A DNA stretch of 64,000 bases. Origin: Gammaproteobacteria bacterium (lineage in GTDB: Bacteria; Pseudomonadota; Gammaproteobacteria; Steroidobacterales; Woeseiaceae). Where the stretch lies: assembly GCA_013151645.1 (NCBI GenBank), contig JAADHU010000056.1, positions 1 through 64,000 of the forward strand. The letters are read 5' to 3'. This document shows positions 1-64,000 of the stretch, one piece after another. The notes under the pieces were generated by a model, which did no database searches, had not been told where the DNA came from, and saw only the letters and a program-made list of their open reading frames with translations. Both the position numbers and the translations under genes were made by a program. Every line of letters begins with the position of its first letter. Positions within the stretch are counted from its first letter, which is position 1.

Positions 1-46
1 GGTAGTGTGGGGTCTCCCCATGTGAGAGTAGGGCACTGCCAGGCTT
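1..46 (+). rRNA. 5S ribosomal RNA, 3' end
   Basis: The first 46 bases match the last third of gammaproteobacterial 5S rRNA: the GGTAGTGTGGGGTCTCCCC arm, the GAGAGTAGGG strand and the closing CTGCCAGGC. The 5' two thirds lie outside the window, so an rRNA operon reading rightward ends here. A terminator hairpin follows directly. Confidence 0.95.
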
Positions 47-55
47 TTAATACGA

Positions 56-90
56 AGCCCCTGGTCCGTTTGGATCAGGGGCTTTTTTTA
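56..90 (+). terminator. rRNA operon terminator
   Basis: AGCCCCTG (56-63) pairs with CAGGGGCT (76-83). Inner bases extend the stem to a GTTT loop with one G-T pair, and a run of seven T follows. It lies just after the 5S end, as expected for an intrinsic terminator of an rRNA operon. Confidence 0.93.
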
Positions 91-289
91 TAGTTGAGCG
101 GGTCGTCTATCGGCTATTGCCGGTAACGTACCGCTTACGATCGACGCTCTGTCACTGAAGAGCATGTCACTAAATTGCCCTGATATATCTTTATGATCGT
201 TGCACTGGAATCGGCTTGATGTGACCCTTCCGTATGGGGAGCCATTCTGGTAGAACGTCAATGCGGCTCTATTCTGAACGGAGAAAAAT

Positions 290-2395
290 ATGAGAACAAA
301 TCGAACTTTAACGACCGCGTCTTTTGCTTTCATTTGCGCACTGATTCTGTCGCCTGCCAATGTGTTAGCCCAGAGCAACGCGAACGCAGGTGGTTTACTG
401 GACGAGGTCATCGTCACAGCACAGAAGCGGGAAACCAATTTGCAGGATACACCGTTAAGTATTAGTGCCATGTCGGGCGATACATTAGAAAAAATCGGTA
501 TCGATAGCATTGACGAATTTCAGTTTTTCGTGCCAGGAATTACCGTGACTAACGATTCAATGGCCATCGTGAATATTCGCGCAATTGGAACTTCGGCTTT
601 CGGTGTGGCAACTGACCCCAGCACCACAGTTCATATTGACGGTGTCTATCAACCGCGGCCTACCACGGGTTTAATGGATATGTTCGATATAGAGCGAGTC
701 GAACTATTGCGCGGCCCGCAGGGCGTTTTATTCGGACGCAACTCAACCGGTGGCACACTCAACATCATTTCGAAAATGCCAACGGAGGAATTCGAGGGCG
801 CCGTCGGCGTGACTCTCGGAAATCTTGATAAATTCGTCATCGATGGCATGGTTTCAGGCGCCTTGAGCGATAACGTCCGTGGTCGGCTGACAGTGCGTAG
901 AAATCAGCGGGACGGTAGGTATAAAGACATCGTAACCGGTGCTACTTACCAGAATCAGGATACTATCGCCGTGCGCGGAACGCTCGTAATAGACTTGTCC
1001 GAGGAATTTTCATTGGAATTGCGTGCTGACGTCAACAGCGACAATGAGACGGGCTTCCCCGCGGTTCGCGCGACCTATGAACAAGACATTATCGACGCAG
1101 GGGCCACAATACCGGTCAGGAAAGACGATGTTGCGTTCGATACCCCGCCGGTTAACGACACGGACACATGGGGGGGCTCGGCAATCGCTACCTGGGCAGG
1201 CAGCGACTACACGTTCAAGTCCCTTACTTCAGTTCGCAAGAGCGTGGTCGATCAGACCATTGATGCCGATGCAACAGACCTGTTTCTGTTCGATATCGGT
1301 TTCAGGGAGAACTCCCGATCATTTACCCAGGAATTACAATTGTCCAACTCAAATCCGGATCGCCTGGAATGGATTGTTGGTATGTATTTCCTTAGCGAAG
1401 ATGGTGACGGTGGCATCGACATCCTGTTCCCGAATCCAACCATTAACATCGAGGAAAAGAACACAACCAACGCCTATGCGGCTTTTGGGCAGGCGACTTA
1501 CCACATCACCGACAGATTGCGGGCCACAGCCGGTACTCGCTACAGCTACGAAACGAAAAATTACAGTTTTTCAACCGTGGTCAATGGCAACGTTGTTGAT
1601 TCGGGCGCGCCCTCGGACAATTGGGATTCAGTTACACCACGGTTTGCTTTGGACTACGATGTTACAGACGATGTGATGGTCTATGTGTCGGCCACGAAAG
1701 GCTTCAAGTCGGGCGGCTTTCAGCTGGGTGACGCTGGGTCATTCGATCCCGAAGAACTGTGGAGTTATGAAGCCGGCGTGAAATCCATGTTGCTGGACGG
1801 CCGCATGCGAGCCAATTTGGGCGTGTACAGCTATGACTATACGAACTTGCAGGTAGTGGAGTTCATCGGTGGCATAGCGACGACGTCAAATGCCGGTAAA
1901 GCATCGATAGACGGTATTGAGGCGGAAATTGCCTTTAGAGTCACTGACAATTTTGACGTTAATGGCACATTGGCGGTGATGGATGCGAAGTATGATGTGT
2001 TTTTTGAATCCGGCGAAGACTTCTCCGGCAACCGCTTGGCAAATGCGCCCGATTTGACGTATACCCTTGGCGCCCAATACATCTTTAACCTGAAAAGCGG
2101 CGCTTACCTGATGCTCCGTGGTGACTATGCGTATCGAGACAACGTCGACTTCAAACGCAATAATTTACCGCAGTTCCGCTCTGACAACTATTCACTCCTG
2201 AATGCGCGCGCTACCTTTGTCACTGCAGATAACCGCTGGGAGTTGTCACTCTATGGGCGTAACCTGACTGATAATCGTTACGCAACCTACATTACCGTCG
2301 GACGGAACGCTGCAAGCGAGGCCGATATCAATGTGCCGGTTACAGTACATGGCGCGCCGATCCAATACGGCGCTCTGCTTCGCTATAACTTCTAG
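290..2395 (+). CDS. TonB-dependent outer-membrane receptor
   Basis: This 701-residue protein is a TonB-dependent receptor importing an unknown ligand across the outer membrane. The ATG follows a GGAG site and opens a signal peptide ending near residue 28 (ANVLAQ). A TonB-box-like DEVIVTAQKR follows, then the plug domain with the family signature ERVELLRGPQGVLFGRNSTG (about residues 138-157). A 22-strand barrel ending in a C-terminal aromatic (LLRYNF) completes it. There is no STN signalling domain, so it should not itself activate a sigma factor. It stands alone after the rRNA operon and upstream of a convergent secreted peptidase. In this context a peptide or amino-acid-linked ligand is a reasonable guess only. 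The family call is firm; the substrate is unknown. Confidence 0.93.
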   Translation: MRTNRTLTTASFAFICALILSPANVLAQSNANAGGLLDEVIVTAQKRETNLQDTPLSISAMSGDTLEKIGIDSIDEFQFFVPGITVTNDSMAIVNIRAIGTSAFGVATDPSTTVHIDGVYQPRPTTGLMDMFDIERVELLRGPQGVLFGRNSTGGTLNIISKMPTEEFEGAVGVTLGNLDKFVIDGMVSGALSDNVRGRLTVRRNQRDGRYKDIVTGATYQNQDTIAVRGTLVIDLSEEFSLELRADVNSDNETGFPAVRATYEQDIIDAGATIPVRKDDVAFDTPPVNDTDTWGGSAIATWAGSDYTFKSLTSVRKSVVDQTIDADATDLFLFDIGFRENSRSFTQELQLSNSNPDRLEWIVGMYFLSEDGDGGIDILFPNPTINIEEKNTTNAYAAFGQATYHITDRLRATAGTRYSYETKNYSFSTVVNGNVVDSGAPSDNWDSVTPRFALDYDVTDDVMVYVSATKGFKSGGFQLGDAGSFDPEELWSYEAGVKSMLLDGRMRANLGVYSYDYTNLQVVEFIGGIATTSNAGKASIDGIEAEIAFRVTDNFDVNGTLAVMDAKYDVFFESGEDFSGNRLANAPDLTYTLGAQYIFNLKSGAYLMLRGDYAYRDNVDFKRNNLPQFRSDNYSLLNARATFVTADNRWELSLYGRNLTDNRYATYITVGRNAASEADINVPVTVHGAPIQYGALLRYNF

Positions 2396-2773
2396 CGAAC
2401 ACTGGCAAGCCGGTGCTACCGGACGCACGGAAATGCTGGTTCCCCGTTTGAATCAGCTTTCCGCTGCGTGCCTGCCGTGTTCGACGGAGCCTTAGACCGT
2501 TGGCCTTTCCTGAATTGTTTGTTTGAGAGATTTCCGTCTGCCCAATCGGAACCGGCGCTGACCAAACCGCTACCGCAGAATTCCAAAATGAAAGACCTAA
2601 ACGGCTAGGGTCATCCTGTAGATGCCCAGACCCTTACGCTGGTCCGTTCTTGCTGAACCTGTCACGCAGGGGTCTGTTCATCCATTGAGAATTATGGCGT
2701 CAGAACCTATCTCATCCATGTCAGCCAGACACGGATTTCCTTAAATCTTATACGATGTAATTGCGCCGGTTCA
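2396..2773. other. intergenic stretch, nothing recognised
   Basis: This lies between the converging TonB receptor and S9 peptidase genes. I read all frames and found no persuasive coding signal, RNA gene or transposon end. No T-tailed hairpin is evident for either gene. Confidence 0.4.
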
Positions 2774-4723
2774 CTATTGCGCCTGCGTCAGGAGAACATT
2801 ATTTTTGAGATATTTGTCAAGAAAGGCGCTAATAGCTTTATTGGCTGTGATTTGGTTGGCCTTCTTGCGGAAGCCATGACCTTCATCGGGAAATAGCACA
2901 TATTCGACGGGCACACCGTTGGCACGCACTTTCTCGACGATTTCATCCGATTCTATTTGCAGGACGCGTGGATCATTCGCGCCCTGCAAGACGATTAAGG
3001 GGCGGACAATGTTACTCGCGTGAAAATACGGCGATATTCTGGTGAGATATTCTTCTTCTGTTCTGGGATTACCTATTTCTGTCTCCATTGCGTTTCTTTG
3101 CGCCTCCCACCATGGAGGCATGTTCGCAATCGTACGCAGCCAATTTGCCACGCCAAAAATGTTTACGCCTACCGCAAATGATTCCGGTTCAAAAGCGAGT
3201 GCGGCCAACACCATATAACCACCATAAGACGCCCCAATAATACCGATCCGATCAGGATCGACATAACCGGTATCGATCAACATCTGCTTGGAGGCGATAA
3301 CGTCGCCGAGGTCGCCCTTACCGTGATTGTGATCATCCAAATGGAAAAAGGTCTTACCGGAACCGGAACTGCCGCGATTATTGACGGCGTAAACGACATA
3401 ACCCGCATTGACCAGAGATTGGATGAAGGGCTGATAGCCTATGCGACTTTCGCCGCCCGGACCTCCATGCACCCAAACGAGTGCCGGTAGCTTGGCCGTG
3501 CCCGTGGCTTGATGAGGCCGATAGAGGATCCCTGGCACATCGAGACCGTCATAGGACTTGAAGCGCACCACTTCACCGGCGACAAGATGCTCAGGCTTCA
3601 CCTGTTTGTTCAGCGAAGAAAGCAAGCGTCTTGGTGGCTGACGACTCGAGCGCACGTAAATGTCACCGGGAATTTGACCATGGGTGGCGATCAGGGCCAG
3701 CGTCTCGCCATCGGCGGACAGGGTGGCGGAGGTGATCGAGGCAGCAGGCATATTGCTGCCATTAATACGCTCCATGGTTACCGGCGTATAGATATCGACA
3801 ACGCTACGCGCATTCTGGTTCGAGGTGACAATGAGTTTCGATCCGTCCTCAGAGAAGCGGGCAGCTCTAATATCCCAGTCGAGTTTGAGTACGGTTTCGC
3901 TTTTTCCATTATCCAGATTATGACGCAGCAGATATTGAAACTCGTGATCCTGATCGCTCATGTAATAAAGGGTGTGACCGGTCGGCGAAAAGGTCGCTGG
4001 CCGATTGTCAATATCCCCCTCTGCGGTGGTAAGTAGCGTTGTTTTATTGTTCTTGCGGTCATGGATATAAATGTCAGTATTGGCGTTGTCGACAAATTTC
4101 ATGAGTGCGACAAAGCGGCGATCGGCGCTGACACTGCCAATCTGGTAACCGTCATTATTTTCGTAGAGTAATGTTCGGGTGTAATCACCCGTATCGAATT
4201 CATAAAGATCAAAATAGCGGGGATCGCGTTCATTGGTTGTTACAAAGAACGACGTTCTATCCGCTACCCAGCCATTAAAAGTCGCGACAAGACGTGCGCC
4301 CGGCGTCAGATCCCTAACTGTCCCGTCAAGCTCATGTATATAGATATGGTAAAGTTCATTACCGCCTTGATCGGCACCGTAAAGGAAACGTTCGTCCTTC
4401 GGAAAATAGCTCAATGCGAGTATCGATTCCGTTGTCGACTGCGTCAACGCGATCGGTGTGTCGCCATTGACCGGGACAGCATAGGCGTTAAAGATCCCTG
4501 ACTGATCGCTACTGGTCAACAGTTTTGAGTTATCCGGTGAAAAAGAAAGCCCACGATAGCTGATCGATTCCATTAACTGCTCAATGGTATATTCAGCGTG
4601 TGTGATACGTTGTGCGGATACCGTCGATGATGTCTTGGGCGTATCACTTATTTGACGGGTACTCCCGCCGCAACCAGCGATGACGAAGGAACCAATCATT
4701 AAAAAATTTACCAAATACCGCAT
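2774..4723 (-). CDS. S9-family prolyl oligopeptidase-like lipoprotein
   Basis: This 649-residue protein has an N-terminal lipobox (VIAGC, Cys about residue 18), so it is probably a periplasm-facing lipoprotein. Residues about 50-370 read as a WD40/TolB-like beta-propeller with repeated 'SPDNSKLL' and 'FSPTGHTLYYMSDQD' type blades. The C-terminal third is the S9 alpha/beta-hydrolase catalytic domain: nucleophile motif GASYGGYM (about 495), Asp in GANDPRV (about 580) and His in DEGHGF (about 615). It should cleave short peptides, as in acylaminoacyl- and prolyl-oligopeptidases. It lies beside a XRE-cupin regulator and serine hydrolase/D-aminoacylase genes, which fits peptide scavenging. A perfect palindrome (4782-4797) sits just upstream and may be its operator. 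Confidence 0.92.
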   Translation of the reverse strand: MRYLVNFLMIGSFVIAGCGGSTRQISDTPKTSSTVSAQRITHAEYTIEQLMESISYRGLSFSPDNSKLLTSSDQSGIFNAYAVPVNGDTPIALTQSTTESILALSYFPKDERFLYGADQGGNELYHIYIHELDGTVRDLTPGARLVATFNGWVADRTSFFVTTNERDPRYFDLYEFDTGDYTRTLLYENNDGYQIGSVSADRRFVALMKFVDNANTDIYIHDRKNNKTTLLTTAEGDIDNRPATFSPTGHTLYYMSDQDHEFQYLLRHNLDNGKSETVLKLDWDIRAARFSEDGSKLIVTSNQNARSVVDIYTPVTMERINGSNMPAASITSATLSADGETLALIATHGQIPGDIYVRSSRQPPRRLLSSLNKQVKPEHLVAGEVVRFKSYDGLDVPGILYRPHQATGTAKLPALVWVHGGPGGESRIGYQPFIQSLVNAGYVVYAVNNRGSSGSGKTFFHLDDHNHGKGDLGDVIASKQMLIDTGYVDPDRIGIIGASYGGYMVLAALAFEPESFAVGVNIFGVANWLRTIANMPPWWEAQRNAMETEIGNPRTEEEYLTRISPYFHASNIVRPLIVLQGANDPRVLQIESDEIVEKVRANGVPVEYVLFPDEGHGFRKKANQITANKAISAFLDKYLKNNVLLTQAQ

Positions 4724-4781
4724 GTTACGTTACCCTCGTTCGGATCTATTCCTCACTTGATTTGGAGTTAGATCCCTTAAA

Positions 4782-4797
4782 GTTTCGATAACGAAAC
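4782..4797. promoter_or_regulatory. perfect palindrome upstream of the S9 peptidase gene
   Basis: GTTTCG-ATAA-CGAAAC is a perfect 6-4-6 inverted repeat about 60 bases upstream of the peptidase ATG, in an A/T-rich promoter-like stretch. The neighbouring XRE-cupin regulator is the obvious candidate to bind it. This is inferred from position and symmetry only. Confidence 0.35.
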
Positions 4798-4932
4798 ATT
4801 GTAATATGCATCGAAATAATGTCAATACCCCAAAATGCCGTATTGAAACTACTCATGAAGTATCCGCGTCAGGGTTGTGAACGATGATTCATTCTTGCCG
4901 ATCTGTCAGGACGATCACCCTAAGCGGCAATA

Positions 4933-5547
4933 TCAATCCACCATAGAATTAAGTGAATCCGTAACGTCCCTGTATCCTATTAGTGACATGCTAACGAGTA
5001 TGACTGCATCCTTCTTGCTTTTTGAGACATACTTATGCCCCATAGAAGAATCGAACATAATGCTATCGCCAGTCTTTAATACTACCGGCTCATAAAATTC
5101 CGTATGCAACTCGAGTGTGCCTGCCAAAACATACAAAAACTCTTGTCCGTCGTGGCTTCGAAAATGTTTAATTTCTTTCGCAGAGTGTTTTTTGATAACG
5201 CCTTTTAGATAGGCACGGTTTTTCTCTAACAAGTCATTGCACAGGATTTCGTAGTCTGAATCCGGTGTTTGAAAAATAGCACCGCTACCCGCACGTGTAA
5301 TTGTGCGTCGGCCCGTAGCGGACGCTTGTGGACTGGTCAAAGCGGTGACAGGTAGAGCCAGGCCTTCGGCCAGCTTATTGACACTGGTAAAGTTCAGGCT
5401 GGTCTGGCCGTTCTCCAGTTTTGACAAGGTGCCAATGGAAATGTTGGTACGCTTGCTGACAAAACTAAGCGTCCAGTTGTTTTTTCGGCGGAGGGCCTTG
5501 AGTTGAGTGCCAATAGGGCTAATAGTACGTGTCTTATTTTTCGCCAT
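4933..5547 (-). CDS. XRE-family HTH regulator with C-terminal cupin sensor
   Basis: This 204-residue protein has a lambda-repressor-type helix-turn-helix in residues about 10-65 (TQLKALRRKNNWTLSFVSKR, then ISIGTLSKLENGQ) and a cupin small-molecule-binding domain at about 115-195 (HDGQEFLYVLAGTLELH, then GDSIMFDSSMGHKY). This layout matches the PuuR/SutR-type regulators of amino-acid, amine and sulfur catabolism, where ligand binding in the cupin changes DNA binding. Its start overlaps the end of the 107-codon frame upstream by 14 bases, suggesting translational coupling. It likely controls the flanking peptide and D-amino-acid genes. The ligand is not predictable from sequence. Confidence 0.9.
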   Translation of the reverse strand: MAKNKTRTISPIGTQLKALRRKNNWTLSFVSKRTNISIGTLSKLENGQTSLNFTSVNKLAEGLALPVTALTSPQASATGRRTITRAGSGAIFQTPDSDYEILCNDLLEKNRAYLKGVIKKHSAKEIKHFRSHDGQEFLYVLAGTLELHTEFYEPVVLKTGDSIMFDSSMGHKYVSKSKKDAVILVSMSLIGYRDVTDSLNSMVD

Positions 5548-5857
5548 GTGCTTTCTTTAGTTTGTTGGTCTTTTCTTTTGGCGCGGGTAGTTTCGAGATT
5601 TCGCGGAAAAGCGTTGCAGTGGTGCGATCTACGCGCATCCCCTTAATACCTGTGTCGCGCAGCCACCCCGTAACGATCTTACCACCACCCACCAGCATCA
5701 GTATATATGTCGGCAAATGCGGGGCTGTGGACAAAGAAACGTGCTGGATCATAGATGAATTCTCATCAGTTATTACGATGCCACCGGAATCCAGATAATT
5801 GTCACAGGCTCCTGCAGTCCAGTATTGAAGTAGTAACAACTGTTTTGTATGTTTCAA
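5534..5857 (-). CDS. small protein of unknown function overlapping the XRE-cupin gene
   Basis: This 107-codon frame ends inside the start of the XRE-cupin gene (14-base overlap), so the two are probably cotranscribed. The product has no signal peptide or clear membrane segment. It has a hydrophobic middle (LPTYILMLVGGG) and a basic, Lys-rich C-terminus. I do not recognise the family. The N-terminus looks abrupt, so it could be the tail of a larger decayed gene that once preceded the regulator. Existence as a real protein is supported only by strand, overlap and length. Confidence 0.4.
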   Translation of the reverse strand: MKHTKQLLLLQYWTAGACDNYLDSGGIVITDENSSMIQHVSLSTAPHLPTYILMLVGGGKIVTGWLRDTGIKGMRVDRTTATLFREISKLPAPKEKTNKLKKAHGEK

Positions 5858-6207
5858 TGCGAGAATTGATATTATTCGAAATACATCATATTATTTCCAA
5901 ATCGAAAAATACCATTTTGTCTATCTTGGCACCGAATAGCAGTGATCCGGCTCTATCTTAGATGAATTCAACAAAATCAATCTTAGGAGGGGCTATTGGT
6001 CAATCTTTCTATGCTGGCCTTCACGCATCCTTTTAAGGATTCATCCTCGGCAGCACCCCGACCACCGGGGTCCTGCTTTTTTGTATGTTTTGATGCATCT
6101 CCGCAGCGACGCCACTATGCAGCTATCTCTTACCGACAAGGGCGTTCACCGGCAGAGTGAAACACAATACGGTCCGTCATCAAGTTAGAGAACACGAGAA
6201 ATGAAAA
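5858..6207. other. A/T-rich promoter region and hairpin remnant
   Basis: The left part (about 5860-5930) is strongly A/T-rich and probably holds the promoter of the minus-strand regulator pair. At 6051-6083 a hairpin (GCAGCACCCCG, short loop, CGGGGTCCTGC, then six T) looks like an intrinsic terminator on the plus strand, with no intact gene in front of it. The words before it (ATCCTCGGCAGCACC) resemble a tRNA 3' end, but no cloverleaf can be built. No gene is recognised. Confidence 0.4.
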
Positions 6208-6431
6208 ATGTTTTCCCCTGGGTTACGAATCGTCGTACTGACCTTACTGTCAGCCACGGCTGGCGCACAGAACCATGATGTTTTTATCAAAATGGTTTGG
6301 CTATTGACGGTTCCGGGTCCCCGGGGCAATACGTTTATATTGGGATAGACAATGAACAGATCACGGATATCGGCTTACGTCATGAAAAGAGCGTTAACTA
6401 TGTCGAGAAATACCATATTAAACGTGCATAA
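6208..6431 (+). pseudogene. frameshifted N-terminal fragment of a D-aminoacylase
   Basis: From ATG 6208 the frame reads a signal peptide (MFSPGLRIVVLTLLSATAGA) followed by QNHDVFIK. One missing base in the A-run at 6289-6292 then shifts the frame. The next frame continues as NGLAIDGSGSPGQYVYIG and IDNEQITDIG. This is the conserved opening strand of N-acyl-D-amino-acid deacylases and parallels 'RHGTLYDGSGSSG' in the intact gene downstream. The continuing frame stops at 6429-6431, and the rest of the enzyme is gone. The remnant runs straight into, and out of frame with, the serine hydrolase gene, so it looks like a deletion junction. Family assignment rests on about 60 residues. Confidence 0.75.
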
Positions 6432-8298
6432 ACTTATTCCAGCCCTACTGGCGGTTGTCTTTTCTGCTTCTCCTCTCTGCGCGGATGAGCTTATTGCGGC
6501 TGTCAGCGTTGAAGAATTGGAAACGCGCATCCGGGAAATCCTGAAAGAGACAAATTCGCCCGGCATGATTGGGGCGATTGTGACCGAAGACGGCGTCATC
6601 TGGCAGGGTGCTGTGGGTCTGGCGGATAGGCGGAACAATCGTCCGGTGACAAAGGATACGGTTTTTCGGGTGGGTTCTATCTCGAAATCATTCGTTTCCC
6701 TTGCAGCGTTAATACTAAAAGAGAGAGGCTTGCTGACGTTTGATATGGAGATCAACAAGGCTGTTCCACAGGCAGATATTTCCAACCCTTGGGAGAGTGA
6801 CAACCCGGTTCGTCTTGTACATGTGCTGGAACATACGGCAGGGTTTGACGACTTACATCTTCATGATTACTCATTCGGCGACCCGGATGCCACAACACTT
6901 GAGGGCATTCAGATGTACACCGCCAGCATTCGGAAGGTTCGCTGGCCGCCCGGCACCCGTATGGCCTATTCAAATATTGGCCCGCTCATCGGCGCATTGC
7001 TCATCGAAAAAGTAACCGGTAAGAGCTTCGAAGATGTTGTGCAGCAGGAAATCTTTAATCCCCTGGGAATGAGTACGGCCACGTTTTTCTATGACAAGGC
7101 TGTTTCCAAAAGCTACGGCGCAGATGGCGAAACAGAAATGCCTTATATGCATATTGGTGGCAGGGCCTCAGGATCAATGGGGGCAACCAGTCACGATATG
7201 ATCCAGCTGCTGAAAATGTTTTTGAATCGCGGCGCATTTGACGGAGGTATCTTACTTCCGCCCAGGGCGCTGACGCGAATGGAAACCGCAGTAAGCACGC
7301 TGGCAGCAAAACAGGGGTTGCAAGTAGGCTACGGGCTAGGGAACTCCGTAAGTCTAAAAGATAGATTTGTTTATCATGGCCATACGGGCGCTATTGACGG
7401 TTTCATTTCCAAATATGCCTATCTGCCTGCGCACAAGCGGGCATATTTCTTCTCACTTAACGCCAGCAACTTCGAGGCTACCAGGCTGATCGACAATGAG
7501 CTGCACGCTTTTGTGACTAGCAGACTTGAACCTTCTCCTCAGCAGGCCCGTATAAAGCTTACTACCGAACAATTGCAAGTCTTTGCCGGCTACTATCAAC
7601 CGGACGCGCCACGGCAGGAAATCTTGCGTGGCATCAGCATATTGTCCAGTACAAAACGTATTCGTCAAGACGACGGCAAGCTGATTATTTCCTCTCTCTT
7701 TGGTGAGGACGAGGCATGGTCGCCGGTGAGTGAAAACCTGTTTATCAAGGGTGAGAACGCGCTGGCTTCACTGGCTTTCGTTGAAACTGAACGTGGTGAG
7801 AAACTTGCTCAAGAACTTGGACCGCTTGGAAGCATCAAGAAGATATCTTCGTTTTACGCCATTTCGCGTTGGGTATTAACCGCCGGTGTGCTCATCCTCA
7901 TGCTCAGTTCCTGTCTGTTCGCCGTGGTTTGGGGAGTCCGCAAACTGCTAGGGCGACTACCACATGTGCACTACTTACGGGTACGTGCCTTACCGCTGCT
8001 AACAACCTTGAGTTTTATTGGATCGGTGCTGTTTTTGGCTGTGGGAATAAACTCTCCAGCTGGCGTGCCTGGCTTGGGCGTGATGAATATCTGGACTGTG
8101 GGTTATTGGTTGCTCTCGTGGCTGTTTGCCCTGTTAGCGATTATTTCATTTCTGACCGTATGGCAATATCGCTCCAGAATAAACGACATTGGTAAAGCAG
8201 TTTGGGTCCATTCTCTAATGGTCGCAGTCGCGACGATTCTGACAACGGCTTTTTTTACCTGGTACGGCATCCTCGGCTTGCGGCCGTGGGCCTATTAG
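6400..8298 (+). CDS. membrane-anchored serine hydrolase (beta-lactamase/DD-peptidase fold)
   Basis: From ATG 6400 the product is 632 residues with a signal peptide (LIPALLAVVFSASPLCADE). An upstream in-frame ATG at 6352 lies inside the D-aminoacylase remnant and spoils the signal peptide, so I prefer 6400. The catalytic domain has SxxK (SISK, about 93-96), YxN (YSN, about 193) and HTG (GHTGAIDG, about 333), the class C beta-lactamase/D-aminopeptidase signature. Residues after about 480 hold four membrane segments, giving a periplasmic hydrolase tied to the inner membrane. With the D-aminoacylase gene next in line, a role on D-amino-acid-containing peptides or muropeptides is likely. Substrate is inferred. 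Confidence 0.88.
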   Translation: MSRNTILNVHKLIPALLAVVFSASPLCADELIAAVSVEELETRIREILKETNSPGMIGAIVTEDGVIWQGAVGLADRRNNRPVTKDTVFRVGSISKSFVSLAALILKERGLLTFDMEINKAVPQADISNPWESDNPVRLVHVLEHTAGFDDLHLHDYSFGDPDATTLEGIQMYTASIRKVRWPPGTRMAYSNIGPLIGALLIEKVTGKSFEDVVQQEIFNPLGMSTATFFYDKAVSKSYGADGETEMPYMHIGGRASGSMGATSHDMIQLLKMFLNRGAFDGGILLPPRALTRMETAVSTLAAKQGLQVGYGLGNSVSLKDRFVYHGHTGAIDGFISKYAYLPAHKRAYFFSLNASNFEATRLIDNELHAFVTSRLEPSPQQARIKLTTEQLQVFAGYYQPDAPRQEILRGISILSSTKRIRQDDGKLIISSLFGEDEAWSPVSENLFIKGENALASLAFVETERGEKLAQELGPLGSIKKISSFYAISRWVLTAGVLILMLSSCLFAVVWGVRKLLGRLPHVHYLRVRALPLLTTLSFIGSVLFLAVGINSPAGVPGLGVMNIWTVGYWLLSWLFALLAIISFLTVWQYRSRINDIGKAVWVHSLMVAVATILTTAFFTWYGILGLRPWAY

Positions 8299-8473
8299 CT
8301 TGAGGGACAACGGGAGTGAAAGAAGGTCATTTATGAAGACCACCGTGTTGTCCCGACAAACTATCCATGGATTTATCAGATTGGAACGGAAGTCAGCATA
8401 TTGAAGTAGTTGAACCGGAATATCGAGGATCTGCACTTTGGAGAACAGTGAACATGATGAAACGAACAAGAAA

Positions 8474-10210
8474 ATGCATACGATAATATTGACGGGTGTC
8501 CTGGTCATGCTGACAGCCTGTCATGCGGATACGCAGAGACAACAGGGTCAAGCACTTGAGCAAGCGACCTATGACCTGATCATTCGTCACGGCACTTTGT
8601 ACGATGGATCGGGTAGCTCGGGTGTGACAGGCGATGTGGCGATCAAAGGCGACAAGATCGCCGCAGTGGGTGATCTTGGTGATGTAATCGCGAAGGCCGA
8701 GATTGACGCAACGGGACTGGCGGTGGCCCCGGGCTTCATCAATATGCTCAGCTGGGCAGTGGATTCGCTGATTGCCGATGGTCGTGGTATGAGCGACATC
8801 AAACAAGGCGTGACCCTTGAAGTGTTTGGCGAGGGTTGGTCAATGGGGCCACTCAACGATACGATGAAAGCGGACAGCGTTAAGCGACAGGGCGACATAA
8901 AATATGAAATAGAATGGACGACACTAGGTGAATATCTGGACTACCTGGCGAACCGGGGCGTGTCACCCAACATTGCCTCATTCGTGGGGGCGACTACCGT
9001 GCGAATTCATGAACTGGGTTATGAAGATCGTCCACCAACGGTAGAAGAGCTAACGCGTATGCAGAACCTGGTGCGTCAGGCGATGGAAGAGGGTGCGCTG
9101 GGTGTGGGTTCCTCCCTGATATATGCGCCGGCTTTTTACGCCGATACAGAGGAGTTAATTGCTCTGGCTAAAACCGTTGGCGAATATGGTGGTATGTATA
9201 TTTCACATATGCGCAGCGAAGGCGCACGATTGTTGGAATCAATCGATGAGTTGATTTCGATTGCTCGGGAAGCAGGGGTCGCGGCAGAGATCTATCACCT
9301 GAAGATGGCCGGAAAATCAAATTGGAGCAAATTCGATGCTGCGGTAGACAAGGTCGAGGAAGCGCGGGCAGAAGGACTTCTTATCACGGCGGATATGTAC
9401 ACCTATCCCGCTAGCGCGACCGGGCTTGACGGGGCCATGCCTCCCTGGGTGCAGGAAGGCGGACTGGATACCTGGATAGAACGACTCAAGGATCCGGTTA
9501 TCCGTGCACGGGTGCGTGAAGAGATGCGGACGCCCACATCTGAATGGGAGAACATGTTTGTAGAGGCCGGCCCGGATAAAATGTTACTCGTTGGCTTCAA
9601 GAACCCGGCCTTAAAACTACTCACCGGCAAAACTTTGGCGGAGGTCGCAAAGATGCGTGGCGCCACTCCCGCTGATACCGCGATGGACCTGGTCATCGAA
9701 GACGGTAGTCGGGTAGATGCGGTGTATTTCATGATGACCGAAGCGAATGTGCGCAAGAAGACGATGTTGCCGTGGGTGAGTTTCGGTTCCGATGCCGAGT
9801 CATCCGCCCCGGAGGGTGTGTTTCTCCAATCAAGCACCCATCCGCGGGCCTACGGTAACTTTGCCCGGTTACTGGGAAAATATGTACGCGAGGAACAAAG
9901 TTTGACCTTGGCTGACGCGATTCGGCGCCTGACCTCCCTGCCGGCGAAAAACCTCAAGATCAAAAACCGAGGTGCCTTGACACCAGGATATTTCGCTGAC
10001 ATTGCCATATTTGACCCTAAATCTATCCAGGATCATGCGACCTTTGATCAGCCGATGCAGTATGCAACGGGGATGGTTCATGTCTTTGTCAATGGTAAAC
10101 AAGTATTAAAGAATGGTCAGCATACCGGTGCTACGCCTGGTCGAGTGGTGCGCGGACCTGGATGGATTGGGGCGCAGATGGCTCGGACAAACGCCTTGGA
10201 AGCACAATAG
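8474..10210 (+). CDS. N-acyl-D-amino-acid deacylase-like lipoprotein, HxH motif replaced
   Basis: From ATG 8474 this 578-residue protein has a lipoprotein signal (VLVMLTAC, Cys about 15). An in-frame TTG at 8438 would only add a hydrophilic tail. The fold is the D-aminoacylase branch of the amidohydrolase superfamily: opening strand RHGTLYDGSGSSG, later metal/substrate motifs YISHMRSEG (about 237) and EIYHLKMAGKSNW (about 270), and GSDAESS near 437. The usual metal-binding HxH after the first strand is missing: the site reads APGFINMLSWA where the 51842 homologue has GFIDTHSHAD. Such GFINMLSW versions are recurrent in the family, so this is not simple decay, but metal content and activity may differ. 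It sits between the serine hydrolase and another amidohydrolase on the same strand. Confidence 0.88.
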   Translation: MHTIILTGVLVMLTACHADTQRQQGQALEQATYDLIIRHGTLYDGSGSSGVTGDVAIKGDKIAAVGDLGDVIAKAEIDATGLAVAPGFINMLSWAVDSLIADGRGMSDIKQGVTLEVFGEGWSMGPLNDTMKADSVKRQGDIKYEIEWTTLGEYLDYLANRGVSPNIASFVGATTVRIHELGYEDRPPTVEELTRMQNLVRQAMEEGALGVGSSLIYAPAFYADTEELIALAKTVGEYGGMYISHMRSEGARLLESIDELISIAREAGVAAEIYHLKMAGKSNWSKFDAAVDKVEEARAEGLLITADMYTYPASATGLDGAMPPWVQEGGLDTWIERLKDPVIRARVREEMRTPTSEWENMFVEAGPDKMLLVGFKNPALKLLTGKTLAEVAKMRGATPADTAMDLVIEDGSRVDAVYFMMTEANVRKKTMLPWVSFGSDAESSAPEGVFLQSSTHPRAYGNFARLLGKYVREEQSLTLADAIRRLTSLPAKNLKIKNRGALTPGYFADIAIFDPKSIQDHATFDQPMQYATGMVHVFVNGKQVLKNGQHTGATPGRVVRGPGWIGAQMARTNALEAQ

Positions 10211-10238
10211 AATACTAATAGCTTAATTGAGGAGAATC

Positions 10239-11576
10239 ATGATTCGGGAATTCATACGGATCGTATTGACAGTTACTTTCATTTTTTCTTTTGTTGAAAA
10301 TCTTAGCGCAAAGACAGGTGAAGCGGGGAATATCCAGATCATACATGCAGGTGCCTTGCTGGCTGTACCGGGTAAAGGTCCCATGGCTAATGCCAGTGTG
10401 ATCGTGGAGGCGGGCAAGGTTGCCGAAGTGCGTGCTGGATTTGTCTCTGCCTCTGATATTAGCAGTGACAAAAATCAAACTGTCGAAATCATAGATTTGC
10501 GCGACAGTTTTGTTCTTCCTGGGCTTATGGATATGCATACCCATGTGACATTCGAATTTAGCCGAGATCAACAACTCAGGAATGTCACCGTGAGCGACGA
10601 AGATGTGACCATCGATGGAGTGGTGTTCGCCAGGCGAACCTTAATGGCCGGATTTACCACGGTACGTAATGTGGGTGCGCCGCCTGCCGCCATCTTTGCC
10701 CTGAGAGATGCTATAGCTAAGGGTAAGGTACCGGGGCCACGCATTATCGCCGCAGGTGGTGGTGTGTCCCCGACCGGAGGGCACGGTGACATCAACGGTT
10801 ATCGCGATGATATTTTTCCGGAGCCATCACACAGTGGCATATGTAATGGTGCTGATGATTGTCGCCGCGCGGTCAGGGTGCTGGCGAAAGGTGGTGCCGA
10901 TGTCATCAAGTTTGTGGCAACGGGTGGGGTACTGAGTAATACGGCAGCGGGAACAGGACAGCAGTTCACCGATGCTGAAATGGTTGCACTTATAGAAACC
11001 GCCCATGCATTGGGCCGCAAGGTTGCAGCCCATGCTCACGGCGTAGACGGCATTAATGCGGCTCTTCGTGCCGGGGTGGATTCCATCGAACATGGAACCT
11101 ATCTCGATAAGGAGTCTATCCGTCTGTTTCGCAAGACAGGCGCCTACTACGTACCGACTATTTCGGCGGGTGTAACGGTAGCCGAGTGGGCGGAAATAGA
11201 GGGGTATCTCCCCCCTTCGATGCGGGACAAAGCACGACGAATCGGGCCGATAGTCCACGCTACATTTGCCCGGGCTTATAAGGGTGGTGTGAAAATTGCC
11301 TTTGGCACTGATTCCGGTGTGAGCAAGCATGGACTGAACGCCAGAGAGTTTCTGTTCATGGTAGAGGCAGGTATGCCAGAGGAAGAGGCCATTAAATCAG
11401 CCACTATCAATACCGCCATCCTGCTTGGCAGGGCAGATCAGCTCGGGACTATCGAGCCTGGGAAAGTGGCTGACATCATCGCGACTAAACAAAGCCCGAT
11501 TGACGATATCAGACAACTTCAAAAAGTTACTTTCGTGATGAAGGATGGCGTCGTCTATCAGGCTGCCGGCGAATAA
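10239..11576 (+). CDS. secreted metal-dependent amidohydrolase (imidazolonepropionase/prolidase-like)
   Basis: The start is ATG 10239, directly after an AGGAGAATC ribosome site; the upstream TTG is not needed. The 445-residue product has a signal peptide (IVLTVTFIFSFVENLSAK). All amidohydrolase metal motifs are visible: HxH in GLMDMHTHVTFE (about 96), the likely carboxylated Lys in GGADVIKFVATGG (about 215), His in AAHAHG and SIEHGTY (about 265 and 284), and Asp in FGTDSGVSKHG (about 354). This resembles the secreted imidazolonepropionase-like/Xaa-Pro dipeptidase group. It follows the D-aminoacylase gene by 28 bases, so the serine hydrolase, deacylase and this gene probably form one operon for peptide or N-acyl amino-acid breakdown. 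Confidence 0.9.
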   Translation: MIREFIRIVLTVTFIFSFVENLSAKTGEAGNIQIIHAGALLAVPGKGPMANASVIVEAGKVAEVRAGFVSASDISSDKNQTVEIIDLRDSFVLPGLMDMHTHVTFEFSRDQQLRNVTVSDEDVTIDGVVFARRTLMAGFTTVRNVGAPPAAIFALRDAIAKGKVPGPRIIAAGGGVSPTGGHGDINGYRDDIFPEPSHSGICNGADDCRRAVRVLAKGGADVIKFVATGGVLSNTAAGTGQQFTDAEMVALIETAHALGRKVAAHAHGVDGINAALRAGVDSIEHGTYLDKESIRLFRKTGAYYVPTISAGVTVAEWAEIEGYLPPSMRDKARRIGPIVHATFARAYKGGVKIAFGTDSGVSKHGLNAREFLFMVEAGMPEEEAIKSATINTAILLGRADQLGTIEPGKVADIIATKQSPIDDIRQLQKVTFVMKDGVVYQAAGE

Positions 11577-11598
11577 ACCTGCAACAGTCGGTACATAC

Positions 11599-11717
11599 AT
11601 CCGCTCCGGTCCTCTCGTACCAGGAGCAGCTCTTCTCGATCTCCAACGCCCACGGCAGATAGGGACCGAACTGTCTCGCGACGGTTCTAAACCGAGCTCG
11701 CGTATCACTTTAAATGT
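11599..11717 (-). pseudogene. degenerate fragment of 23S ribosomal RNA
   Basis: Read on the minus strand this is the part of 23S rRNA domain V/VI around the sarcin-ricin loop: CATTTAAAGTG, CGCGAGCT, then GACAGTTCGGTCCCTATCTG and the near-invariant ACGAGAGGACCGGAG at the end. Only about 120 bases remain. Several positions that are constant in working ribosomes differ, and there is an extra base in the ACGGTTCT stretch (normally ACGTTCT). It points opposite to the rRNA operon at the window start. It is a relic, not a functional gene. Confidence 0.88.
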
Positions 11718-12062
11718 AAGCGTCCGGAGAAATACATCTATCCCGTTCGCGACTCCGCCGCGACGATGCAGCCATCATCATGATTCAGTTCTACGTCTTC
11801 TCCGTAGCGCTGTCGCGTGAGACCTGATCATGGTTCTATCCTCACGCAACGGCGTAAGACACGAATATCCACCACCGTCGCGTGAGAAGTCAACATATCC
11901 GCATCACTGTGGTTTTGCCATAATTACCTCAATTGAAATTTTTTCAATTTCGGGTACGGGGTTTTTGTTTTTCAAATGTCTATATATATCGAAGCCAATA
12001 ACAACAGATCGGTTCAGAAGCAAGCTAATCGGCTTTGGCTGGGTTTTATCGAGCAAAGCATC
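11718..12062. other. promoter region of the STN receptor with inverted repeats
   Basis: No gene is seen. GCGTGAG/CTCACGC words form a loose inverted repeat around 11814-11850. AATTGAAA-TTT-TTTCAATT (11931-11949) is a perfect 8-3-8 palindrome ahead of the TonB receptor and could be an operator or hairpin. The stretch is A/T-rich toward the receptor start. Confidence 0.4.
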
Positions 12063-14693
12063 ATGCGGAAACGGGGGGCGTTTTGCTGTTGCGTAGTATT
12101 TATTGCGATATGTTTTTATGCAGCAGGCGCATACGCAGAAGAAGCAATTCATAGATTTGAAATTCCTGCTTCTAATGCCAATACCGGATTGAATTTGTTA
12201 GCAAAGCAATCCAATACACCCCTCCTCTATCTCAATGATGAGGTGCGCAATGAAAGGACAAACGACGTTAAAGGGAGTTATACCGTTCATGATGCGCTTG
12301 AAATTTTGCTCAAGGACACAGGTATCAGCGGTTCAATAAATCAAAGCGGAGTTCTTACCATCGCCATGACTGAACCCGAACAGAACGAGGGGAAAAGCAT
12401 GAAAACCAAACCGAATCGAACGAAAACATCCATTTTCGCAGCATTCTCCGCGGCATTCCTGTCGGTGTTGTCGCCAGCAATCGTGAGTGGGGAGGAGGCT
12501 GAGGATAAGACCGGGGCAAGCATGATGCTTGAGGAAATAATCGTGACCGCGACCAAGCGCGCTGCAAGTATTCAAGATATCCCAATGAGCATCTCTGTAA
12601 TCACTAAAGAGGATATGGCGCGCAGAGGACTAGCGGAAATGGACGACTACTTGCGCACACTTCCAGGAGTCAGCATGGTGGCTAGGGGGGCTGGACAAAA
12701 CGTGGTCATCATACGCGGAGTAGCTGCCGCTCCCGAACTAGAGGGTAGCGATTCAGCAACAGTAGGTGTCTATTTTGATGAATATTCCGTGACAGGCCTG
12801 GTGGGACCAATAGACCTTAAAATGGTGGATCTAGAACGAGTGGAAGTGCTTCGAGGTCCGCAAGGAACTCTTTATGGCGCCGGTTCCATGGGCGGTACAG
12901 TTCGTAATATCTCAGCGTCACCAAATTTAGAGAAATTCGAAGGAAAACTTGAAACAAGTTATTCCAAAACCGCAAGGCAAGGCGATGACAACACCATGTT
13001 CCAAGGGGTTGTTAGTATTCCACTTATAGAAAATCAACTCGCTGTTAGAGCAGTGGCCTATCGCTATCAAGATAGTGGTTACATTGACAATATCGCAAGA
13101 AGTAATGCGAGTACTTTTGGTGCAGCAAATGCATTCGGTGCCGGCGATCTTGCGGTTGACCAAAATAACGTTGGCAACGAGGTAACTGAGGGTGGGCGGG
13201 CAAGTATACTTTGGCAAGCAAATGACAAACTGAGTCTGCAACTAACCCGTATAATGCAGGACACCAAACAGGAAGGATTGCCTGAAATATCCTCCAGTCT
13301 AGGAAAATTTCAGCAGGCTCGTTTGCAGTTAGGCGATGTTGTTGGTGGGAGGGGAGAAAGGCTAAATAATAACGTGGACATCACCAATCTGGAAGTGAAC
13401 TACGATCTGGGTTGGGCGCACATCATGTCATCAACCTCATGGGTTGAGAGTCTTTTCCTCCAAGATACGGATATCAGCGGTCCTTTTGGCGGTCTGCCCT
13501 TCTCTTCGACCACCGAGACAGAGAGAGATGTATCTATTGAGGAAATACGATTAACCTCTGATCTGGAGGGTCCTTTTCAATTTATGCTGGGCGGGTATTA
13601 TGAAGATGCCGATGAAATCCGCGAAAGCGCTACTATTTGGGGAGGAGCCCCAGAACTCCACCCTTTCTTCCCCCCCGGAAGTAACCCGCCCGCATTACTT
13701 TCCAAAGTGGACTTTCGCCCGTCGATAAAACAAATAGCGATATTTAGTGAACTCTCTTACCAATTAACTGAACAATGGGAATTCACGCTAGGCGCCAGAA
13801 TATTTAACTACGATAGGAAAATCGTTTCCACTGTCGCTAATCAAACTAGTCCTAGCGGCCCCCCTACTTCTGTTTTTAACAGCCTTAAAATTGATGAAAG
13901 TGGAGAAACCTTTAAAGCCAATATTACCTACGCAGTAAGCGATGACATCCTCCTTTACGGTCAATGGGCTGAAGGGTTTCGTTTAGGATTGCCTGAACCG
14001 GCTCTCGACGCTGCTCTTTGTGATATGGATGGTGACGGTTTTGTGGATGGCTTAAATGGCATCACCATTAATACTCGCCGACTAGATTCAGATACTTTAG
14101 ATAGTTTTGAGTTAGGCGCCAAGTTCACTTTATTTGATAATCGTCTAGTGATAAATACCGCAGTCTATCGCGTTAATTGGGAAGGTATTCCTATTAGAGT
14201 TCTTGGCACTATTTGCGGCGCAAACATAAACGCGGGCAAGGCAAGAACTCAGGGTTTTGAGTTCGCAAGTACCGTGTATTTAGCCCGAAGCTTGCGTGCC
14301 AATATCGGTGGCTCTTATGTAGATGCCGAACTATCGAGGGACGCCCAAAATTTAGGCATGGCGGGAGATCGCTTGCCAGGGAGTGCTGAATATACTCTCA
14401 ATCTTGGCCTTCAATACGATTTCACCTTAGCTGCCTATGATTCATTCATACGGAGTGACTATGCCTATGTCGGTGGCTTTTATAATAATCTGCAAGAAAC
14501 TGGCGTAGAAGCAGGTGATTACCAAGAGTGGAACGTAAGTGGAGGGATTACTTTTGACAATATTGAAGTGTCACTGATTGTAAGGAATCTAAACAATGCG
14601 GATGCGATGACCTGGGTATCCACCGCACCGGACAGAAGCGTATTTCGTTTACGGCCCCGTACACTTGGCCTAAATGTAAGGTATCGTTTCTAA
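12063..14693 (+). CDS. TonB-dependent transducer with STN signalling domain and an embedded second signal peptide
   Basis: From ATG 12063 the product is 876 residues. A signal peptide (residues 1-26, ending AAGAYAEE) leads into an STN domain (about 28-105: FEIPASNANTGLNLLAKQSN). Such domains contact a FecR partner in the periplasm. Residues 113-146 then form a second, complete signal-peptide-like segment beginning at an internal ATG (12399) with its own ribosome site. It is followed by TonB-box-like EEIIVTATKR, the plug (ERVEVLRGPQGTLYGAGSMG, about 260) and a barrel ending in RYRF. The matching FecR and sigma genes lie convergently downstream (15016-16699). The gene is visibly more A/T-rich than the right half of the window, hinting at transfer. 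Ligand unknown, possibly a siderophore. Confidence 0.92.
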   Translation: MRKRGAFCCCVVFIAICFYAAGAYAEEAIHRFEIPASNANTGLNLLAKQSNTPLLYLNDEVRNERTNDVKGSYTVHDALEILLKDTGISGSINQSGVLTIAMTEPEQNEGKSMKTKPNRTKTSIFAAFSAAFLSVLSPAIVSGEEAEDKTGASMMLEEIIVTATKRAASIQDIPMSISVITKEDMARRGLAEMDDYLRTLPGVSMVARGAGQNVVIIRGVAAAPELEGSDSATVGVYFDEYSVTGLVGPIDLKMVDLERVEVLRGPQGTLYGAGSMGGTVRNISASPNLEKFEGKLETSYSKTARQGDDNTMFQGVVSIPLIENQLAVRAVAYRYQDSGYIDNIARSNASTFGAANAFGAGDLAVDQNNVGNEVTEGGRASILWQANDKLSLQLTRIMQDTKQEGLPEISSSLGKFQQARLQLGDVVGGRGERLNNNVDITNLEVNYDLGWAHIMSSTSWVESLFLQDTDISGPFGGLPFSSTTETERDVSIEEIRLTSDLEGPFQFMLGGYYEDADEIRESATIWGGAPELHPFFPPGSNPPALLSKVDFRPSIKQIAIFSELSYQLTEQWEFTLGARIFNYDRKIVSTVANQTSPSGPPTSVFNSLKIDESGETFKANITYAVSDDILLYGQWAEGFRLGLPEPALDAALCDMDGDGFVDGLNGITINTRRLDSDTLDSFELGAKFTLFDNRLVINTAVYRVNWEGIPIRVLGTICGANINAGKARTQGFEFASTVYLARSLRANIGGSYVDAELSRDAQNLGMAGDRLPGSAEYTLNLGLQYDFTLAAYDSFIRSDYAYVGGFYNNLQETGVEAGDYQEWNVSGGITFDNIEVSLIVRNLNNADAMTWVSTAPDRSVFRLRPRTLGLNVRYRF
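12387..12401 (+). promoter_or_regulatory. internal ribosome site and ATG inside the STN receptor gene
   Basis: GAGGGGAAAAGC precedes an in-frame ATG at 12399. That codon opens a textbook signal peptide (basic MKTKPNRTKTS, hydrophobic FAAFSAAFLSVLSPA, cleavage-like VSGEE). Starting here would give a 764-residue receptor without the STN domain. The same arrangement recurs in the receptor at 57487-60597. Confidence 0.5.
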
Positions 14694-14731
14694 GTATCAG
14701 GGATTTGGCAAGAAATAACCTGGACTTTACA

Positions 14732-14761
14732 CTGCCGCTCATCCCTCGGGAGGAGCGGCAG
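14732..14761. terminator. hairpin between convergent receptor and FecR genes
   Basis: CTGCCGCTC (14732-14740) pairs with GAGCGGCAG (14753-14761), and TCCC/GGGA pair inside. It lies 38 bases after the receptor stop. No T-run follows on either strand, so termination activity is uncertain. Confidence 0.4.
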
Positions 14762-14774
14762 CAAACGCTCAAGC

Positions 14775-14965
14775 TCATAGTCGTGGACGCCGCGACAGGC
14801 AAGGCACCGGCTTTTTCTTCTCTCCATTCACTTTCTTTGCAGCGGCCGGTTTGGTCTCATCCGGATCGTCAGCCAAACCCAGGTCGCCAACAACCGCTCC
14901 AGTTCGGCCTCGCCGAACAACGAGATCTGATCTTTATGGGGCGCGGTCCACTGTGGCGGTAAACT
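14775..14965 (-). pseudogene. possible IS66-type transposase remnant
   Basis: On the minus strand two overlapping frames spell KDQISLFGEAELERLL and, after a shift, GDLGLADDPDETKPAAAKK followed by KKKPVP. This pattern recalls the N-terminal part of IS66 TnpC proteins (a 'DQLSLFNEAE' helix followed by an Ala/Lys linker and a basic 'RKPLP' segment). The frame is broken and neither end is intact. The resemblance is short, so this is tentative. Confidence 0.35.
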
Positions 14966-15015
14966 GGTGGCAAGCGTTCGGGGTTTCTGGTTTTAAGCTC
15001 TGAACCGTCCTTTGT

Positions 15016-16092
15016 TCATCGGCGCGACAAGTAGATAAGATTGGTGCTGATCTGTTCTACACGGATCCCATAACGTTGTTCGATCGTTTCCAATATCGCC
15101 GGGATATCGTCGATGCGGAAATAGCCCCCGAATCTTAAATCCTGAATATTGGGATCAGAGATGACGATTTTTACAGGGGTATAACGATTGATCTCCGCGA
15201 TAACTTCTGTCAGAAGATCGTCATTGAATATGAACATGCCATCACGCCAGGAAAGATTTTTTTCAATCGCCTCCTGTGTCATTTCTTGCGCCAGTTCCAG
15301 TTCTTCATTTTCTTCATTGAAGATCACGCGCTGGCCTTTGACCAGGGGGACTAAAGAGGCGGCGTTCTCAATCCGCTCCAATTCAAGTGTGCCCGTCTTG
15401 GCAACCGCTTGCTTCAATGCAGCCACTTCAACACGCCCATCCGTCACGGTCAGCTCAATGCCCTTGTCTATCACCTGCACCGAGAAGGCCGTGCCGACGG
15501 CTTTTACTGCATATTTACCAGCATAAACAATAAACGGTTTGCCCGGATCATGAAACACTTCAAAATAGGCTTCCCCTTCCGTCAGCCGGACGATCCTGGC
15601 AGACTCTGCGTAGGCAACCCCCATTTTGCTGTGTGTATTCAAACGCACATCGGATCCATCCGGCAATGCGACGGTTTTTATTTCTCCTATCGCCGTACCG
15701 TATTCCGCTGCAAAAATATTTTTCGGTTGCGCTTGTTCGGGCATAACATTGTAAACGGCAAGTGCAAGCATGGCGCTGATGACGCCAAGCACAGCGGCCG
15801 TAGCAAGTTTCGAGATCGGCAATCCGAACCAGAGCGGCGTCTTGCTTTTCGCCTGTTTGTCCGGCTCAGGACACAAGAACTCTGACCAGTGATCTAAATC
15901 ATTCCAGATCAAGGCAACCCGTTTAAAGGCCTGTTTGTGTAATGGGCTTCTACTCAACCAGTCACGAAACTCACTGAGCTTTTCATCTGTGGGCCGCTCG
16001 CCATCAAGCGCTATTACCCACGTCCGTGCTTCGGCCTCAATGTCGGACCGTCCCGACTGTCGCCGCTCCGGTATGTTGACGACATTATTCAT
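15016..16092 (-). CDS. FecR-family anti-sigma regulator
   Basis: This 358-residue single-pass inner-membrane protein has a cytosolic N-terminal sigma-binding domain (about 1-85, with the DUF4880 motif FRDWLSRSPLHKQAF). One membrane helix follows (LATAAVLGVISAMLALAVYN, about 95-115). The periplasmic FecR domain spans about 125-235 (GEIKTVALPDGSDVRLNTHS, EGEAYFEVFHD). An STN-like C-terminal domain (about 290-350) should meet the STN domain of the receptor at 12063. Its ATG overlaps the sigma stop by 8 bases, so the two are coupled. The set transmits ligand binding at the outer membrane to transcription, as in FecA-FecR-FecI. Confidence 0.93.
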   Translation of the reverse strand: MNNVVNIPERRQSGRSDIEAEARTWVIALDGERPTDEKLSEFRDWLSRSPLHKQAFKRVALIWNDLDHWSEFLCPEPDKQAKSKTPLWFGLPISKLATAAVLGVISAMLALAVYNVMPEQAQPKNIFAAEYGTAIGEIKTVALPDGSDVRLNTHSKMGVAYAESARIVRLTEGEAYFEVFHDPGKPFIVYAGKYAVKAVGTAFSVQVIDKGIELTVTDGRVEVAALKQAVAKTGTLELERIENAASLVPLVKGQRVIFNEENEELELAQEMTQEAIEKNLSWRDGMFIFNDDLLTEVIAEINRYTPVKIVISDPNIQDLRFGGYFRIDDIPAILETIEQRYGIRVEQISTNLIYLSRR

Positions 16093-16699
16093 CCGTTCCT
16101 CTCCTGAGAGCCATGTTTCTTCCTGCTGGTTTCTCCATTTCAGTCAACGTATCATCGCCTTGTTCCCTGTCATCATCCGACTGCAATGCGGCTTGGCATC
16201 GCGCCAATCCTTTGGTCAGATGTTTCTCGACTGTTTTTACTGTTATGTTCAAGCGTTGGGCAATCTCTTTATGTGAAAACCCGAATATCTTTCTCATAAT
16301 AAACACCCGCTGACATTGAGGCGGCAATGCTTCTATGGCTTTATTGAAAGCGACCAATCGTTGCCGAACTTCCAACTCACGTTCACCGTATAACCTATTA
16401 TCTATGACATTTAATTCCTCCATATCCCCCATATAATCCATGAGTTGATTGGCCTTTTTCGATAATTCATTCAGTGCGATGTTTTTGGCTATCTTGAATA
16501 AATATGATTTTGGCGAGGTAATTACTTGTTTTTTTTCAGATTCATAGGCCTTCAAGAATGTATCCTGAACGACGTCTTCAATGTCTTGCCGGCGCACTAG
16601 AAAACGCATCAGGTATTGCTTTAACCTCGATTCCAATGCTATAAATTCCGACGTGATGGTCGAATGCGGTCGCATGTTTTGCTTTCCCGGGTCTGTCAT
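16085..16699 (-). CDS. FecI-type ECF sigma factor
   Basis: The product is about 204 residues from ATG 16699; a GTG at 16744 and an ATG at 16675 with a better GGGAAAG site are alternatives. Sigma region 2 reads RRQDIEDVVQDTFLKAYE and region 4 reads ALPPQCQRVFIMRKIFGFSH then EIAQRLNITVKTVEKHLTKG, both typical of FecI-like extracytoplasmic-function sigma factors. It overlaps the FecR gene by 8 bases. The expected target is the receptor at 12063, which runs toward this pair, so activation would require a promoter in the 11.7-12.06 kb region. Confidence 0.93.
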   Translation of the reverse strand: MTDPGKQNMRPHSTITSEFIALESRLKQYLMRFLVRRQDIEDVVQDTFLKAYESEKKQVITSPKSYLFKIAKNIALNELSKKANQLMDYMGDMEELNVIDNRLYGERELEVRQRLVAFNKAIEALPPQCQRVFIMRKIFGFSHKEIAQRLNITVKTVEKHLTKGLARCQAALQSDDDREQGDDTLTEMEKPAGRNMALRRGTDE

Positions 16700-16812
16700 C
16701 GATACGAAATAGTATGATTTTCTATCTGCCTGACATATTGCCACAATTTTAAGTGATCAATATGCAGTGACTATACTATCAGGGAAGCTCTGACTAAATC
16801 GTATTCTTAAAA

Positions 16813-17062
16813 GTGAATCGCACCGGTATCCGGTATCGTGGTCTTAAACGCCTTGCCGCGGCGCGCTCCGCGCAAGCCCATCTCATTCGTGATGCGTGCG
16901 ACGGTACGTCGAGGCGTTGGCATTGACTCTCGCTTCAGCTGTTTCCAGACTTTGCGAGCACCGTACACCTGGAAGTTCTCGTTCCGGACACGCGTGATCT
17001 CGGCTTGAGTGCCTGGTCACGGTGATAGTGAACCGGATGCCGGTTCGGATCACGTTCGCTCG
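16813..17062 (-). pseudogene. IS3-family transposase (OrfB) remnant
   Basis: The minus strand spells a contiguous piece of an IS3-group OrfB, N-terminal to the catalytic core: DPNRHPVHYHRDQALKP, a one-base shift, then EITRVRNENFQVYGARKVWK, RTVARITNEMGLRGARRGKA and FKTT. This matches the 'VYGARKVWRQL' and 'TVARLMRxxGLRGVRRGK' signature of the family. The DDE catalytic core, OrfA and both ends are missing, so it is an inactive scrap. It lies between the sigma gene and the SnoaL-like gene. Confidence 0.82.
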
Positions 17063-17126
17063 CCGTTCAGGAGCCGTTTCCCCCGGGGGTTATGGGCGCG
17101 TGGGCAGTGGATTGATCGGCACGCTG

Positions 17127-17606
17127 TCAGTGAGGCTTCGCTGCCGACTTTTTCGGTCGTCCCGAGGTGTGAGAATGGACGATCCTCCATTTACCATCCA
17201 TTCTTTCAAGAATCGCTGTGCCGCGGCCCTCTACTGCGATGGGTCCCTGCTCCGTATCCGCGGCAAGTTCGTAGCGGAACGAGGTGTAAGCCAAGTCCCC
17301 TCTTACCTGCGGTTCAATTGCGAAATATCGATACTCAATGTTACTGAACGCTTCAATTTCTGGCCGCAGGTGATGATCACGATAGTCTTCCCAGCCATGA
17401 TTCACCCCGGCCCCCTCAATGATATGGACGCCCTTGCCGGTTGCGTAGATATCGCCCAACGGTTCGAGGTCGCCTGCCTGAATGAATGCGGCAACCGATT
17501 CCATCAGCGAGCGAATTTCCGATCCTTCGCTATCTTGCGCGGAGACATTCAGTGATAGCGCAAGCGCTGAAATGGTCAGGGAAAGAGTGATTAATTTAAG
17601 GCGCAT
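17127..17606 (-). CDS. secreted SnoaL/NTF2-like (DUF4440-type) protein
   Basis: I place the start at ATG 17606, where a clean signal peptide begins (MRLKLITLSLTISALALSLN, then VSAQD); upstream codons add only a hydrophilic tail. The 159-residue product has the cone-shaped NTF2/SnoaL pattern: a helical N-terminal half (RSLMESVAAFIQAGDLEPLG) and beta-strands around WEDYRDHHL and GRGTAILERMDGKWRIVHSH. Such domains bind small hydrophobic ligands or act as simple isomerases or hydrolases. Nothing in the pocket identifies a substrate. It is divergent from the cytochrome cluster at 17832 and could share its promoter region. Confidence 0.8.
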   Translation of the reverse strand: MRLKLITLSLTISALALSLNVSAQDSEGSEIRSLMESVAAFIQAGDLEPLGDIYATGKGVHIIEGAGVNHGWEDYRDHHLRPEIEAFSNIEYRYFAIEPQVRGDLAYTSFRYELAADTEQGPIAVEGRGTAILERMDGKWRIVHSHTSGRPKKSAAKPH

Positions 17607-17831
17607 GGCTTCCTCGGCAGATTGTTTGGGAACGGTTGCCCTTGCAAGGGTTGCCCAACTATAGGTGAGAAGCCGTTTTTGTACTACTAAATCAGTGCAA
17701 TATGTAACTGAGGTCTGCGCAATCCACATCTGATACGATCGCTCGCTATAAGTCCTGATTCGTTACTCACAGGTCCGTGTTTTGTAATCAGGGCCGATCA
17801 GCCTGTCGTCTGTGTGCATTGAGCAATTAAC

Positions 17832-19127
17832 TTGTCGAAATTTTCACGTTACTTCCTGACCGTAGTCGTTGCGATTCTCTTGTTCGTCGCTACAGCAGCG
17901 TTTTTTCAGACGGACGGCTCAAGCAGCCCGAACGACCGTATGGCGTTCAGCGCTAATATAGCGCTTGACGATGAAATGCAGATTGAACGCGGCAAGTACC
18001 TGGCCCTCGCGGGTAACTGTGCCAGCTGCCATACCGCGGCAAATGGCGCGTTCATGGCCGGCGGACTGGCTTTCGAAACTCCGTTCGGCAGGATCTACTC
18101 GACCAATATCACGCCGGACGCAAACACCGGAATCGGCAATTGGTCCGGCGCACAGTTTCTCAACGCAATGCGTCAAGGCGTGCGCCCTGATGGCGAGCAT
18201 TTGTACCCCGTCTTCCCCTATACCGCGTACACGAAAGTGACTGATGAAGACGCTGCGGCGCTGTTCGCGTATCTGAATAGTATTCCGGCGGTAAGTCAGG
18301 AGGGTTTGGAGAACGAGGTTTCATTTCCGTTCAACCAGCGTTCGCTGATGTTTGTCTGGAAAGCGATGTTTTTCGACACCGGGGTCTACGAAGAAGATGA
18401 GTCCAGGTCGGCCGAATGGAATCGGGGTGCCTATATCGTCGAAGCGCTGGCGCACTGTGGCGCGTGCCATTCTCCCAGGAATTATCTTGGCGCCGAGCGT
18501 AACGACATGGCGATGACCGGCGGTGTATATACCGACAAGGTTCCGAACGGCACCCTGCGCCCCTGGTCGGCGCCGAATCTGACCTCGGCGCAGAGCGGCT
18601 TAGGTCTTTGGCCGCATAAGGAGGTCGCCGGATACCTCAAGACCGGCATTAATTCGTTCGTAGAAACGTTCGGGCCGATGAATGAAGTGGTCCTGAATAG
18701 TACGAGACACCTCAATGATGAGGATATCAATGCGATGGCAGTCTATCTGAAGAGTTTGCCGGCCAACGAAACCGACCCAAAAGCAGCCGCCAAAGACAGT
18801 GTATTGGGAATGGGACGTACGCTGTACAACCTGCATTGTGGAACCTGCCATCTGCCTACCGGATTGGGCGATGAGGAATCGGCGCCGCGCCTTGGCGGCG
18901 GCAGTCTCGTGGTGCGTGCGAGCAATCCTGCGTCCCTGATCAATGTCATTCTCGACGGCCCTGAGCGGCCGGATCCGCCGCTACCGACCAAGCGCAGAAA
19001 ACCCATGGAAGGCTTTCGTTATCTTCTCAACGACGAAGAAATTGCCGCCCTAACCAGTTATCTGCGTAGCGCCTGGGGCAATACGGGCGGTGAAGTTGTC
19101 GCCGAGCAAGTCGCCGAACAGCGATAG
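17832..19127 (+). CDS. triheme c-type cytochrome (alcohol dehydrogenase cytochrome subunit-like)
   Basis: This 431-residue exported protein starts at TTG 17832, needed to include the signal/anchor segment (YFLTVVVAILLFVATAAFF). It has three CxxCH heme sites, CASCH (about 61), CGACH (about 215) and CGTCH (about 337), each in a cytochrome c domain. The spacing resembles the cytochrome subunit of membrane gluconate/alcohol dehydrogenases, which passes electrons to quinone or a terminal oxidase. No dehydrogenase flavo- or quinoprotein is encoded next door. Instead it heads a same-strand group with heme-motif and Tat-exported proteins, suggesting an electron chain for an unknown periplasmic oxidation. 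Confidence 0.9.
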   Translation: MSKFSRYFLTVVVAILLFVATAAFFQTDGSSSPNDRMAFSANIALDDEMQIERGKYLALAGNCASCHTAANGAFMAGGLAFETPFGRIYSTNITPDANTGIGNWSGAQFLNAMRQGVRPDGEHLYPVFPYTAYTKVTDEDAAALFAYLNSIPAVSQEGLENEVSFPFNQRSLMFVWKAMFFDTGVYEEDESRSAEWNRGAYIVEALAHCGACHSPRNYLGAERNDMAMTGGVYTDKVPNGTLRPWSAPNLTSAQSGLGLWPHKEVAGYLKTGINSFVETFGPMNEVVLNSTRHLNDEDINAMAVYLKSLPANETDPKAAAKDSVLGMGRTLYNLHCGTCHLPTGLGDEESAPRLGGGSLVVRASNPASLINVILDGPERPDPPLPTKRRKPMEGFRYLLNDEEIAALTSYLRSAWGNTGGEVVAEQVAEQR

Positions 19128-19291
19128 TCTGCCGAACCTTCCACGAATCGTTTCGCGCTTTCGTTGCCGAGTCTCTCGCGAGGCGATGATGTACCGCCGT
19201 TTTCGATGACTGCCGTATCGCAAGGTGTGAAAAACGGTTTGTTTCAGCGGGTTTGAGTTTGTTCCGGTGATATAATTTTGCGTCGGTTTCC

Positions 19292-21007
19292 ATGAGGCCA
19301 ATCGGCTTGTTGACTCACTACGATAAGTTGCGTTCCCGTTCCGCACCCGGCCGGCTACTGCTGATGGCGGCATTCTTGGCGACAGTCGTTTTTCTTGCGA
19401 ACTGCTCCAGCGACTCGGCGGAACCGGCGAACAGTGCATCCTCGTTGCGTGTCCGGCTGCTGACCGGACAACAATATTCCAATATGATCGCGCAGATTTT
19501 CGGTGTCGATATCAGTGACAGTGTGGCGGCGCCACTGCCACCTCTGACCAGGACAGACGGGTTGCTGGCTTCCGGTGCCGCCTTCGTCGGCGTCACGTCA
19601 GACCAGATACAGCAGATTCAGCAAGCGGCTGCGACCGTGGCGGCCAAGGTTGTCGACGAAACACACCGTGATTTTCTCATTCCCTGCAAACCCGTATCGT
19701 CGAGCGAAGCGGACTCAGCCTGTGCGGCCCGATTTCTCAGGGTAGCGGGGCGGCTTCTGTACCGTCGTCCTCTGCACGAGACGAAGGTGGCCGAGCTTGC
19801 CGCTGTTGCGGATGCGGCCGCCGATCAAGCAGCGGATTTCTATGCGGGCCTCGCCATTGCTCTTGAGGCGATGCTAATAGGCCCGGAGGTTGTATTTATT
19901 GTCGATGTTGCCGAACCCGACCCGGAGAGACCGGGCCAGCAGCGACTCGATGCTTATTCGCTGGCATCACGATTAAGTTTCTTTCTCTGGAATGCGGCGC
20001 CGGACGACGAACTGTTGCTGGCTGCCGAGAGTGGCGAGCTGCAAACCAGCGAAGGCCTGCGACGGGTCGTCGACAGGATGTTGACAAGCGCGCGTCTCGA
20101 GGATGGTGTTCGGGCTTTCTTCGACGACATGATGGCGTTCGATGAGTTTGGCAGCCTTGCCAAGGACCCGGTCGTCTATCCGATGGTCACAGGTGCAACG
20201 CTCGCGGATGCACGCGAGCAAACACTGCGAACGGTAGTCGACCACGTCATTACCCGAAACCAGGACTACCGTGATTTGTTTACGACGCGTAGTACGTTTA
20301 TGTCGATGAACCTGGCGGCTGTGTACGGCATACCCGCCAGCAACGGCTGGATAGCCTACGACTTCCCGCGGGACAGCATCCGCAGTGGCTTGCTGACGCA
20401 GGTTAGCTTTCTGGCGGCTCATTCGCACGCGGTACGCAGTTCGCCGACGCTTCGCGGCAAGGCCTTGCGGGAGTTGTTCCTCTGCCAGAAAGTACCTGCG
20501 CCGCCGCCGAATGTTGATTTTTCATTGCTTGAGGATGCCGGCGATTTGAAGACAGCCCGTGAGCGACTGAAAATTCATTCGACCAATCCGTCATGTGCCG
20601 GTTGTCACCTGATTACCGACCCAATGGGTCTTGCACTCGAAAATTTCGATGGCGCGGGGCGCTATCGTGCGACAGAAAATGGTGTCGAACTGGATATCAG
20701 CGGTGAGTTGGATGGCACGCTTTATGACGATGTCGATGGTTTGGCCACGGCCCTGCGCAACCACCCCAAACTGCCATATTGTCTGGTTAATCGAATGTAC
20801 GCCTATGGTACGGGCGGGCCGGTCTCGTTGCGCTACGACCGGGAGATCCTGGCGTATTTTCTGCAGCGTTTTTCCGGGCATGGCTATAAGGTGCCGGACC
20901 TGTTGCGAGATATCGCGCTAAGCCAGGCGTTCTCTCGTGTCAGGGCGGCCCCGGTAGCGGACACCGTCGAAACGCAACCGCGACAAATTGCCTTGAGCCA
21001 GCCATGA
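19292..21007 (+). CDS. DUF1592/DUF1588/DUF1585-type heme-motif lipoprotein
   Basis: This 571-residue protein has a lipobox-like VVFLANC (Cys about 35). It has the domain chain known from planctomycetal and proteobacterial 'DUF1592' proteins. In order there is a DUF1587/1595-like N-terminal part (RFLRVAGRLLYRRPL), DUF1592 (SLASRLSFFLWNAAPDDELL, about 225), DUF1588 with a CAGCH heme motif (about 433: NPSCAGCHLITDPMGLALEN) and DUF1585 at the end (LVNRMYAYGTGGPV). The function of this set is unknown; the single CxxCH implies one covalent heme and electron transfer. The DUF1552 partner gene follows 25 bases later, a pairing conserved in many bacteria. The family call is firm. Confidence 0.92.
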   Translation: MRPIGLLTHYDKLRSRSAPGRLLLMAAFLATVVFLANCSSDSAEPANSASSLRVRLLTGQQYSNMIAQIFGVDISDSVAAPLPPLTRTDGLLASGAAFVGVTSDQIQQIQQAAATVAAKVVDETHRDFLIPCKPVSSSEADSACAARFLRVAGRLLYRRPLHETKVAELAAVADAAADQAADFYAGLAIALEAMLIGPEVVFIVDVAEPDPERPGQQRLDAYSLASRLSFFLWNAAPDDELLLAAESGELQTSEGLRRVVDRMLTSARLEDGVRAFFDDMMAFDEFGSLAKDPVVYPMVTGATLADAREQTLRTVVDHVITRNQDYRDLFTTRSTFMSMNLAAVYGIPASNGWIAYDFPRDSIRSGLLTQVSFLAAHSHAVRSSPTLRGKALRELFLCQKVPAPPPNVDFSLLEDAGDLKTARERLKIHSTNPSCAGCHLITDPMGLALENFDGAGRYRATENGVELDISGELDGTLYDDVDGLATALRNHPKLPYCLVNRMYAYGTGGPVSLRYDREILAYFLQRFSGHGYKVPDLLRDIALSQAFSRVRAAPVADTVETQPRQIALSQP

Positions 21008-21032
21008 AAGCAGGAAATATGGAGATTGTTAC

Positions 21033-22367
21033 ATGAGCAAGCTGAGCAGACGTCGAGTTTTGAAAGGCATGTTGAATGGCAGTGCCGTGACCATCGCACT
21101 TCCTTTTCTCAATTGCTTTTTAAACGAAAATGGCACGGCATTGGCGTCGGGTGCGCCGCTACCGCTGCGCTTTGGCACATGGTCCTGGGGTCTGGGCATG
21201 AGCGAGGCCATCTTCGTACCGAAAAAAACCGGCGCCAATTTCGATTTACCACTGGAGATTGCATCGCTCAGGCCCGTACAGAAACACATCAACCTGTTTA
21301 CCAACTATCACGTCTTCAAAGACGCCGCGCCCAATCTCTGTCATCACTCCGGCTGGGTTATCTTGCGCTCGGGGATTGCTCCAATGACGGCTGAGAATCG
21401 TCCAGGCGAAACCATCGACGTGACAGTCGCCAATAAGATTGGCAACAACACGCGGTTTCGCAGTCTGAGCGCGACAGCGACTGGCGACGTTCGTGACAGT
21501 TTCAGCTATGAGAACGGTAATTCCGTCAATGCACCGGAATGGTCACCGTTGCGGTTTTACCAGCGGCTGTTTGGCGGCGATTTCCAGAATCCCAATGCGG
21601 CAACGTTTACCCCGGATCCTCGCGTGATGGTTCGCAAGAGCTCGCTGTCGAGCGTGCTGGAAGAGACACGTTCCTTGAGCAAGGAACTCGGCACCGATGA
21701 CCGGGCGCGACTGGATCAATACTTCACTGGATTGCGTGACCTGGAGCGCCGTTTCGACCTGCAGCTTACGAAGCCCGAGCCGCGGGAAGCCTGTATCGTC
21801 ACTGACCGTCCGCAAGATTTGCCGTCCGGTCTTGATGCCGATCTGGTGGCCAGACGACATCGTATGATGACCGACCTGATGCTGATGGCGGTGGCCTGCG
21901 ATCAGACCCGCGTATTCAACATGTTCTATGCGTCGGCTTTTTCAGCCACGACCAAACCCGGCTACGACAAGCCGCATCACACGGCAACGCACGAGGAAGC
22001 AGTCGTTGCAGCCGAGCAATGCCAACCCAACGTCTCGTGGTATACCCGGCGCGCAATGGAAGAATGGGCTTACTACGTGCAGGCCATGGCCAATTTCAAG
22101 GAGGGCGATGGCAACCTGCTCGACAACGCCTTCATATACGCAACCACCGATCAGTCGTTCGCCAAGATTCATGGCATAGAGGGTATTCCCATGTTTTCTG
22201 CCGGGCGTGCCGGCGGCCGAGTCAGGACCGGCCTGCATATTGACGGCGGCGCCAGCCCTGGGTGTCGACTTGGCTACACGGCCATGCGCCTGATGGGCCT
22301 GGATGTGCCCTCATGGGGGGATAAAAGCAATCAAACGGCAGCGGAAATCAGTGAAATTCTGGTGTGA
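21033..22367 (+). CDS. Tat-exported DUF1552 protein
   Basis: This 444-residue protein opens with a twin-arginine signal (KLSRRRVLKGMLNGSAVTIA), so it is folded, probably with cofactor or metal, before export. The body matches DUF1552: FGTWSWGLGMSEAIFVPKKT, LFTNYHVFKDAAPNLCHHSG and later VARRHRMMTDLMLMAVACDQ. The domain looks alkaline-phosphatase/sulfatase-like to me in its general layout, but no catalytic residue can be assigned. It is the constant companion of the DUF1592 protein encoded just upstream (25-base gap), and the two are assumed to work together. The stop lies inside the next reading frame. Confidence 0.9.
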   Translation: MSKLSRRRVLKGMLNGSAVTIALPFLNCFLNENGTALASGAPLPLRFGTWSWGLGMSEAIFVPKKTGANFDLPLEIASLRPVQKHINLFTNYHVFKDAAPNLCHHSGWVILRSGIAPMTAENRPGETIDVTVANKIGNNTRFRSLSATATGDVRDSFSYENGNSVNAPEWSPLRFYQRLFGGDFQNPNAATFTPDPRVMVRKSSLSSVLEETRSLSKELGTDDRARLDQYFTGLRDLERRFDLQLTKPEPREACIVTDRPQDLPSGLDADLVARRHRMMTDLMLMAVACDQTRVFNMFYASAFSATTKPGYDKPHHTATHEEAVVAAEQCQPNVSWYTRRAMEEWAYYVQAMANFKEGDGNLLDNAFIYATTDQSFAKIHGIEGIPMFSAGRAGGRVRTGLHIDGGASPGCRLGYTAMRLMGLDVPSWGDKSNQTAAEISEILV

Positions 22368-23817
22368 CCGAAGGCGCAACGCGTCGCCTGCGGGGCGTTG
22401 GCCCTATTGGGGAAACCTGCGATCGGGTGACCTCCATCGACACCGGACCGCGCGAACTGCGTTGCATGGCTTCGCCGTTTTAACGGCCGCGTTGTTGTGT
22501 GGACCGACGGCGAATGCGGATCAAAGTAGCGACCTCGAAACGTCTCAATGGGTTGAGGCATTTGTCAGCGTTCCGATGCCGCCGGGGTTTCGGGTTGAGT
22601 CCACCGAGCTGGACGGAGCCGTGTTTGCGGATGCAAGCGGACGCACGCTCTATATCTGGCCATCACATAGATTGCGCAACGGTTACAGTGGTGAAACGAA
22701 GGGCAATCCCGCCTGCTATGACGAAGTCAGCACGGTAACCGCGGGTCTGATGAGTCCCTATCCCCCCGGAATTGTTTTGCCCGAACTGGATAGCCGGCCG
22801 AGCTGCACGGATCTCTGGCCACCCGTACTTGTCGCCGATGACGCCGCCCCGGTCGGTAAATGGACTATTGTCGAGCGCAAGGATGGCCGCCGGCAATGGA
22901 CTTACGATGAGCAACCGCTCTACACCTCGGTGTTGGACCGCGGGCCCGGTGACGTGATCGGCGGTACAACGCGCCGATACGGGGGGGATTCTCCCGCCGT
23001 TCGCGTGCCGGTGGGCCCGCCATCCAGAATACCTCCGGGATTCGCGATCAAGACGACATCGGTCGGGCGTCTGCTAACCACAGACAAGAGTTTTTCAGTG
23101 TACGCCTTCGATGAAGATACGGCGGACAAGTCGATGTGCAATGCCGATTGTGCGCGGACCTGGATACCCGTCGCCGCGCCTGCGATGACCAGGGCGCAGG
23201 GCGAGTGGTCTGTCATCGAACGCTCTCCTGCGGTGTGGCAGTGGGTATTCCGGAACAAGCCGTTGTACCGCTACGTCCTGGACCCGCGGCCCTGGAGTCT
23301 TGAGGGCAGCGACGTTCCCGGTTGGAGCAACGTGTACACACAATCAGCCCCACCGGCTCCCGAAAGCTTCACCGTTCAGGATACGCTGGTGGGCCAGGTG
23401 TTGGCAGACCACCGGGGAATGACCATCTATACCTATTCTTGTGGCGATGACTCCATTGACCAACTGAGTTGCGAACACCCGAACGATACGCAGGTTTACC
23501 GTCTCGCGATGTGTGGCGGTGGCGACCCCGACACGTGCCTGCAGCATTGGCCTTACGTGCGCGCAGACGTTGCTGCGACCAGCAAAAGTCGTGCATGGAG
23601 TGTGATTGTCATAGACCCGAGAACAGGACACCGCGCGGCGGCGGATCAAAACGATGCGCTGAGTGTATGGGCGTATCGTGACCGACCCGTGTACACCTAC
23701 GGTGGCGACCAGCAACCGGGAGACGTCAATGGTGCCGGTACCGGTGAGTGGCGTGGTCTGCGCAATGGACTGAGAGCGTTTTGGTTAAGAGACGATTACC
23801 TCGGGGGTACACTTTGA
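22303..23817 (+). CDS. secreted protein with three COG4315 (Yx[FWY]xxD-type) domains
   Basis: The start is uncertain: the frame is open from 22303, overlapping the DUF1552 gene, but the secretion signal (HGFAVLTAALLCGPTANADQ) sits at about residues 55-74. A TTG at 22462 is another option. The body is three tandem copies of the COG4315/PF03640 fold. Each has a hydrophobic opening strand (GRTLYIW, KSFSVYAFDED, GMTIYTYSCGDD), a Cys-containing link ending W-P or W-I-P, and a closing W-S/T-V-I motif plus 'PLYxYxxD'. This family is found with c-type cytochromes and is of unknown function. The last base overlaps the next start (TGATG), so translation is coupled. Confidence 0.82.
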   Translation: MCPHGGIKAIKRQRKSVKFWCDRRRNASPAGRWPYWGNLRSGDLHRHRTARTALHGFAVLTAALLCGPTANADQSSDLETSQWVEAFVSVPMPPGFRVESTELDGAVFADASGRTLYIWPSHRLRNGYSGETKGNPACYDEVSTVTAGLMSPYPPGIVLPELDSRPSCTDLWPPVLVADDAAPVGKWTIVERKDGRRQWTYDEQPLYTSVLDRGPGDVIGGTTRRYGGDSPAVRVPVGPPSRIPPGFAIKTTSVGRLLTTDKSFSVYAFDEDTADKSMCNADCARTWIPVAAPAMTRAQGEWSVIERSPAVWQWVFRNKPLYRYVLDPRPWSLEGSDVPGWSNVYTQSAPPAPESFTVQDTLVGQVLADHRGMTIYTYSCGDDSIDQLSCEHPNDTQVYRLAMCGGGDPDTCLQHWPYVRADVAATSKSRAWSVIVIDPRTGHRAAADQNDALSVWAYRDRPVYTYGGDQQPGDVNGAGTGEWRGLRNGLRAFWLRDDYLGGTL

Positions 23818-24923
23818 TGACTGCATATATCGGCCGCCAGGCAAGCAAGAGCCGGTGGCCGGCGATTCTGGCGTGTGTCGCGGTTGTTACCTCATTGACC
23901 GTGCGCGCCGAGAGCGGCGCACCCAATGCGCCGAAGGACGGGGCGATCGGTTATGTGATAACCGACCTGTTCTGGGCGGTCTACCAAACGCCTGATGCCA
24001 GGGAGGAATGTCCGAAAGGCTTCAATGACGGTCCACGCGAGCAGTTTGCCACTCTGTTCCCGGCCGGCGAACCACGCACCGTTGTCGCGACACAACTGAA
24101 GCAGGAAATCGCGACCTGGCATCCGACGGCGAATGCGGATTCTTTTCCCTTTTACGCGGTCGAGGGACCGCTGTCTTATGGTTTGAATCTCGACGGAAAA
24201 GTGGATCCCGATGATTTTACCCACCCGAATGGTGCGCGGGGCATCGACAACGAGGTATACCGTGCCGTCGGTTGCATCATTGGTTTCAGAGGCCCGGTCG
24301 GTGTCGAGTATATATTTCAGAACAAAGCGATCACTGACCGACGTTACAACAGGACGATGATCGAACTGACCGGAGTCGACGACCTGACGAACGATGACAA
24401 TGTTACGGTGACTATCTATAGAGGACTGGACCGACTCCTGACCGATGCCACTGGCAATAAAGTAATGGCGGGCGGATCGCAGAGAATTGATACTCGTTGG
24501 GGCGCGAGTCTCATTCAACAAACGCAGGGAAAAATAGTCGATGCGGTGCTCACGACAGAGCCACTGGAAAAAGTGCTGATTCCCTGGATGAACCTTGGTG
24601 TGCCGACGTTTCAGATCATTCGCGACATGCGCCTGCAGCTGACATTGACACCCACCGGCGCCGAGGGACTGGTGGCCGGATACGCCGATGTCGATACCTG
24701 GTACCGGCAATTGATCCGCAATGACTCTAGCCACCACCTGAGTAACGGGCAGATATCGGGTATTTCACTGTACAAAGCACTGCGCCGCCTGGCGGATGCT
24801 TATCCTGATCCGGAGACGGGCGCAAACACAGCGATTTCGATGGCACTCGACGCGAAGTTCGCACAGGTTTTCGTCGTCCATCCGCAAGGGGACGACGTTG
24901 TGGCCAAAGCCGTTTCGCAATAA
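23817..24923 (+). CDS. secreted protein of unknown function in the DUF1592/DUF1552 cluster
   Basis: ATG 23817 overlaps the preceding stop by one base and gives a 368-residue product with an N-terminal signal (ILACVAVVTSLTVRAES). I recognise no catalytic motif. The mature part has two cysteines (EECPKGF about 62, and GCIIGF about 147), an extended beta-rich middle and a helical C-terminus (KALRRLADAYPDPETGANTA). Translational coupling to the COG4315 gene argues that it belongs to the same secreted complex or pathway. It is the last plus-strand gene of the group; the next gene is convergent. Confidence 0.75.
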   Translation: MTAYIGRQASKSRWPAILACVAVVTSLTVRAESGAPNAPKDGAIGYVITDLFWAVYQTPDAREECPKGFNDGPREQFATLFPAGEPRTVVATQLKQEIATWHPTANADSFPFYAVEGPLSYGLNLDGKVDPDDFTHPNGARGIDNEVYRAVGCIIGFRGPVGVEYIFQNKAITDRRYNRTMIELTGVDDLTNDDNVTVTIYRGLDRLLTDATGNKVMAGGSQRIDTRWGASLIQQTQGKIVDAVLTTEPLEKVLIPWMNLGVPTFQIIRDMRLQLTLTPTGAEGLVAGYADVDTWYRQLIRNDSSHHLSNGQISGISLYKALRRLADAYPDPETGANTAISMALDAKFAQVFVVHPQGDDVVAKAVSQ

Positions 24924-24978
24924 GACACGAGACTTTTCTTGTTTTATTCCGGGCGCTGACAGCGCAGTTACAGAAACG

Positions 24979-25881
24979 CTATTTTCTTTCTTTAACAGCG
25001 CGGCGAATAGCGTCCGCGCTGTATTCCGCCCGAAATTCGATCATCTTTCTACCGAGCGCAATGGCATCCTCCAATGGCGTGATCTTTACGCCGTTGATCG
25101 ATGCAAGATTCGCCTCGACGCGTTGCTCGTAGCGGACTGACGTGGGGTCCGTAACCATCATCATGGCGGTGACCCAGATGTCGTCATGGTATCCGTCGCT
25201 TCGCGTTTCCGCCACGCCCAGTTCTTTCTCTGTATAGCGTTCCGTTGCCTCCCAGCCGGGCGCATAAAACTCGACGACGAAATGTGCCGTTACACCCGAG
25301 TCTTCCCAGCGTGCGTTCAAGTCATCAGCGACCTTGGCCATTCCACGCTGATTCCCGCCGCTGTCACCGATCAGCACGATGTCCTTGAAACCGTGCTGCT
25401 TCAGGCTGCTGGCGATATCATCGAGCAGCGCACGGTAGGTTTCATCGCGAACGCTGATTGATCCAGGAAAACGCATGGCAGCAGACGGCGGATCAATGTT
25501 GCCCTCCGGAACAAAGGCGACTACCGGAGCGCATAGCGCATTTCCCAGTTCAGCAGCAATCGCTGGACAAAGTGATCTTAATATTACGTTGTGTTTGCCG
25601 GTGACCAGGTACGGACCGTTCTCCTCGATACCCCCTGTGGGTATTATTGCCGTTGTATAACCTTCGGCAATGCGATCGCGAACCTCGATGTAAGTGAGCT
25701 CCTCAATCCACAACGATTCACCGGCCACCAGCGGGTTCGGCGCAACAAGCTTTTCCAGAATTTTACGCTCCCGATCCGAATCACCGCTTCCAGCATCCTG
25801 TTGGGCCGTTGCGGTACAAGCAATCATGGTGAGCATCAGTACGCACGTTTTGCCGGCAACAATCCTCGATAACCTTCTCAT
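24979..25881 (-). CDS. secreted creatininase-family amidohydrolase
   Basis: This 300-residue protein has a signal peptide (LMLTMIACTATAQQ). The mature part follows the creatininase fold: ELTYIEVRDRIAEGYTTAII, the signature region PTGGIEENGPYLVTGKHNVI (about 87), APVVAFVPEGNIDPPSAAMR, and a C-terminal DGYHDDIWVTAMMMV. Characterised members are binuclear metal enzymes that open cyclic amides (creatinine) or act on formamides and mycofactocin-type precursors. Here some canonical metal ligands of the 'EQHGPHLP' site are changed (EENGPYLV), so the substrate may differ. It is on the same strand as, and downstream of, the Tat-exported ThDP enzyme. Confidence 0.82.
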   Translation of the reverse strand: MRRLSRIVAGKTCVLMLTMIACTATAQQDAGSGDSDRERKILEKLVAPNPLVAGESLWIEELTYIEVRDRIAEGYTTAIIPTGGIEENGPYLVTGKHNVILRSLCPAIAAELGNALCAPVVAFVPEGNIDPPSAAMRFPGSISVRDETYRALLDDIASSLKQHGFKDIVLIGDSGGNQRGMAKVADDLNARWEDSGVTAHFVVEFYAPGWEATERYTEKELGVAETRSDGYHDDIWVTAMMMVTDPTSVRYEQRVEANLASINGVKITPLEDAIALGRKMIEFRAEYSADAIRRAVKERK

Positions 25882-26141
25882 CCCACTCCCTCACAAACCA
25901 AATTCATGCCGCCGCAATTTGTCGACTCCCGGATAACCCGGCACCCTGGCGAACCTGACTACAATATAGCGGCCTGGCAACCGTACAGCCACAAGGAATA
26001 CGGGTCGAAATCCATGTTCTGCTTTTTGGAAGTTTATTACGACGTTGAGCAGACGTAACGGAAAATCACTCCGATTTAGCCCGTCGTGTAGATTCGGACT
26101 ACGGGTCGGCCCACCGACGCCCGGTCGGTTATGCTAAAACA

Positions 26142-28094
26142 TCACACATTGCGCGTGCGCTTCTCAGCGAGGCTAAAGGCCTGATACCAGGTTGAATCGG
26201 CGCCACCGCCGATTCGGCTGATATCGACGTCGATGACAAACGGATTGCCACTGCGCGTCGCTTCGATGCCACGTTTTATTGCCGCGCTGAACTCGCTTGC
26301 GGTCATCGCCTTGGCACCTTCAACGCCCTGTGATCTGGCGAGGCCTACGAAGTCGATATTCGGATCACCGAGGTACATGCCGGCATAGTGACCGGACTTC
26401 TCCATCCTGCCACCGAATCGGGAGAATCCATGGCGTACCGTTTGATAGTTGCGATTGTTCCAGACGATGGTCAGAACAGGGATAGAATAACGGGCCATTG
26501 TCCAGAATCCGGAGGCGCTGTACATGACGGACCCATCGCCGATATTCAGCACAACCTGGCGGTCCGGTTCTCCAATCTTGACGCCGATCGCCGCGCCGAT
26601 TCCCCAACCGAGGCTGCCACCAGCGGATGTAATTCGGCGCTTTTCATCGCCACCAAAACGTTGAATAGCGTTGTGCCGCATCGAAAAATCATGGCTCAGG
26701 CTCTCATTGACGGTAATCGCATCCCGGTCAATATTCCGTTCTATCAGGGCGGCCAACTCGTGCGGATGCATCGGCGAGCGGCCGAACGTGCTCTTTGCTT
26801 CCGCTTCAACGTCGGCGCGATAGGTTGCGATGCGCGGGATCATGTGCCGCTCGCGCTCATTCCTTATTTTCTTCAAACGCTCTTGCGTCACGAGGCTGTT
26901 CACCGCATCACGCAGATCTTCGATACCCGCCTTCGGATCGGCGACGACCGCCAGGTCGATAGGTACGGTCCTGCCCATTACGTCGATATCGATGCCGATG
27001 GCGGCCTTCCATGAGCGCAAAGCCCGTCCAATCTCGATGGGCGGTTCCTCGCCAGGAGCGCCCATCCTGGTAAATTCTTTCGCACCCAGACCGACGATGA
27101 CATCATAGTTATCAAACGGATCCACGCCATCGCGTCTGACAAACGCCTTGTTATCCCAGTACAACGAATGCCAGCTGGGAAACCCACTGTTGGACGCTGA
27201 ACTTCCGGCATCAAGAATGGGAACACCGAGCATCTCAACCAGTTCGACCGCTGCATCGATCGCATCGCTGCGATAAAGATCGTCGCTGGTAATAAACAAC
27301 GGCTGATTGCCCTCGATCAGGTGTTTGGCAACCATTTCGATCCGCTCCTTGTCGGGGCGTGGGCGCATCGGTACGTTGAACATGGATTGATCGGCAATCT
27401 GTGCGGTCGCCTCTTTGCTGCCTTGCGCGTAGGTTGCAACGGCCAGGTAGACCGGTCCACCGGGCGGTGTGCTGGCCACCTTGAACGCGCGTCGCAACAC
27501 GACGGGAATGCTTCCCGGTTCGCGTACGTCCCAGGAAATCTTGGTGAATTGCCGGGTCACTTCCGACTGGCTGGAGCCCGCTTTTGCGCCGAGACCAACG
27601 TCGTCGGAGAAGATCGAATTATCGGCCATACCAGCGGTGACGACCATTGGCGCATTGGATTTATGTGCGTTGTAGAGCTGACCACACATCTGTGCCGTAC
27701 CAACCATGGCGTGTACATTGACGAACGCAGTCTTGCCGGTAATGCTGGCGTAACCATCCGCTGCGGAAATCACAATGCCTTCATGCAGACAGTCGATAAG
27801 CTGTATGCCGGGCGTATCAACAAAAGCATCGAAAAAACCTGTTTCCGTAGACCCGGGGTTTGTGAAAAGGTACTCGACGCCGGATGCTTTGAGTTGCTCG
27901 ATCCAGAGTTGCCCCCCGTTGCCAGTGACTGTTCGATATCGGCTACTACCGTCGTCACCGGGCCGCTCTGCGGCCTCGAGATCATCAATTATTCCGTTGA
28001 TAGCGGCGGCCGTGAAACCCGCCGCTGCCATACTCTTGAAAAATCCGCGTCGGGAAAGGCGGTTGCCGAGCCGTTGAGCAACGAGTTCGCGCAT
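26142..28094 (-). CDS. Tat-signal thiamine-diphosphate enzyme (acetolactate synthase/benzoylformate decarboxylase-like)
   Basis: This 650-residue protein begins with a twin-arginine leader (RLSRRGFFKSMAAAGFTAAA), unusual for a ThDP enzyme, since relatives are cytosolic. The three usual domains follow. The pyrimidine domain has the catalytic-Glu region YLFTNPGSTETGFF (about 75). The central domain spans about 240-390. The pyrophosphate domain carries GDGSVMY about 517 and WNN about 27 residues later, the ThDP/Mg motif. The NPGSTE motif is nearest to benzoylformate-decarboxylase-like members, acting on 2-oxo acids. Export would place C-C bond cleavage in the periplasm, beside a secreted cytochrome cluster that could accept electrons. 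That link is inference. Confidence 0.88.
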   Translation of the reverse strand: MRELVAQRLGNRLSRRGFFKSMAAAGFTAAAINGIIDDLEAAERPGDDGSSRYRTVTGNGGQLWIEQLKASGVEYLFTNPGSTETGFFDAFVDTPGIQLIDCLHEGIVISAADGYASITGKTAFVNVHAMVGTAQMCGQLYNAHKSNAPMVVTAGMADNSIFSDDVGLGAKAGSSQSEVTRQFTKISWDVREPGSIPVVLRRAFKVASTPPGGPVYLAVATYAQGSKEATAQIADQSMFNVPMRPRPDKERIEMVAKHLIEGNQPLFITSDDLYRSDAIDAAVELVEMLGVPILDAGSSASNSGFPSWHSLYWDNKAFVRRDGVDPFDNYDVIVGLGAKEFTRMGAPGEEPPIEIGRALRSWKAAIGIDIDVMGRTVPIDLAVVADPKAGIEDLRDAVNSLVTQERLKKIRNERERHMIPRIATYRADVEAEAKSTFGRSPMHPHELAALIERNIDRDAITVNESLSHDFSMRHNAIQRFGGDEKRRITSAGGSLGWGIGAAIGVKIGEPDRQVVLNIGDGSVMYSASGFWTMARYSIPVLTIVWNNRNYQTVRHGFSRFGGRMEKSGHYAGMYLGDPNIDFVGLARSQGVEGAKAMTASEFSAAIKRGIEATRSGNPFVIDVDISRIGGGADSTWYQAFSLAEKRTRNV

Positions 28095-28446
28095 GAGATG
28101 ACTCCCGTTAGTTTGTATGTGCGCGATCGATAGTCCTGCTACCGCAGCTTACGGTCAAGCGTTCCGCGTTGCGTCAAATACGTATAATGTGCCTGACCGG
28201 ATCGAGCGCCGGACAGGCACGAACACGAAGACGGGAAAGTGCAATGACAAACTACACTCGCCAGTCATTCTATTGTCTTTAGTCAAACAAATGGAAAGCC
28301 GGCGGTTTTCAGTTCGTCCATCGACACATTTAAAAAGGACTTTTTGGCGCGTAAGATGGTCCAAAGGAGTCTGCAGTAGCGCGGCAATAGAGTGCGGTCA
28401 CCCGCGTGGTGTCGGCCGGAGCTTCGTCGCTGTTTGCGAGGCAAGA
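28095..28446. other. intergenic stretch between divergent genes
   Basis: This holds the promoter regions of the minus-strand ThDP enzyme gene and the plus-strand 28447 gene. The plus frame stays open from 28117, but its codons look non-coding and no signal peptide or ribosome site supports an earlier start. Nothing else is recognised. Confidence 0.4.
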
Positions 28447-29412
28447 ATGCACATTATCCGAGCCACAATTTCAGCCGTTTTTATCTGGTCTGCCACGGTA
28501 TCGGTGGCTGGGGCCGTCAATATTTACGATGTGATTGAACTAAGTCGTCAGGGCTACGATGACGAGCAGATCGTGGATATCGTCAACGTCACGCATTCAG
28601 TGTTCAAGTTGACGGCGGCCGATATTCCTCGGCTTAAAAAGCTCGGCGTTAGCGAGGTCGTCATAAGAGTAATGCTCGGGTCCGGGCCGGTTGACCTGTC
28701 GCGGGCAGAATCCTTCCCGCGGGTCGGTGTCGATCGCGAGTCAACGATATCGTCCGACATAGCTCGCCTGAATGATGACGACGCCGAATTCGAGTCTCCG
28801 CAATCAGCCAAGGGCTCTGCGCGTATCGACAGAGCGGCCAGGTTCTCCCTGCAAACAGTGTTGGAAGAGGCCGCAGGAGATCAAGAGCACCTGTACGTGA
28901 CCATACTTGGTGCGCCTGTGTTGATCCTGGGCGACGAGGGTCAATTTCGATCGGTTGAAGATCGTGGCAAGGCGATCGTCCGAAACCTGCAAGAGGCTGC
29001 TCGCATGGGCGATGGCGGCTTCAGGCTATTACGCTCGGACGACACCGTCCAGGTTGTTTATCACAGTGCCGATTTGCGGGAACTGCCGGTCATTACACTG
29101 AATAGCCGGGATATTCACGCCTACGATGTGCGCAGTGAGCGTCGCGTCACCGCCAACGTGCTGGCTTCATACTGGGCTGCGCTGCTCAACGATTATTGGG
29201 CGATGTCAGTGCAGGGCCGTTCCCCGAGCCGGCTGGTAAATTTGCATCGTGGCGGCGCACTCAAGCTACTTTTCGAAAGCGTCAATGCAAATGATACCCG
29301 GCAATCAGGAAATCAGGAATCAGCTGTTGAGCAATTGCCGGCAGAGATACAAGGGCACCTGGAGCGGCTGGCTACGGCGGTGCCGGATGACTTTAGTCCG
29401 TTTCCAGGCTGA
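28447..29412 (+). CDS. secreted protein with N-terminal helical module, unknown function
   Basis: ATG 28447 follows a GAGG site and starts a signal peptide (FIWSATVSVAGA), giving 321 residues. Just after the signal, residues about 25-75 form a short helical module (IYDVIELSRQGYDDEQIVDI, then PRLKKLGVSEVVIRVML). It closely parallels the module in the next gene (VSLDDVVMLVQSDI, then LQQLRAAGVSEEIIRSM). The rest is a mixed alpha/beta domain that I cannot place. The spacing to the next gene is 16 bases, so they are likely an operon. The shared module suggests that both proteins bind the same partner. Confidence 0.75.
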   Translation: MHIIRATISAVFIWSATVSVAGAVNIYDVIELSRQGYDDEQIVDIVNVTHSVFKLTAADIPRLKKLGVSEVVIRVMLGSGPVDLSRAESFPRVGVDRESTISSDIARLNDDDAEFESPQSAKGSARIDRAARFSLQTVLEEAAGDQEHLYVTILGAPVLILGDEGQFRSVEDRGKAIVRNLQEAARMGDGGFRLLRSDDTVQVVYHSADLRELPVITLNSRDIHAYDVRSERRVTANVLASYWAALLNDYWAMSVQGRSPSRLVNLHRGGALKLLFESVNANDTRQSGNQESAVEQLPAEIQGHLERLATAVPDDFSPFPG

Positions 29413-29428
29413 ACAAGAGGGATAGGTT

Positions 29429-30055
29429 ATGAGAAGAGCCGTCATTTTTTGTGCCGTACTGACGCTGTCGAGCATGTTTTTCACACTTTCATCAGTCAAA
29501 GCTCAGGATAATACGGTGAGTCTCGACGACGTTGTCATGTTGGTGCAGAGTGATATTTCCACGCCGACGATTCTGACCTTTCTCAAGTATCGGTCGCTCG
29601 ATTTCGAGCTCGATGCGGAGGCATTGCAGCAATTACGTGCAGCCGGCGTCAGCGAAGAAATCATTCGCTCTATGCGGGCGCAGGAAGCATCATCGGTAGA
29701 GGTTGCGCCGGTGCTCGCTTACGTCGTGGCGACGGGTTACAACACCGCCTATCCGTCGTACTACTACGGAGCGCGGCTCGTCGGTGCAACCACCTTTCCA
29801 CTCAGTTGGTACAGCCACCATTATTATCATCATGGGTACACGTCGATTTACAGGCCCAACACCCACTATGCGGCTTTTAGCGATGGTCTCAGTCACGCCG
29901 TTGGCGGGTCACTTGGCCATAACCGACAGCCGGCACATCTTCCCGGCACCTATGGCGGTGATCACCAGGTTGGCCACAGTAGTGCCGTCGTCGGACACAG
30001 TGGCCGGGGCGGCCGTTCCGTTGGGCACGGCGCTCGTCACAACATCAGTCATTGA
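29429..30055 (+). CDS. secreted His/Gly-rich protein sharing the 28447 module
   Basis: This 208-residue protein has a signal peptide ending near SVKAQD and the same helical module as its upstream neighbour (residues about 27-80). From about 105 onward it becomes Tyr/His/Gly-rich and low complexity (WYSHHYYHHGY, then GHNRQPAHLPG, GHSGRGGRSVGHGARH). Such His-rich tails often bind transition metals or surfaces, but this cannot be shown here. It has no membrane anchor. Family unknown. The pair is probably cotranscribed. Confidence 0.75.
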   Translation: MRRAVIFCAVLTLSSMFFTLSSVKAQDNTVSLDDVVMLVQSDISTPTILTFLKYRSLDFELDAEALQQLRAAGVSEEIIRSMRAQEASSVEVAPVLAYVVATGYNTAYPSYYYGARLVGATTFPLSWYSHHYYHHGYTSIYRPNTHYAAFSDGLSHAVGGSLGHNRQPAHLPGTYGGDHQVGHSSAVVGHSGRGGRSVGHGARHNISH

Positions 30056-30240
30056 GATGCCGTAAACCGTCGGGTGTGGTCACTAAAGATCAATTCCCAT
30101 ACCGCGTGCAAGCAGACCGAAAGTCCTGCGGCCATTGAGAGCATTTCTCTAACGGCCTGCCTGGTAACTTTAAAGCGTGGATTCAGGTGCGTCTGTATGT
30201 GTATTCCCTTACTTCAATTGATCGCCGGATTTCGATTCTA

Positions 30241-30354
30241 ATGCCCACCAACCTTAGAAAAAGATCATTCGATGAATGGCAATTTGTATGCGATCTTTGC
30301 CGCCATATCCGATTGGTTTGCCAGGACAACAGAACTTTCGCCTGTGCTTATTGA
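30241..30354 (+). CDS. candidate 37-residue Cys-rich peptide before the radical SAM gene
   Basis: ATG 30241 opens a short frame with four cysteines: MPTNLRKRSFDEWQF, then VCDLC, LVC and FACAY at the end. It ends 54 bases before the radical SAM start. A CxxC pair plus two more Cys could be a small zinc ribbon or a peptide substrate. The ribosome site is weak and it overlaps another small frame, so chance is a serious alternative. Confidence 0.2.
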   Translation: MPTNLRKRSFDEWQFVCDLCRHIRLVCQDNRTFACAY

Positions 30355-30400
30355 AGTGATGGCGAACCTCCGGTGGTCTGGTCTTCGTCCCCAAACGTGA
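30272..30400 (+). CDS. candidate 42-residue peptide abutting the radical SAM gene
   Basis: ATG 30272 gives MNGNLYAIFAAISDWFARTT and then ELSPVLIEVMANLRWSG up to a stop at 30400, eight bases before the radical SAM ATG. An amphipathic helix with a Trp-rich end is predicted by eye. There is no strong ribosome site. It competes with the Cys-rich frame at 30241, and at most one of them is likely to be real. Confidence 0.2.
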   Translation: MNGNLYAIFAAISDWFARTTELSPVLIEVMANLRWSGLRPQT

Positions 30401-30408
30401 GTGTATGA

Positions 30409-31674
30409 ATGATGACCGCCGTTGCTGAACTGACACCAAGAGAGTATTACCGTTTGCCCTGGTCGTTGACGGACAATGCTATTTCCTGGCTGGAAATTAC
30501 CGATGACTGCAACCTTGAGTGCGTAGGTTGTTACCGGCCACACAAAAAAAATCACAAGACCCTGGCACAGATTGCTGACGAGCTGGCCGTGTTCAAGCGG
30601 TGCCGAAAAAGCGACTGCATGAGTATTGCCGGCGGCGACCCACTGGTCCATCCGGACATCGTCGAAATTGTTGCAATGATAAAGGCTGGCGGCTGGAAGC
30701 CGATTGTCAATACCAACGGACTGGCCCTGGGAAAAAAACTGCTGCGCAAGTTGAAAAATGCGGGTGTCTACGGTTTTACTTTTCACATCGACACCACCCA
30801 GGTTCGCGCGGATTCAGCGGCCACTGCCGAGAAAGAGCACAACCCATTGCGCTTGAAATTCGCCGAAATGCTGGCCGAGGTGGGTGGAATATCCTGCTCG
30901 TTTAACCAGACTGTGTCTGCGGATACTCTGGATCAGATCAAGGACACCGTAACTTTCGCGCAGTTACACCCCGACATTGTCCACACCGTTGTGTTTATCC
31001 TGTTCAGAACACCCGATCTCATGGGCAACTTCGATTTTTATGCCCAAGGCCGGCCGGTGGTGTTTGGCAGCACCTATGAAAATCCGGACTGGGGCGGCGA
31101 CGCGGTATTGAAGGCTAAGCACGTCGTCGCCAAGATTCGGGAAGTGGATCAGGATTACGAACCAAGCGCATATTTAAGCGGTACTGAAGACCTCAATGCC
31201 ACCAAATGGCTGTTGGCCTCTCGTTTAGCCAGCAAGCGCGGCGCATTCGGCTATGTCGGGGCAAAATTCATGGAGGGAGTGCAACTGGGCCATCATTTTT
31301 TCAAAGGTACGTGGCTTAGTTATTCAGCCCCCAGACAGAATCGTATGGGCCGGCTTTCGATGTTTCTGTTCTTCCTGATCGATGAGCGTATTCGCAGCAG
31401 CGCAAAGCACTACCTGATCAGTTTGTTCAAACGTCCCTGGACAATATTTGATCGTGTTCATCTGCAAACGTACACAGTGATTCAACCTATCGACATGATG
31501 CCGGACGGGCGCATAAGCATGTGTGACGGTTGCCCCGATATGACAGTGCACGAGGGTGAATTGCGTTGGAGTTGTCGCCTGGAAGAAATCAAGGAATACG
31601 GATGTTTCCTGCAGGCAAGCGGACGGACAGCGGGCGGTGAGAGGGTGGTGCCGGGGCCTGTTGAAATTCACTGA
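30409..31674 (+). CDS. radical SAM enzyme with extra C-terminal cysteines
   Basis: This 421-residue protein has the radical SAM 4Fe-4S site as CNLECVGC (about residues 37-44; CxxxCxxC), followed by the SAM-binding GGDP motif (SIAGGDPLVHP, about 72). A TIM-barrel-like middle (NTNGLALGKKLLRKLKNAGV, TFHID) follows. Near the C-terminus a second Cys group appears (CDGCPDMTVHEGELRWSCRL, then YGCFL), reminiscent of a SPASM-like auxiliary cluster but not the canonical pattern. No known radical SAM subfamily is certain from this. Neighbours are secreted proteins of unknown function, so substrate context is absent; peptide or lipid modification are both possible. Confidence 0.88.
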   Translation: MMTAVAELTPREYYRLPWSLTDNAISWLEITDDCNLECVGCYRPHKKNHKTLAQIADELAVFKRCRKSDCMSIAGGDPLVHPDIVEIVAMIKAGGWKPIVNTNGLALGKKLLRKLKNAGVYGFTFHIDTTQVRADSAATAEKEHNPLRLKFAEMLAEVGGISCSFNQTVSADTLDQIKDTVTFAQLHPDIVHTVVFILFRTPDLMGNFDFYAQGRPVVFGSTYENPDWGGDAVLKAKHVVAKIREVDQDYEPSAYLSGTEDLNATKWLLASRLASKRGAFGYVGAKFMEGVQLGHHFFKGTWLSYSAPRQNRMGRLSMFLFFLIDERIRSSAKHYLISLFKRPWTIFDRVHLQTYTVIQPIDMMPDGRISMCDGCPDMTVHEGELRWSCRLEEIKEYGCFLQASGRTAGGERVVPGPVEIH

Positions 31675-31754
31675 ACAAACGACGGTTTCGGCGCTTTCCG
31701 ACTCCATGGCTTTCTTCCGCCTACGGTCCGTGCGCATGGCTGCTGCTGTAAATA

Positions 31755-32120
31755 GCCAAGGTATGGCGAGGAGATTATTAACTCATTGGCAAGGACCGAA
31801 GGCGTCCAGGTTGCGTCGAGGACGGCTTCCTTCCAGTTTAAAGATACCACCATGGATATCGATGTCATCGGCGAACAGTTCAATGTGAATGCCGTGCCAG
31901 AAGGCAGCGTGCGCAAAGCTGGAGACCAACTTCGCGTGACCGCCGAGTTCCTCCGCCGATGCGCTGAATTTCTACAACGTAGCTTGCGTATATTCCAGTA
32001 CCGGCAAAATAGAGGATGCGCTCGACTGTTTCGAAGAAAGCGTCCATAAAAGAATGGCTGAGTTTGACTGGGTGACTAACGATACTGATCTGGAAAATTC
32101 GTGCGATCACCCTCGCTCGG
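31755..32120 (+). pseudogene. collapsed TolB-like/TPR regulatory gene
   Basis: The first frame reads GEEIINSLARTEGVQVASRT, then ASFQFKDTTMDIDVIGEQ, GSVRKAGDQLRVTA. This is the TolB-like domain typical of CadC-type or adenylate-cyclase-type sensors that carry a C-terminal TPR array. After LRVTA the frame shifts and jumps directly to the last TPR and tail of such proteins (LNFYNVACVYSSTGKIEDAL, then FDWVTNDTDLENS, HPR). The several hundred residues expected between are missing. So an internal deletion plus frameshift left only the two ends. The upstream DNA-binding or cyclase domain is also absent. Confidence 0.75.
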
Positions 32121-32260
32121 AGACGTCGCTGACGGTCACGCTCTGCAAAACAATCAGAAAGCCTGACACGAGGCATCGGGTACTATATGAAAGAGTGCTC
32201 AGGGCGTGATTCGCAGATGCCGCGCAGGCGGTTTCAGATAGACAAAACAATGGAGTGAAT

Positions 32261-35200
32261 ATGTTTTCGGTCAAGTCCAATGAATTTTTCGTGCCTGTGT
32301 TTTTGTCTCTCCTGCTCGTGTCTACAGGTAGTTTTGCAGCGGATGATGAGAAGAAAAAGGAAGCGGATTTGCCGCTCGAAGGCAAGACCGAGACGCTTGC
32401 CTTTTCGACCGACGAAGGATCATGGCTATCAATCGACGTTACACCCGATGGTCAGACGATTATTTTCGACCTGTTAGGAGATCTTTATAGCCTGCCTGTA
32501 GCGGGCGGCAAGGCAACACGCATTACTTCGGGCCTCGGGTTTGACAGCCAGCCCAGTGTGTCTCCTGACGGCAACTGGATCGCTTTCGTTAGTGACAGGA
32601 ACGGCTCGAACAATCTCTGGATTGCCCGCTTGGATGGCAAGGATGCGCGCAAGATTTCGAACGAATCGCAGTGGGGAATTATCTCACCGGCCTGGTCACC
32701 GGATAGCCAGTACATTGTCGTCACGAAGACCGCGTTAAAACCTGAACTCACGATGTACCACGTCGATGGTGGCACGGGTGTAACGCTGAGTGGTGTCAAA
32801 GAGGATGATAAATTCTGGGGCATTGGTGCCGAATTTTCAGCGGACGGCCGCTACCTTTACTTCGCCCAGGGTGTAGACAGCAACGGGCCGGTGAAGCGCT
32901 TTCCTGCAGTACAAATCAGCCGTTACGAATTCTCCAGCGGCAACACAGACAAGTTGACGCGTAGCGAAGGCGGCGCATTTCGCCCGGCACTGTCACCGGA
33001 TGGCAAACTTCTCGTCTACGGCACGCGTAGTGAAACCCGGACCGGGTTACGCATACGCGATCTGCAAAGTGGTGCCGACCGGTGGCTGACTTATCCGGTA
33101 CAGCGCGATTCGCAGGAGAATTTCCGACCGCCGAGCCGCGACGTTCTGCCGGGTTACTCGTTCACCGCTGACGGCAGCGCAGTCATTTTCAATGCCGGGG
33201 GCGGGATCTGGCGGGTCAGTGTCGAATCGGGTGAAAAGGAAGAGATCGTATTTACCGCTGACATTGAGTTGGATATCGGTCCGGACCTGACCGCATCCTA
33301 TCGTGTACCGCAGGGACCCCTGACCGCGACACTGATTCAGGACCCGCAGCTTTCCCCGGATGGTCGCCGGATTGCGGCGTCGGTGCTGACCAGGATCTAT
33401 CTAATGAATGCCGATAATGGCGCAACGCCGAGCCGGCTGACGCACGGAGACGCCTGGGAATTCAAACCGGTGTGGTCGCCCGATGGGCGCTGGATTGCAT
33501 ACGTTACCTGGTCAATGAACGACGGTGGTCATATCTGGCGCAAGCGATCAAATGGCAGCGGCCGCCCGCAGCAACTCACGGACATCGCGGCATTTTACAC
33601 GGACCTCGTTTACAGCCCGGACGGCAAAGTATTGCTTGCGATGCGCGGCAGCGAATATATGCGCCACCAGACTCATAGCGAATTCACCGGGCTCGGAATT
33701 CCGCTGGAACTGATAACACTCCCGGCTTCCGGCGGACAGGCAACCGTCATTTCGGCCGCCCGCGGTGCACGGACGCCACACTTCGGAGCTGACGTAAACC
33801 GCGTATATATGTATGACGAAAACAGTCTTTTTTCGATACAGCTGGACGGCAGCGATCGGCGCAACGAACTCATCGTAACCGGGCCCAGGGGGAACCGACG
33901 CGATGAGGAGCCACCAAAAGCAGAGCTCGCGAAGATTAGCCCGGATGGGAAGCACGTACTTGCACTGGTCAATAAGCAGGTTTGGGCCATCGCGATTGCA
34001 AAGACCGGTGGCAAAGCGGCGACCGTCGATGTCGAAAAGCCGGCGCTACCGGCGGTCCGGCTGACAGATATTGGCGCTGACTTTTTCGGCTGGACGGCGG
34101 ATGGCAAATCGATCTGGTGGGCAATTGGCCATACCTGGTTCATGCGGCCGTTCGATAGCATCGAATTTCATGTGGCGAAGGACGATAAAGATGACGGACA
34201 AGAGAAGGAAGTAGAAGTTTTCGTCGCGAAAGACGAGCACGAAGCCGTCAACAAAGTGGCTTTCTCCGTCGTCTTGCCCCGCAATACGCCTTCGGGTTCA
34301 ATGCTGCTGCGCGGGGCGAATGTTATCGCAATGTCTGCTGGCACGACCGATGCTATGAACACCGTGCTGGAAGATCAGGATATCCTGATTACCGATAATC
34401 GAATTGCGGCCATCGGCGTCAGTGGTTCTGTTGAGGTTCCCCGAGGCACGGAAATTGTCGCTGCCGACGGCAAATTCATCGTGCCGGGCTTTATCGATAC
34501 TCATGCACATTGGGAATTTCGTACCGGTGACGTTCTCGAACCGCAAAACTGGACACTAACGGCAAGCCTGGCCTACGGAGTCACCGCCGGCCTGGACGTG
34601 CAAACTTCGTATAAAGACTACCTGGCCTATCGAGATTTCATCGAGACCGGACAATCGGTCGGTCAACGCGCTTTCATGACCGGTCGCGGAGTATTTGGTA
34701 ACAACGATTTCCAGTCGTATGATGCGACGCTTGCCTATCTGCGACGTTACACGGACCACTATCACACGCCAAACATCAAGTCGTACATGGTCGGCAACCG
34801 CAAGCAACGCCAGTGGATCGTACTTGCAAGCAAGGAACTCGGCCTGATGCCAACGACCGAAGGTGGTGGGGATCAGAAAATGGATCTTACGCACGCAATC
34901 GATGGCATGCATGGCAACGAACACACGCTTCCGGATTCACCGATATTCAAAGACGTTGTCGAACTTTTCGCGCAGACGAGAACAGCCTATACACCGACGT
35001 TGATCGTGCAATACAACGCAGAATCCCTGAGGGAATATTTTTTCACGCGCACTGAGGTTCACGACGACCCGAAGTTGCAACGTTTTTATCCGCACAATCG
35101 ACTGGATGAATTAACCCAGCGTCGACCCGGCTGGCAACGCGACAACGAGTTTCAGTTCAAAGAGGCCGCGGCGCAGGCAGCAAAGATCCAGAGAGCAGGT

Positions 35201-35578
35201 GGCCTGGTTGGCCTGGGCGCACATGCTGAATTGCAGGGCCTCGGCTATCACTGGGAAATGTGGGGCTACGAAATGGGCGGTATGTTGCCGGTCGAGGTGC
35301 TCCGCGCAGCGACTATAGACGCCGCGCGCATTATTGGCATAGATCAGGATCTGGGCTCAATTGAAGCGGGCAAACTGGCTGATATGATCATTCTCGACGC
35401 GAATCCGTTGCTCGATATTCGCAACACCATCAGTATTGATCGTGTCATTCAGAATGGACGAATGTATGACGGCGATACGCTTGATCAAATCTGGCCGGAC
35501 CAGGTCCCGCTGGCACCGTCCTGGTGGTGGTCAGAAGACGATCCACGACATTCAACATCCGCGTCACCCGGCAAATGA
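32261..35578 (+). CDS. secreted beta-propeller/amidohydrolase fusion
   Basis: ATG 32261 lies 5 bases after GGAG; an in-frame GTG two codons earlier is less likely. The 1105-residue product has a signal peptide ending TGSFAADD. Residues about 40-600 carry many TolB/PD40 propeller blades (SPDGNWIAFVSDRNGSNNLW, SPDGRWIAYVTWS). From about 680 the amidohydrolase domain begins, with its HxH in PGFIDTHAHWEF (about 748), later metal His in IDGMHGNEHTLP and GLGAHAELQG, and the closing strand EAGKLADMIILDANPLLDIR. Similar fusions occur widely in marine bacteria and are thought to degrade peptides or similar compounds outside the cytoplasm. The usual FGTDS Asp appears here as LGAHAE, so metal binding may be atypical. 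Confidence 0.9.
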   Translation: MFSVKSNEFFVPVFLSLLLVSTGSFAADDEKKKEADLPLEGKTETLAFSTDEGSWLSIDVTPDGQTIIFDLLGDLYSLPVAGGKATRITSGLGFDSQPSVSPDGNWIAFVSDRNGSNNLWIARLDGKDARKISNESQWGIISPAWSPDSQYIVVTKTALKPELTMYHVDGGTGVTLSGVKEDDKFWGIGAEFSADGRYLYFAQGVDSNGPVKRFPAVQISRYEFSSGNTDKLTRSEGGAFRPALSPDGKLLVYGTRSETRTGLRIRDLQSGADRWLTYPVQRDSQENFRPPSRDVLPGYSFTADGSAVIFNAGGGIWRVSVESGEKEEIVFTADIELDIGPDLTASYRVPQGPLTATLIQDPQLSPDGRRIAASVLTRIYLMNADNGATPSRLTHGDAWEFKPVWSPDGRWIAYVTWSMNDGGHIWRKRSNGSGRPQQLTDIAAFYTDLVYSPDGKVLLAMRGSEYMRHQTHSEFTGLGIPLELITLPASGGQATVISAARGARTPHFGADVNRVYMYDENSLFSIQLDGSDRRNELIVTGPRGNRRDEEPPKAELAKISPDGKHVLALVNKQVWAIAIAKTGGKAATVDVEKPALPAVRLTDIGADFFGWTADGKSIWWAIGHTWFMRPFDSIEFHVAKDDKDDGQEKEVEVFVAKDEHEAVNKVAFSVVLPRNTPSGSMLLRGANVIAMSAGTTDAMNTVLEDQDILITDNRIAAIGVSGSVEVPRGTEIVAADGKFIVPGFIDTHAHWEFRTGDVLEPQNWTLTASLAYGVTAGLDVQTSYKDYLAYRDFIETGQSVGQRAFMTGRGVFGNNDFQSYDATLAYLRRYTDHYHTPNIKSYMVGNRKQRQWIVLASKELGLMPTTEGGGDQKMDLTHAIDGMHGNEHTLPDSPIFKDVVELFAQTRTAYTPTLIVQYNAESLREYFFTRTEVHDDPKLQRFYPHNRLDELTQRRPGWQRDNEFQFKEAAAQAAKIQRAGGLVGLGAHAELQGLGYHWEMWGYEMGGMLPVEVLRAATIDAARIIGIDQDLGSIEAGKLADMIILDANPLLDIRNTISIDRVIQNGRMYDGDTLDQIWPDQVPLAPSWWWSEDDPRHSTSASPGK

Positions 35579-35643
35579 ATACGTTTGAGGGAAGTATGCA
35601 ACGCATAGCAACAAACGTTTTCCTGACGCCCCGGCTGAACGGT

Positions 35644-35922
35644 TTATCGGGAGCCCGCTTCATCGTCACGGTCCTGCACTAATTTAAACAATTGCCCGAC
35701 CCGCACATCCAGCGCTTTCGACAATTTCAGCGCCAGGATCGTCGATGGAACAAAAACTCCGTTTTCCACGGTATTGATCGTCTTGCGGCTGACACCGACT
35801 CTATCCGCCAACTCCGCCTGCGTCAGACTGACCGCCGATCGCCGTTCTTTGAGACAGTTCTCTAGTTCCGGAACGGGCGATAGCGACCAAGAGCCAGAAA
35901 AGATTATTCCTGTTTGCGGCAT
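35644..35922 (-). CDS. small Cro/CI-family (YozG-like) HTH regulator
   Basis: This frame gives 92 residues; the true start may be later, as the first 20 residues look unstructured. The HTH reads LTQAELADRVGVSRKTINTV then ENGVFVPSTILALKLSKALD (about 33-72), and the protein ends shortly after (LFKLVQD). These minimal XRE proteins usually autoregulate or pair with a small membrane protein, but no partner is encoded on this strand. It is divergent from the MarR-like gene at 36049, and their upstream sequences overlap. Confidence 0.8.
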   Translation of the reverse strand: MPQTGIIFSGSWSLSPVPELENCLKERRSAVSLTQAELADRVGVSRKTINTVENGVFVPSTILALKLSKALDVRVGQLFKLVQDRDDEAGSR

Positions 35923-36048
35923 TCAATACGACAAGCTACCGCAGGACATCGATCCTGGAAGTGGCGCTGGATACGCCATTGAGGTATTTCGCTCCCGATG
36001 CAAACACAGGACATTGTTATCCAGTCTTTTTTGTCGTATATTCGCAAA

Positions 36049-36417
36049 ATGATCAATAGTCCGGCAGACGAGACAGCGACCCGTATCGGCTGGACCTTCC
36101 TTAGCAACTACGCTCACGTTCTGGTTTGTCTTGCCGAGAATCCGGATGCGCGGTTGCGCGACGTTGCGGCGCGCGTCGGCATTACCGAGCGAACGACGCT
36201 ACGCCTGGTCACCCAACTGGAAAAATCCGGCATTCTCCTGCGCTTGAAAGAAGGACGGCGTAACCATTACATCATCAATCCAAGAGAACGATTACGCCAC
36301 CCAATCGAAAAACACTGCACGGTGGGTGAATTGCTCGGCACGATCCTCAGTAACGACGCACTAGAAACACTCGTAAAACGTTTCAAAGCCGAAAAACGGC
36401 GCTCGCCGAAACGATAG
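36049..36417 (+). CDS. MarR/ArsR-like winged-helix regulator
   Basis: I choose ATG 36049 (122 residues), since homologous proteins of this type begin just before 'IGWTFLSNYAHVLVCLAENP'; an ATG 17 codons earlier is also in frame. The winged HTH covers about 20-85: ARLRDVAARVGITERTTLRL, then VTQLEKSGILLRLKEGRRNH with the wing and YIINP. No sensor domain or metal site is visible. It is 40 bases upstream of nhaD and may control it. Confidence 0.82.
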   Translation: MINSPADETATRIGWTFLSNYAHVLVCLAENPDARLRDVAARVGITERTTLRLVTQLEKSGILLRLKEGRRNHYIINPRERLRHPIEKHCTVGELLGTILSNDALETLVKRFKAEKRRSPKR

Positions 36418-36457
36418 TCGGGCCAATCAGAGACACAACAACTACGGACTTAACAAA

Positions 36458-37789
36458 ATGGACTTAACTGCTCACTGGGTAGGCATTACAGCAATTATCG
36501 TTTTCGTCTTGTCTTACGCTTTCGTGATAGCGGAAGAATTTACTCACCTGCGAAAATCGGTACCGGTCATCCTCGGCGCCGGAGTAATCTGGGCACTCAT
36601 CGCGGTGCAGTATATGAATGGCATGGGCCACGAGACCGAGGAAGCCGTCAGGCATTTTCTCGTTGAGTTCGGTGAGCTGTTCCTGTTCCTGTTAGCCGCG
36701 ATGACGTACGTGAACTCGATGAGTGAACGGCGCGTATTCGACGCTCTGCGATCGTGGCTCGTGGGTCGCGGTTTCAGTTTCCGGCAATTGTTCTGGATCA
36801 CGGGCATCATTAGTTTTTTCCTGTCGCCCCTGATTGACAACCTGACTACGGCACTGGTGATGTGCGCGGTCGTATTGGCCGTCGGTCACGGCAACAAGCG
36901 TTTCGTCGGCATTGCCTGTATTAATATTGTCATCGCTGCGAACGCGGGTGGCGCATTCAGTCCGTTTGGTGACATCACCACTCTGATGGTCTGGCAAAAG
37001 GGTTTCATCGACTTCGGCACCTTTTTTGCGCTTTTCATTCCTTCGGTCGTGAACTACATCATTCCCGCGACGATTATGTCGCTCGCCGTCAGCACCGAAC
37101 GACCTGAGGCGGGCGACGAGAAGGTGCTGATGAAGCGCGGTGCAAAGCGCATTATCTTTCTTTTCGGCTGCACCATCGCGACAGCGGTTTCCTTCCATAA
37201 CTTTCTGCACCTGCCGCCGTTCCTGGGAATGATGACCGGTCTGGCCTATCTCAAGATTTTCGGCCACTACCTGGCGCAAACACACATACCCACACCCGCC
37301 GATACTCCCGGGTATGGCGAAGTCGGCGATGTGCATGCGTTCGATAGTTTTCAGGCTGTGGCGAGAGCTGAGTGGGATACATTGCTGTTCTTTTTCGGCG
37401 TGATCATGTGCGTCGGCGGACTGGGCTTCATTGGCTATCTCGATCTTCTCTCGAATTTCATGTACGTGGAAATGGGTCCTACGATTGCCAACTCGCTGGT
37501 GGGTGTGCTCTCGGCCATCATTGACAATATTCCGGTCATGGTTGCCGTATTGCAGATGAATCCGGAAATGGACGTCAACCAATGGTTGCTCGTAACACTT
37601 ACCGCAGGCGTAGGCGGCAGCATGCTGTCCATCGGATCGGCGGCAGGTGTCGCACTCATGGGGCAGGCACGCGGGCTGTATACATTTTTCGGCCACTTGA
37701 AATGGCTGCCTGTCATTGCGCTGGGTTACGCCGCAAGCATCTGGGTTCATCTCATGATCAATGCACGCTATGAAGGCATCATGCCGTGA
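36458..37789 (+). CDS. nhaD: NhaD-type Na+/H+ antiporter
   Basis: This 443-residue inner-membrane protein has about eleven hydrophobic segments. It matches the NhaD branch of the ion-transporter superfamily: FFLSPLIDNLTTALVMCAVV (about 120-140, with the conserved Asp-Asn pair), ANAGGAFSPFGDITTLMVWQ (about 166-185), and the second internal repeat ALLSAIIDNIPVMVAV-like stretch (about 350) plus GVGGSMLSIGSAAGVALMGQ. NhaD exchanges Na+ or Li+ for protons and is typical of marine and haloalkaliphilic bacteria. It follows a winged-helix regulator gene, and the DUF2490 gene comes 90 bases after it. The call is firm. Confidence 0.95.
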   Translation: MDLTAHWVGITAIIVFVLSYAFVIAEEFTHLRKSVPVILGAGVIWALIAVQYMNGMGHETEEAVRHFLVEFGELFLFLLAAMTYVNSMSERRVFDALRSWLVGRGFSFRQLFWITGIISFFLSPLIDNLTTALVMCAVVLAVGHGNKRFVGIACINIVIAANAGGAFSPFGDITTLMVWQKGFIDFGTFFALFIPSVVNYIIPATIMSLAVSTERPEAGDEKVLMKRGAKRIIFLFGCTIATAVSFHNFLHLPPFLGMMTGLAYLKIFGHYLAQTHIPTPADTPGYGEVGDVHAFDSFQAVARAEWDTLLFFFGVIMCVGGLGFIGYLDLLSNFMYVEMGPTIANSLVGVLSAIIDNIPVMVAVLQMNPEMDVNQWLLVTLTAGVGGSMLSIGSAAGVALMGQARGLYTFFGHLKWLPVIALGYAASIWVHLMINARYEGIMP

Positions 37790-37879
37790 TGAGAATCCGA
37801 AGTGACCAGTCCGAGACTGCAAAAGTTTCCCCGGAACTGCTGTCTTACGATCAAATAAGGTAAATCAGAGTTGAGTCTT

Positions 37880-38599
37880 ATGAATTTAATGGAACTACCG
37901 AGCCGGCCGCGGCTACTATTGATCGCCATGCTGGCGGCCGTAATCATGTCGTCGGGTAAGGTCGCCCGTGGAGAGACCCTCGAAGACACCGGCTTCTGGC
38001 TGATGCTCATGATGGAAGGATCGATCGGTGACCAGGAACAAAAACCCGGCCGTTTACGTTGGTGGCTCGATATCCAGCCGCGATTCCTCGGCAATATTTC
38101 CGGACTGCAGCAAGGTCTGTTGCGGCCCGGTGTCGGCTATGTTTTGGGCCAACGCACGACGGCCTGGCTCGGGTACGCCCGCGTGCATACGACTTCCCCG
38201 GCCGGCGCGAGCAGCAATGAAGACCGCATCTGGCAACAGCTATTGTGGAAACCGCGTGTCGGGGATTTCGCGTTTCAGAGCCGTACCCGACTCGAACAAC
38301 GTTTTCTGGACACGGGCCCCGGCACCGGCTGGCGCTTTCGGCAATTCGTTAAGGTGGGTTGGGATTTACCCGGCACATCGCGTTTCAGCCTGGTGGGCTA
38401 CGACGAAGTATTCGTCAATCTGAATGACACTGACTGGGGGCAACGTACCGGGTTTGCACAAAATCGATTGTTTGCCGGGCTCGCTGCGAAACTGGGTGAG
38501 GCCAAGGCCGAAATCGGCTATCTGAACCAGTTGATTGACCGGCCGGGACCGAATCAGATGAATCACATCCTGTCGTTTAATCTGTTTCTTAATTTCTGA
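37880..38599 (+). CDS. DUF2490 outer-membrane beta-barrel-like protein
   Basis: ATG 37880 is preferred to an in-frame TTG three codons earlier, giving 239 residues. The signal peptide (LIAMLAAVIMSSGKVARGE) is followed by the DUF2490 pattern: alternating strands such as RLRWWLDIQPRFLGN, RPGVGYVLGQRTTAWLGYAR and EDRIWQQLLW, then TRLEQRFL, RLFAGLAAKLGEAKAEIGY and a terminal aromatic (LFLNF). This fits a 10-12-strand outer-membrane barrel of unknown function. It follows nhaD, but a functional tie is unproven. Confidence 0.85.
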   Translation: MNLMELPSRPRLLLIAMLAAVIMSSGKVARGETLEDTGFWLMLMMEGSIGDQEQKPGRLRWWLDIQPRFLGNISGLQQGLLRPGVGYVLGQRTTAWLGYARVHTTSPAGASSNEDRIWQQLLWKPRVGDFAFQSRTRLEQRFLDTGPGTGWRFRQFVKVGWDLPGTSRFSLVGYDEVFVNLNDTDWGQRTGFAQNRLFAGLAAKLGEAKAEIGYLNQLIDRPGPNQMNHILSFNLFLNF

Positions 38600-38658
38600 G
38601 GTCAGTCAGGTTGGGCGAGGTATTGCAGAAAAGCGACATCGAAATATTCATAAAATCG

Positions 38659-39366
38659 TTACTTCAAGCTTAGTATTTTTTTCTCGACGGCATTGGTAAT
38701 GTCCGTTTTCATGGACTTGAATATGCCGAGGTGACCGCCGTCAAATTCAGTGAGGCTCACGTCAATACCTTTTGAGCTCAGGATTTCTGCTGCATTTCTG
38801 CCGCCGCCAACAGAAAGTACGCTGTCGCTTTTTCCGTGATATGCATACACTTTGGCACCAGGGTCCGATGAATCATCGCCAAGCAGATCGTTTGACAAGT
38901 TGCCTGAAACGGGGAAAATATACGAATAGCTGCGACCATGTTTGACGGCCTGATAGTAGGCCATCATGCCGCCTCCGGAGAAGCCCAATAGAATCGGTTT
39001 TCGCGTTGTCGGATATTCGTCGGTCAGTAACTCGATCGCCTCATTGACAGCGTCCCCATACTGTTTGAAGTCATCAGGCGTCCACGGCCATGCGTTGCCA
39101 GTGCCCATGGTAATAGGCCCTTCAAGCAAAACGATCCTTACTGGAACACTAAACTCATCTAACGCGGTTTCATAGAAGTTTTCTGTCGTATCGCCATTGC
39201 CATGAAGTGCCACCAACATTGGAAGGAGATCACTATTGCCGCTGCCTTCTGTATGTTTAACGATATAGCTGAAAGTGACATCATTCGTTGGCACACTGAT
39301 CGTCGGATCAGTAAACCACCACCGCGCCAGCAGTAAGAGTATAAATATGGCTGCAAATTTCTTCAT
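38659..39366 (-). CDS. secreted alpha/beta-hydrolase (carboxylesterase/PHB-depolymerase-like)
   Basis: This 235-residue protein has an N-terminal signal/anchor (IFILLLLARWWF). The alpha/beta-hydrolase core is plain: ALHGNGDTTENFYE (oxyanion HG, about 51), nucleophile elbow LLGFSGGGMMAYY (Ser about 149), acid Asp near AYHGKSDSVLSVGGG (about 193) and final His in EFDGGHLGIF (about 216). It belongs with the phospholipase/carboxylesterase and polyhydroxybutyrate-depolymerase-like proteins. The substrate is unknown. It is divergent from the porin gene, and a palindrome lies between. Confidence 0.86.
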   Translation of the reverse strand: MKKFAAIFILLLLARWWFTDPTISVPTNDVTFSYIVKHTEGSGNSDLLPMLVALHGNGDTTENFYETALDEFSVPVRIVLLEGPITMGTGNAWPWTPDDFKQYGDAVNEAIELLTDEYPTTRKPILLGFSGGGMMAYYQAVKHGRSYSYIFPVSGNLSNDLLGDDSSDPGAKVYAYHGKSDSVLSVGGGRNAAEILSSKGIDVSLTEFDGGHLGIFKSMKTDITNAVEKKILSLK

Positions 39367-39783
39367 TTCACCCTCAAATATGTGCTCGTGCGGCTTGGCT
39401 GTATATCACCAAAAACCGTTGGCTGTTGAGCAATACGTCGTATTGCGACACTTAATTGTCAATATTTTTCCAGTTTGTGTCTTATGTCGGATTTTGTGAT
39501 CCTTATCGTGGGAGCCGCATACGCTCCTGAATGAGATTCGCAGAATCGAACCAGTCTGCCTGGCGGCACCAGCGTGCGGAAACCATCGATTCCATTTCAA
39601 ACGCTGAAGCCAAAACGTACACCGCCGATACGAATCCTTGCACCGGCCACCTGGGTAATTGCGTTCAAAGTGCTCGCTTTGACAATACTTTGCTTCACCC
39701 GAGGTTCAGGAATGTCACAAAACCGTAATATAGCCTCCCTAATATTGCCATCGTCGTTATCACCACAGCCTGAGAAAAGCCCA
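39367..39783. other. divergent promoter region with a palindrome
   Basis: This is the intergenic stretch between the esterase and porin genes. CAATACG-T-CGTATTG (39431-39445) is a perfect 7-1-7 inverted repeat. GACA-CTTAAT-TGTC (39447-39460) follows at once. The open frame from 39574 to the porin ATG shows no coding character of its own. No RNA gene was seen. Confidence 0.4.
39431..39445. promoter_or_regulatory. perfect palindrome, candidate operator
   Basis: CAATACGTCGTATTG is symmetric about its central T and sits about 65 bases upstream of the minus-strand esterase start. It could bind a dimeric repressor for the esterase gene. The evidence is symmetry and position only. Confidence 0.35.
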
Positions 39784-41271
39784 ATGTTCACATTTTCATT
39801 TTTTAGATATGCCGGCCTGACAGCCGTGCTTGCTTTGTTCGTCATGCCGGTACGTGCCGCAGATAGATCCGAACTGAGCCAGCTCCTGGTGAAAAAAGGC
39901 ATTATTTCAGAGCAAGAACTGAAAGCGCTGGATGGCGGCGTTGCGCTGGAACAGCTTCTGTTCGAAAAGGGCTTCCTGACACTGGATGAAGTGAAGTCCG
40001 TTCAAGGCCAAGCTGAGAGGGAAGCTGCTGTCTCGTCACTGCCTGCGGTGATAGCAGAAAAAGATATTTCCCTGTCCGGAAATCCGACAGCGAAAACCGA
40101 AAAAACCTCGGTCGAAACTGGTTACGGCAAGAACGGCTTTTTCATGAAAAGCCGGGATGGTAACTCGGCGATGAATTTGCAATGGCGGGCGCAGATGCGA
40201 TACACCAATCCTTATCGTTCGGATCCACGACAAGCAGATGATTTTTCCGCCATAGACCAAAGTACGTTTGAGCTACGCCGGGTGCGAATGAAAATCGGTG
40301 GTCATGGGTACCGGCCATGGCTAAAGTACTATTTCGAGACCGATTTGCAACCGACGCGCGATTCATCGAGTGATTCCGCAAAGGGCAGTGCGCGCCTGAT
40401 CGACTGGCGTTTAACACTGGATAAATACGACTGGTTGTCTCTGCGTGTCGGCCAATGGAAAGTGAACTACAACAGGGAGCGGGTGGACTCATCCGGTCGC
40501 CAGACGTTTGTTGAGCGTTCAATAGTGAACAGGATATTCAGTGTTGACCGGCAAATGGGTGTGATGGCCTTCGGGCGCCTGTTCCCGGGCACTCTTGCCG
40601 ATACTCGATACTATCTCGGCGCATTCAATGGTGAAGGTCGAGGTGTTGGCAACGACGATAGCAACATGATGTACATGGGACGCCTGCAGTGGAATTTCCT
40701 GGGACGCGACCTGAAATGGCGTCAATCGGATGTCGGTTACTCTGAGCAGGCGGCTGGCAGCATCGCGCTGGCGGGCGCGACCAATATTGGCAAGTGTACC
40801 CGCTGGTCCTCCAGCGGTTGCGGTAACCTGGACGGATTCGCGAAAGTCGATGCGGCGACCGAGGGCCAGTTCAAGATACAGCAGATGGTGGCAGAAACGG
40901 CGTTTAAGTGGCACGGTTTCGCCTGGCAACAGGAATTTCACTGGAAGGAAATCGCAGATCGTACCAACGGTACCAAGAGCGATCTGAAAGGCGGATACGC
41001 TCAGGCAGGCTATTTCTTCCACAACTCAATACCCAGGATTCCGGAGAACCTGGAAGTGGCATTTCGCTATGCGGCCGTGGATGAGCCGAACGAAACGGAT
41101 ATCGGCCTGACCAATACACGCCAGGAATTTACGGGCGCGATCAACTATTTCATTCGCGGTCACAACAACAAACTGACGCTGGATTTTTCACATCTCACAC
41201 TGGACGACGAATTCCTTAACAGGAAGACGTCCAGTCAGCGTGTTCGCTTTCAATGGGATGTTTCGTTTTGA
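39784..41271 (+). CDS. OprO/OprP-like phosphate-selective porin
   Basis: ATG 39784 starts a signal peptide (YAGLTAVLALFVMPVRAAD), giving 495 residues. After it comes a short helical/coiled segment (SELSQLLVKKGIISEQELKA, then LEQLLFEKGFLTLDEVK), as in the trimerisation part of Porin O/P proteins. A 16-strand barrel follows, with repeated amphipathic strands (MNLQWRAQMRYTNPYRS, LRRVRMKIGGHGYRPWLKYY) and the ending VRFQWDVSF. OprP and OprO carry phosphate and polyphosphate, but many marine homologues lack the arginine ladder, so specificity is open. No phosphate-uptake genes are adjacent. Confidence 0.9.
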   Translation: MFTFSFFRYAGLTAVLALFVMPVRAADRSELSQLLVKKGIISEQELKALDGGVALEQLLFEKGFLTLDEVKSVQGQAEREAAVSSLPAVIAEKDISLSGNPTAKTEKTSVETGYGKNGFFMKSRDGNSAMNLQWRAQMRYTNPYRSDPRQADDFSAIDQSTFELRRVRMKIGGHGYRPWLKYYFETDLQPTRDSSSDSAKGSARLIDWRLTLDKYDWLSLRVGQWKVNYNRERVDSSGRQTFVERSIVNRIFSVDRQMGVMAFGRLFPGTLADTRYYLGAFNGEGRGVGNDDSNMMYMGRLQWNFLGRDLKWRQSDVGYSEQAAGSIALAGATNIGKCTRWSSSGCGNLDGFAKVDAATEGQFKIQQMVAETAFKWHGFAWQQEFHWKEIADRTNGTKSDLKGGYAQAGYFFHNSIPRIPENLEVAFRYAAVDEPNETDIGLTNTRQEFTGAINYFIRGHNNKLTLDFSHLTLDDEFLNRKTSSQRVRFQWDVSF

Positions 41272-41433
41272 TGCCCTGGTGGCAGGGTCATCATGGAAGC
41301 GATTCCGTCACTATCACCCATCACATCAAATTGCCCTCTCCAGGTAAAGAGGGTTTTGAGTGAACCCGCAGAACCGGTCAATTCACCGAAAGGTGTATAA
41401 CAAACGGAGACCGCAATAAGAACTTCCGAATTC

Positions 41434-44154
41434 TTATTCGGTCGCCTTAGCTGATTCGATCATGGCCTCATCCAGTCGTACCAGCAAACTTGCGGCTTGA
41501 AGGGTCTTCTTGTGCTCAGCGCCATATTTTTGCAAGACGCGCTCGTGGTAAGGGCTTGCCAGCAATTCTGCTTGCCGATAGCGGTGTTGCTTCTCATACA
41601 GCATAGCCAGCTTATAAGTCACATCCATCGTCCGCATGTGATCCTCACCCAGCACGCGGCGACTTATTTCGAGCGTCCGCAAGGAAAGTGCCTCAGCATC
41701 GTCGTCGCGCCCGAGTTGTTGGTAGGTCTGCGCAAGACTGACCATATACCCGATGGTATCGGTATGCTCTTCCCCGACTACCCGGCGTTGAATCTTGAGG
41801 ACCTGCTCGAGCAGCGGTAACGCGTCTTCATAACGTTGCTGCGAGAAATACAAAATCGCCAGATTGTTCATGGACTGCAATGTTCGTGGGTGCTCTTCTC
41901 CGAGTTTCCGCTCGCGGGCTTCCAGTACCTGTAACATATAGTCCCCCGTTTCATCGAAGCGGCCCTGCCGATAATACAGGTTGGCGAGGTTGCTCATTGT
42001 GAGTAGCGTATCGGGATGCTCTTCGCCCAATACCTGGCGTTGTGTCGCCAGCGTCTGCAGAAAAATCGGTTCGGCCCGGTCGAATTTCTGTTGCGAATAA
42101 TATAGAAGCGCCAGATTGTTCATCGCGAGCAATGTGCTTGGGTGACGGTCGCCCACACTGCTGCGACGCCCTGCAATCGTTTCGAGCATCAACGGCTCAG
42201 CCTCATCCTGGCGATCCAGGCCCCAATACAGCAACGCCAGGTAGTTCATCGTATCCAGGGTTGCCGGGTGCTCGGCACCCATTTCCTGGCGCCGTATTCT
42301 TAGTACATCCCTGAAGAGCGTCTCCGCTTCAGCATAGCGTCCCTGGTCGTTGAACACGACCGCGAGGTCGTTCATCGTCTGCAATGTATCCGGATGGGTT
42401 TCACCGAGCACGCGGCGAGCGAGCTCCCGGGCATCATTGCTCATTCGTTCGGCGTCCTCGTAGCGACCCTGTTGCCGGTACAAGGACGCGATATTCATCA
42501 TGGAATGTATTGTTTCAGGGCTCATCGCCCCCGACTCCGTACGCCGCAGGTCAAGGGCTTTGTCCAGTTGGGGCTCGGCCTGGTGGTAAATTCCGAGGGC
42601 GAGGTAGGTCATTCCGAGTGTGGACCTGACAGCCGCCTCCACCGCGGGCTGGTCCTGCAACTCATTGCTCTTTTCCAGTTTGTCCGCGGTCTCATCCAAT
42701 ACTTGTCTGACCGTGACTACCTCACCTTGCGCCCGCTCGGGATCGATCGATTCCAGCATTTTCTGAAAAAAAGTCGAGACCGCCGCGGCTTTGCCGGCCT
42801 CCAGCTCGGCCCGGTTACGCTCCACGGTCACTCGCCAGGTGTAAAAGCCGATCAGGCCGACAATGAGCGCAATCACGGCAACAGTCGTGGCAAGAGCCGC
42901 GGTATGCCTGCGTACAAACTTGTTAACTCTGTAGCCCACGGTATCGGGGTGGGCGATGACCGGTAGCCATTGGGTATACCGGCGGATGTCCTCGGCGAAT
43001 TGTTCGGCGGAACGGTAGCGCCGTTCGGGCTCCTTGCGAAGGGCCATCAATGCGATGTTGTCCAGGTCGCCCTGTAGCTGCCTTTTGAGCATTGCCGGCT
43101 CGGTATCGCGGGCCTCGCTGATGGTCTGTAGGAGGGTATCGGTATCGCCCTTGCTTGCCGCGTTCCCGGTCACCACGGTGCTCGGTCTCTTGGGCCGGGT
43201 GTCACAAATTTCGCGTTCCAGTTCTCCAGGCCGCCGGGTGCCACTCTTGCGGTGGGGCATCTGCCCGGTGAGTAGTTCGTAGAGCATCACACCCAGCGTA
43301 TACACGTCACTGGCGGTGGTAATAGCCTCGCCCCTGATCTGTTCCGGCGATGCATATTGCAGCGTCAACAGGCGTACGTCCGCGCGCGTCATGGCCACGG
43401 TCTGGTGCAGTTGTTCAGTATCCAGAAGTTTGGCAATACCGAAGTCCAGTAACTTGGGAACACCGTCTGCGCTAACCAGAACATTGGCGGGTTTGAGGTC
43501 CCTGTGTACGATCAGATGCTGGTGGGCATAGTGCACCGCGGCACATACCTGGCCGAACAGTCGCAGGCGCGCGTCAACAGACAACTGCTGCTGGTTGCAG
43601 TAGACGTCGATGGGTTCACCGTCGATATACTCCATAACCAGATACGGCTGGCCTGCGGCGGTCGTACCGCCGTCCAGCAAGCGCGCAATATTCGGGTGAT
43701 CCAGATTGGCCAGGATCTGGCGTTCTGCGCGAAAGCGCTGCTCGGCATCCCGGTCGGCCAGACCCTGGCGGGTGACTTTGATCGCAACCTGCTGCTGGTA
43801 TTGTGCGTCGATCCGTTCGCCCAGATATACCGACGCATTGCCACCACGCCCGATAAGCCGGATAAGTTTGAACGCGCCAAGCAGCGTGCCCAGGCGCGAT
43901 GCTTCGGCTCGTTCGATATCCTCGTCCAGCGCGGCAAAGGCGTCTGTCAAAATATTCGCCCGGGATTTGACCGCCGAACCCTCGAACAGCGCATCCGCGT
44001 CGTCGGCAGATTGAAACAATTCTTCTACGGCCCTGGCCAGCAATTCATCACCGGCGCACCGTTCGGTGACGAAAGCAGCTCGGGCTGGCGCGTCAAGTTC
44101 CAGGGCAGCGGCAAACAACGCATCCACCTGCTGCCAGCGCGCATTGTCAACCAT
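41434..44154 (-). CDS. transmembrane Ser/Thr protein kinase with C-terminal TPR array
   Basis: ATG 44154 overlaps the sigma stop by 8 bases (ATGGTTGA) and gives 906 residues. The kinase domain (about 75-370) has the glycine loop RGGNASVYLG, catalytic HRDLKPANVLV (about 200), DFGIAK (about 220) and YASPEQIRG. One membrane helix (ALATTVAVIALIVGLIGFYT, about 440) places the remainder in the periplasm. There, nine or so kinesin-light-chain-type TPR units of 42 residues occur, each with an 'EEHPxTLxxMNNLAxLY' core. Kinases of this plan, coupled to ECF sigma factors of the ECF43 type, switch the sigma by phosphorylation. The TPR domain would be the sensor. Confidence 0.92.
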   Translation of the reverse strand: MVDNARWQQVDALFAAALELDAPARAAFVTERCAGDELLARAVEELFQSADDADALFEGSAVKSRANILTDAFAALDEDIERAEASRLGTLLGAFKLIRLIGRGGNASVYLGERIDAQYQQQVAIKVTRQGLADRDAEQRFRAERQILANLDHPNIARLLDGGTTAAGQPYLVMEYIDGEPIDVYCNQQQLSVDARLRLFGQVCAAVHYAHQHLIVHRDLKPANVLVSADGVPKLLDFGIAKLLDTEQLHQTVAMTRADVRLLTLQYASPEQIRGEAITTASDVYTLGVMLYELLTGQMPHRKSGTRRPGELEREICDTRPKRPSTVVTGNAASKGDTDTLLQTISEARDTEPAMLKRQLQGDLDNIALMALRKEPERRYRSAEQFAEDIRRYTQWLPVIAHPDTVGYRVNKFVRRHTAALATTVAVIALIVGLIGFYTWRVTVERNRAELEAGKAAAVSTFFQKMLESIDPERAQGEVVTVRQVLDETADKLEKSNELQDQPAVEAAVRSTLGMTYLALGIYHQAEPQLDKALDLRRTESGAMSPETIHSMMNIASLYRQQGRYEDAERMSNDARELARRVLGETHPDTLQTMNDLAVVFNDQGRYAEAETLFRDVLRIRRQEMGAEHPATLDTMNYLALLYWGLDRQDEAEPLMLETIAGRRSSVGDRHPSTLLAMNNLALLYYSQQKFDRAEPIFLQTLATQRQVLGEEHPDTLLTMSNLANLYYRQGRFDETGDYMLQVLEARERKLGEEHPRTLQSMNNLAILYFSQQRYEDALPLLEQVLKIQRRVVGEEHTDTIGYMVSLAQTYQQLGRDDDAEALSLRTLEISRRVLGEDHMRTMDVTYKLAMLYEKQHRYRQAELLASPYHERVLQKYGAEHKKTLQAASLLVRLDEAMIESAKATE

Positions 44155-44710
44155 CAGGGTCTTCCCGCAAGGACCGATACAAATAGGCCTTGGCACGGGT
44201 CCAGTCCCGCTCCACTGTGCGTAGCGATACGTCCAGGGCCTGCGCGGTCTCGGGCGCGGTCATGCCGCCAAAGAACCGGCATTCCACGACCTGCTCCAGT
44301 CGGGAGTCCCGGCGACCAAGTTCTGAGAGCGCGGCTTCGAGGACCAGGAACTGATCCAGATCGACACCTTTTGCCGCAAAATTATCCGTGAACGGCACAC
44401 GTCTGGCACCTCCGCCACGCTTGGCCGCCAGGCGCTCGCGCGCGTGGTCAATAAGAATATGTCGCATGATCCTGGAGGCTACAGCGAAAAAATGGGCCCG
44501 ATCCCGCCACGAGGCGCTGGTCTGATCCACCAGGCGCAAGTAGGCCTCGTGAACGACAACGGTGGTGTTGAGCGTATTGCCGCTGCGCTCGCCACGCATG
44601 TGTGAATGTGCGATACGGCGCAGGTCCGGGTAGACCGCGGCCATAAGCCTGTCCATACCGCCCAGCTCACCGGATGCTTGAGCCGCCAGGAGTTCGGTGA
44701 TGTCGTTCAT
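44147..44710 (-). CDS. ECF sigma factor of the kinase-linked (TIGR02999/ECF43-like) type
   Basis: This 187-residue sigma factor shows region 2 (DLRRIAHSHMRGERSGNTLN, then VVVHEAYLRLVD, and FAVASRIMRHILIDHARERL) and region 4 (RDSRLEQVVECRFFGGMTAP, then TAQALDVSLRTVERDWTRAK). The 'MRxILIDHAR' and 'VERDW' words are the mark of the TIGR02999 group. Members of ECF43 are encoded next to Ser/Thr kinases and are activated by phosphorylation in region 2 (EcfP/PknT of Vibrio, EcfK/PknS of Xanthomonas). No anti-sigma gene is present. It overlaps the kinase gene by 8 bases. Candidate targets are the two divergent genes at 44966 and 45613. Confidence 0.92.
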   Translation of the reverse strand: MNDITELLAAQASGELGGMDRLMAAVYPDLRRIAHSHMRGERSGNTLNTTVVVHEAYLRLVDQTSASWRDRAHFFAVASRIMRHILIDHARERLAAKRGGGARRVPFTDNFAAKGVDLDQFLVLEAALSELGRRDSRLEQVVECRFFGGMTAPETAQALDVSLRTVERDWTRAKAYLYRSLREDPDG

Positions 44711-44873
44711 AGACCCTGCCCGTTATCGGGTTACATGGTTTCGACACAGCCCCTGCTTTAGCGACATCAAGTCGCCAAAGCCAATTCCGATCATACGTGG
44801 GCCGGACGTCTGCATCAAAGTATCGGCTTATGTAAAAACTGGCGTACCGGACAGCGGCAACGACAACGATTGT

Positions 44874-44905
44874 GGCGGGTTTTTCGCCGGACTACGCGTA
44901 TCCGT
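44874..44905 (+). promoter_or_regulatory. promoter-like block A, possible target of the ECF sigma
   Basis: GGCGG...TTTTCGCC followed 6 bases later by CGCGTATC, about 60 bases upstream of the lipoprotein ATG at 44966. The same words recur as block B at 45549-45582 before the next gene. Conservation before two neighbouring genes, within otherwise different sequence, suggests a shared promoter. Confidence 0.5.
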
Positions 44906-44965
44906 GTAGCGCTACGAGTTTCCGTAGACATGGATTCCCGGACACCTGAAACCAAAGGAGCAGCC

Positions 44966-45511
44966 ATGCGATACCAACTTCGATCAATCTTTGTTTTCCT
45001 GCTTGGATTGACAGCCTGCGGCGCCGATACCGTCCCGACCCCGTCTGACGTTCAGGCCGCCGGGCAGGACTCCGCCGCCAAACAGGAGACGACTCTCGAG
45101 TTGGTCCTGGACCAGGCCCGGTCGACAATGATCGTATTTTCCTGCACTGGCGCCGGTAGCCAGTTTCAGGCATTCGATCTGGCTGCCGCCGTCGATCCGG
45201 ACGATCCTGCTGGCAACTATGTGGGTTTCACCGCGTTCGAGATGGCGGAAGTGGCTGACCGGTCCCTGTCACGAAATGTGTTGGTCACTATCATGTTGGC
45301 GAACGCTTCGGGCACGCAGCGCGACCTGTGGACGAGCGATACGATCGACGGCTATCGACACGAAGGTTACGAAGTAACGATTACGGGCAGCGCTTCCGGT
45401 CAGCGCCATCGCTGGAACGCCGATGGCACCCAGATCTTCGAGGCACCCACAAAGATTGACAATGGCGAGCCGAGACCATTTCAAATTACGGCGCGGTGCC
45501 CACAAGCCTGA
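44966..45511 (+). CDS. small lipoprotein of unknown function
   Basis: ATG 44966 follows AAAGGAGCAGCC and encodes 181 residues with a lipobox (FLLGLTACG, Cys about 18). The mature part is Asp/Ala-rich, with one Cys in FSCTGAGSQF and another near the C-terminus (TARCPQA), which could form a disulfide. I do not recognise the fold. It is the first gene divergent from the sigma/kinase pair and carries promoter-like block A, so it is a candidate member of that regulon. Confidence 0.75.
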   Translation: MRYQLRSIFVFLLGLTACGADTVPTPSDVQAAGQDSAAKQETTLELVLDQARSTMIVFSCTGAGSQFQAFDLAAAVDPDDPAGNYVGFTAFEMAEVADRSLSRNVLVTIMLANASGTQRDLWTSDTIDGYRHEGYEVTITGSASGQRHRWNADGTQIFEAPTKIDNGEPRPFQITARCPQA

Positions 45512-45548
45512 AATGGCCGACAATTAGCACCTAAATCTCGGTATCGAT

Positions 45549-45582
45549 GGCGGTATTTTCGCCCGGTCTGCGCGTATCTCTA
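45549..45582 (+). promoter_or_regulatory. promoter-like block B, copy of block A
   Basis: GGCGG, TTTTCGCC and, 7 bases later, CGCGTATC repeat the words of block A (spacing differs by one base). It ends about 30 bases before the LamG-protein ATG at 45613. Having the copy before both genes next to the sigma/kinase locus supports joint control. Confidence 0.5.
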
Positions 45583-45612
45583 TAGGAACTACCTGTAAAC
45601 GGGAGATATTGC

Positions 45613-47439
45613 ATGACCAAGCCACGTAGCAAACTGTCCGTCGCGACACTAACCATGATTTTGCTCTCTGGATTCCTTCCGGCCGCATTCGGCCACGAAG
45701 TCAGTCTTTCCTGTCCGGCAGCGTTCGGCACAGTGCCCGATGCGTCGGGGCTGATTGCCTACTATCCGCTGGACGGCAACGCTGTGGATGCCACTGGCAA
45801 TGGCATGGACGCGATCGAAGTCATTGCGGCTGAACCCGTAAAAGGAAAAATCGGCCAGGGATATTATTTCAACGGAAAAGACAGCCACATACTTTTGCCG
45901 CTGGATATTTCTCCGTATGCCTACTCACAGATTACGGTAACGGCATGGATCAAGGCCGAAACGGTCAAACAGAAGCGCTACGTGGTCAGTCAGGGCGAGA
46001 AGGGCGACCGCAACCTGTTCATCTACAACAGCGCAGTGTCGGCGAGCCGGGCGCTCGTCGGCGATCCCAAGCACACGATCTACCCGGATCGCTGGACCTT
46101 TGTTGCGCTGACCTATGATCAGGCTGCCGACACAGCCGTGCTTCTTTCCGATAGCACATTCAGTGCGCTTGATAAGGTAGGCATTCCGGAGCAACCGTTT
46201 CCTTCGGTGCTGTTGGGCGCGAGGGCACCTGGCAACTCCGTGTTTGCGGGTGTCATCGATGAGGTACGGATCTACAGTCGTGCTCTGACTACCACCGAGC
46301 TCGCGGGACTCCGGAACGGATCGAGCCCAACCAGAGTCGCCGGCTCCGGAGAACCGAATCAGATTCGTGTTCTCGATGGATCGAACATGTCACAGCCGGG
46401 CCAATCCTCCCGGGACAATCAGGCAACTCCGGCTTTCGATGAGTCATCGCCGGCCATATTTTCGTCGCCTCCGCCTGCGGGCACACCGTCGCAGAATTTC
46501 GATGAGTCGTCGCCGGCCATATTCACTGAGGCACGACCGCCTGCAGACAAGCCGTCGCAGAATTTCGATGAGTCGTCTCCGGCCATATTCACTGAGGCGC
46601 GACCGCCTGCAGACAAGCCGTCGCAGAATTTTGATGAGTCATCGCCGGCTATTTTTACGTCGGCGGCCGGTGATGGGCAGAACGTTGGCTCAAATCCAGT
46701 CGTACTACCCAGGGACCAGTTGGAGAATCCCAGCGTCGCAGATATTCCCGCGGGTCCGAACTACCAGGCAGCGGATCAGAAGATCGACTACGTAACGGAA
46801 GGCACGATGCTGATGCCAGACCCGTCAACCAGCACGACCTCCGGCGGTGGTGCAGGTAGTACTCGGACAACGCAGCAGGTCTTGATGAGTGGAGACGGAT
46901 TCAAGTACGCGCCGGGCGAGGCCTACCTTACCGGAATCTCGGGTAAACGCGGATCCATCGTACGAAGAGTCATGATCGACGAATCGAGCGAGATCGGGGC
47001 GAATTCCGTTTGGGTAACCGAACGGAAAGACAAGATTTGCAGGCTGGATTTGGCTGGTCGCAAATCCGTCGTACTTATCGACGAATGTACATTTGGCCCC
47101 AATGCTATATTGAAGTATTTTGATAAAAAAGTGCGTCTCGGGGACGGCTATCAAATAGCTTCGATCCAGGTTTGTACCCGCGCTAGTAACGACCGCGTCA
47201 AAGGCCTCCGCATCAGGGGCATCGAACTCACCAGCACCGGTCTGGGCAGCGCGTGGGAACAAGATGAACTCACGTTTCCCAACTGCAAAGGCAACTGGAA
47301 AACACTCGTGATGTGTCCCAGCGGACAGATCGCGTCAGGAATCGGCGCGCATTTCGTACGTAACAAGGGAGTGAACAAGAACATTGCTGCCTTGGTGGGT
47401 ATTCAGCTTTACTGTCGGGCGTTGGTCCCGAAGAACTGA
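45613..47439 (+). CDS. secreted LamG-domain protein with tandem acidic repeats
   Basis: This 608-residue protein has a signal peptide (ILLSGFLPAAFGHEV), then a LamG/concanavalin-like jelly-roll domain (about 45-235: GLIAYYPLDGNAVDATGNGM, AWIKAE, GVIDEVRIYSRALTTTELAG), typical of glycan or protein binding. Residues about 275-350 hold four copies of FDESSPAIF spaced by Pro-rich linkers. The last 200 residues form a Cys-containing beta domain (CTFGPNAILKYF, CPSGQIASGIGAHF) that is not recognised. It resembles a cell-surface adhesin or matrix protein. Promoter-like block B precedes it. Confidence 0.85.
   Translation: MTKPRSKLSVATLTMILLSGFLPAAFGHEVSLSCPAAFGTVPDASGLIAYYPLDGNAVDATGNGMDAIEVIAAEPVKGKIGQGYYFNGKDSHILLPLDISPYAYSQITVTAWIKAETVKQKRYVVSQGEKGDRNLFIYNSAVSASRALVGDPKHTIYPDRWTFVALTYDQAADTAVLLSDSTFSALDKVGIPEQPFPSVLLGARAPGNSVFAGVIDEVRIYSRALTTTELAGLRNGSSPTRVAGSGEPNQIRVLDGSNMSQPGQSSRDNQATPAFDESSPAIFSSPPPAGTPSQNFDESSPAIFTEARPPADKPSQNFDESSPAIFTEARPPADKPSQNFDESSPAIFTSAAGDGQNVGSNPVVLPRDQLENPSVADIPAGPNYQAADQKIDYVTEGTMLMPDPSTSTTSGGGAGSTRTTQQVLMSGDGFKYAPGEAYLTGISGKRGSIVRRVMIDESSEIGANSVWVTERKDKICRLDLAGRKSVVLIDECTFGPNAILKYFDKKVRLGDGYQIASIQVCTRASNDRVKGLRIRGIELTSTGLGSAWEQDELTFPNCKGNWKTLVMCPSGQIASGIGAHFVRNKGVNKNIAALVGIQLYCRALVPKN
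46435..46665 (+). repeat. in-frame tandem repeat (FDESSPAIF units)
   Basis: Four repeats start at 46435, 46498, 46564 and 46630, with periods of 63, 66 and 66 bases. The two central copies are nearly identical over the full 66 bases. All are multiples of three, so the copy number can change without breaking the frame. Confidence 0.9.
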
Positions 47440-47486
47440 AATAGATACACTGTGAATTCAGGCCTCGGACACCAATCCCGGTACGA

Positions 47487-48539
47487 CTAATTCGCGCCGG
47501 CGGCCTTGATTATTCTTGCCTCCTCGGCCCAGTCAATCACGTTGCCGGCCTTTTCGTAGTCAGACGGAGGAACAAAAAGAGCGGCAGGCTGCTTGCCGAA
47601 GCGAATCGCTTTCGTTTCCATAACGCTGCTGACTTCCGGGGTGACAACAGTCACTTTTATCAATACCCCGGAGTCACTGACCCAGTAGTCAGTCGTAAGG
47701 AATTCATTCGGCAGCCAAGGAATGGGATCCCGCTTTTGAAAATGCGAGGTCGCATAGCCGTCAACAGTTTCCTTTCCAAGATTTTTCATCTCATCGCGAT
47801 TCTTCACGGCAGCATATGCCTGCATAATATTGTCAATATGACTGTCGAAGCCCATTCCATCTCTTAGTTCGAACTCCTGATACTTCTTGACTCCTGGATA
47901 CCGCCTGTCCTCCGGGTGCACCGCCCAGACGATACCTTTGTCATATCTGAAGATCAGAATGGCTTCCTGTTTATTCTCCGCAGATTGAAAGCGAATCATC
48001 CCTGGTGCTTGCTGGATGCTGAGCCCGTCGCTATATTTCATGGCTCCCGGATCGGCGGATCCCATATAGCTGATTGCAGAGTATTCCGCGTTTGGCTGCA
48101 GCAGTTCCGCCGTTGCTGTTCGGGCGGGTTCTTCGTCCTCAGGACGCGGCGCACTTTTCTTTTCCCGGGACGAGTTGGTCGAAGCAGACCTCGAAACTGG
48201 CTCGGCGCCGCCTGATTGCAGCACATCTGCCGGAATCTCGACATCTTCTGGTATCAGGCCGGATTGCTGCATCGCCTTTAGCATATTCATGGCCTCTTGC
48301 TGCATCTTCGAAATATTCCCAGCCGAGGTTTCCGTGCCCGTTGGCATCGTTTCAGACGGATTCACCGGCTTTTCGTCGGCTATCGAAATGCTGACCCAGG
48401 TAAGAAAACCGGCTGCAAGCCAGAGTGCCAGCAACCATCGACTTGAGTGGGTAGCGGATTGAACGCCCAAATGAGAGGAGCCGGCAAGGTCAGGCAGGTA
48501 ACACTGATTGCTACCAATGGAATTGTTAAGATTTCTCAT
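47487..48539 (-). CDS. membrane-anchored DUF4412-like protein
   Basis: ATG 48539 follows a GGGGATCGTGAT site 16 bases after the previous stop and gives 350 residues. A late membrane/signal helix (RWLLALWLAAGFLTWVSISI, about 36-56) is followed by a Met/Gln-rich helix (KMQQEAMNMLKAMQQSGLIP) and a low-complexity acidic linker. The C-terminal domain (about 170-350) has the 'AILIFRYDKGIVWAVHPEDR' and 'GYATSHFQ' strands seen in DUF4412/LolA-like proteins, and is similar in plan to the product of 49321. Such domains may bind lipid or hydrophobic ligands. It is convergent with the LamG gene. Confidence 0.75.
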   Translation of the reverse strand: MRNLNNSIGSNQCYLPDLAGSSHLGVQSATHSSRWLLALWLAAGFLTWVSISIADEKPVNPSETMPTGTETSAGNISKMQQEAMNMLKAMQQSGLIPEDVEIPADVLQSGGAEPVSRSASTNSSREKKSAPRPEDEEPARTATAELLQPNAEYSAISYMGSADPGAMKYSDGLSIQQAPGMIRFQSAENKQEAILIFRYDKGIVWAVHPEDRRYPGVKKYQEFELRDGMGFDSHIDNIMQAYAAVKNRDEMKNLGKETVDGYATSHFQKRDPIPWLPNEFLTTDYWVSDSGVLIKVTVVTPEVSSVMETKAIRFGKQPAALFVPPSDYEKAGNVIDWAEEARIIKAAGAN

Positions 48540-48555
48540 ATCACGATCCCCGTTG

Positions 48556-49230
48556 CTAAAAGTCGAGTTCATCTTCGAGTGCGTCAGCTTCCTCACTGAA
48601 CGCACGTTTCTCCGCATCATTTTTCAGGTTTATCCGGCCACCGCGCTGCATCTCATCGATCATCGGTTGCAGCTTGCTCTGGTACTCCTTTATCACCATC
48701 AGTCTGTCACCCTCGGCACGCTTTACTTGCTGGCCAAGAATTCTGCGCTCGTTCTCAGCGACGCTCTGTTTTTGCATGGCCTCACCAATGCGGTAATACT
48801 CGATCGCATGGCGCATCAGGCTTTCACGGAAAAACAGTCCCACAGTCGGGTCAAAGCCCAGCGCCATCATGCGATCGCCACGGCTGACAGCGCGTTCATT
48901 GACGATCTTGCGGAGTTCGTCTTCGCGTGCCTGCGTGCTGAGGTTGGCAGCGCCATTAATAATATCCAGCGACGTTGGCGCGCGCACAAACTCGATGGGT
49001 ACACGGCCTTCGTCTTTCATGTAAGCGTCCCCCAACTGACTCGCCGCCAGGGCATCACTGTTTTCTTTTGTACTCATGAACCGGCGTTCAAATTCATTCA
49101 TTGGCCGTATCATGAGCAGGAGTTCCCGGGCCAGCGCTGCCCTGACGATTACCTCGACCTCAGGCTCGGCCAGGCTGGCGAACGCCAGGCTGCTCAGAAC
49201 CACCGCCAGCAGTGCTTTTTTCACAGGCAT
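48556..49230 (-). CDS. secreted helical protein of unknown function
   Basis: ATG 49230 begins a signal peptide (KKALLAVVLSSLAFASLAEP), giving 224 residues. Fifteen upstream in-frame codons come from the inverted-repeat element at 49253 and are unlikely to be translated. The mature part is mostly charged helix (REDELRKIVNERAVSRGDRM, then EAMQKQSVAENERRILGQQV) and may be coiled coil. No family is recognised. Genes on both sides encode DUF4412-like proteins on the same strand, so the three probably act together. Confidence 0.72.
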   Translation of the reverse strand: MPVKKALLAVVLSSLAFASLAEPEVEVIVRAALARELLLMIRPMNEFERRFMSTKENSDALAASQLGDAYMKDEGRVPIEFVRAPTSLDIINGAANLSTQAREDELRKIVNERAVSRGDRMMALGFDPTVGLFFRESLMRHAIEYYRIGEAMQKQSVAENERRILGQQVKRAEGDRLMVIKEYQSKLQPMIDEMQRGGRINLKNDAEKRAFSEEADALEDELDF

Positions 49231-49252
49231 CCGTTGAGAGATTCGTACTAGC

Positions 49253-49322
49253 AGTCTGTTGAAAAAATTATCCATGGAATTTTCAACACAGCACTTCGAA
49301 AAACGGAGTTTTTCAACAGGCT
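49253..49322. mobile_element. 70-base inverted-repeat element (MITE-like)
   Basis: AGTCTGTTGAAAAA at the left end is matched by TTTTTCAACAGGCT at the right end. An inner half-copy (TTTTCAACACAGC) also occurs. CTAG flanks both sides (49248-49251 and 49320-49323), like a 4-base target duplication. The ends resemble 'CTGTTGAAAAA' termini seen on IS elements of the IS1182 type; that match is from memory. The right end touches the stop codon of the 49321 gene. Confidence 0.6.
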
Positions 49323-50082
49323 AGTTCTTGAATACGTTCTTGAAGAACCTGCCGACTTTGTTGCGAACTTTGGTCTCGGCTTCCTGTTCGGCGGCCTGCT
49401 TCGCGACGTTTGCCATTCGATCGGCGAAGCTGCCTTCACCGAGACCGGGCATGCCCACGCCGGCCATTCCAGTCATGTCCAGCTTCGCAGACCCGGCCGG
49501 CAACTCAAACAGGAGTTCGTCCTGCGGGCCACGTGTCAGCCTGGTGATTTCGAACTTGATACGCTGTTTCTCGCCGTCCTGTTCGGATATCAGGAAAGCC
49601 TTTACTGCGATTTTGTCCTCAGTAAACCAGGCAAATCCGCCGAACTTTCCTTTGGCGCTCTCATAGATGACCTTGTACTTGGTCGTGTCCATTCCATTGA
49701 CGCTTTCCTCGCCGATAAATTCACGCTCGACCAGCCGGTATTGCTGCTCGGACGGCTCCGACATGTCGGATTCTATGTACATATTCTGTGCCGAAAGCAG
49801 CATCCACCTCTTGCCGAGATCGTAGCGCTGGATGAAGATCATCTCCTGCTCACTCATCGATACTTCATCTCTAACCCTCCCCGGCACGTAGTAAATAGTA
49901 TCGGTCAGATTCGCCTCATCGGTCTCAAGTATGGCGTCCGCCACGAACGATACCTGCACCTCACTGAATTGACCGCCGCTATTGAGCCCTACAGCAATGC
50001 TGCCACCCATTGCATGCGCCCGCGTACCTGATAGCACAATAGTAACCAGGATAAGTATGTTGACAAGAATACGTGTTTTCAT
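49321..50082 (-). CDS. secreted DUF4412-like protein
   Basis: ATG 50082 follows a GGGAGAG site and gives 253 residues with a signal peptide (ILVTIVLSGTRAHAMGG). The body shows the DUF4412-type pattern: an outer strand set (DTIYYVPGRVRDEVSMSEQE, IFIQRYDLGKRWMLLSAQNM), GEESVNGMDTTKYKVIYES, and GFAWFTEDKIAVKAFLI. The C-terminus is a charged amphipathic tail (NVAKQAAEQEAETKVRNKVG). The stop TAG coincides with the CTAG flank of the inverted-repeat element, so the last codons could be altered by its insertion. Confidence 0.8.
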   Translation of the reverse strand: MKTRILVNILILVTIVLSGTRAHAMGGSIAVGLNSGGQFSEVQVSFVADAILETDEANLTDTIYYVPGRVRDEVSMSEQEMIFIQRYDLGKRWMLLSAQNMYIESDMSEPSEQQYRLVEREFIGEESVNGMDTTKYKVIYESAKGKFGGFAWFTEDKIAVKAFLISEQDGEKQRIKFEITRLTRGPQDELLFELPAGSAKLDMTGMAGVGMPGLGEGSFADRMANVAKQAAEQEAETKVRNKVGRFFKNVFKN

Positions 50083-50337
50083 AGTGGACTCTCCCGCGGA
50101 ATTGCCGTCCGCAAATAGCGAATGCGAAATCGACTTGTCGGCCCTTGCCCATATCGGCGGCGACGACCGAACCAGTACGTGGTGTTTGCACTCTTCTATT
50201 AGAGACGCGGAATCTGGAGAAAAAAGCCGCCACATTTCGCACAATAACAAGTCGTTAGAAACTCTCCTGTCGGTTCGGGAACTCTTCCTCGGGGTGCCAT
50301 CCGAGAAGTGTAGATTGCGATTCTCCTTTCGTTAGTT
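50083..50337. other. promoter region of the DUF4412 operon
   Basis: This is upstream of the three-gene minus-strand group and directly left of the repeat array. No gene or conserved site is recognised, and blocks A and B do not recur here. Confidence 0.35.
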
Positions 50338-50594
50338 GAGAGTTTCAGAGGAGTTTCAGGAGGAGTTTCAGGACACCCATCTTTTGTCAGCAGGAGGAGT
50401 TTCAGGGAGGAGTTTCAGGAGAGGAGTTTCAGGACACCCATCTTTTGTCAGACAGGAAGGAGTTTCAGGAAGAAGGAGTTTCAGAGAAGGAGTTTCAGGA
50501 CACCCATCTTTTCTCCGCAGAGGAGTTTCAGGACAGCAGGGAGTTTCAGGAAGGGAGTTTCAGAGGGAGTTTCAGGACACCCATCTTTTGTCAG
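50338..50594 (+). repeat. two-level direct-repeat array (GGAGTTTCAG / GGACACCCATCTTTT)
   Basis: The core GGACACCCATCTTTT occurs at 50371, 50432, 50498 and 50575. Three of the four copies continue as GTCAG. Each core is preceded by a block of GAGTTTCAG words: 3, 3, 3 and 4 copies, 13 in all, separated by short purine-rich spacers. So a short word is nested inside a longer unit of 61 to 77 bases. Frames through it encode only repetitive peptide with no gene character. Spacers are too short and irregular for CRISPR. Confidence 0.9.
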
Positions 50595-50643
50595 TACAAA
50601 CAAATAGTAGTCGGCGACGCAGGATGATTTCTCCTTGCAACCA

Positions 50644-50767
50644 TTCCAGGGCATTTAATCGAATTAATGGGTGTCCCGAATTTTCCATCTTCCAGGGCAT
50701 TTAATCGAATTAATGGGTGTCCCGAATTTTGATCGCCCCAATCGAATTAATGGGTGTCCCGAATTTT
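50644..50767 (+). repeat. facing repeat array (AATTAATGGGTGTCCCGAATTTT)
   Basis: A 41-base unit (TTCCAGGGCATTTAATCG, then AATTAATGGGTGTCCCGAATTTT) is repeated at 50644-50684 and 50690-50730. A third, shorter copy lies at 50740-50767. Further CCGAATTTT or TGAATTTT words follow to about 50807. ATGGGTGTCC is the exact reverse complement of GGACACCCAT in the left array, so transcripts across both could fold into alternative hairpins. Confidence 0.88.
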
Positions 50768-50945
50768 CCCCGCCGTTGAATTTTCTCCGAATTTTGCCGA
50801 ATTTTCCGTAGTTCGAGAACCAGTGGGCCGTATTGGGGCGACGAAATACGAATTGTATTAGAAAAAATTAAAATAATTAATAAAATGGACATATTTTATT
50901 AATTATCATACTATTTAGCATCGAAAAAATAACCATCGAGGAAAA

Positions 50946-51323
50946 ATGAAGGACTGGTCCTACATCACGAGCCTGATCGGAAATCAGGCAGTTAGCATTG
51001 AGCGAATCAGAATCAGAGATATGGACGTCGCTATCGAGGGTGAATTTGAACTACCGCCGCTGGCCCGGTTGCCCTCAGATGATCAGGTCTTCGTGGCGGT
51101 GTTTGTGCAATGTCACGGCTCGATCAAAAAGATGGAGCAGTACTTCGGAATCAGCTACCCAACAGTGAAGAATAGATTGGCGAAAATCGTCGCATCGATG
51201 GACTTTGCGGCCATAAAGCCAGCGGGCGAGCTGGTTGATCAGACGTTGAGTCGCCTTGAGGCAGGTGAAATCGACGTTAACGAGAGTATCGATATCTTGG
51301 CGGCGCGAAAGCGAAATAGTTAG
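50946..51323 (+). CDS. DUF2089-family protein
   Basis: This 125-residue protein matches DUF2089: IEGEFELPPLARLPSDDQVF followed by a helix-turn-helix-like KKMEQYFGISYPTVKNRLAK (about 60-80) and a C-terminal helical part (LSRLEAGEIDVNESIDILAA). The family is thought to be regulatory and DNA-binding and commonly precedes a SHOCT-like/YvlB-type gene, as it does here (23 bases). The C-terminal 'LEAGEIDVNEAIDIL' helix resembles the N-terminal helix of its partner, a way for the two to interact. The start is the only ATG in a good position and follows the A/T-rich end of the repeat array. Confidence 0.88.
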   Translation: MKDWSYITSLIGNQAVSIERIRIRDMDVAIEGEFELPPLARLPSDDQVFVAVFVQCHGSIKKMEQYFGISYPTVKNRLAKIVASMDFAAIKPAGELVDQTLSRLEAGEIDVNESIDILAARKRNS

Positions 51324-51345
51324 GTTTTGACGAGGATGTGCAGAA

Positions 51346-51786
51346 ATGAACGAAAATCGAAAACGCGTACTTGATTTGCTCGCAGCCGGGAAGATTGATG
51401 CTGCAGAAGCCGACCGACTTCTATCGGTGTTAGAGGCGGGTACCAGCCCGGAGGAGAAAACCCGGGATGCCGGCCAGCCGCCGCGAGACATTGGTTCGGC
51501 CAAATACCTTTGCGTCAAAACTACGCCCAAAGAGGGTGCACCTTCGGACACTGAGGCAGTTAATGTGCGGATTCCAATCTTGCTGGTCCGGGCCGGCATG
51601 AAACTCGGATCGATCATTCCTGAGTCTGGATACGCGGCGCTGTCGGCCAATCTGGGCCAACACGGCATTGATCTCGATCTGGATTCGCTGAACAAGAATG
51701 GCATCGGCGCGTTAGTTGATGCGCTGTCTTCGAGCTCAATCGATATTGATACCGAGCACGAGAAAGTTCGAATTTACTGCGAATAG
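51346..51786 (+). CDS. SHOCT-like/YvlB-type protein
   Basis: This 146-residue protein has a short N-terminal helical hairpin (RKRVLDLLAAGKIDAAEADR, about 5-30), the SHOCT-like oligomerisation motif of YvlB/LiaX-type proteins. A linker and a predicted beta domain follow (AVNVRIPILLVRAGMKLGSI, then IDIDTEHEKVRIYCE). It has no signal peptide or membrane helix. Pairing with a DUF2089 gene is common and suggests a two-component switch responding to envelope stress, but the ligand and target are unknown. Confidence 0.82.
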   Translation: MNENRKRVLDLLAAGKIDAAEADRLLSVLEAGTSPEEKTRDAGQPPRDIGSAKYLCVKTTPKEGAPSDTEAVNVRIPILLVRAGMKLGSIIPESGYAALSANLGQHGIDLDLDSLNKNGIGALVDALSSSSIDIDTEHEKVRIYCE

Positions 51787-51841
51787 AAAGGGCGTCGGTA
51801 AGCGACCATGTATCGGCAATAAAGTCTGTTACAGTCAACAA

Positions 51842-53377
51842 ATGAGTAACCTGTTTATACTGATTGTCACCTGCTTTCTTGTCGTCGCATGTCCCGCGAA
51901 CAACCCGGCGCCACGAGAAACAACCGTCGATACAACACTCATCGGTAACGTGTTGATTGTCGACGGTAGCGGTGCTCCCGCATACGAGGGAGGCGTTCGT
52001 ATCCGCGGCGATCGGATTCTGGCGGTTGGCAATCTCACGGCAATCGGCGGTGAGAACGTTTTCGACGGTGGTGGCCTGGTCCTGGCGCCGGGCTTCATCG
52101 ACACACACAGCCACGCTGACAGCCTTATATTCGAGCATGCCGATGCGCTGGCGGTTGTTAGCCAGGGGATCACCACGGTGATTGTTGGTCAGGATGGCAG
52201 CTCACGCTATCCACTCGCCGATTTCGTTCAGCAACTCGCAGACATTGGCACGACAGTCAATATCGGTACTTACATCGGTCATAACACGATCAGGGAAGAG
52301 GTTCTCGGCGACGATTACAGGCGTGTGGCGACCCGTGAAGAAACGGACGCCATGGGCGAGATGCTGAGACAGGAAATGGCGAGCGGGGCGATGGGATTAT
52401 CCACCGGGCTGGAATACGATCCGGGTATTTATTCGGACACAGATGAAGTGCTGGCCCTTGCACAAATCACGGCGGATGCGGGCGGCCGCTACATCAGTCA
52501 CATCCGCAGCGAAGATAGATGGCTCGACGATGCAGTGGATGAGATTATAGAAATTGGTCGGGTTACCGGTATGCCCGTGCAGATATCTCACATCAAACTG
52601 GCGATGAAGAGTCTGTGGCATCGCGCGCCGGAATTGGTGGCGACGCTCAATGCCGCACGCGAAGAAGGCATCGATATCACCGCGGATATTTACCCTTACG
52701 AGTACTGGCAATCGAACATGATGGTACTCCTGCCGGAGCGTGATCCGACAGATCGTGAGGCCGCGACATTTGCGCTCAACCAACTGGCGCCACCCGATGG
52801 TCTATGGATGACCCGGTTCGAGCCGGAACCAGACTACGTTGGCAAGACCATGACCGAGATTGCGGCGCTTCGCGAAGTCGATCCGGTGACTGCATTTATG
52901 CAACTGGCGGGGGAATCCCTGCAGATGCGTGAGCAAACCGGGCGCGGTGCCGACGCCATCATCGGCACGAGCATGATTGAGGATGACATCCGGACGCTTC
53001 TATCGTGGGAGTATACGAATGTTTGCACCGACGGTGGCTTGATGGATCTTCACCCTCGAGGCAGAGGATCGTTTCCGAGAATTCTTGCACGCTATGTTCG
53101 ATCTCAAGGGTCGATGAGCCTCGAAACGGCGGTGCGCAAGATGACCGGTCAGGCAGCGGACAACATGGGGTTCACTGACCGGGGTTACCTGCGCGAAGGT
53201 CTGGCGGCGGATTTCGTTTTGTTTGATCCCGACGTTATTGTGGATCGCGCCACTCCGGCAGAGCCATTCGCGCTGGCAGAAGGAATCGTTTCCGTCTGGG
53301 TTGCCGGTGAGCAGGTCTATGACCGTGATTCCGTAACCGATGCCCGTCCCGGACGTTACCTGGGTCGCGGGCACTAG
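51842..53377 (+). CDS. N-acyl-D-amino-acid deacylase lipoprotein
   Basis: ATG 51842 begins a lipobox signal (FLVVAC, Cys about 15), 511 residues in total. Motifs of the D-aminoacylase family are complete: HxH in APGFIDTHSHADS (about 78), YISHIRSED (about 217), QISHIKLAMKSLW (about 250), and CTDGGLMDLHPRGRGSFPRI (about 392) carrying the catalytic Asp. The enzyme removes the acyl group from N-acyl-D-amino acids. Unlike the 8474 homologue it keeps the metal HxH. It stands 55 bases after the SHOCT-like gene, so it may be in the same transcript. Confidence 0.92.
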   Translation: MSNLFILIVTCFLVVACPANNPAPRETTVDTTLIGNVLIVDGSGAPAYEGGVRIRGDRILAVGNLTAIGGENVFDGGGLVLAPGFIDTHSHADSLIFEHADALAVVSQGITTVIVGQDGSSRYPLADFVQQLADIGTTVNIGTYIGHNTIREEVLGDDYRRVATREETDAMGEMLRQEMASGAMGLSTGLEYDPGIYSDTDEVLALAQITADAGGRYISHIRSEDRWLDDAVDEIIEIGRVTGMPVQISHIKLAMKSLWHRAPELVATLNAAREEGIDITADIYPYEYWQSNMMVLLPERDPTDREAATFALNQLAPPDGLWMTRFEPEPDYVGKTMTEIAALREVDPVTAFMQLAGESLQMREQTGRGADAIIGTSMIEDDIRTLLSWEYTNVCTDGGLMDLHPRGRGSFPRILARYVRSQGSMSLETAVRKMTGQAADNMGFTDRGYLREGLAADFVLFDPDVIVDRATPAEPFALAEGIVSVWVAGEQVYDRDSVTDARPGRYLGRGH

Positions 53378-53522
53378 TTGCAGTTTTGGTCCCGCGATGG
53401 CGTATCGGGACAGTACCTGACCGAAATCGAACGGGATTCTGACCCCTTAAGATATGCGGAGCTGTTCGGATTCTGTGATCGGTGCACGGCTGGACACGGT
53501 GCGTAACCTCTAGGATCAGTAC

Positions 53523-54740
53523 ATGTTCACGACTCAATCAAGAGTAATGGTGACGCTGCTGGCGATCTCAGGCATTTTTTCAGCCTGTGGCGGTGGCTCC
53601 GCCGGTGATTCGACGCCGCCGACGATCACTCTGCCGCCTGTCGGTCCGACGACTTTTCACTGCACCAAAGACGCCGCCTGCCCGGAAATACTGATCGCCG
53701 GAGACCCGTTTTCAGAATTGAATATGGCGCCTGACCCTTTCCGTGGCTACGGCGATCCGAGTCTTGAATACGACTCAGCAACCGGCACACTGTGGTTGGC
53801 CTATAGTTGGCTTAATATCGAGATTAGTGACCCGGGTCCACCGCCAGTATTTGACCTGGGGGTCAGAACACACCTGGCGCGCAGCGACGATAACGGCGCT
53901 TCATTTACGTTTCAGCGCTCGGTCAACGACATGGCGATGGAAGCACATCCCGATACGGGGGTGATGGGATGGAGCGTCCACGAAGTGCCGACGCTCATTA
54001 AGGAGCCGTCCGGTGATTGGCAATTGCTCTGGTATAAATACTTCAATCCGTTTGGCACGGTCACCGGTGTCGATGAACGCCAGGAATATCTGTACTGGCG
54101 GACGGTCGCCGCGACACCGGATGGACTCGGAGATGTGAGCGACGTCTGGGCGAGGGCACTGGCAACTTCATCGTCCTGGGGTGCGCCGATCGACTTCAAT
54201 CTGATTCCAGAGCTGGCCGACTGCGTCACCCTGACCGAACCGGCGTTGTTCGCCTTCAACGCTGAAATCTACCTCGCATCGAGCTGCCTGATTGCCGATG
54301 CAGCAGGTCGGCGGGCTGATCTCGAACGGCTGGTATTGCTAAGGCAAAATGCGAACGGTTACAGCTTCGTGGGCGATATCATGGATGCTCAGGACGCGGC
54401 GGATCTCGGCGTCGATGTCATTCAGCAGGCCGATATCTCAGTGGCGCGCGATGGCAGCATCATCATGATCGTCACGCCGATTATTCTGGATGCGGATCCC
54501 TCGCACCAGGGCTGTGTGGTTTTCGAGTTTGCCGATTTCGCGGCCGGGAGACTGGTGCGGGACGGGAATGGCGTGGCGGTGCCGCGGACCGTCATTACCG
54601 CGGAGGGCAACGGGCTGGGTCCGGGGCTTTGCACGTATGACGCGAACTCCGATACCGGGGTGATGTTGGTGATAACGACGGTGACTAACAACGGAACGGA
54701 TATTGAGTTTTCTCTGCGGGCAACCGGGGTTCATCCTTAA
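53523..54740 (+). CDS. lipoprotein with sialidase-like propeller fold
   Basis: This 405-residue protein has a lipobox (GIFSACGGG, Cys about 20) and a low-complexity Thr/Pro linker. Several Asp-box-like or blade-like pieces follow: LARSDDNGASFTFQRS (about 117-132, the S-x-D-x-G-x-x-F pattern), DPSLEYDSATGTLWLAYSW and GDWQLLWYKYF. Together they suggest a five- or six-bladed propeller as in sialidases and BNR-repeat proteins. I see no arginine triad of true sialidases, so binding or an unknown hydrolase role is as likely. It faces the reductase gene at 54777. Confidence 0.72.
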   Translation: MFTTQSRVMVTLLAISGIFSACGGGSAGDSTPPTITLPPVGPTTFHCTKDAACPEILIAGDPFSELNMAPDPFRGYGDPSLEYDSATGTLWLAYSWLNIEISDPGPPPVFDLGVRTHLARSDDNGASFTFQRSVNDMAMEAHPDTGVMGWSVHEVPTLIKEPSGDWQLLWYKYFNPFGTVTGVDERQEYLYWRTVAATPDGLGDVSDVWARALATSSSWGAPIDFNLIPELADCVTLTEPALFAFNAEIYLASSCLIADAAGRRADLERLVLLRQNANGYSFVGDIMDAQDAADLGVDVIQQADISVARDGSIIMIVTPIILDADPSHQGCVVFEFADFAAGRLVRDGNGVAVPRTVITAEGNGLGPGLCTYDANSDTGVMLVITTVTNNGTDIEFSLRATGVHP

Positions 54741-54776
54741 ACGAAACTTCGGTATTCACCGCTCTTGTCAATGCGC

Positions 54777-56630
54777 CTAAATGCCGAAGTCGTCAAAAAA
54801 TACCCGGGACTCTGGTACACCTGATTCCGCGAGCATTTTTCTCGTTGCCGCGAGCATGGGCGGTGGTCCGCAGACATAAAATTCGCATGAAGCGAGATCC
54901 CGATTATAGGCCAGAAGCGCCTTGTGCACTACTGCATGTACCAATCCGGTGGCTTCGTCCCATTCGTCCGTCGCGAGCGGTTCCGACAACACGGCCTGCC
55001 AGCGAAATCGTTCAAAGTCGGTGGCCAGTTTGTCCAGGTCCTCAACGTAGAACAAATCCTGCTTCGTTCGAGCACCGTACCAGAAGTCGATCCGGCGCTC
55101 CCTGCCCGAATACAACAACTCGCTTCGAATAATTGAGCGCAGTGGCGCCATACCGGCACCGCCGCCAATGAATATCATATCCAGATCGGAGGTTGTCGCC
55201 TGAAAATCTCCGAGTGGTCCGACCAGGTCCAGTAAATCGCCAGGTTGGAGCGACCACATGTAGCTCGATCCGGCGCCCGCCATCGCGCTTGCAGCGTCTC
55301 CTGGCGGTGGCATAAAGCGTACATTCAGGACAATTTCGGCGATATTTTCTTCGGGAACATTTGCCAGCGAGTATGCGCGCCGAATCTCCGCATCCGTCTG
55401 ACTAATCATCGGCGCAGTACAATGGCTGGCCGCTGCACGCGCTTCATCGGTCAATTCGAGATCGGATAACGCCAGTTCGTGCGGCGGTATTACCACGTGC
55501 GTATATGACCCGGCATGGTAGTGGAGACCCGAATCCTTTACCAAGAGCGTAATCTCGCGAATGAAGGGCGTCACCGGGCGGCATGCCAGCACTTCCGCAT
55601 GATGCAGTTCCGCCGACAGCGCCCGGTCTGAAACGCCGACGCTCATACCGTCGACCACCTCCGCCTGGCAGGCCAGACGAATTCCCTCGCGTCTCGCCTG
55701 CGCCGAAATGAGCCTGATATCCGCCGGTGTTTCGAGCGTATTCGGTGCCAGATGCACCACACAAAGCCCACAGGTCCCGCCACCGCCACAGTTCGACGGC
55801 AAGACAATGTCCCCCTTGGCCAGCTCGTCGTACAAACGACCTCCGGTATGTGAGTCCAGTCGAGCGACAATCTCCCCGTGCGGTGCATAGACCTCGATGG
55901 CGGCCAGCTTCCTGCCCCAGTGACCGGGCACGAGAAGCAGAAAATCCTCTTTTCGGAAGCTGCCGAAAAACAACACGACACCGGTAATCGCGAACCAGGC
56001 GGCGAGCAGCGAGGCCACGATCGCAAACCAGTTGTTGAAACTCTCCCGTTCCTGGTAGTCCATGATGTGCAGCATCCAGAACACATCAAAAAGTCGCCAG
56101 GTATCGTTTCTGCGTTCCAGGACCCGACCGTTTTCCCTGGAGACGTACAAGGAAGTCGCGTCGTCGTCATCGTAGTCGATCCGCCAAACGTCGCCGGTGT
56201 GTCGCCTGACCTCCATAGACGGCGCTTGCAATGACGTAACTGCGACAATCTGACCGCGGCCCGAATAATCGTCCTTCGCGATCTGGCGCGCGATATCGGC
56301 CGTAACGTCAAACTTTCGTCCGGTGGTGGCATCGAACAGTTGCGACTCGTTGGCGAATTGCGCCTTGTACAAAGAAGTGCCCAGCAGATTCAAAAGCTCA
56401 AGACGCAAAATGGCAGCGTCGTCCGGCAATTGAGAAAGAACGACGGAGGGCTCAACGAGTTCCCGGTCCTGCGCAACCGGAGACGGCGCGTGAGCGGCAC
56501 TCCGATTGTGATGGCCTTGAACACGATCGTGCTCGAGCAGGCCCATCATGAATCCGCTCGCCATCCAGATCACGACCTGAATACCAACAACGAGTCCGAT
56601 CCACTTGTGCAACTGCCGAAAAAGAATCAT
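54777..56630 (-). CDS. PepSY-2Fe-2S-flavin reductase fusion (NqrF-like)
   Basis: This 617-residue protein begins with a PepSY-type membrane segment (RQLHKWIGLVVGIQVVIWMA, about 6-30). A periplasmic loop and a second helix (NWFAIVASLLAAWFAITGVV, about 185-210) follow. A plant-type 2Fe-2S domain has cysteines in SNCGGGGTCGLC (about 280-291) and LACQAEV (about 324). The FAD domain carries RRAYSLAN (about 423), and the NAD(P) domain carries FIGGGAGMAPLRS (about 500), an NqrF-like signature. It should move electrons from NAD(P)H through FAD and 2Fe-2S to a substrate at the membrane. With the receptor operon upstream, ferric-siderophore reduction is the likely role. It is 13 bases after the PepSY gene. 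Confidence 0.9.
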   Translation of the reverse strand: MILFRQLHKWIGLVVGIQVVIWMASGFMMGLLEHDRVQGHHNRSAAHAPSPVAQDRELVEPSVVLSQLPDDAAILRLELLNLLGTSLYKAQFANESQLFDATTGRKFDVTADIARQIAKDDYSGRGQIVAVTSLQAPSMEVRRHTGDVWRIDYDDDDATSLYVSRENGRVLERRNDTWRLFDVFWMLHIMDYQERESFNNWFAIVASLLAAWFAITGVVLFFGSFRKEDFLLLVPGHWGRKLAAIEVYAPHGEIVARLDSHTGGRLYDELAKGDIVLPSNCGGGGTCGLCVVHLAPNTLETPADIRLISAQARREGIRLACQAEVVDGMSVGVSDRALSAELHHAEVLACRPVTPFIREITLLVKDSGLHYHAGSYTHVVIPPHELALSDLELTDEARAAASHCTAPMISQTDAEIRRAYSLANVPEENIAEIVLNVRFMPPPGDAASAMAGAGSSYMWSLQPGDLLDLVGPLGDFQATTSDLDMIFIGGGAGMAPLRSIIRSELLYSGRERRIDFWYGARTKQDLFYVEDLDKLATDFERFRWQAVLSEPLATDEWDEATGLVHAVVHKALLAYNRDLASCEFYVCGPPPMLAATRKMLAESGVPESRVFFDDFGI

Positions 56631-56643
56631 GACGCTCGACGCC

Positions 56644-57375
56644 TCACGTACCGGCGAATTCTGTGGCGCTGGCGACTGTCTTGCGCCGCTTCAAAGCATA
56701 GAACAAAAGCCAAATGCCGCTCATCGCGAACGCGAAACCGAACAGTGCCGCAGCTCTCAACAAGTTGTTATTGATATCGGCACGGTTTTCATAGTCCATG
56801 ATGTGGAACATCCAGAGAAAATCGTAGAGTCGCCAGTAGGTATGGCGACGAGTTACCAGTGCACCGGTCGCTGGCGAAATATACAAAGTCGTAGCAAACG
56901 AATCGTCATAGACGACTTGCCATAGTGGCAACGGACGCGTCTGGATCTCCGACGGTTTTTCGGCATCATCCGTCAACAGTTCAGTCGTGACGATCGCGCC
57001 TTCGCCCGCGTAGTAGTGTTGAGCCAGTGCAGTGACCAAGTCTTCTTGCAGCGGGGAAATGATTTGTCCGCTGCGCGCATCAAGCAACGCCGCGGAGGTG
57101 GGACGGATGACGACGTAGTACGGTTCGCCCAGCCTTGATACCAGGTTCACCTGAACAGCGTCGGGATTCTGTTTCAGCACCGTTGACACCGCATACAGGT
57201 CCGCCAGATCTGTTTCCAAAGGCTGATTGACGTTTCTGACGAGCGAATCGCCGTGAATAAAGTCGATATCGATGGTTGCCATATAGGCGCCGCTGAGCAT
57301 CCAGAACAACGCCTGGACGCCGATGATCAAGGCGATCCATTTGTGTAACTTGCGTGCGAAAAAAGGGCTATTCAT
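56644..57375 (-). CDS. PepSY-associated transmembrane protein
   Basis: This 243-residue protein has an N-terminal helix (KLHKWIALIIGVQALFWMLS, about 9-32) with a conserved H-K-W motif. A periplasmic PepSY-like domain follows (DLVTALAQHYYAGEGAIVTT, then YDDSFATTLYISPATGALVT). A second helix lies at about 200-225 (LLRAAALFGFAFAMSGIWLL). Pairs of His-containing helices in this group may carry heme. It resembles PiuB/FsvB-like proteins of siderophore systems. Together with the reductase just downstream it forms the inner-membrane arm of the receptor operon. Confidence 0.88.
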   Translation of the reverse strand: MNSPFFARKLHKWIALIIGVQALFWMLSGAYMATIDIDFIHGDSLVRNVNQPLETDLADLYAVSTVLKQNPDAVQVNLVSRLGEPYYVVIRPTSAALLDARSGQIISPLQEDLVTALAQHYYAGEGAIVTTELLTDDAEKPSEIQTRPLPLWQVVYDDSFATTLYISPATGALVTRRHTYWRLYDFLWMFHIMDYENRADINNNLLRAAALFGFAFAMSGIWLLFYALKRRKTVASATEFAGT

Positions 57376-57434
57376 GGATTGTGACCAAACGTTGGCCGCC
57401 GACTGGCCGGATTGCCAATGGGCTATGCGAATAT

Positions 57435-57471
57435 AAAAAGACGAGACAACGGAATTATATCCGTTGTCTCG
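57435..57471 (-). terminator. intrinsic terminator after the STN receptor gene
   Basis: On the minus strand CGAGACAACGGA pairs perfectly with TCCGTTGTCTCG (12 base pairs, 6-base loop). TC and five T follow. It lies 16 bases after the receptor stop and before the PepSY genes, so it should end most transcripts there and lower expression of the reductase pair. Confidence 0.85.
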
Positions 57472-57486
57472 CCATGATTCAGCGGA

Positions 57487-60400
57487 TTAGTCCCACTTGT
57501 AAGTCAGGCGCACATAACCTCGCCGACCTGTCAGGTCATAGGTCATTGTGTCCGTATTGGCATCGGTCCATGACGCCACGTACGGCGCACTTTTGTCGAA
57601 AAGGTTGTCAATACCCACCGCGACCGTAGCGTTCTCGGAGACCACATAAGAACCCTGCAAATAGTGGTACGTGACGGTATCGATTTTCGATCCGATTGCA
57701 GGCGCTGATGCATTGAAATCGTTGCCTTTACCAATGACCTGGATCGCGTAGTTACCGGTCCACTTGTTGCCCTGGAAGTTCATCGACACGTAGGACTGTT
57801 GGCTGGAATAGCCACCGTTACCACCGCCGATATTTCCGTCCAGAACGATCGGCGCAGCGCCGTTGAAGGGCGTTATCTCGTATTCGTTGAGTAGCGTCGT
57901 TTTCCAATCGAAGGTCGTCGCAATACCGGAGATGTCAAAGTTATAGACCAGACCAAAGTCCACGCCTTTGATGGTTTCCTTGCCAGTGTTGACGGGCACG
58001 GCCGAGAGGAAGTCTACATCACCACTGAGCGCGCTACGCGTGAAGCTCTCTGCTGAGCAGAAATCATGCGCCAGACCCGGTGTGTTGTAGCAAACGTCCA
58101 GCTTGGTTGATCCCGGGATCTGCGTAATGGCATCGGTGATTTCGACATCGTAATAGTCCACGGTCAAAGATAATCCTTCCAGGAACATTGGCTGATAAAC
58201 GATACCCAGCGTGAACGTGTCGGCGCTCTCTGGCGCCAGGGAAGAATTGCCACCGACCGTCGTCAAAATGGTATTGCCCAATTGTGTGAACCCGACCGGT
58301 ACGCCGTCTGCCTGGCAGTTGACGTAAACGACACTGGCGGGGTCGAGGAGGTCCCAACCGGAACATGGATCAGTTGTCGTCAGGTTGCCTTCCGCGACGC
58401 CGCCAAACAGCTCATTCACGTTGGGAACCCGGAACGCGGTCGAAAAGTTCGCCCGCACTTTGAACGACTCGACGATTTGCCAGTTGATGCCTACCTTGTA
58501 GTTATCCGCGCCGCCAAACGTGTCGTAGTCCGAGTATCTGAACGCGAAATCAAGGTCCAGAGATTCCGCAAAAGCGGCACCGGCGAGGAGAGGCATGCTT
58601 GCCTCCACGTAGATTTCATCCGCTTTGACAGTGCCGGAAATCGGATCAGCCGCGTTGGTGTTGGCGGCGCCGATCACGACCAGCGAGTCCGGATTCCGCC
58701 AGCCCTTGTCCTGGCGGCTTTCTATGCCGGCCGCGAGCAGGAACGATCCGGCAGGCATATCGAACAGTTCGCCGGATACGTTCGCCGTGAAACTTTTCTG
58801 CTCGTTGCCACCGGTACCCACCATGGTAAAGAGAACGTAGTCGAATACCTCCTGCGTTGTATTGCCGAAACCCAGGATATTTGCACAGGGAATCCCGCCG
58901 GTTCCGCACACGTTGGTATCGAGTGTTTCGTTCAGGCGAAGTAAATTTACGATATTCGACGAACCGTCGGTACCGGTATTCCGTCCCCAGTTATACGAAA
59001 CGTCCCATTTCCATGAATCTCCGAATTCACCCTGCAAGCCGGCCAGTGCACGGAAAGTGTTCGTTTCCTGAAAGAACTGACGATCACCGCTCTCTGCAAA
59101 TCGTCTGCGTTCGATGAACACGTCCTGCCCGGTCGGATTCGTCGGGTGACTGGCCGCGATCGATATGTTCCGGACGGTGGTGGGAGAGGCAGGTTGGTTC
59201 GTTTGTCGATTGGTGTACATCAGTTCACCGATAACTTCGATACTGTCCGTCAGCCGTCGATTGCCAAAAGCGGAAAACGATATCCGCTCCATCGGGTTGA
59301 CCGCATTGAACGATTGGTTGAAATCGAAATTGTGAACCAAAGGGTCGTACGGTGCCCACGAACTGGGGTCGCCATTCGGGTCCTGGTTGAAGTTGATTCG
59401 TGACCCATCCGGCAGAAGCGCGCGACCGCCGATCGTGCTGCTGCTGCCAAAGCACACCAGTTCCCCGTTAACTTCGAAGCGCGGGCAATCGACACGATCG
59501 GGCATGTAGACGTTGCCGGTATTCTGATAGCTGATGCTGGCCATCAGGCTTCCCTTATCGCTGGTTACGCCCCAGCTCAGGTCAAGTTGAAGTTCTTCAC
59601 CATCCCCCTTAAAAGCGGCTCCGGCTTTAACGGAAGCTTCGACACCATCGAATTCCTTCTTGGTGATGATGTTGACAACACCCGCCACTGCATCAGCGCC
59701 GTAGATCGCGGACGCTCCGTCTTTAAGGACCTCAATCCGTTCGATAATGGAGATAGGAATCATGCTCAGATCAACTGATGTGTTGGCACCCGTTCCGCCA
59801 GCCACGATGCGTCGACCATTCAGCAGCACGAGTGTTCGATTGATACCCATACCACGCAAATTGATCTGCGGTGTGCCCCAGCCATTGGAAACCCAGTAAG
59901 CCGACGTCTGGTTGCCACCGAACCCGGCAGACGATGGGAGTCGCTGCAGCAACACCTCCAGCGAAGTTACGCCGGTTGCGGCGATTTCCGGCGCCGTTAT
60001 CACGGTCACCGGGCCTACGCTGTTCAGGTCTTTGCGCGCCAGGCGACTGCCGGTGACGACGACTTCTTCAATCATCGCCTTACCTGTCGCGCTGTCGGTA
60101 GTGTCCTGCGCGCCGGCACTAACGCTGAATATCGCCGCTAGAAATGCTCCCAGGCCCGCCTTCTTTTTTACGTTCATTTCCTTCCCCTTAAGCTTCGATC
60201 GATTATCGGTAACGATGCTGAGCGATTGGTGATCGCTGAACGTTGGCGTCAAACCTGTATCGATAAGAAGAAGTTCTATCGCCTCTCCCATACGAAACTT
60301 GCCTACCAGACGATTGGCCATAACTTTCCTCGTCTCATCGAAGGGGAAAACCAGGGTCAGGTCAGCCTGTTCAGCGAATCGGGTCAATGCCGAGTCCGCA

Positions 60401-60597
60401 CTTTGCCGGGGTATGTCGAATTGAATCAGTTGGTCTTGTATTCCGTCGTCAGCTTTCGCCACATTGAAGACCTGTAGTGAAAAAGCCACGATCGTGAGCC
60501 AAACAAATGCCCGTCCATCACCCCCAACCACGCGAAACAGACGCGTGTGTTGTTTGGACGAATCAGAATGATTTTTCCCCCACACGAATTTCAGCAT
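57487..60597 (-). CDS. TonB-dependent transducer with STN domain and an embedded second signal peptide
   Basis: This is a 1036-residue protein. An N-terminal export segment (AFVWLTIVAFSLQVFNVAKA, about 30-49) precedes the STN domain (about 55-130: FDIPRQSADSALTRFAEQAD). At residue 141 an internal Met with a strong ribosome site begins a second signal peptide (MNVKKKAGLGAFLAAIFSVS, then AGAQ). The TonB-box-like EEVVVTGSRL, the plug with GINRTLVLLNGRRI and ERIEVLKDGASAIYGADAVA, and a barrel follow. Its end is YKWD, not the usual aromatic. The start overlaps the FecR stop by 7 bases. It is the receptor of the sigma/FecR/PepSY-reductase operon, probably for a metal chelate. Confidence 0.92.
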   Translation of the reverse strand: MLKFVWGKNHSDSSKQHTRLFRVVGGDGRAFVWLTIVAFSLQVFNVAKADDGIQDQLIQFDIPRQSADSALTRFAEQADLTLVFPFDETRKVMANRLVGKFRMGEAIELLLIDTGLTPTFSDHQSLSIVTDNRSKLKGKEMNVKKKAGLGAFLAAIFSVSAGAQDTTDSATGKAMIEEVVVTGSRLARKDLNSVGPVTVITAPEIAATGVTSLEVLLQRLPSSAGFGGNQTSAYWVSNGWGTPQINLRGMGINRTLVLLNGRRIVAGGTGANTSVDLSMIPISIIERIEVLKDGASAIYGADAVAGVVNIITKKEFDGVEASVKAGAAFKGDGEELQLDLSWGVTSDKGSLMASISYQNTGNVYMPDRVDCPRFEVNGELVCFGSSSTIGGRALLPDGSRINFNQDPNGDPSSWAPYDPLVHNFDFNQSFNAVNPMERISFSAFGNRRLTDSIEVIGELMYTNRQTNQPASPTTVRNISIAASHPTNPTGQDVFIERRRFAESGDRQFFQETNTFRALAGLQGEFGDSWKWDVSYNWGRNTGTDGSSNIVNLLRLNETLDTNVCGTGGIPCANILGFGNTTQEVFDYVLFTMVGTGGNEQKSFTANVSGELFDMPAGSFLLAAGIESRQDKGWRNPDSLVVIGAANTNAADPISGTVKADEIYVEASMPLLAGAAFAESLDLDFAFRYSDYDTFGGADNYKVGINWQIVESFKVRANFSTAFRVPNVNELFGGVAEGNLTTTDPCSGWDLLDPASVVYVNCQADGVPVGFTQLGNTILTTVGGNSSLAPESADTFTLGIVYQPMFLEGLSLTVDYYDVEITDAITQIPGSTKLDVCYNTPGLAHDFCSAESFTRSALSGDVDFLSAVPVNTGKETIKGVDFGLVYNFDISGIATTFDWKTTLLNEYEITPFNGAAPIVLDGNIGGGNGGYSSQQSYVSMNFQGNKWTGNYAIQVIGKGNDFNASAPAIGSKIDTVTYHYLQGSYVVSENATVAVGIDNLFDKSAPYVASWTDANTDTMTYDLTGRRGYVRLTYKWD
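60175..60190 (-). promoter_or_regulatory. internal ribosome site and ATG inside the STN receptor gene
   Basis: On the minus strand AAGGGGAAGGAA directly precedes ATG 60177, which opens a complete signal peptide. Starting here would give an 896-residue receptor lacking the STN domain. The arrangement copies that of the receptor at 12063, although the surrounding sequence differs. Confidence 0.55.
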
Positions 60598-61709
60598 TGA
60601 TCGGGACTATCCTGACTGCAATGGTCTCCTTGCTTGGTGATATCACGCGGACCCGGAGGCGACAATCGAGTCAGCAATATTTTTCCGTCGGCAGTACGTC
60701 GATGTGTAACCTGGAAGTTGTCTCGCAAAGTCGTCAAAAGACCCTCGACGTCACCGGACTTGAACAGGCCGGAAACTCGCTTGATTTTCAGGTCTTCGTC
60801 GAGAATGACAAACTCGACGGTCGTATAACGACCGACTTCCGCGATTGCATCCTCCAGAGGTTCGCCCTTGAATATCAGGTTGCCCTCACGCCAGGACAGT
60901 TTCACTTCAATTTCCGCCGGTGATACTTCGATGATTCGTTCGTCCGGGGCGCCGAGCATCATCTCTTCGCCTGCCGCCACCATAACCGACGATGGCTCCA
61001 GCACAATGGGCCGATCTTCCGCCGCATCGTCGACCGGGTTGGCGCGAACCCCGACAAGCACTTTACCCTCCGTGACGACAAGTTCGATCTGTTGCTCGGT
61101 GGTAATTTCCAGGCTGAACGCCGTACCGACCGCCTGCACGACCTGGTTGCCCACGAAAACGCTGAGTGGCCGCGCTTTGTCCTTGACGACTTCGACGTGT
61201 ATTTCGCCCCTTTCAAGCCGCAGCAGCCTGTATTGTTCGGTGTATTCGATCTCGACGCGACTATTCGTGTTCAACACAACCTGAGTGCCATCGGGCAAGC
61301 TGACGGTTGACTGTTCGCCAATAGCCGTTTCGTAGGTGCTGTACGAATCTATTGCAACATGTGGTTGACGCGGCTCCGGTGTAACCTTAGGGTTCGGTGC
61401 GAACAGGAACCACGCCGCGGCAATTGCGATGGTCGTAACGGATGCGGCCATGGCAAACGGGAATACCGACGGCTCCGAGCGTTGCGCGACGGGTTCTGGA
61501 AACAGGTCCGATAAACGCGACAAGACACTCATTTCGTCCCACAGTTCGGTCATCTCCAGAAGTACGGCCTTGTTTTCCGGATCCGCCGCCATCCATTGCC
61601 GCAGTTCTGCCTGTTCTGCCGCCGACAGGCATTTGTCCAGCCGGGAAATCCATAAACTCGCTTCGTCATAACGCTGGTTTTGCCGCGGAAACTCAACAAC
61701 ATTTTTCAT
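60591..61709 (-). CDS. FecR-family anti-sigma regulator
   Basis: ATG 61709 overlaps the sigma stop by 4 bases, giving 372 residues. The N-terminal DUF4880-type domain binds the sigma factor (DEASLWISRLDKCLSAAEQA, then LRQWMAADPENKAVL). A membrane helix follows (FAMAASVTTIAIAAAWFLFA, about 92-112). The periplasmic FecR domain reads GEQSVSLPDGTQVVLNTNSR and ERGEIHVEVVKDKARPLSVF. An STN-like C-terminal region (about 290-350: EDAIAEVGRYTTVEFVILDE) should contact the receptor encoded next. This is the second complete FecI/FecR/receptor set in the window, and the two sets are not closely similar in sequence. Confidence 0.93.
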   Translation of the reverse strand: MKNVVEFPRQNQRYDEASLWISRLDKCLSAAEQAELRQWMAADPENKAVLLEMTELWDEMSVLSRLSDLFPEPVAQRSEPSVFPFAMAASVTTIAIAAAWFLFAPNPKVTPEPRQPHVAIDSYSTYETAIGEQSTVSLPDGTQVVLNTNSRVEIEYTEQYRLLRLERGEIHVEVVKDKARPLSVFVGNQVVQAVGTAFSLEITTEQQIELVVTEGKVLVGVRANPVDDAAEDRPIVLEPSSVMVAAGEEMMLGAPDERIIEVSPAEIEVKLSWREGNLIFKGEPLEDAIAEVGRYTTVEFVILDEDLKIKRVSGLFKSGDVEGLLTTLRDNFQVTHRRTADGKILLTRLSPPGPRDITKQGDHCSQDSPDQC

Positions 61710-62275
61710 GCGCGACCTCGATTGTCCAGCCTTGCTGCTGATCGCGCCGTCGCGTCGGGTCGCCTGTCCTGCTGCAACATGAACCAAGTGCAACGTTTGA
61801 TGCCCTGTGCAATGTGTTTTTCCACCGTGCTCTCACTGATATTCATATTCCGGGCAATCTCGCGTTGAGTATGACCGTAGACCTTTTTAAGTATAAATGC
61901 CCGCCGACACTGGACCGGGAGCTGTCTGACCGCTTCGCAAAAAAGCACAAACTCTTCGTTGGAGGCAACCTGGTCAAACGTATTGTCATCGACGCTCCCT
62001 GTGTCGCTGCGACTCAAATCTTCGAAATCGCCGACGCTATCCGTCAGGCGAGATTCCGCGCGTTTGATATGATCCAGCGCAAGGTTATGGGCTGTCTTAA
62101 ACAGAAACGATCGCGTTTCCCGAATGTCGTCCTCTTTCACGATCTGACAAACCCGGACGTAGGTTTCCTGCACGATGTCCTCAATCTCCCTGGGGGGCAC
62201 TATTCGCGAAACGGCGCGTGCCAGGCTCCCGCGCAGCGACATATAAACAGTATGGATGCTTTCCGACCCCGCCAT
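61706..62275 (-). CDS. FecI-type ECF sigma factor
   Basis: This 189-residue protein has region 2 as PPREIEDIVQETYVRVCQIV and SFLFKTAHNLALDHIKRAES, and region 4 as RRAFILKKVYGHTQREIARN then MNISESTVEKHIAQGIKRC, all typical FecI-group. It heads the minus-strand operon of FecR, STN receptor and PepSY proteins. GGAG lies 12 bases before the ATG, rather far for a ribosome site. The coupling order sigma-FecR-receptor matches fec-type systems responding to an iron-chelate signal. Confidence 0.93.
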   Translation of the reverse strand: MAGSESIHTVYMSLRGSLARAVSRIVPPREIEDIVQETYVRVCQIVKEDDIRETRSFLFKTAHNLALDHIKRAESRLTDSVGDFEDLSRSDTGSVDDNTFDQVASNEEFVLFCEAVRQLPVQCRRAFILKKVYGHTQREIARNMNISESTVEKHIAQGIKRCTWFMLQQDRRPDATARSAARLDNRGRA

Positions 62276-62462
62276 ATCCCGTAGCCTCCAATGATTTCGG
62301 CATTTACTCTTCCAGTAGACTGTAGACGAATGTGGAGCAATTTTCCGCTATAGGGCGAGCTGCGTATCGGCTCTGCTCGGGACGGATCACAGTAGGGAAA
62401 CCATTCCACATTCTTGATGCGGGTGAGAGAGGTGCCAATGTCCTCGCGATTACCCGATTCGA

Positions 62463-63755
62463 CTAGAAAAAAGTGCGTACTCCCGAGACCACGCGATAGT
62501 CGTCGTCGACCAGCCAAACCAGGCGCCACTTGTCGAAAGTGGTACACGGGTGAGATATGCCCAGCCCCAACATGTCGCCGACCTGTAGCTGAACTTCATT
62601 CGTAAACGAAAGATACGCATGCTGATCATTAAGTCGGAGGACCGTCATTCCACCCTCGATCGGGCGAGGCGCCTGCATGGCAGACGATCTGAACCACTTC
62701 TCCACAACCGGCAAATCGATGTCGTAGGAAATGTCACGCTTTCCCACAGAGAGAATTGCCAGGCCCGGTTCCGGAACCGATTGCACATACGCCCAGACCT
62801 CGATGGCTGGTTTAAGCCGACCGTGCACCGGGAGGGTGCCTTTGGCCCGCGCTTCGATGCGGTCCATTTGTCGTTCGTACTGGACTGAATCGTGAGTGAG
62901 ATAACACCCGCTTCGAACAATAATCTGTACATTGTCGCCACCGATTCTTGGTAATTGCCTGGCGATAATATCGAAGTACGCCGATCCACCTGCACTCAAA
63001 AGGACTCTATCGGGATCGGCAAACAGGTCGTTTTCACTGCAGTAAGAAAACGCTTCTCTTAAACCTGTAATGAAGCTGTCGACACTATTGGCATCTTTTT
63101 CGGCATCGTCCGAAACGAATATGCCTTCGTAACATTCGATACCGTAGAGCGCCAGGTTCCCGGCGGTATCGATCGCTTGTGCAACGGCTTCTGCCTGGCG
63201 GCGGTTGCGGCAGCCGGTGCGACCGCCGGATAAACCGACTTCTAACAATACACGCAACGGGCGCGTGGTTTTTTCACCCAGCAACCGACTGACACGCTCG
63301 GCACCGGCGACGGAATCCACCAGACAGTAAAACTCGAAATTTGCATCGCGTTCTAACTCCGACGAGACATAACGAATATCATCCGCACCCACCAGTTGAT
63401 TTGCCATCAAAACACGCGTCGCACCAAACCGGCGAAAGACTCGCAACTGCGATACTGTCGCCACGGTAACGCCCCAGGCACCATGGCGCATCTGTAAATC
63501 AAGCAGTTGCGGTGACATCGTGGTTTTGCCGTGCGGGGCTAACAGCACATCGTGTTGTTGCAGAAAATCGCGCATCCAGCGCGCGTTGTGCTCCAACAAG
63601 GATTGCTTAATGACTACCGCAGGCAACGGAAGATCCTCATTAAGGAGATTCCATTGCTGTGCTTCAATTTCGGCAAGCGTAATACCCGCCGACGTAGAGG
63701 GTGGTCCCTTGTCGACCTCAAATATCGGCTCTGCCAGTATTTCGTCAATATTCAT
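62463..63755 (-). CDS. PLP-dependent D-serine deaminase/D-threonine aldolase-like enzyme
   Basis: This 430-residue protein is of the fold-type III (alanine-racemase-like) family. The PLP lysine is in LLAPHGKTTMSP (Lys about 76), followed by GVTVATVSQLRVFRRFGATR and LLEVGLSGGRTGCRNR. The C-terminal beta domain includes LQVGDMLGLGISHPCTTFDK (about 395-414), where His and Cys match the metal-binding pair of eukaryotic-type D-serine dehydratases (DSD1) and D-threonine aldolases. It converts D-hydroxyamino acids to oxo acid plus ammonia, or to glycine plus aldehyde. It would use D-amino acids released by the D-aminoacylases. No signal peptide, so cytosolic. Confidence 0.86.
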   Translation of the reverse strand: MNIDEILAEPIFEVDKGPPSTSAGITLAEIEAQQWNLLNEDLPLPAVVIKQSLLEHNARWMRDFLQQHDVLLAPHGKTTMSPQLLDLQMRHGAWGVTVATVSQLRVFRRFGATRVLMANQLVGADDIRYVSSELERDANFEFYCLVDSVAGAERVSRLLGEKTTRPLRVLLEVGLSGGRTGCRNRRQAEAVAQAIDTAGNLALYGIECYEGIFVSDDAEKDANSVDSFITGLREAFSYCSENDLFADPDRVLLSAGGSAYFDIIARQLPRIGGDNVQIIVRSGCYLTHDSVQYERQMDRIEARAKGTLPVHGRLKPAIEVWAYVQSVPEPGLAILSVGKRDISYDIDLPVVEKWFRSSAMQAPRPIEGGMTVLRLNDQHAYLSFTNEVQLQVGDMLGLGISHPCTTFDKWRLVWLVDDDYRVVSGVRTFF

Positions 63756-63889
63756 TCGTGCCCTTAGCCCGGCGCGTGGTCCCGAGATCGAGACTGCCGA
63801 TGATCGTCAAGTTACCGGAGCAATTTTTGATGGATAAATCACCGCAAAAGCCACGCCAGGATTGTTGTGGCGATCAACGCCGCCTCATT

Positions 63890-64000
63890 TTATCGGAGTC
63901 CGATCCACACACCTACCAGTATAAGTAGAACAGAGAAGAACCGATCTTCTGTCTCGTTTGTGCGTTTTGAGCCAGACTTCCCGCTGAGAAGTTTTCCCGC
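63890..64000 (-). CDS. C-terminus of a membrane protein, cut by the window edge
   Basis: The frame is open from the window edge and ends in a charged loop (KSGSKRTNETEDR) followed by one hydrophobic helix (FFSVLLILVGVWIGLR) and TAA at 63890-63892. The last helix plus short basic tail is what the end of a permease or transporter would look like. It is on the same strand as, and upstream of, the PLP enzyme gene, so an amino-acid transporter would fit. Only 36 residues are visible. Confidence 0.4.
   Translation of the reverse strand, partial: AGKLLSGKSGSKRTNETEDRFFSVLLILVGVWIGLR

Follow-up and report, generated by a model that had tools for sequence, protein, structure and literature searches.

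TnpA-REP enzymes cleave single-stranded DNA at CT or CA dinucleotides that lie to either side of the REP, and re-join the ends (PMC8266576); the clusters formed by REPs and REPINs also contain duplicated flanking segments (PMC3733652, PMC3116915). The TnpA-Y1 proteins of subclass 2.3 have a median length of ~325 aa, an HuH-Y distance of ~110 and a Y---NP motif; they occur as several diverged copies per genome, mainly in Chromatiales and Alteromonadales, and have been published as being without an identifiable flanking REP-like structure (Quentin et al. 2018, PMC6006769). We describe here an intergenic array of short repeats, together with its counterparts in the same genome and in relatives, where a short inverted sequence, which we call the foot, is found in fixed orientation beside transposases that fit this subclass.

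The window, by which we mean the whole stretch of 64,000 nucleotides that was analysed, had been described in a first-pass annotation as carrying a direct repeat in which a 9-base word occurs 13 times in blocks of 3+3+3+4, each block capped by a 15-base core. Sequence search confirms this for the left array (Table 1), in which all 13 copies of GAGTTTCAG are identical and each of the four blocks is capped by GGACACCCATCTTTT, against a chance expectation of 0.47 copies of the word over the whole 64-kb window, with the reservation that the contig comes from an assembly of 83 contigs, in which the precise number of copies could have been altered. That description overlooked a second, mirrored array at 50668-50805, which holds three inverted copies of GGACACCCA and six of GAATTTT; what lies over about 50340-50806 is thus two arrays in inverted orientation and not a single direct repeat. 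The GGACACCCA feet face each other over ~80 bases and iterate different words on their outer sides.

Table 1. Features of the window array and of its neighbouring genes
Feature	Position	Strand	Basis
Gene with weak DUF4412 similarity, probable start ATG 50082, outside element	49321..50082	-	
Left outer-flank array, GAGTTTCAG x13	50340..50575	+	sequence search
GAGTTTCAG starts, block 1	50340, 50351, 50363	+	
Foot 1, GGACACCCATCTTTT	50371..50385	+	
GAGTTTCAG starts, block 2	50397, 50410, 50424	+	
Foot 2, GGACACCCATCTTTT	50432..50446	+	
GAGTTTCAG starts, block 3	50460, 50476, 50490	+	
Foot 3, GGACACCCATCTTTT	50498..50512	+	
GAGTTTCAG starts, block 4	50523, 50541, 50555, 50567	+	
Foot 4, innermost left foot, GGACACCCATCTTTT	50575..50589	+	
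Interior between innermost inverted feet, no transposase gene	50590..50667	.	
Inverted foot 1, innermost right foot, GGACACCCA, continues as TTAATTCGATT	50668..50676	-	
Inverted foot 2, GGACACCCA	50714..50722	-	
Inverted foot 3, GGACACCCA	50751..50759	-	
Right outer-flank array, AAAATTC x6 (GAATTTT on +), three attached to feet	50678..50805	-	
GAATTTT starts	50678, 50724, 50761, 50778, 50789, 50799	+	
DUF2089 HTH protein gene, outside element	50946..51323	+	
SHOCT-like domain protein gene, second on that side, outside element	51346..51786	+	

Within the left array GAGTTTCAG and GGACACCCATCTTTT are invariant, whereas almost all of the joints between them, which are rich in purines, differ from one another; the distance from word to word is 11-18 bases within a block and 33-36 across a core. 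Because words and cores are perfectly identical and yet the joints vary, the variation is better explained by inexact joining while the array was being amplified than by mutations that an old array gathered later. All joints of the left array, including those after the cores, read C|AG, which we take as a hint only, since GAGTTTCAG itself ends in CAG. A coding repeat was considered and rejected, as the spacing of the words breaks the reading frame.

The element sits in the intergenic region shared by the divergent DUF4412-like and DUF2089/SHOCT-like genes, the latter two forming a probable operon (50946-51786) that adjoins it. In a synteny comparison of relatives no close homologue of the window's DUF2089 gene was found in 40 genomes, and for this reason there is no empty site for the window element itself. 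Elsewhere in the window a 66-bp repeat (3.3 copies, 46434-46649) lies in frame within a predicted secreted protein of 608 aa (45613-47439).

The foot is dispersed through the genome: GGACACCCATC has 44 copies, against 1 for the reversed control pattern, and the few that fall within genes are probably chance matches. Many of the sites are inverted pairs, and at least seven carry an 81-bp inverted-pair element which, to judge from an interior common to seven sites whose outer flanks are unrelated, is a dispersed small mobile element; the interior of the window element is unlike the 81-bp consensus. Mosaic arrays at other contigs combine the same foot with another word, namely AGCGGGATTTCAG at C31, CCTATTCAG and AGCAATTCAG at C7, AAGATTCG at C74 and GGGCGAAATTCAG at C17, such that each locus has its own word and only the GGACACCC foot is common to all. 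The elements at contig C36 were considered as integron attC sites and rejected, since they are GGACACCC pairs in inverted orientation and lack the attC core GTTRRRY. In most relatives GGACACCCATC is rare or absent; the sole genome of the same genus, which is 82% complete, has 0, whereas 26 copies were counted in one genome that belongs to a different family of the order. One relative outside the family (G058, contigs C14 and C9) shows dense clusters of GGACACCCA and its degenerate variants in successive intergenic regions over ~8-10 kb, one of these regions also holding a gene for a 347-aa HuH transposase.

Four large HuH transposase genes, with weak PF01797 scores, are present in the genome on contigs C7, C42, C74 and C82, the copy on C74 appearing degraded. 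Feet of the GGACA type flank the transposases of C7, C74 and C82 on both sides, and that of C42 is flanked by GGACAGGCA feet. The C42 enzyme is a divergent member of the same group with this foot of its own and with iterated CACCGACTAGGACAGG arrays downstream, a case which suggests that foot and enzyme diverge together. One of the four scored 42.9 bits against the NCBI REP transposase model, under the 80-bit cut-off, and a profile search against the sequences of solved structures gave no significant match; comparison of its predicted fold (mean pLDDT 85.8) alone gave one, with 4er8, the E. coli TnpA-REP, as the closest solved structure (Z 11.8, rmsd 3.1, 157 of 165 residues), far above every other. 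The motifs NHYH (HuH) and YVDLNP (the catalytic Tyr in a Y---NP context) are present in all seven of the first-found proteins, and the HuH, Tyr and NP columns are conserved among 46 proteins. The open frames encode 299-361 aa (~320), with an HuH-Y distance of 96-112. As length, HuH-Y spacing and taxonomic spread agree, these transposases fit TnpA-Y1 subclass 2.3 as set by its published description. No transposase of this group was found in any phage record searched.

A second, unrelated system is present in the same genome, in the form of a canonical short RAYT (C69:69275) flanked by GTAG REPs; the GTAG REP sequence GAGCGTGACCTGACACG has 123 sites (at most 2 mismatches), often in regular tandem arrays of ~84 bp. 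This canonical Y1 transposase, considered as a candidate owner of the feet, was rejected on account of its GTAG flanks. In another genome (G007:C54) AAATAGACCTGACACCT repeats, probably TIRYT-type ends, lie in both orientations around an HuH transposase of 239 aa that is of a different type.

The first-pass annotation had proposed a search for flanking REP-associated transposases; that check was run, it found them beside foot arrays here and in relatives, and it decided the reading. A scan of relatives with one genome per species yielded at least 580 confirmed transposase relatives, of which the best 80 were taken; one locus (L116), a duplicate of a contig already included, was excluded, leaving 79 GTDB loci. 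De novo counts of 9-mers in the transposase flanks turn up the same motif repeatedly. In the 500 bp nearest the gene, the motif GGACA[CG]CCA occurs 65 times inward and 2 outward over the 79 loci, and GACA[CG][CTG]CA 144 times inward and 9 outward (at 65 and 8 loci, respectively), whilst at 1.5-4 kb both orientations are equal and at background. Where both flanks are complete (n=69), an inward foot is found on at least one side in 57 loci and on both sides in 22, against 6 and 0 for outward feet; the figure of 22 is for feet of the strict pattern, and degenerate feet are common. Repeated 9-mers number 27.4 per 400 bp of flank, compared with 3.6 in distant control DNA. When the ends are aligned they are A-rich at -7 to -4 with a purine preceding GACA, the foot beginning [AG]GACA, and feet are present too in Pseudoalteromonas plasmid records that were not used in defining the motif. 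Dispersed and inverted, the feet stand in fixed orientation beside these transposase genes across Gammaproteobacteria, and bound elements that moved.

The iteration seen in the window recurs at these feet and lies largely on their outer side. For each foot we asked whether the outer 7 bases recur within 150 bases without an attached foot: they do so at 31 of 54 feet (57%) in this genome, at 26 of the 91 feet examined in three relatives and, in the wider set, at 41 of 110, compared with 6/54, 6/91 and 7/110 for the 7-mer on the inner side and about 4-5% for random 7-mers. Feet in one array are not independent, and a count per locus was therefore also made, in which iteration is visible in 11 of the 14 loci of this genome; in the transposase flanks of the GTDB loci 36 of 88 are iterated, against 3.9% in nearby control DNA. 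The iteration appears specific to these feet, since copies of the flank are found at only 2 of 34 GTAG REP sites of the same genome (6%) and at 11 of 184 generic, unrelated inverted-repeat arms (6%). The 7-14 bases immediately outside the foot, differing from locus to locus and from side to side, are re-copied locally in irregular units, most of which stop where the foot starts or no more than five bases into it (in this genome usually 1, 3 or 5 bases). The junctions are a mixture of blunt joins, short filler bases and microhomology, as ordinary template switching would give too. Flank duplication as such is not new, given the duplicated segments in the published REP and REPIN clusters cited above. 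In the literature covered, which was partial, we found no earlier report linking flank iteration to this transposase group and nothing relevant under the literal foot sequence; the short, polar, locus-specific iteration of words and its tie to these transposases appear to be new.

Copies and strains differ in these flanks. In Colwellia sp. TT2012 one element occurs three times at different sites, 93-95% identical over ~1.28 kb; similarity stops near the feet, and flank words and array sizes differ, one copy having single feet and the other two iterating different words. In two strains of Pseudoalteromonas shioyasakiensis the transposase lies at one and the same site, between an identical pair of neighbouring genes, with 4 and 2 upstream feet, respectively; in Pseudoalteromonas strain CF6-2 the insertion is absent at that site, though the sequences have diverged too far for the point of insertion to be placed exactly.

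We consider it probable (about 0.72) that the window feature is a non-autonomous element with inverted GGACACCCA feet, whose flanks were amplified by transposase-linked nick-and-slip. Its identity as the end of a small mobile element, of the kind served by REP-type single-strand-cutting transposases, is well supported; the mode of amplification we infer from the comparative analysis. Expansion of a mobile element's end was one of three options in the first-pass annotation, and the foot-flanked HuH transposases single it out as the right one. All four transposase genes being elsewhere in the genome, action on the window element would be in trans. The transposase would nick single-stranded DNA at the boundary of word and foot, as TnpA-REP does at CT or CA, and re-joining or repair synthesis at the nick might then slip back a few bases. 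Short slips would give extra copies of the word, and longer, less frequent ones extra units of word plus foot, on the outer side only; whole-block duplications afterwards could have produced the 3+3+3+4 hierarchy.

The same arrays might have arisen by passive replication slippage, with a hairpin of inverted feet stalling the polymerase and the outer flank being duplicated while the transposase remains idle after insertion. We judge this less likely, though it is the main rival: copies end in the first bases of the foot, which would be the base of such a hairpin, some junctions show microhomology, and hairpin-stalled slippage predicts similar breakpoints. It does not predict the contrast with GTAG REPs, which are real hairpins, or with other inverted repeats, both of which have the low rates given above. 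By inspection GGACACCCA is not self-complementary, pairing being possible only between two inverted feet; the two innermost feet of the window can so pair as single-stranded DNA, but the hairpin is only modestly better than shuffles, 14 of 200 of which fold as well (z -1.75), and some loci without a close inverted partner, such as C20, iterate too. The simple slippage considered in the first-pass annotation would by itself leave unexplained that iteration keeps largely to the outer side of these feet and is rare at GTAG REPs and other inverted repeats.

Invariant words with varied spacers, placed between divergently transcribed genes, would suit selected binding sites, and a regulatory, iteron-like operator serving the genes on both sides was accordingly weighed; it is very improbable, as the spacing is irregular and without helical phase, each locus has its own word with only the foot in common, and the same anatomy recurs beside transposase genes and at unrelated loci by the dozen, so that the protein-binding array first suggested is not upheld. 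An artefact of assembly we rate slightly lower still: the metagenome assembly is fragmented and short repeats can be miscounted, but the anatomy is repeated at several other places in this genome, in complete Pseudoalteromonas plasmid records and in many genomes of cultured isolates. Direct repeats within an intergenic region could also mark a locus of CRISPR type or an RNA that is structured or processed, a reading to which we give almost no credence. The array has no Rfam match and its predicted folding is weaker than that of 199 of 200 shuffles, and the structured RNA first suggested is not supported; its spacers, of ~2-27 bases, are neither unique nor constant in length, unlike those of a CRISPR.

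That subclass 2.3 HuH transposases drive a one-sided, ongoing amplification of the DNA just outside their recognition foot is a more tentative proposal, which we would put somewhat below even odds. If true, there would be a distinct local mutational process: nicking by the transposase would cause 7-14 bases of flank to be copied over and over, giving locus-specific and strain-variable arrays at the ends of mobile elements and, should the transposase cause the iteration, a targeted source of strain-to-strain variation beside genes. The foot offers a candidate substrate for a widespread transposase group that had none recognised, the biochemistry of which is testable with defined oligonucleotides, and it explains a confusing class of short repeats, mosaic in build, that occur in Gammaproteobacteria of the sea and of sediments.

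Compared with known systems, the present transposases share with published subclass 2.3 (PMC6006769) the long HuH/Y1 proteins, the Y---NP motif, a similar HuH-Y distance and several diverged copies per genome; that subclass was published without REP-like flanks, whereas here most loci have an oriented GACA[CG][CTG]CA foot together with flanks that are iterated. With IS200/IS605 elements (IS608, ISDra2) they share the HuH/Y1 chemistry on single strands and a transposase gene set between conserved ends, but the protein is larger and its fold nearer to TnpA-REP, and none of the subterminal hairpins that those elements have at each end was noticed in an unsystematic look. The TIRYTs and TIRtrons (Di Nocera et al. 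2013, PMC3733652) likewise combine a tyrosine transposase with flanking inverted repeats that are not GTAG hairpins, and their repeats are similarly dispersed in dimers and groups, with flank-word iteration not among the features described in the passages covered; in the TIR consensus, GGGGWSAS, the GGWSAS part fits GGACAC/GGACAG, and the leading GG is usually absent here. The foot is best seen as the end sequence of subclass 2.3 elements, and is probably related to these TIRYT inverted repeats. REPINs with their RAYTs (Bertels and Rainey 2011, PMC3116915; Nunvar et al. 2010, PMC2817692) are gene-less pairs of inverted repeats spread genome-wide, for which a Y1 transposase acting in trans is the presumed mover, as here, and their clusters can contain flanking sequence; the REPIN-type trait of inverted pairs dispersed in many copies is present in the 44 GGACACCCATC sites and the 81-bp pairs. 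The GTAG REP, by contrast, has a 5' GT[AG]G and a hairpin unit, whereas the GGACACCC foot begins [AG]GACA in a non-palindromic unit, and GTAG REPs of the same genome seldom show short flank-word iteration. The first-pass view that the array is not typical of REPs is thus true of GTAG REPs, though the element does belong to the wider RAYT/TIRYT world: it has neither the foot nor the hairpin of a GTAG REP, and works like the end of a REPIN or a TIRtron.
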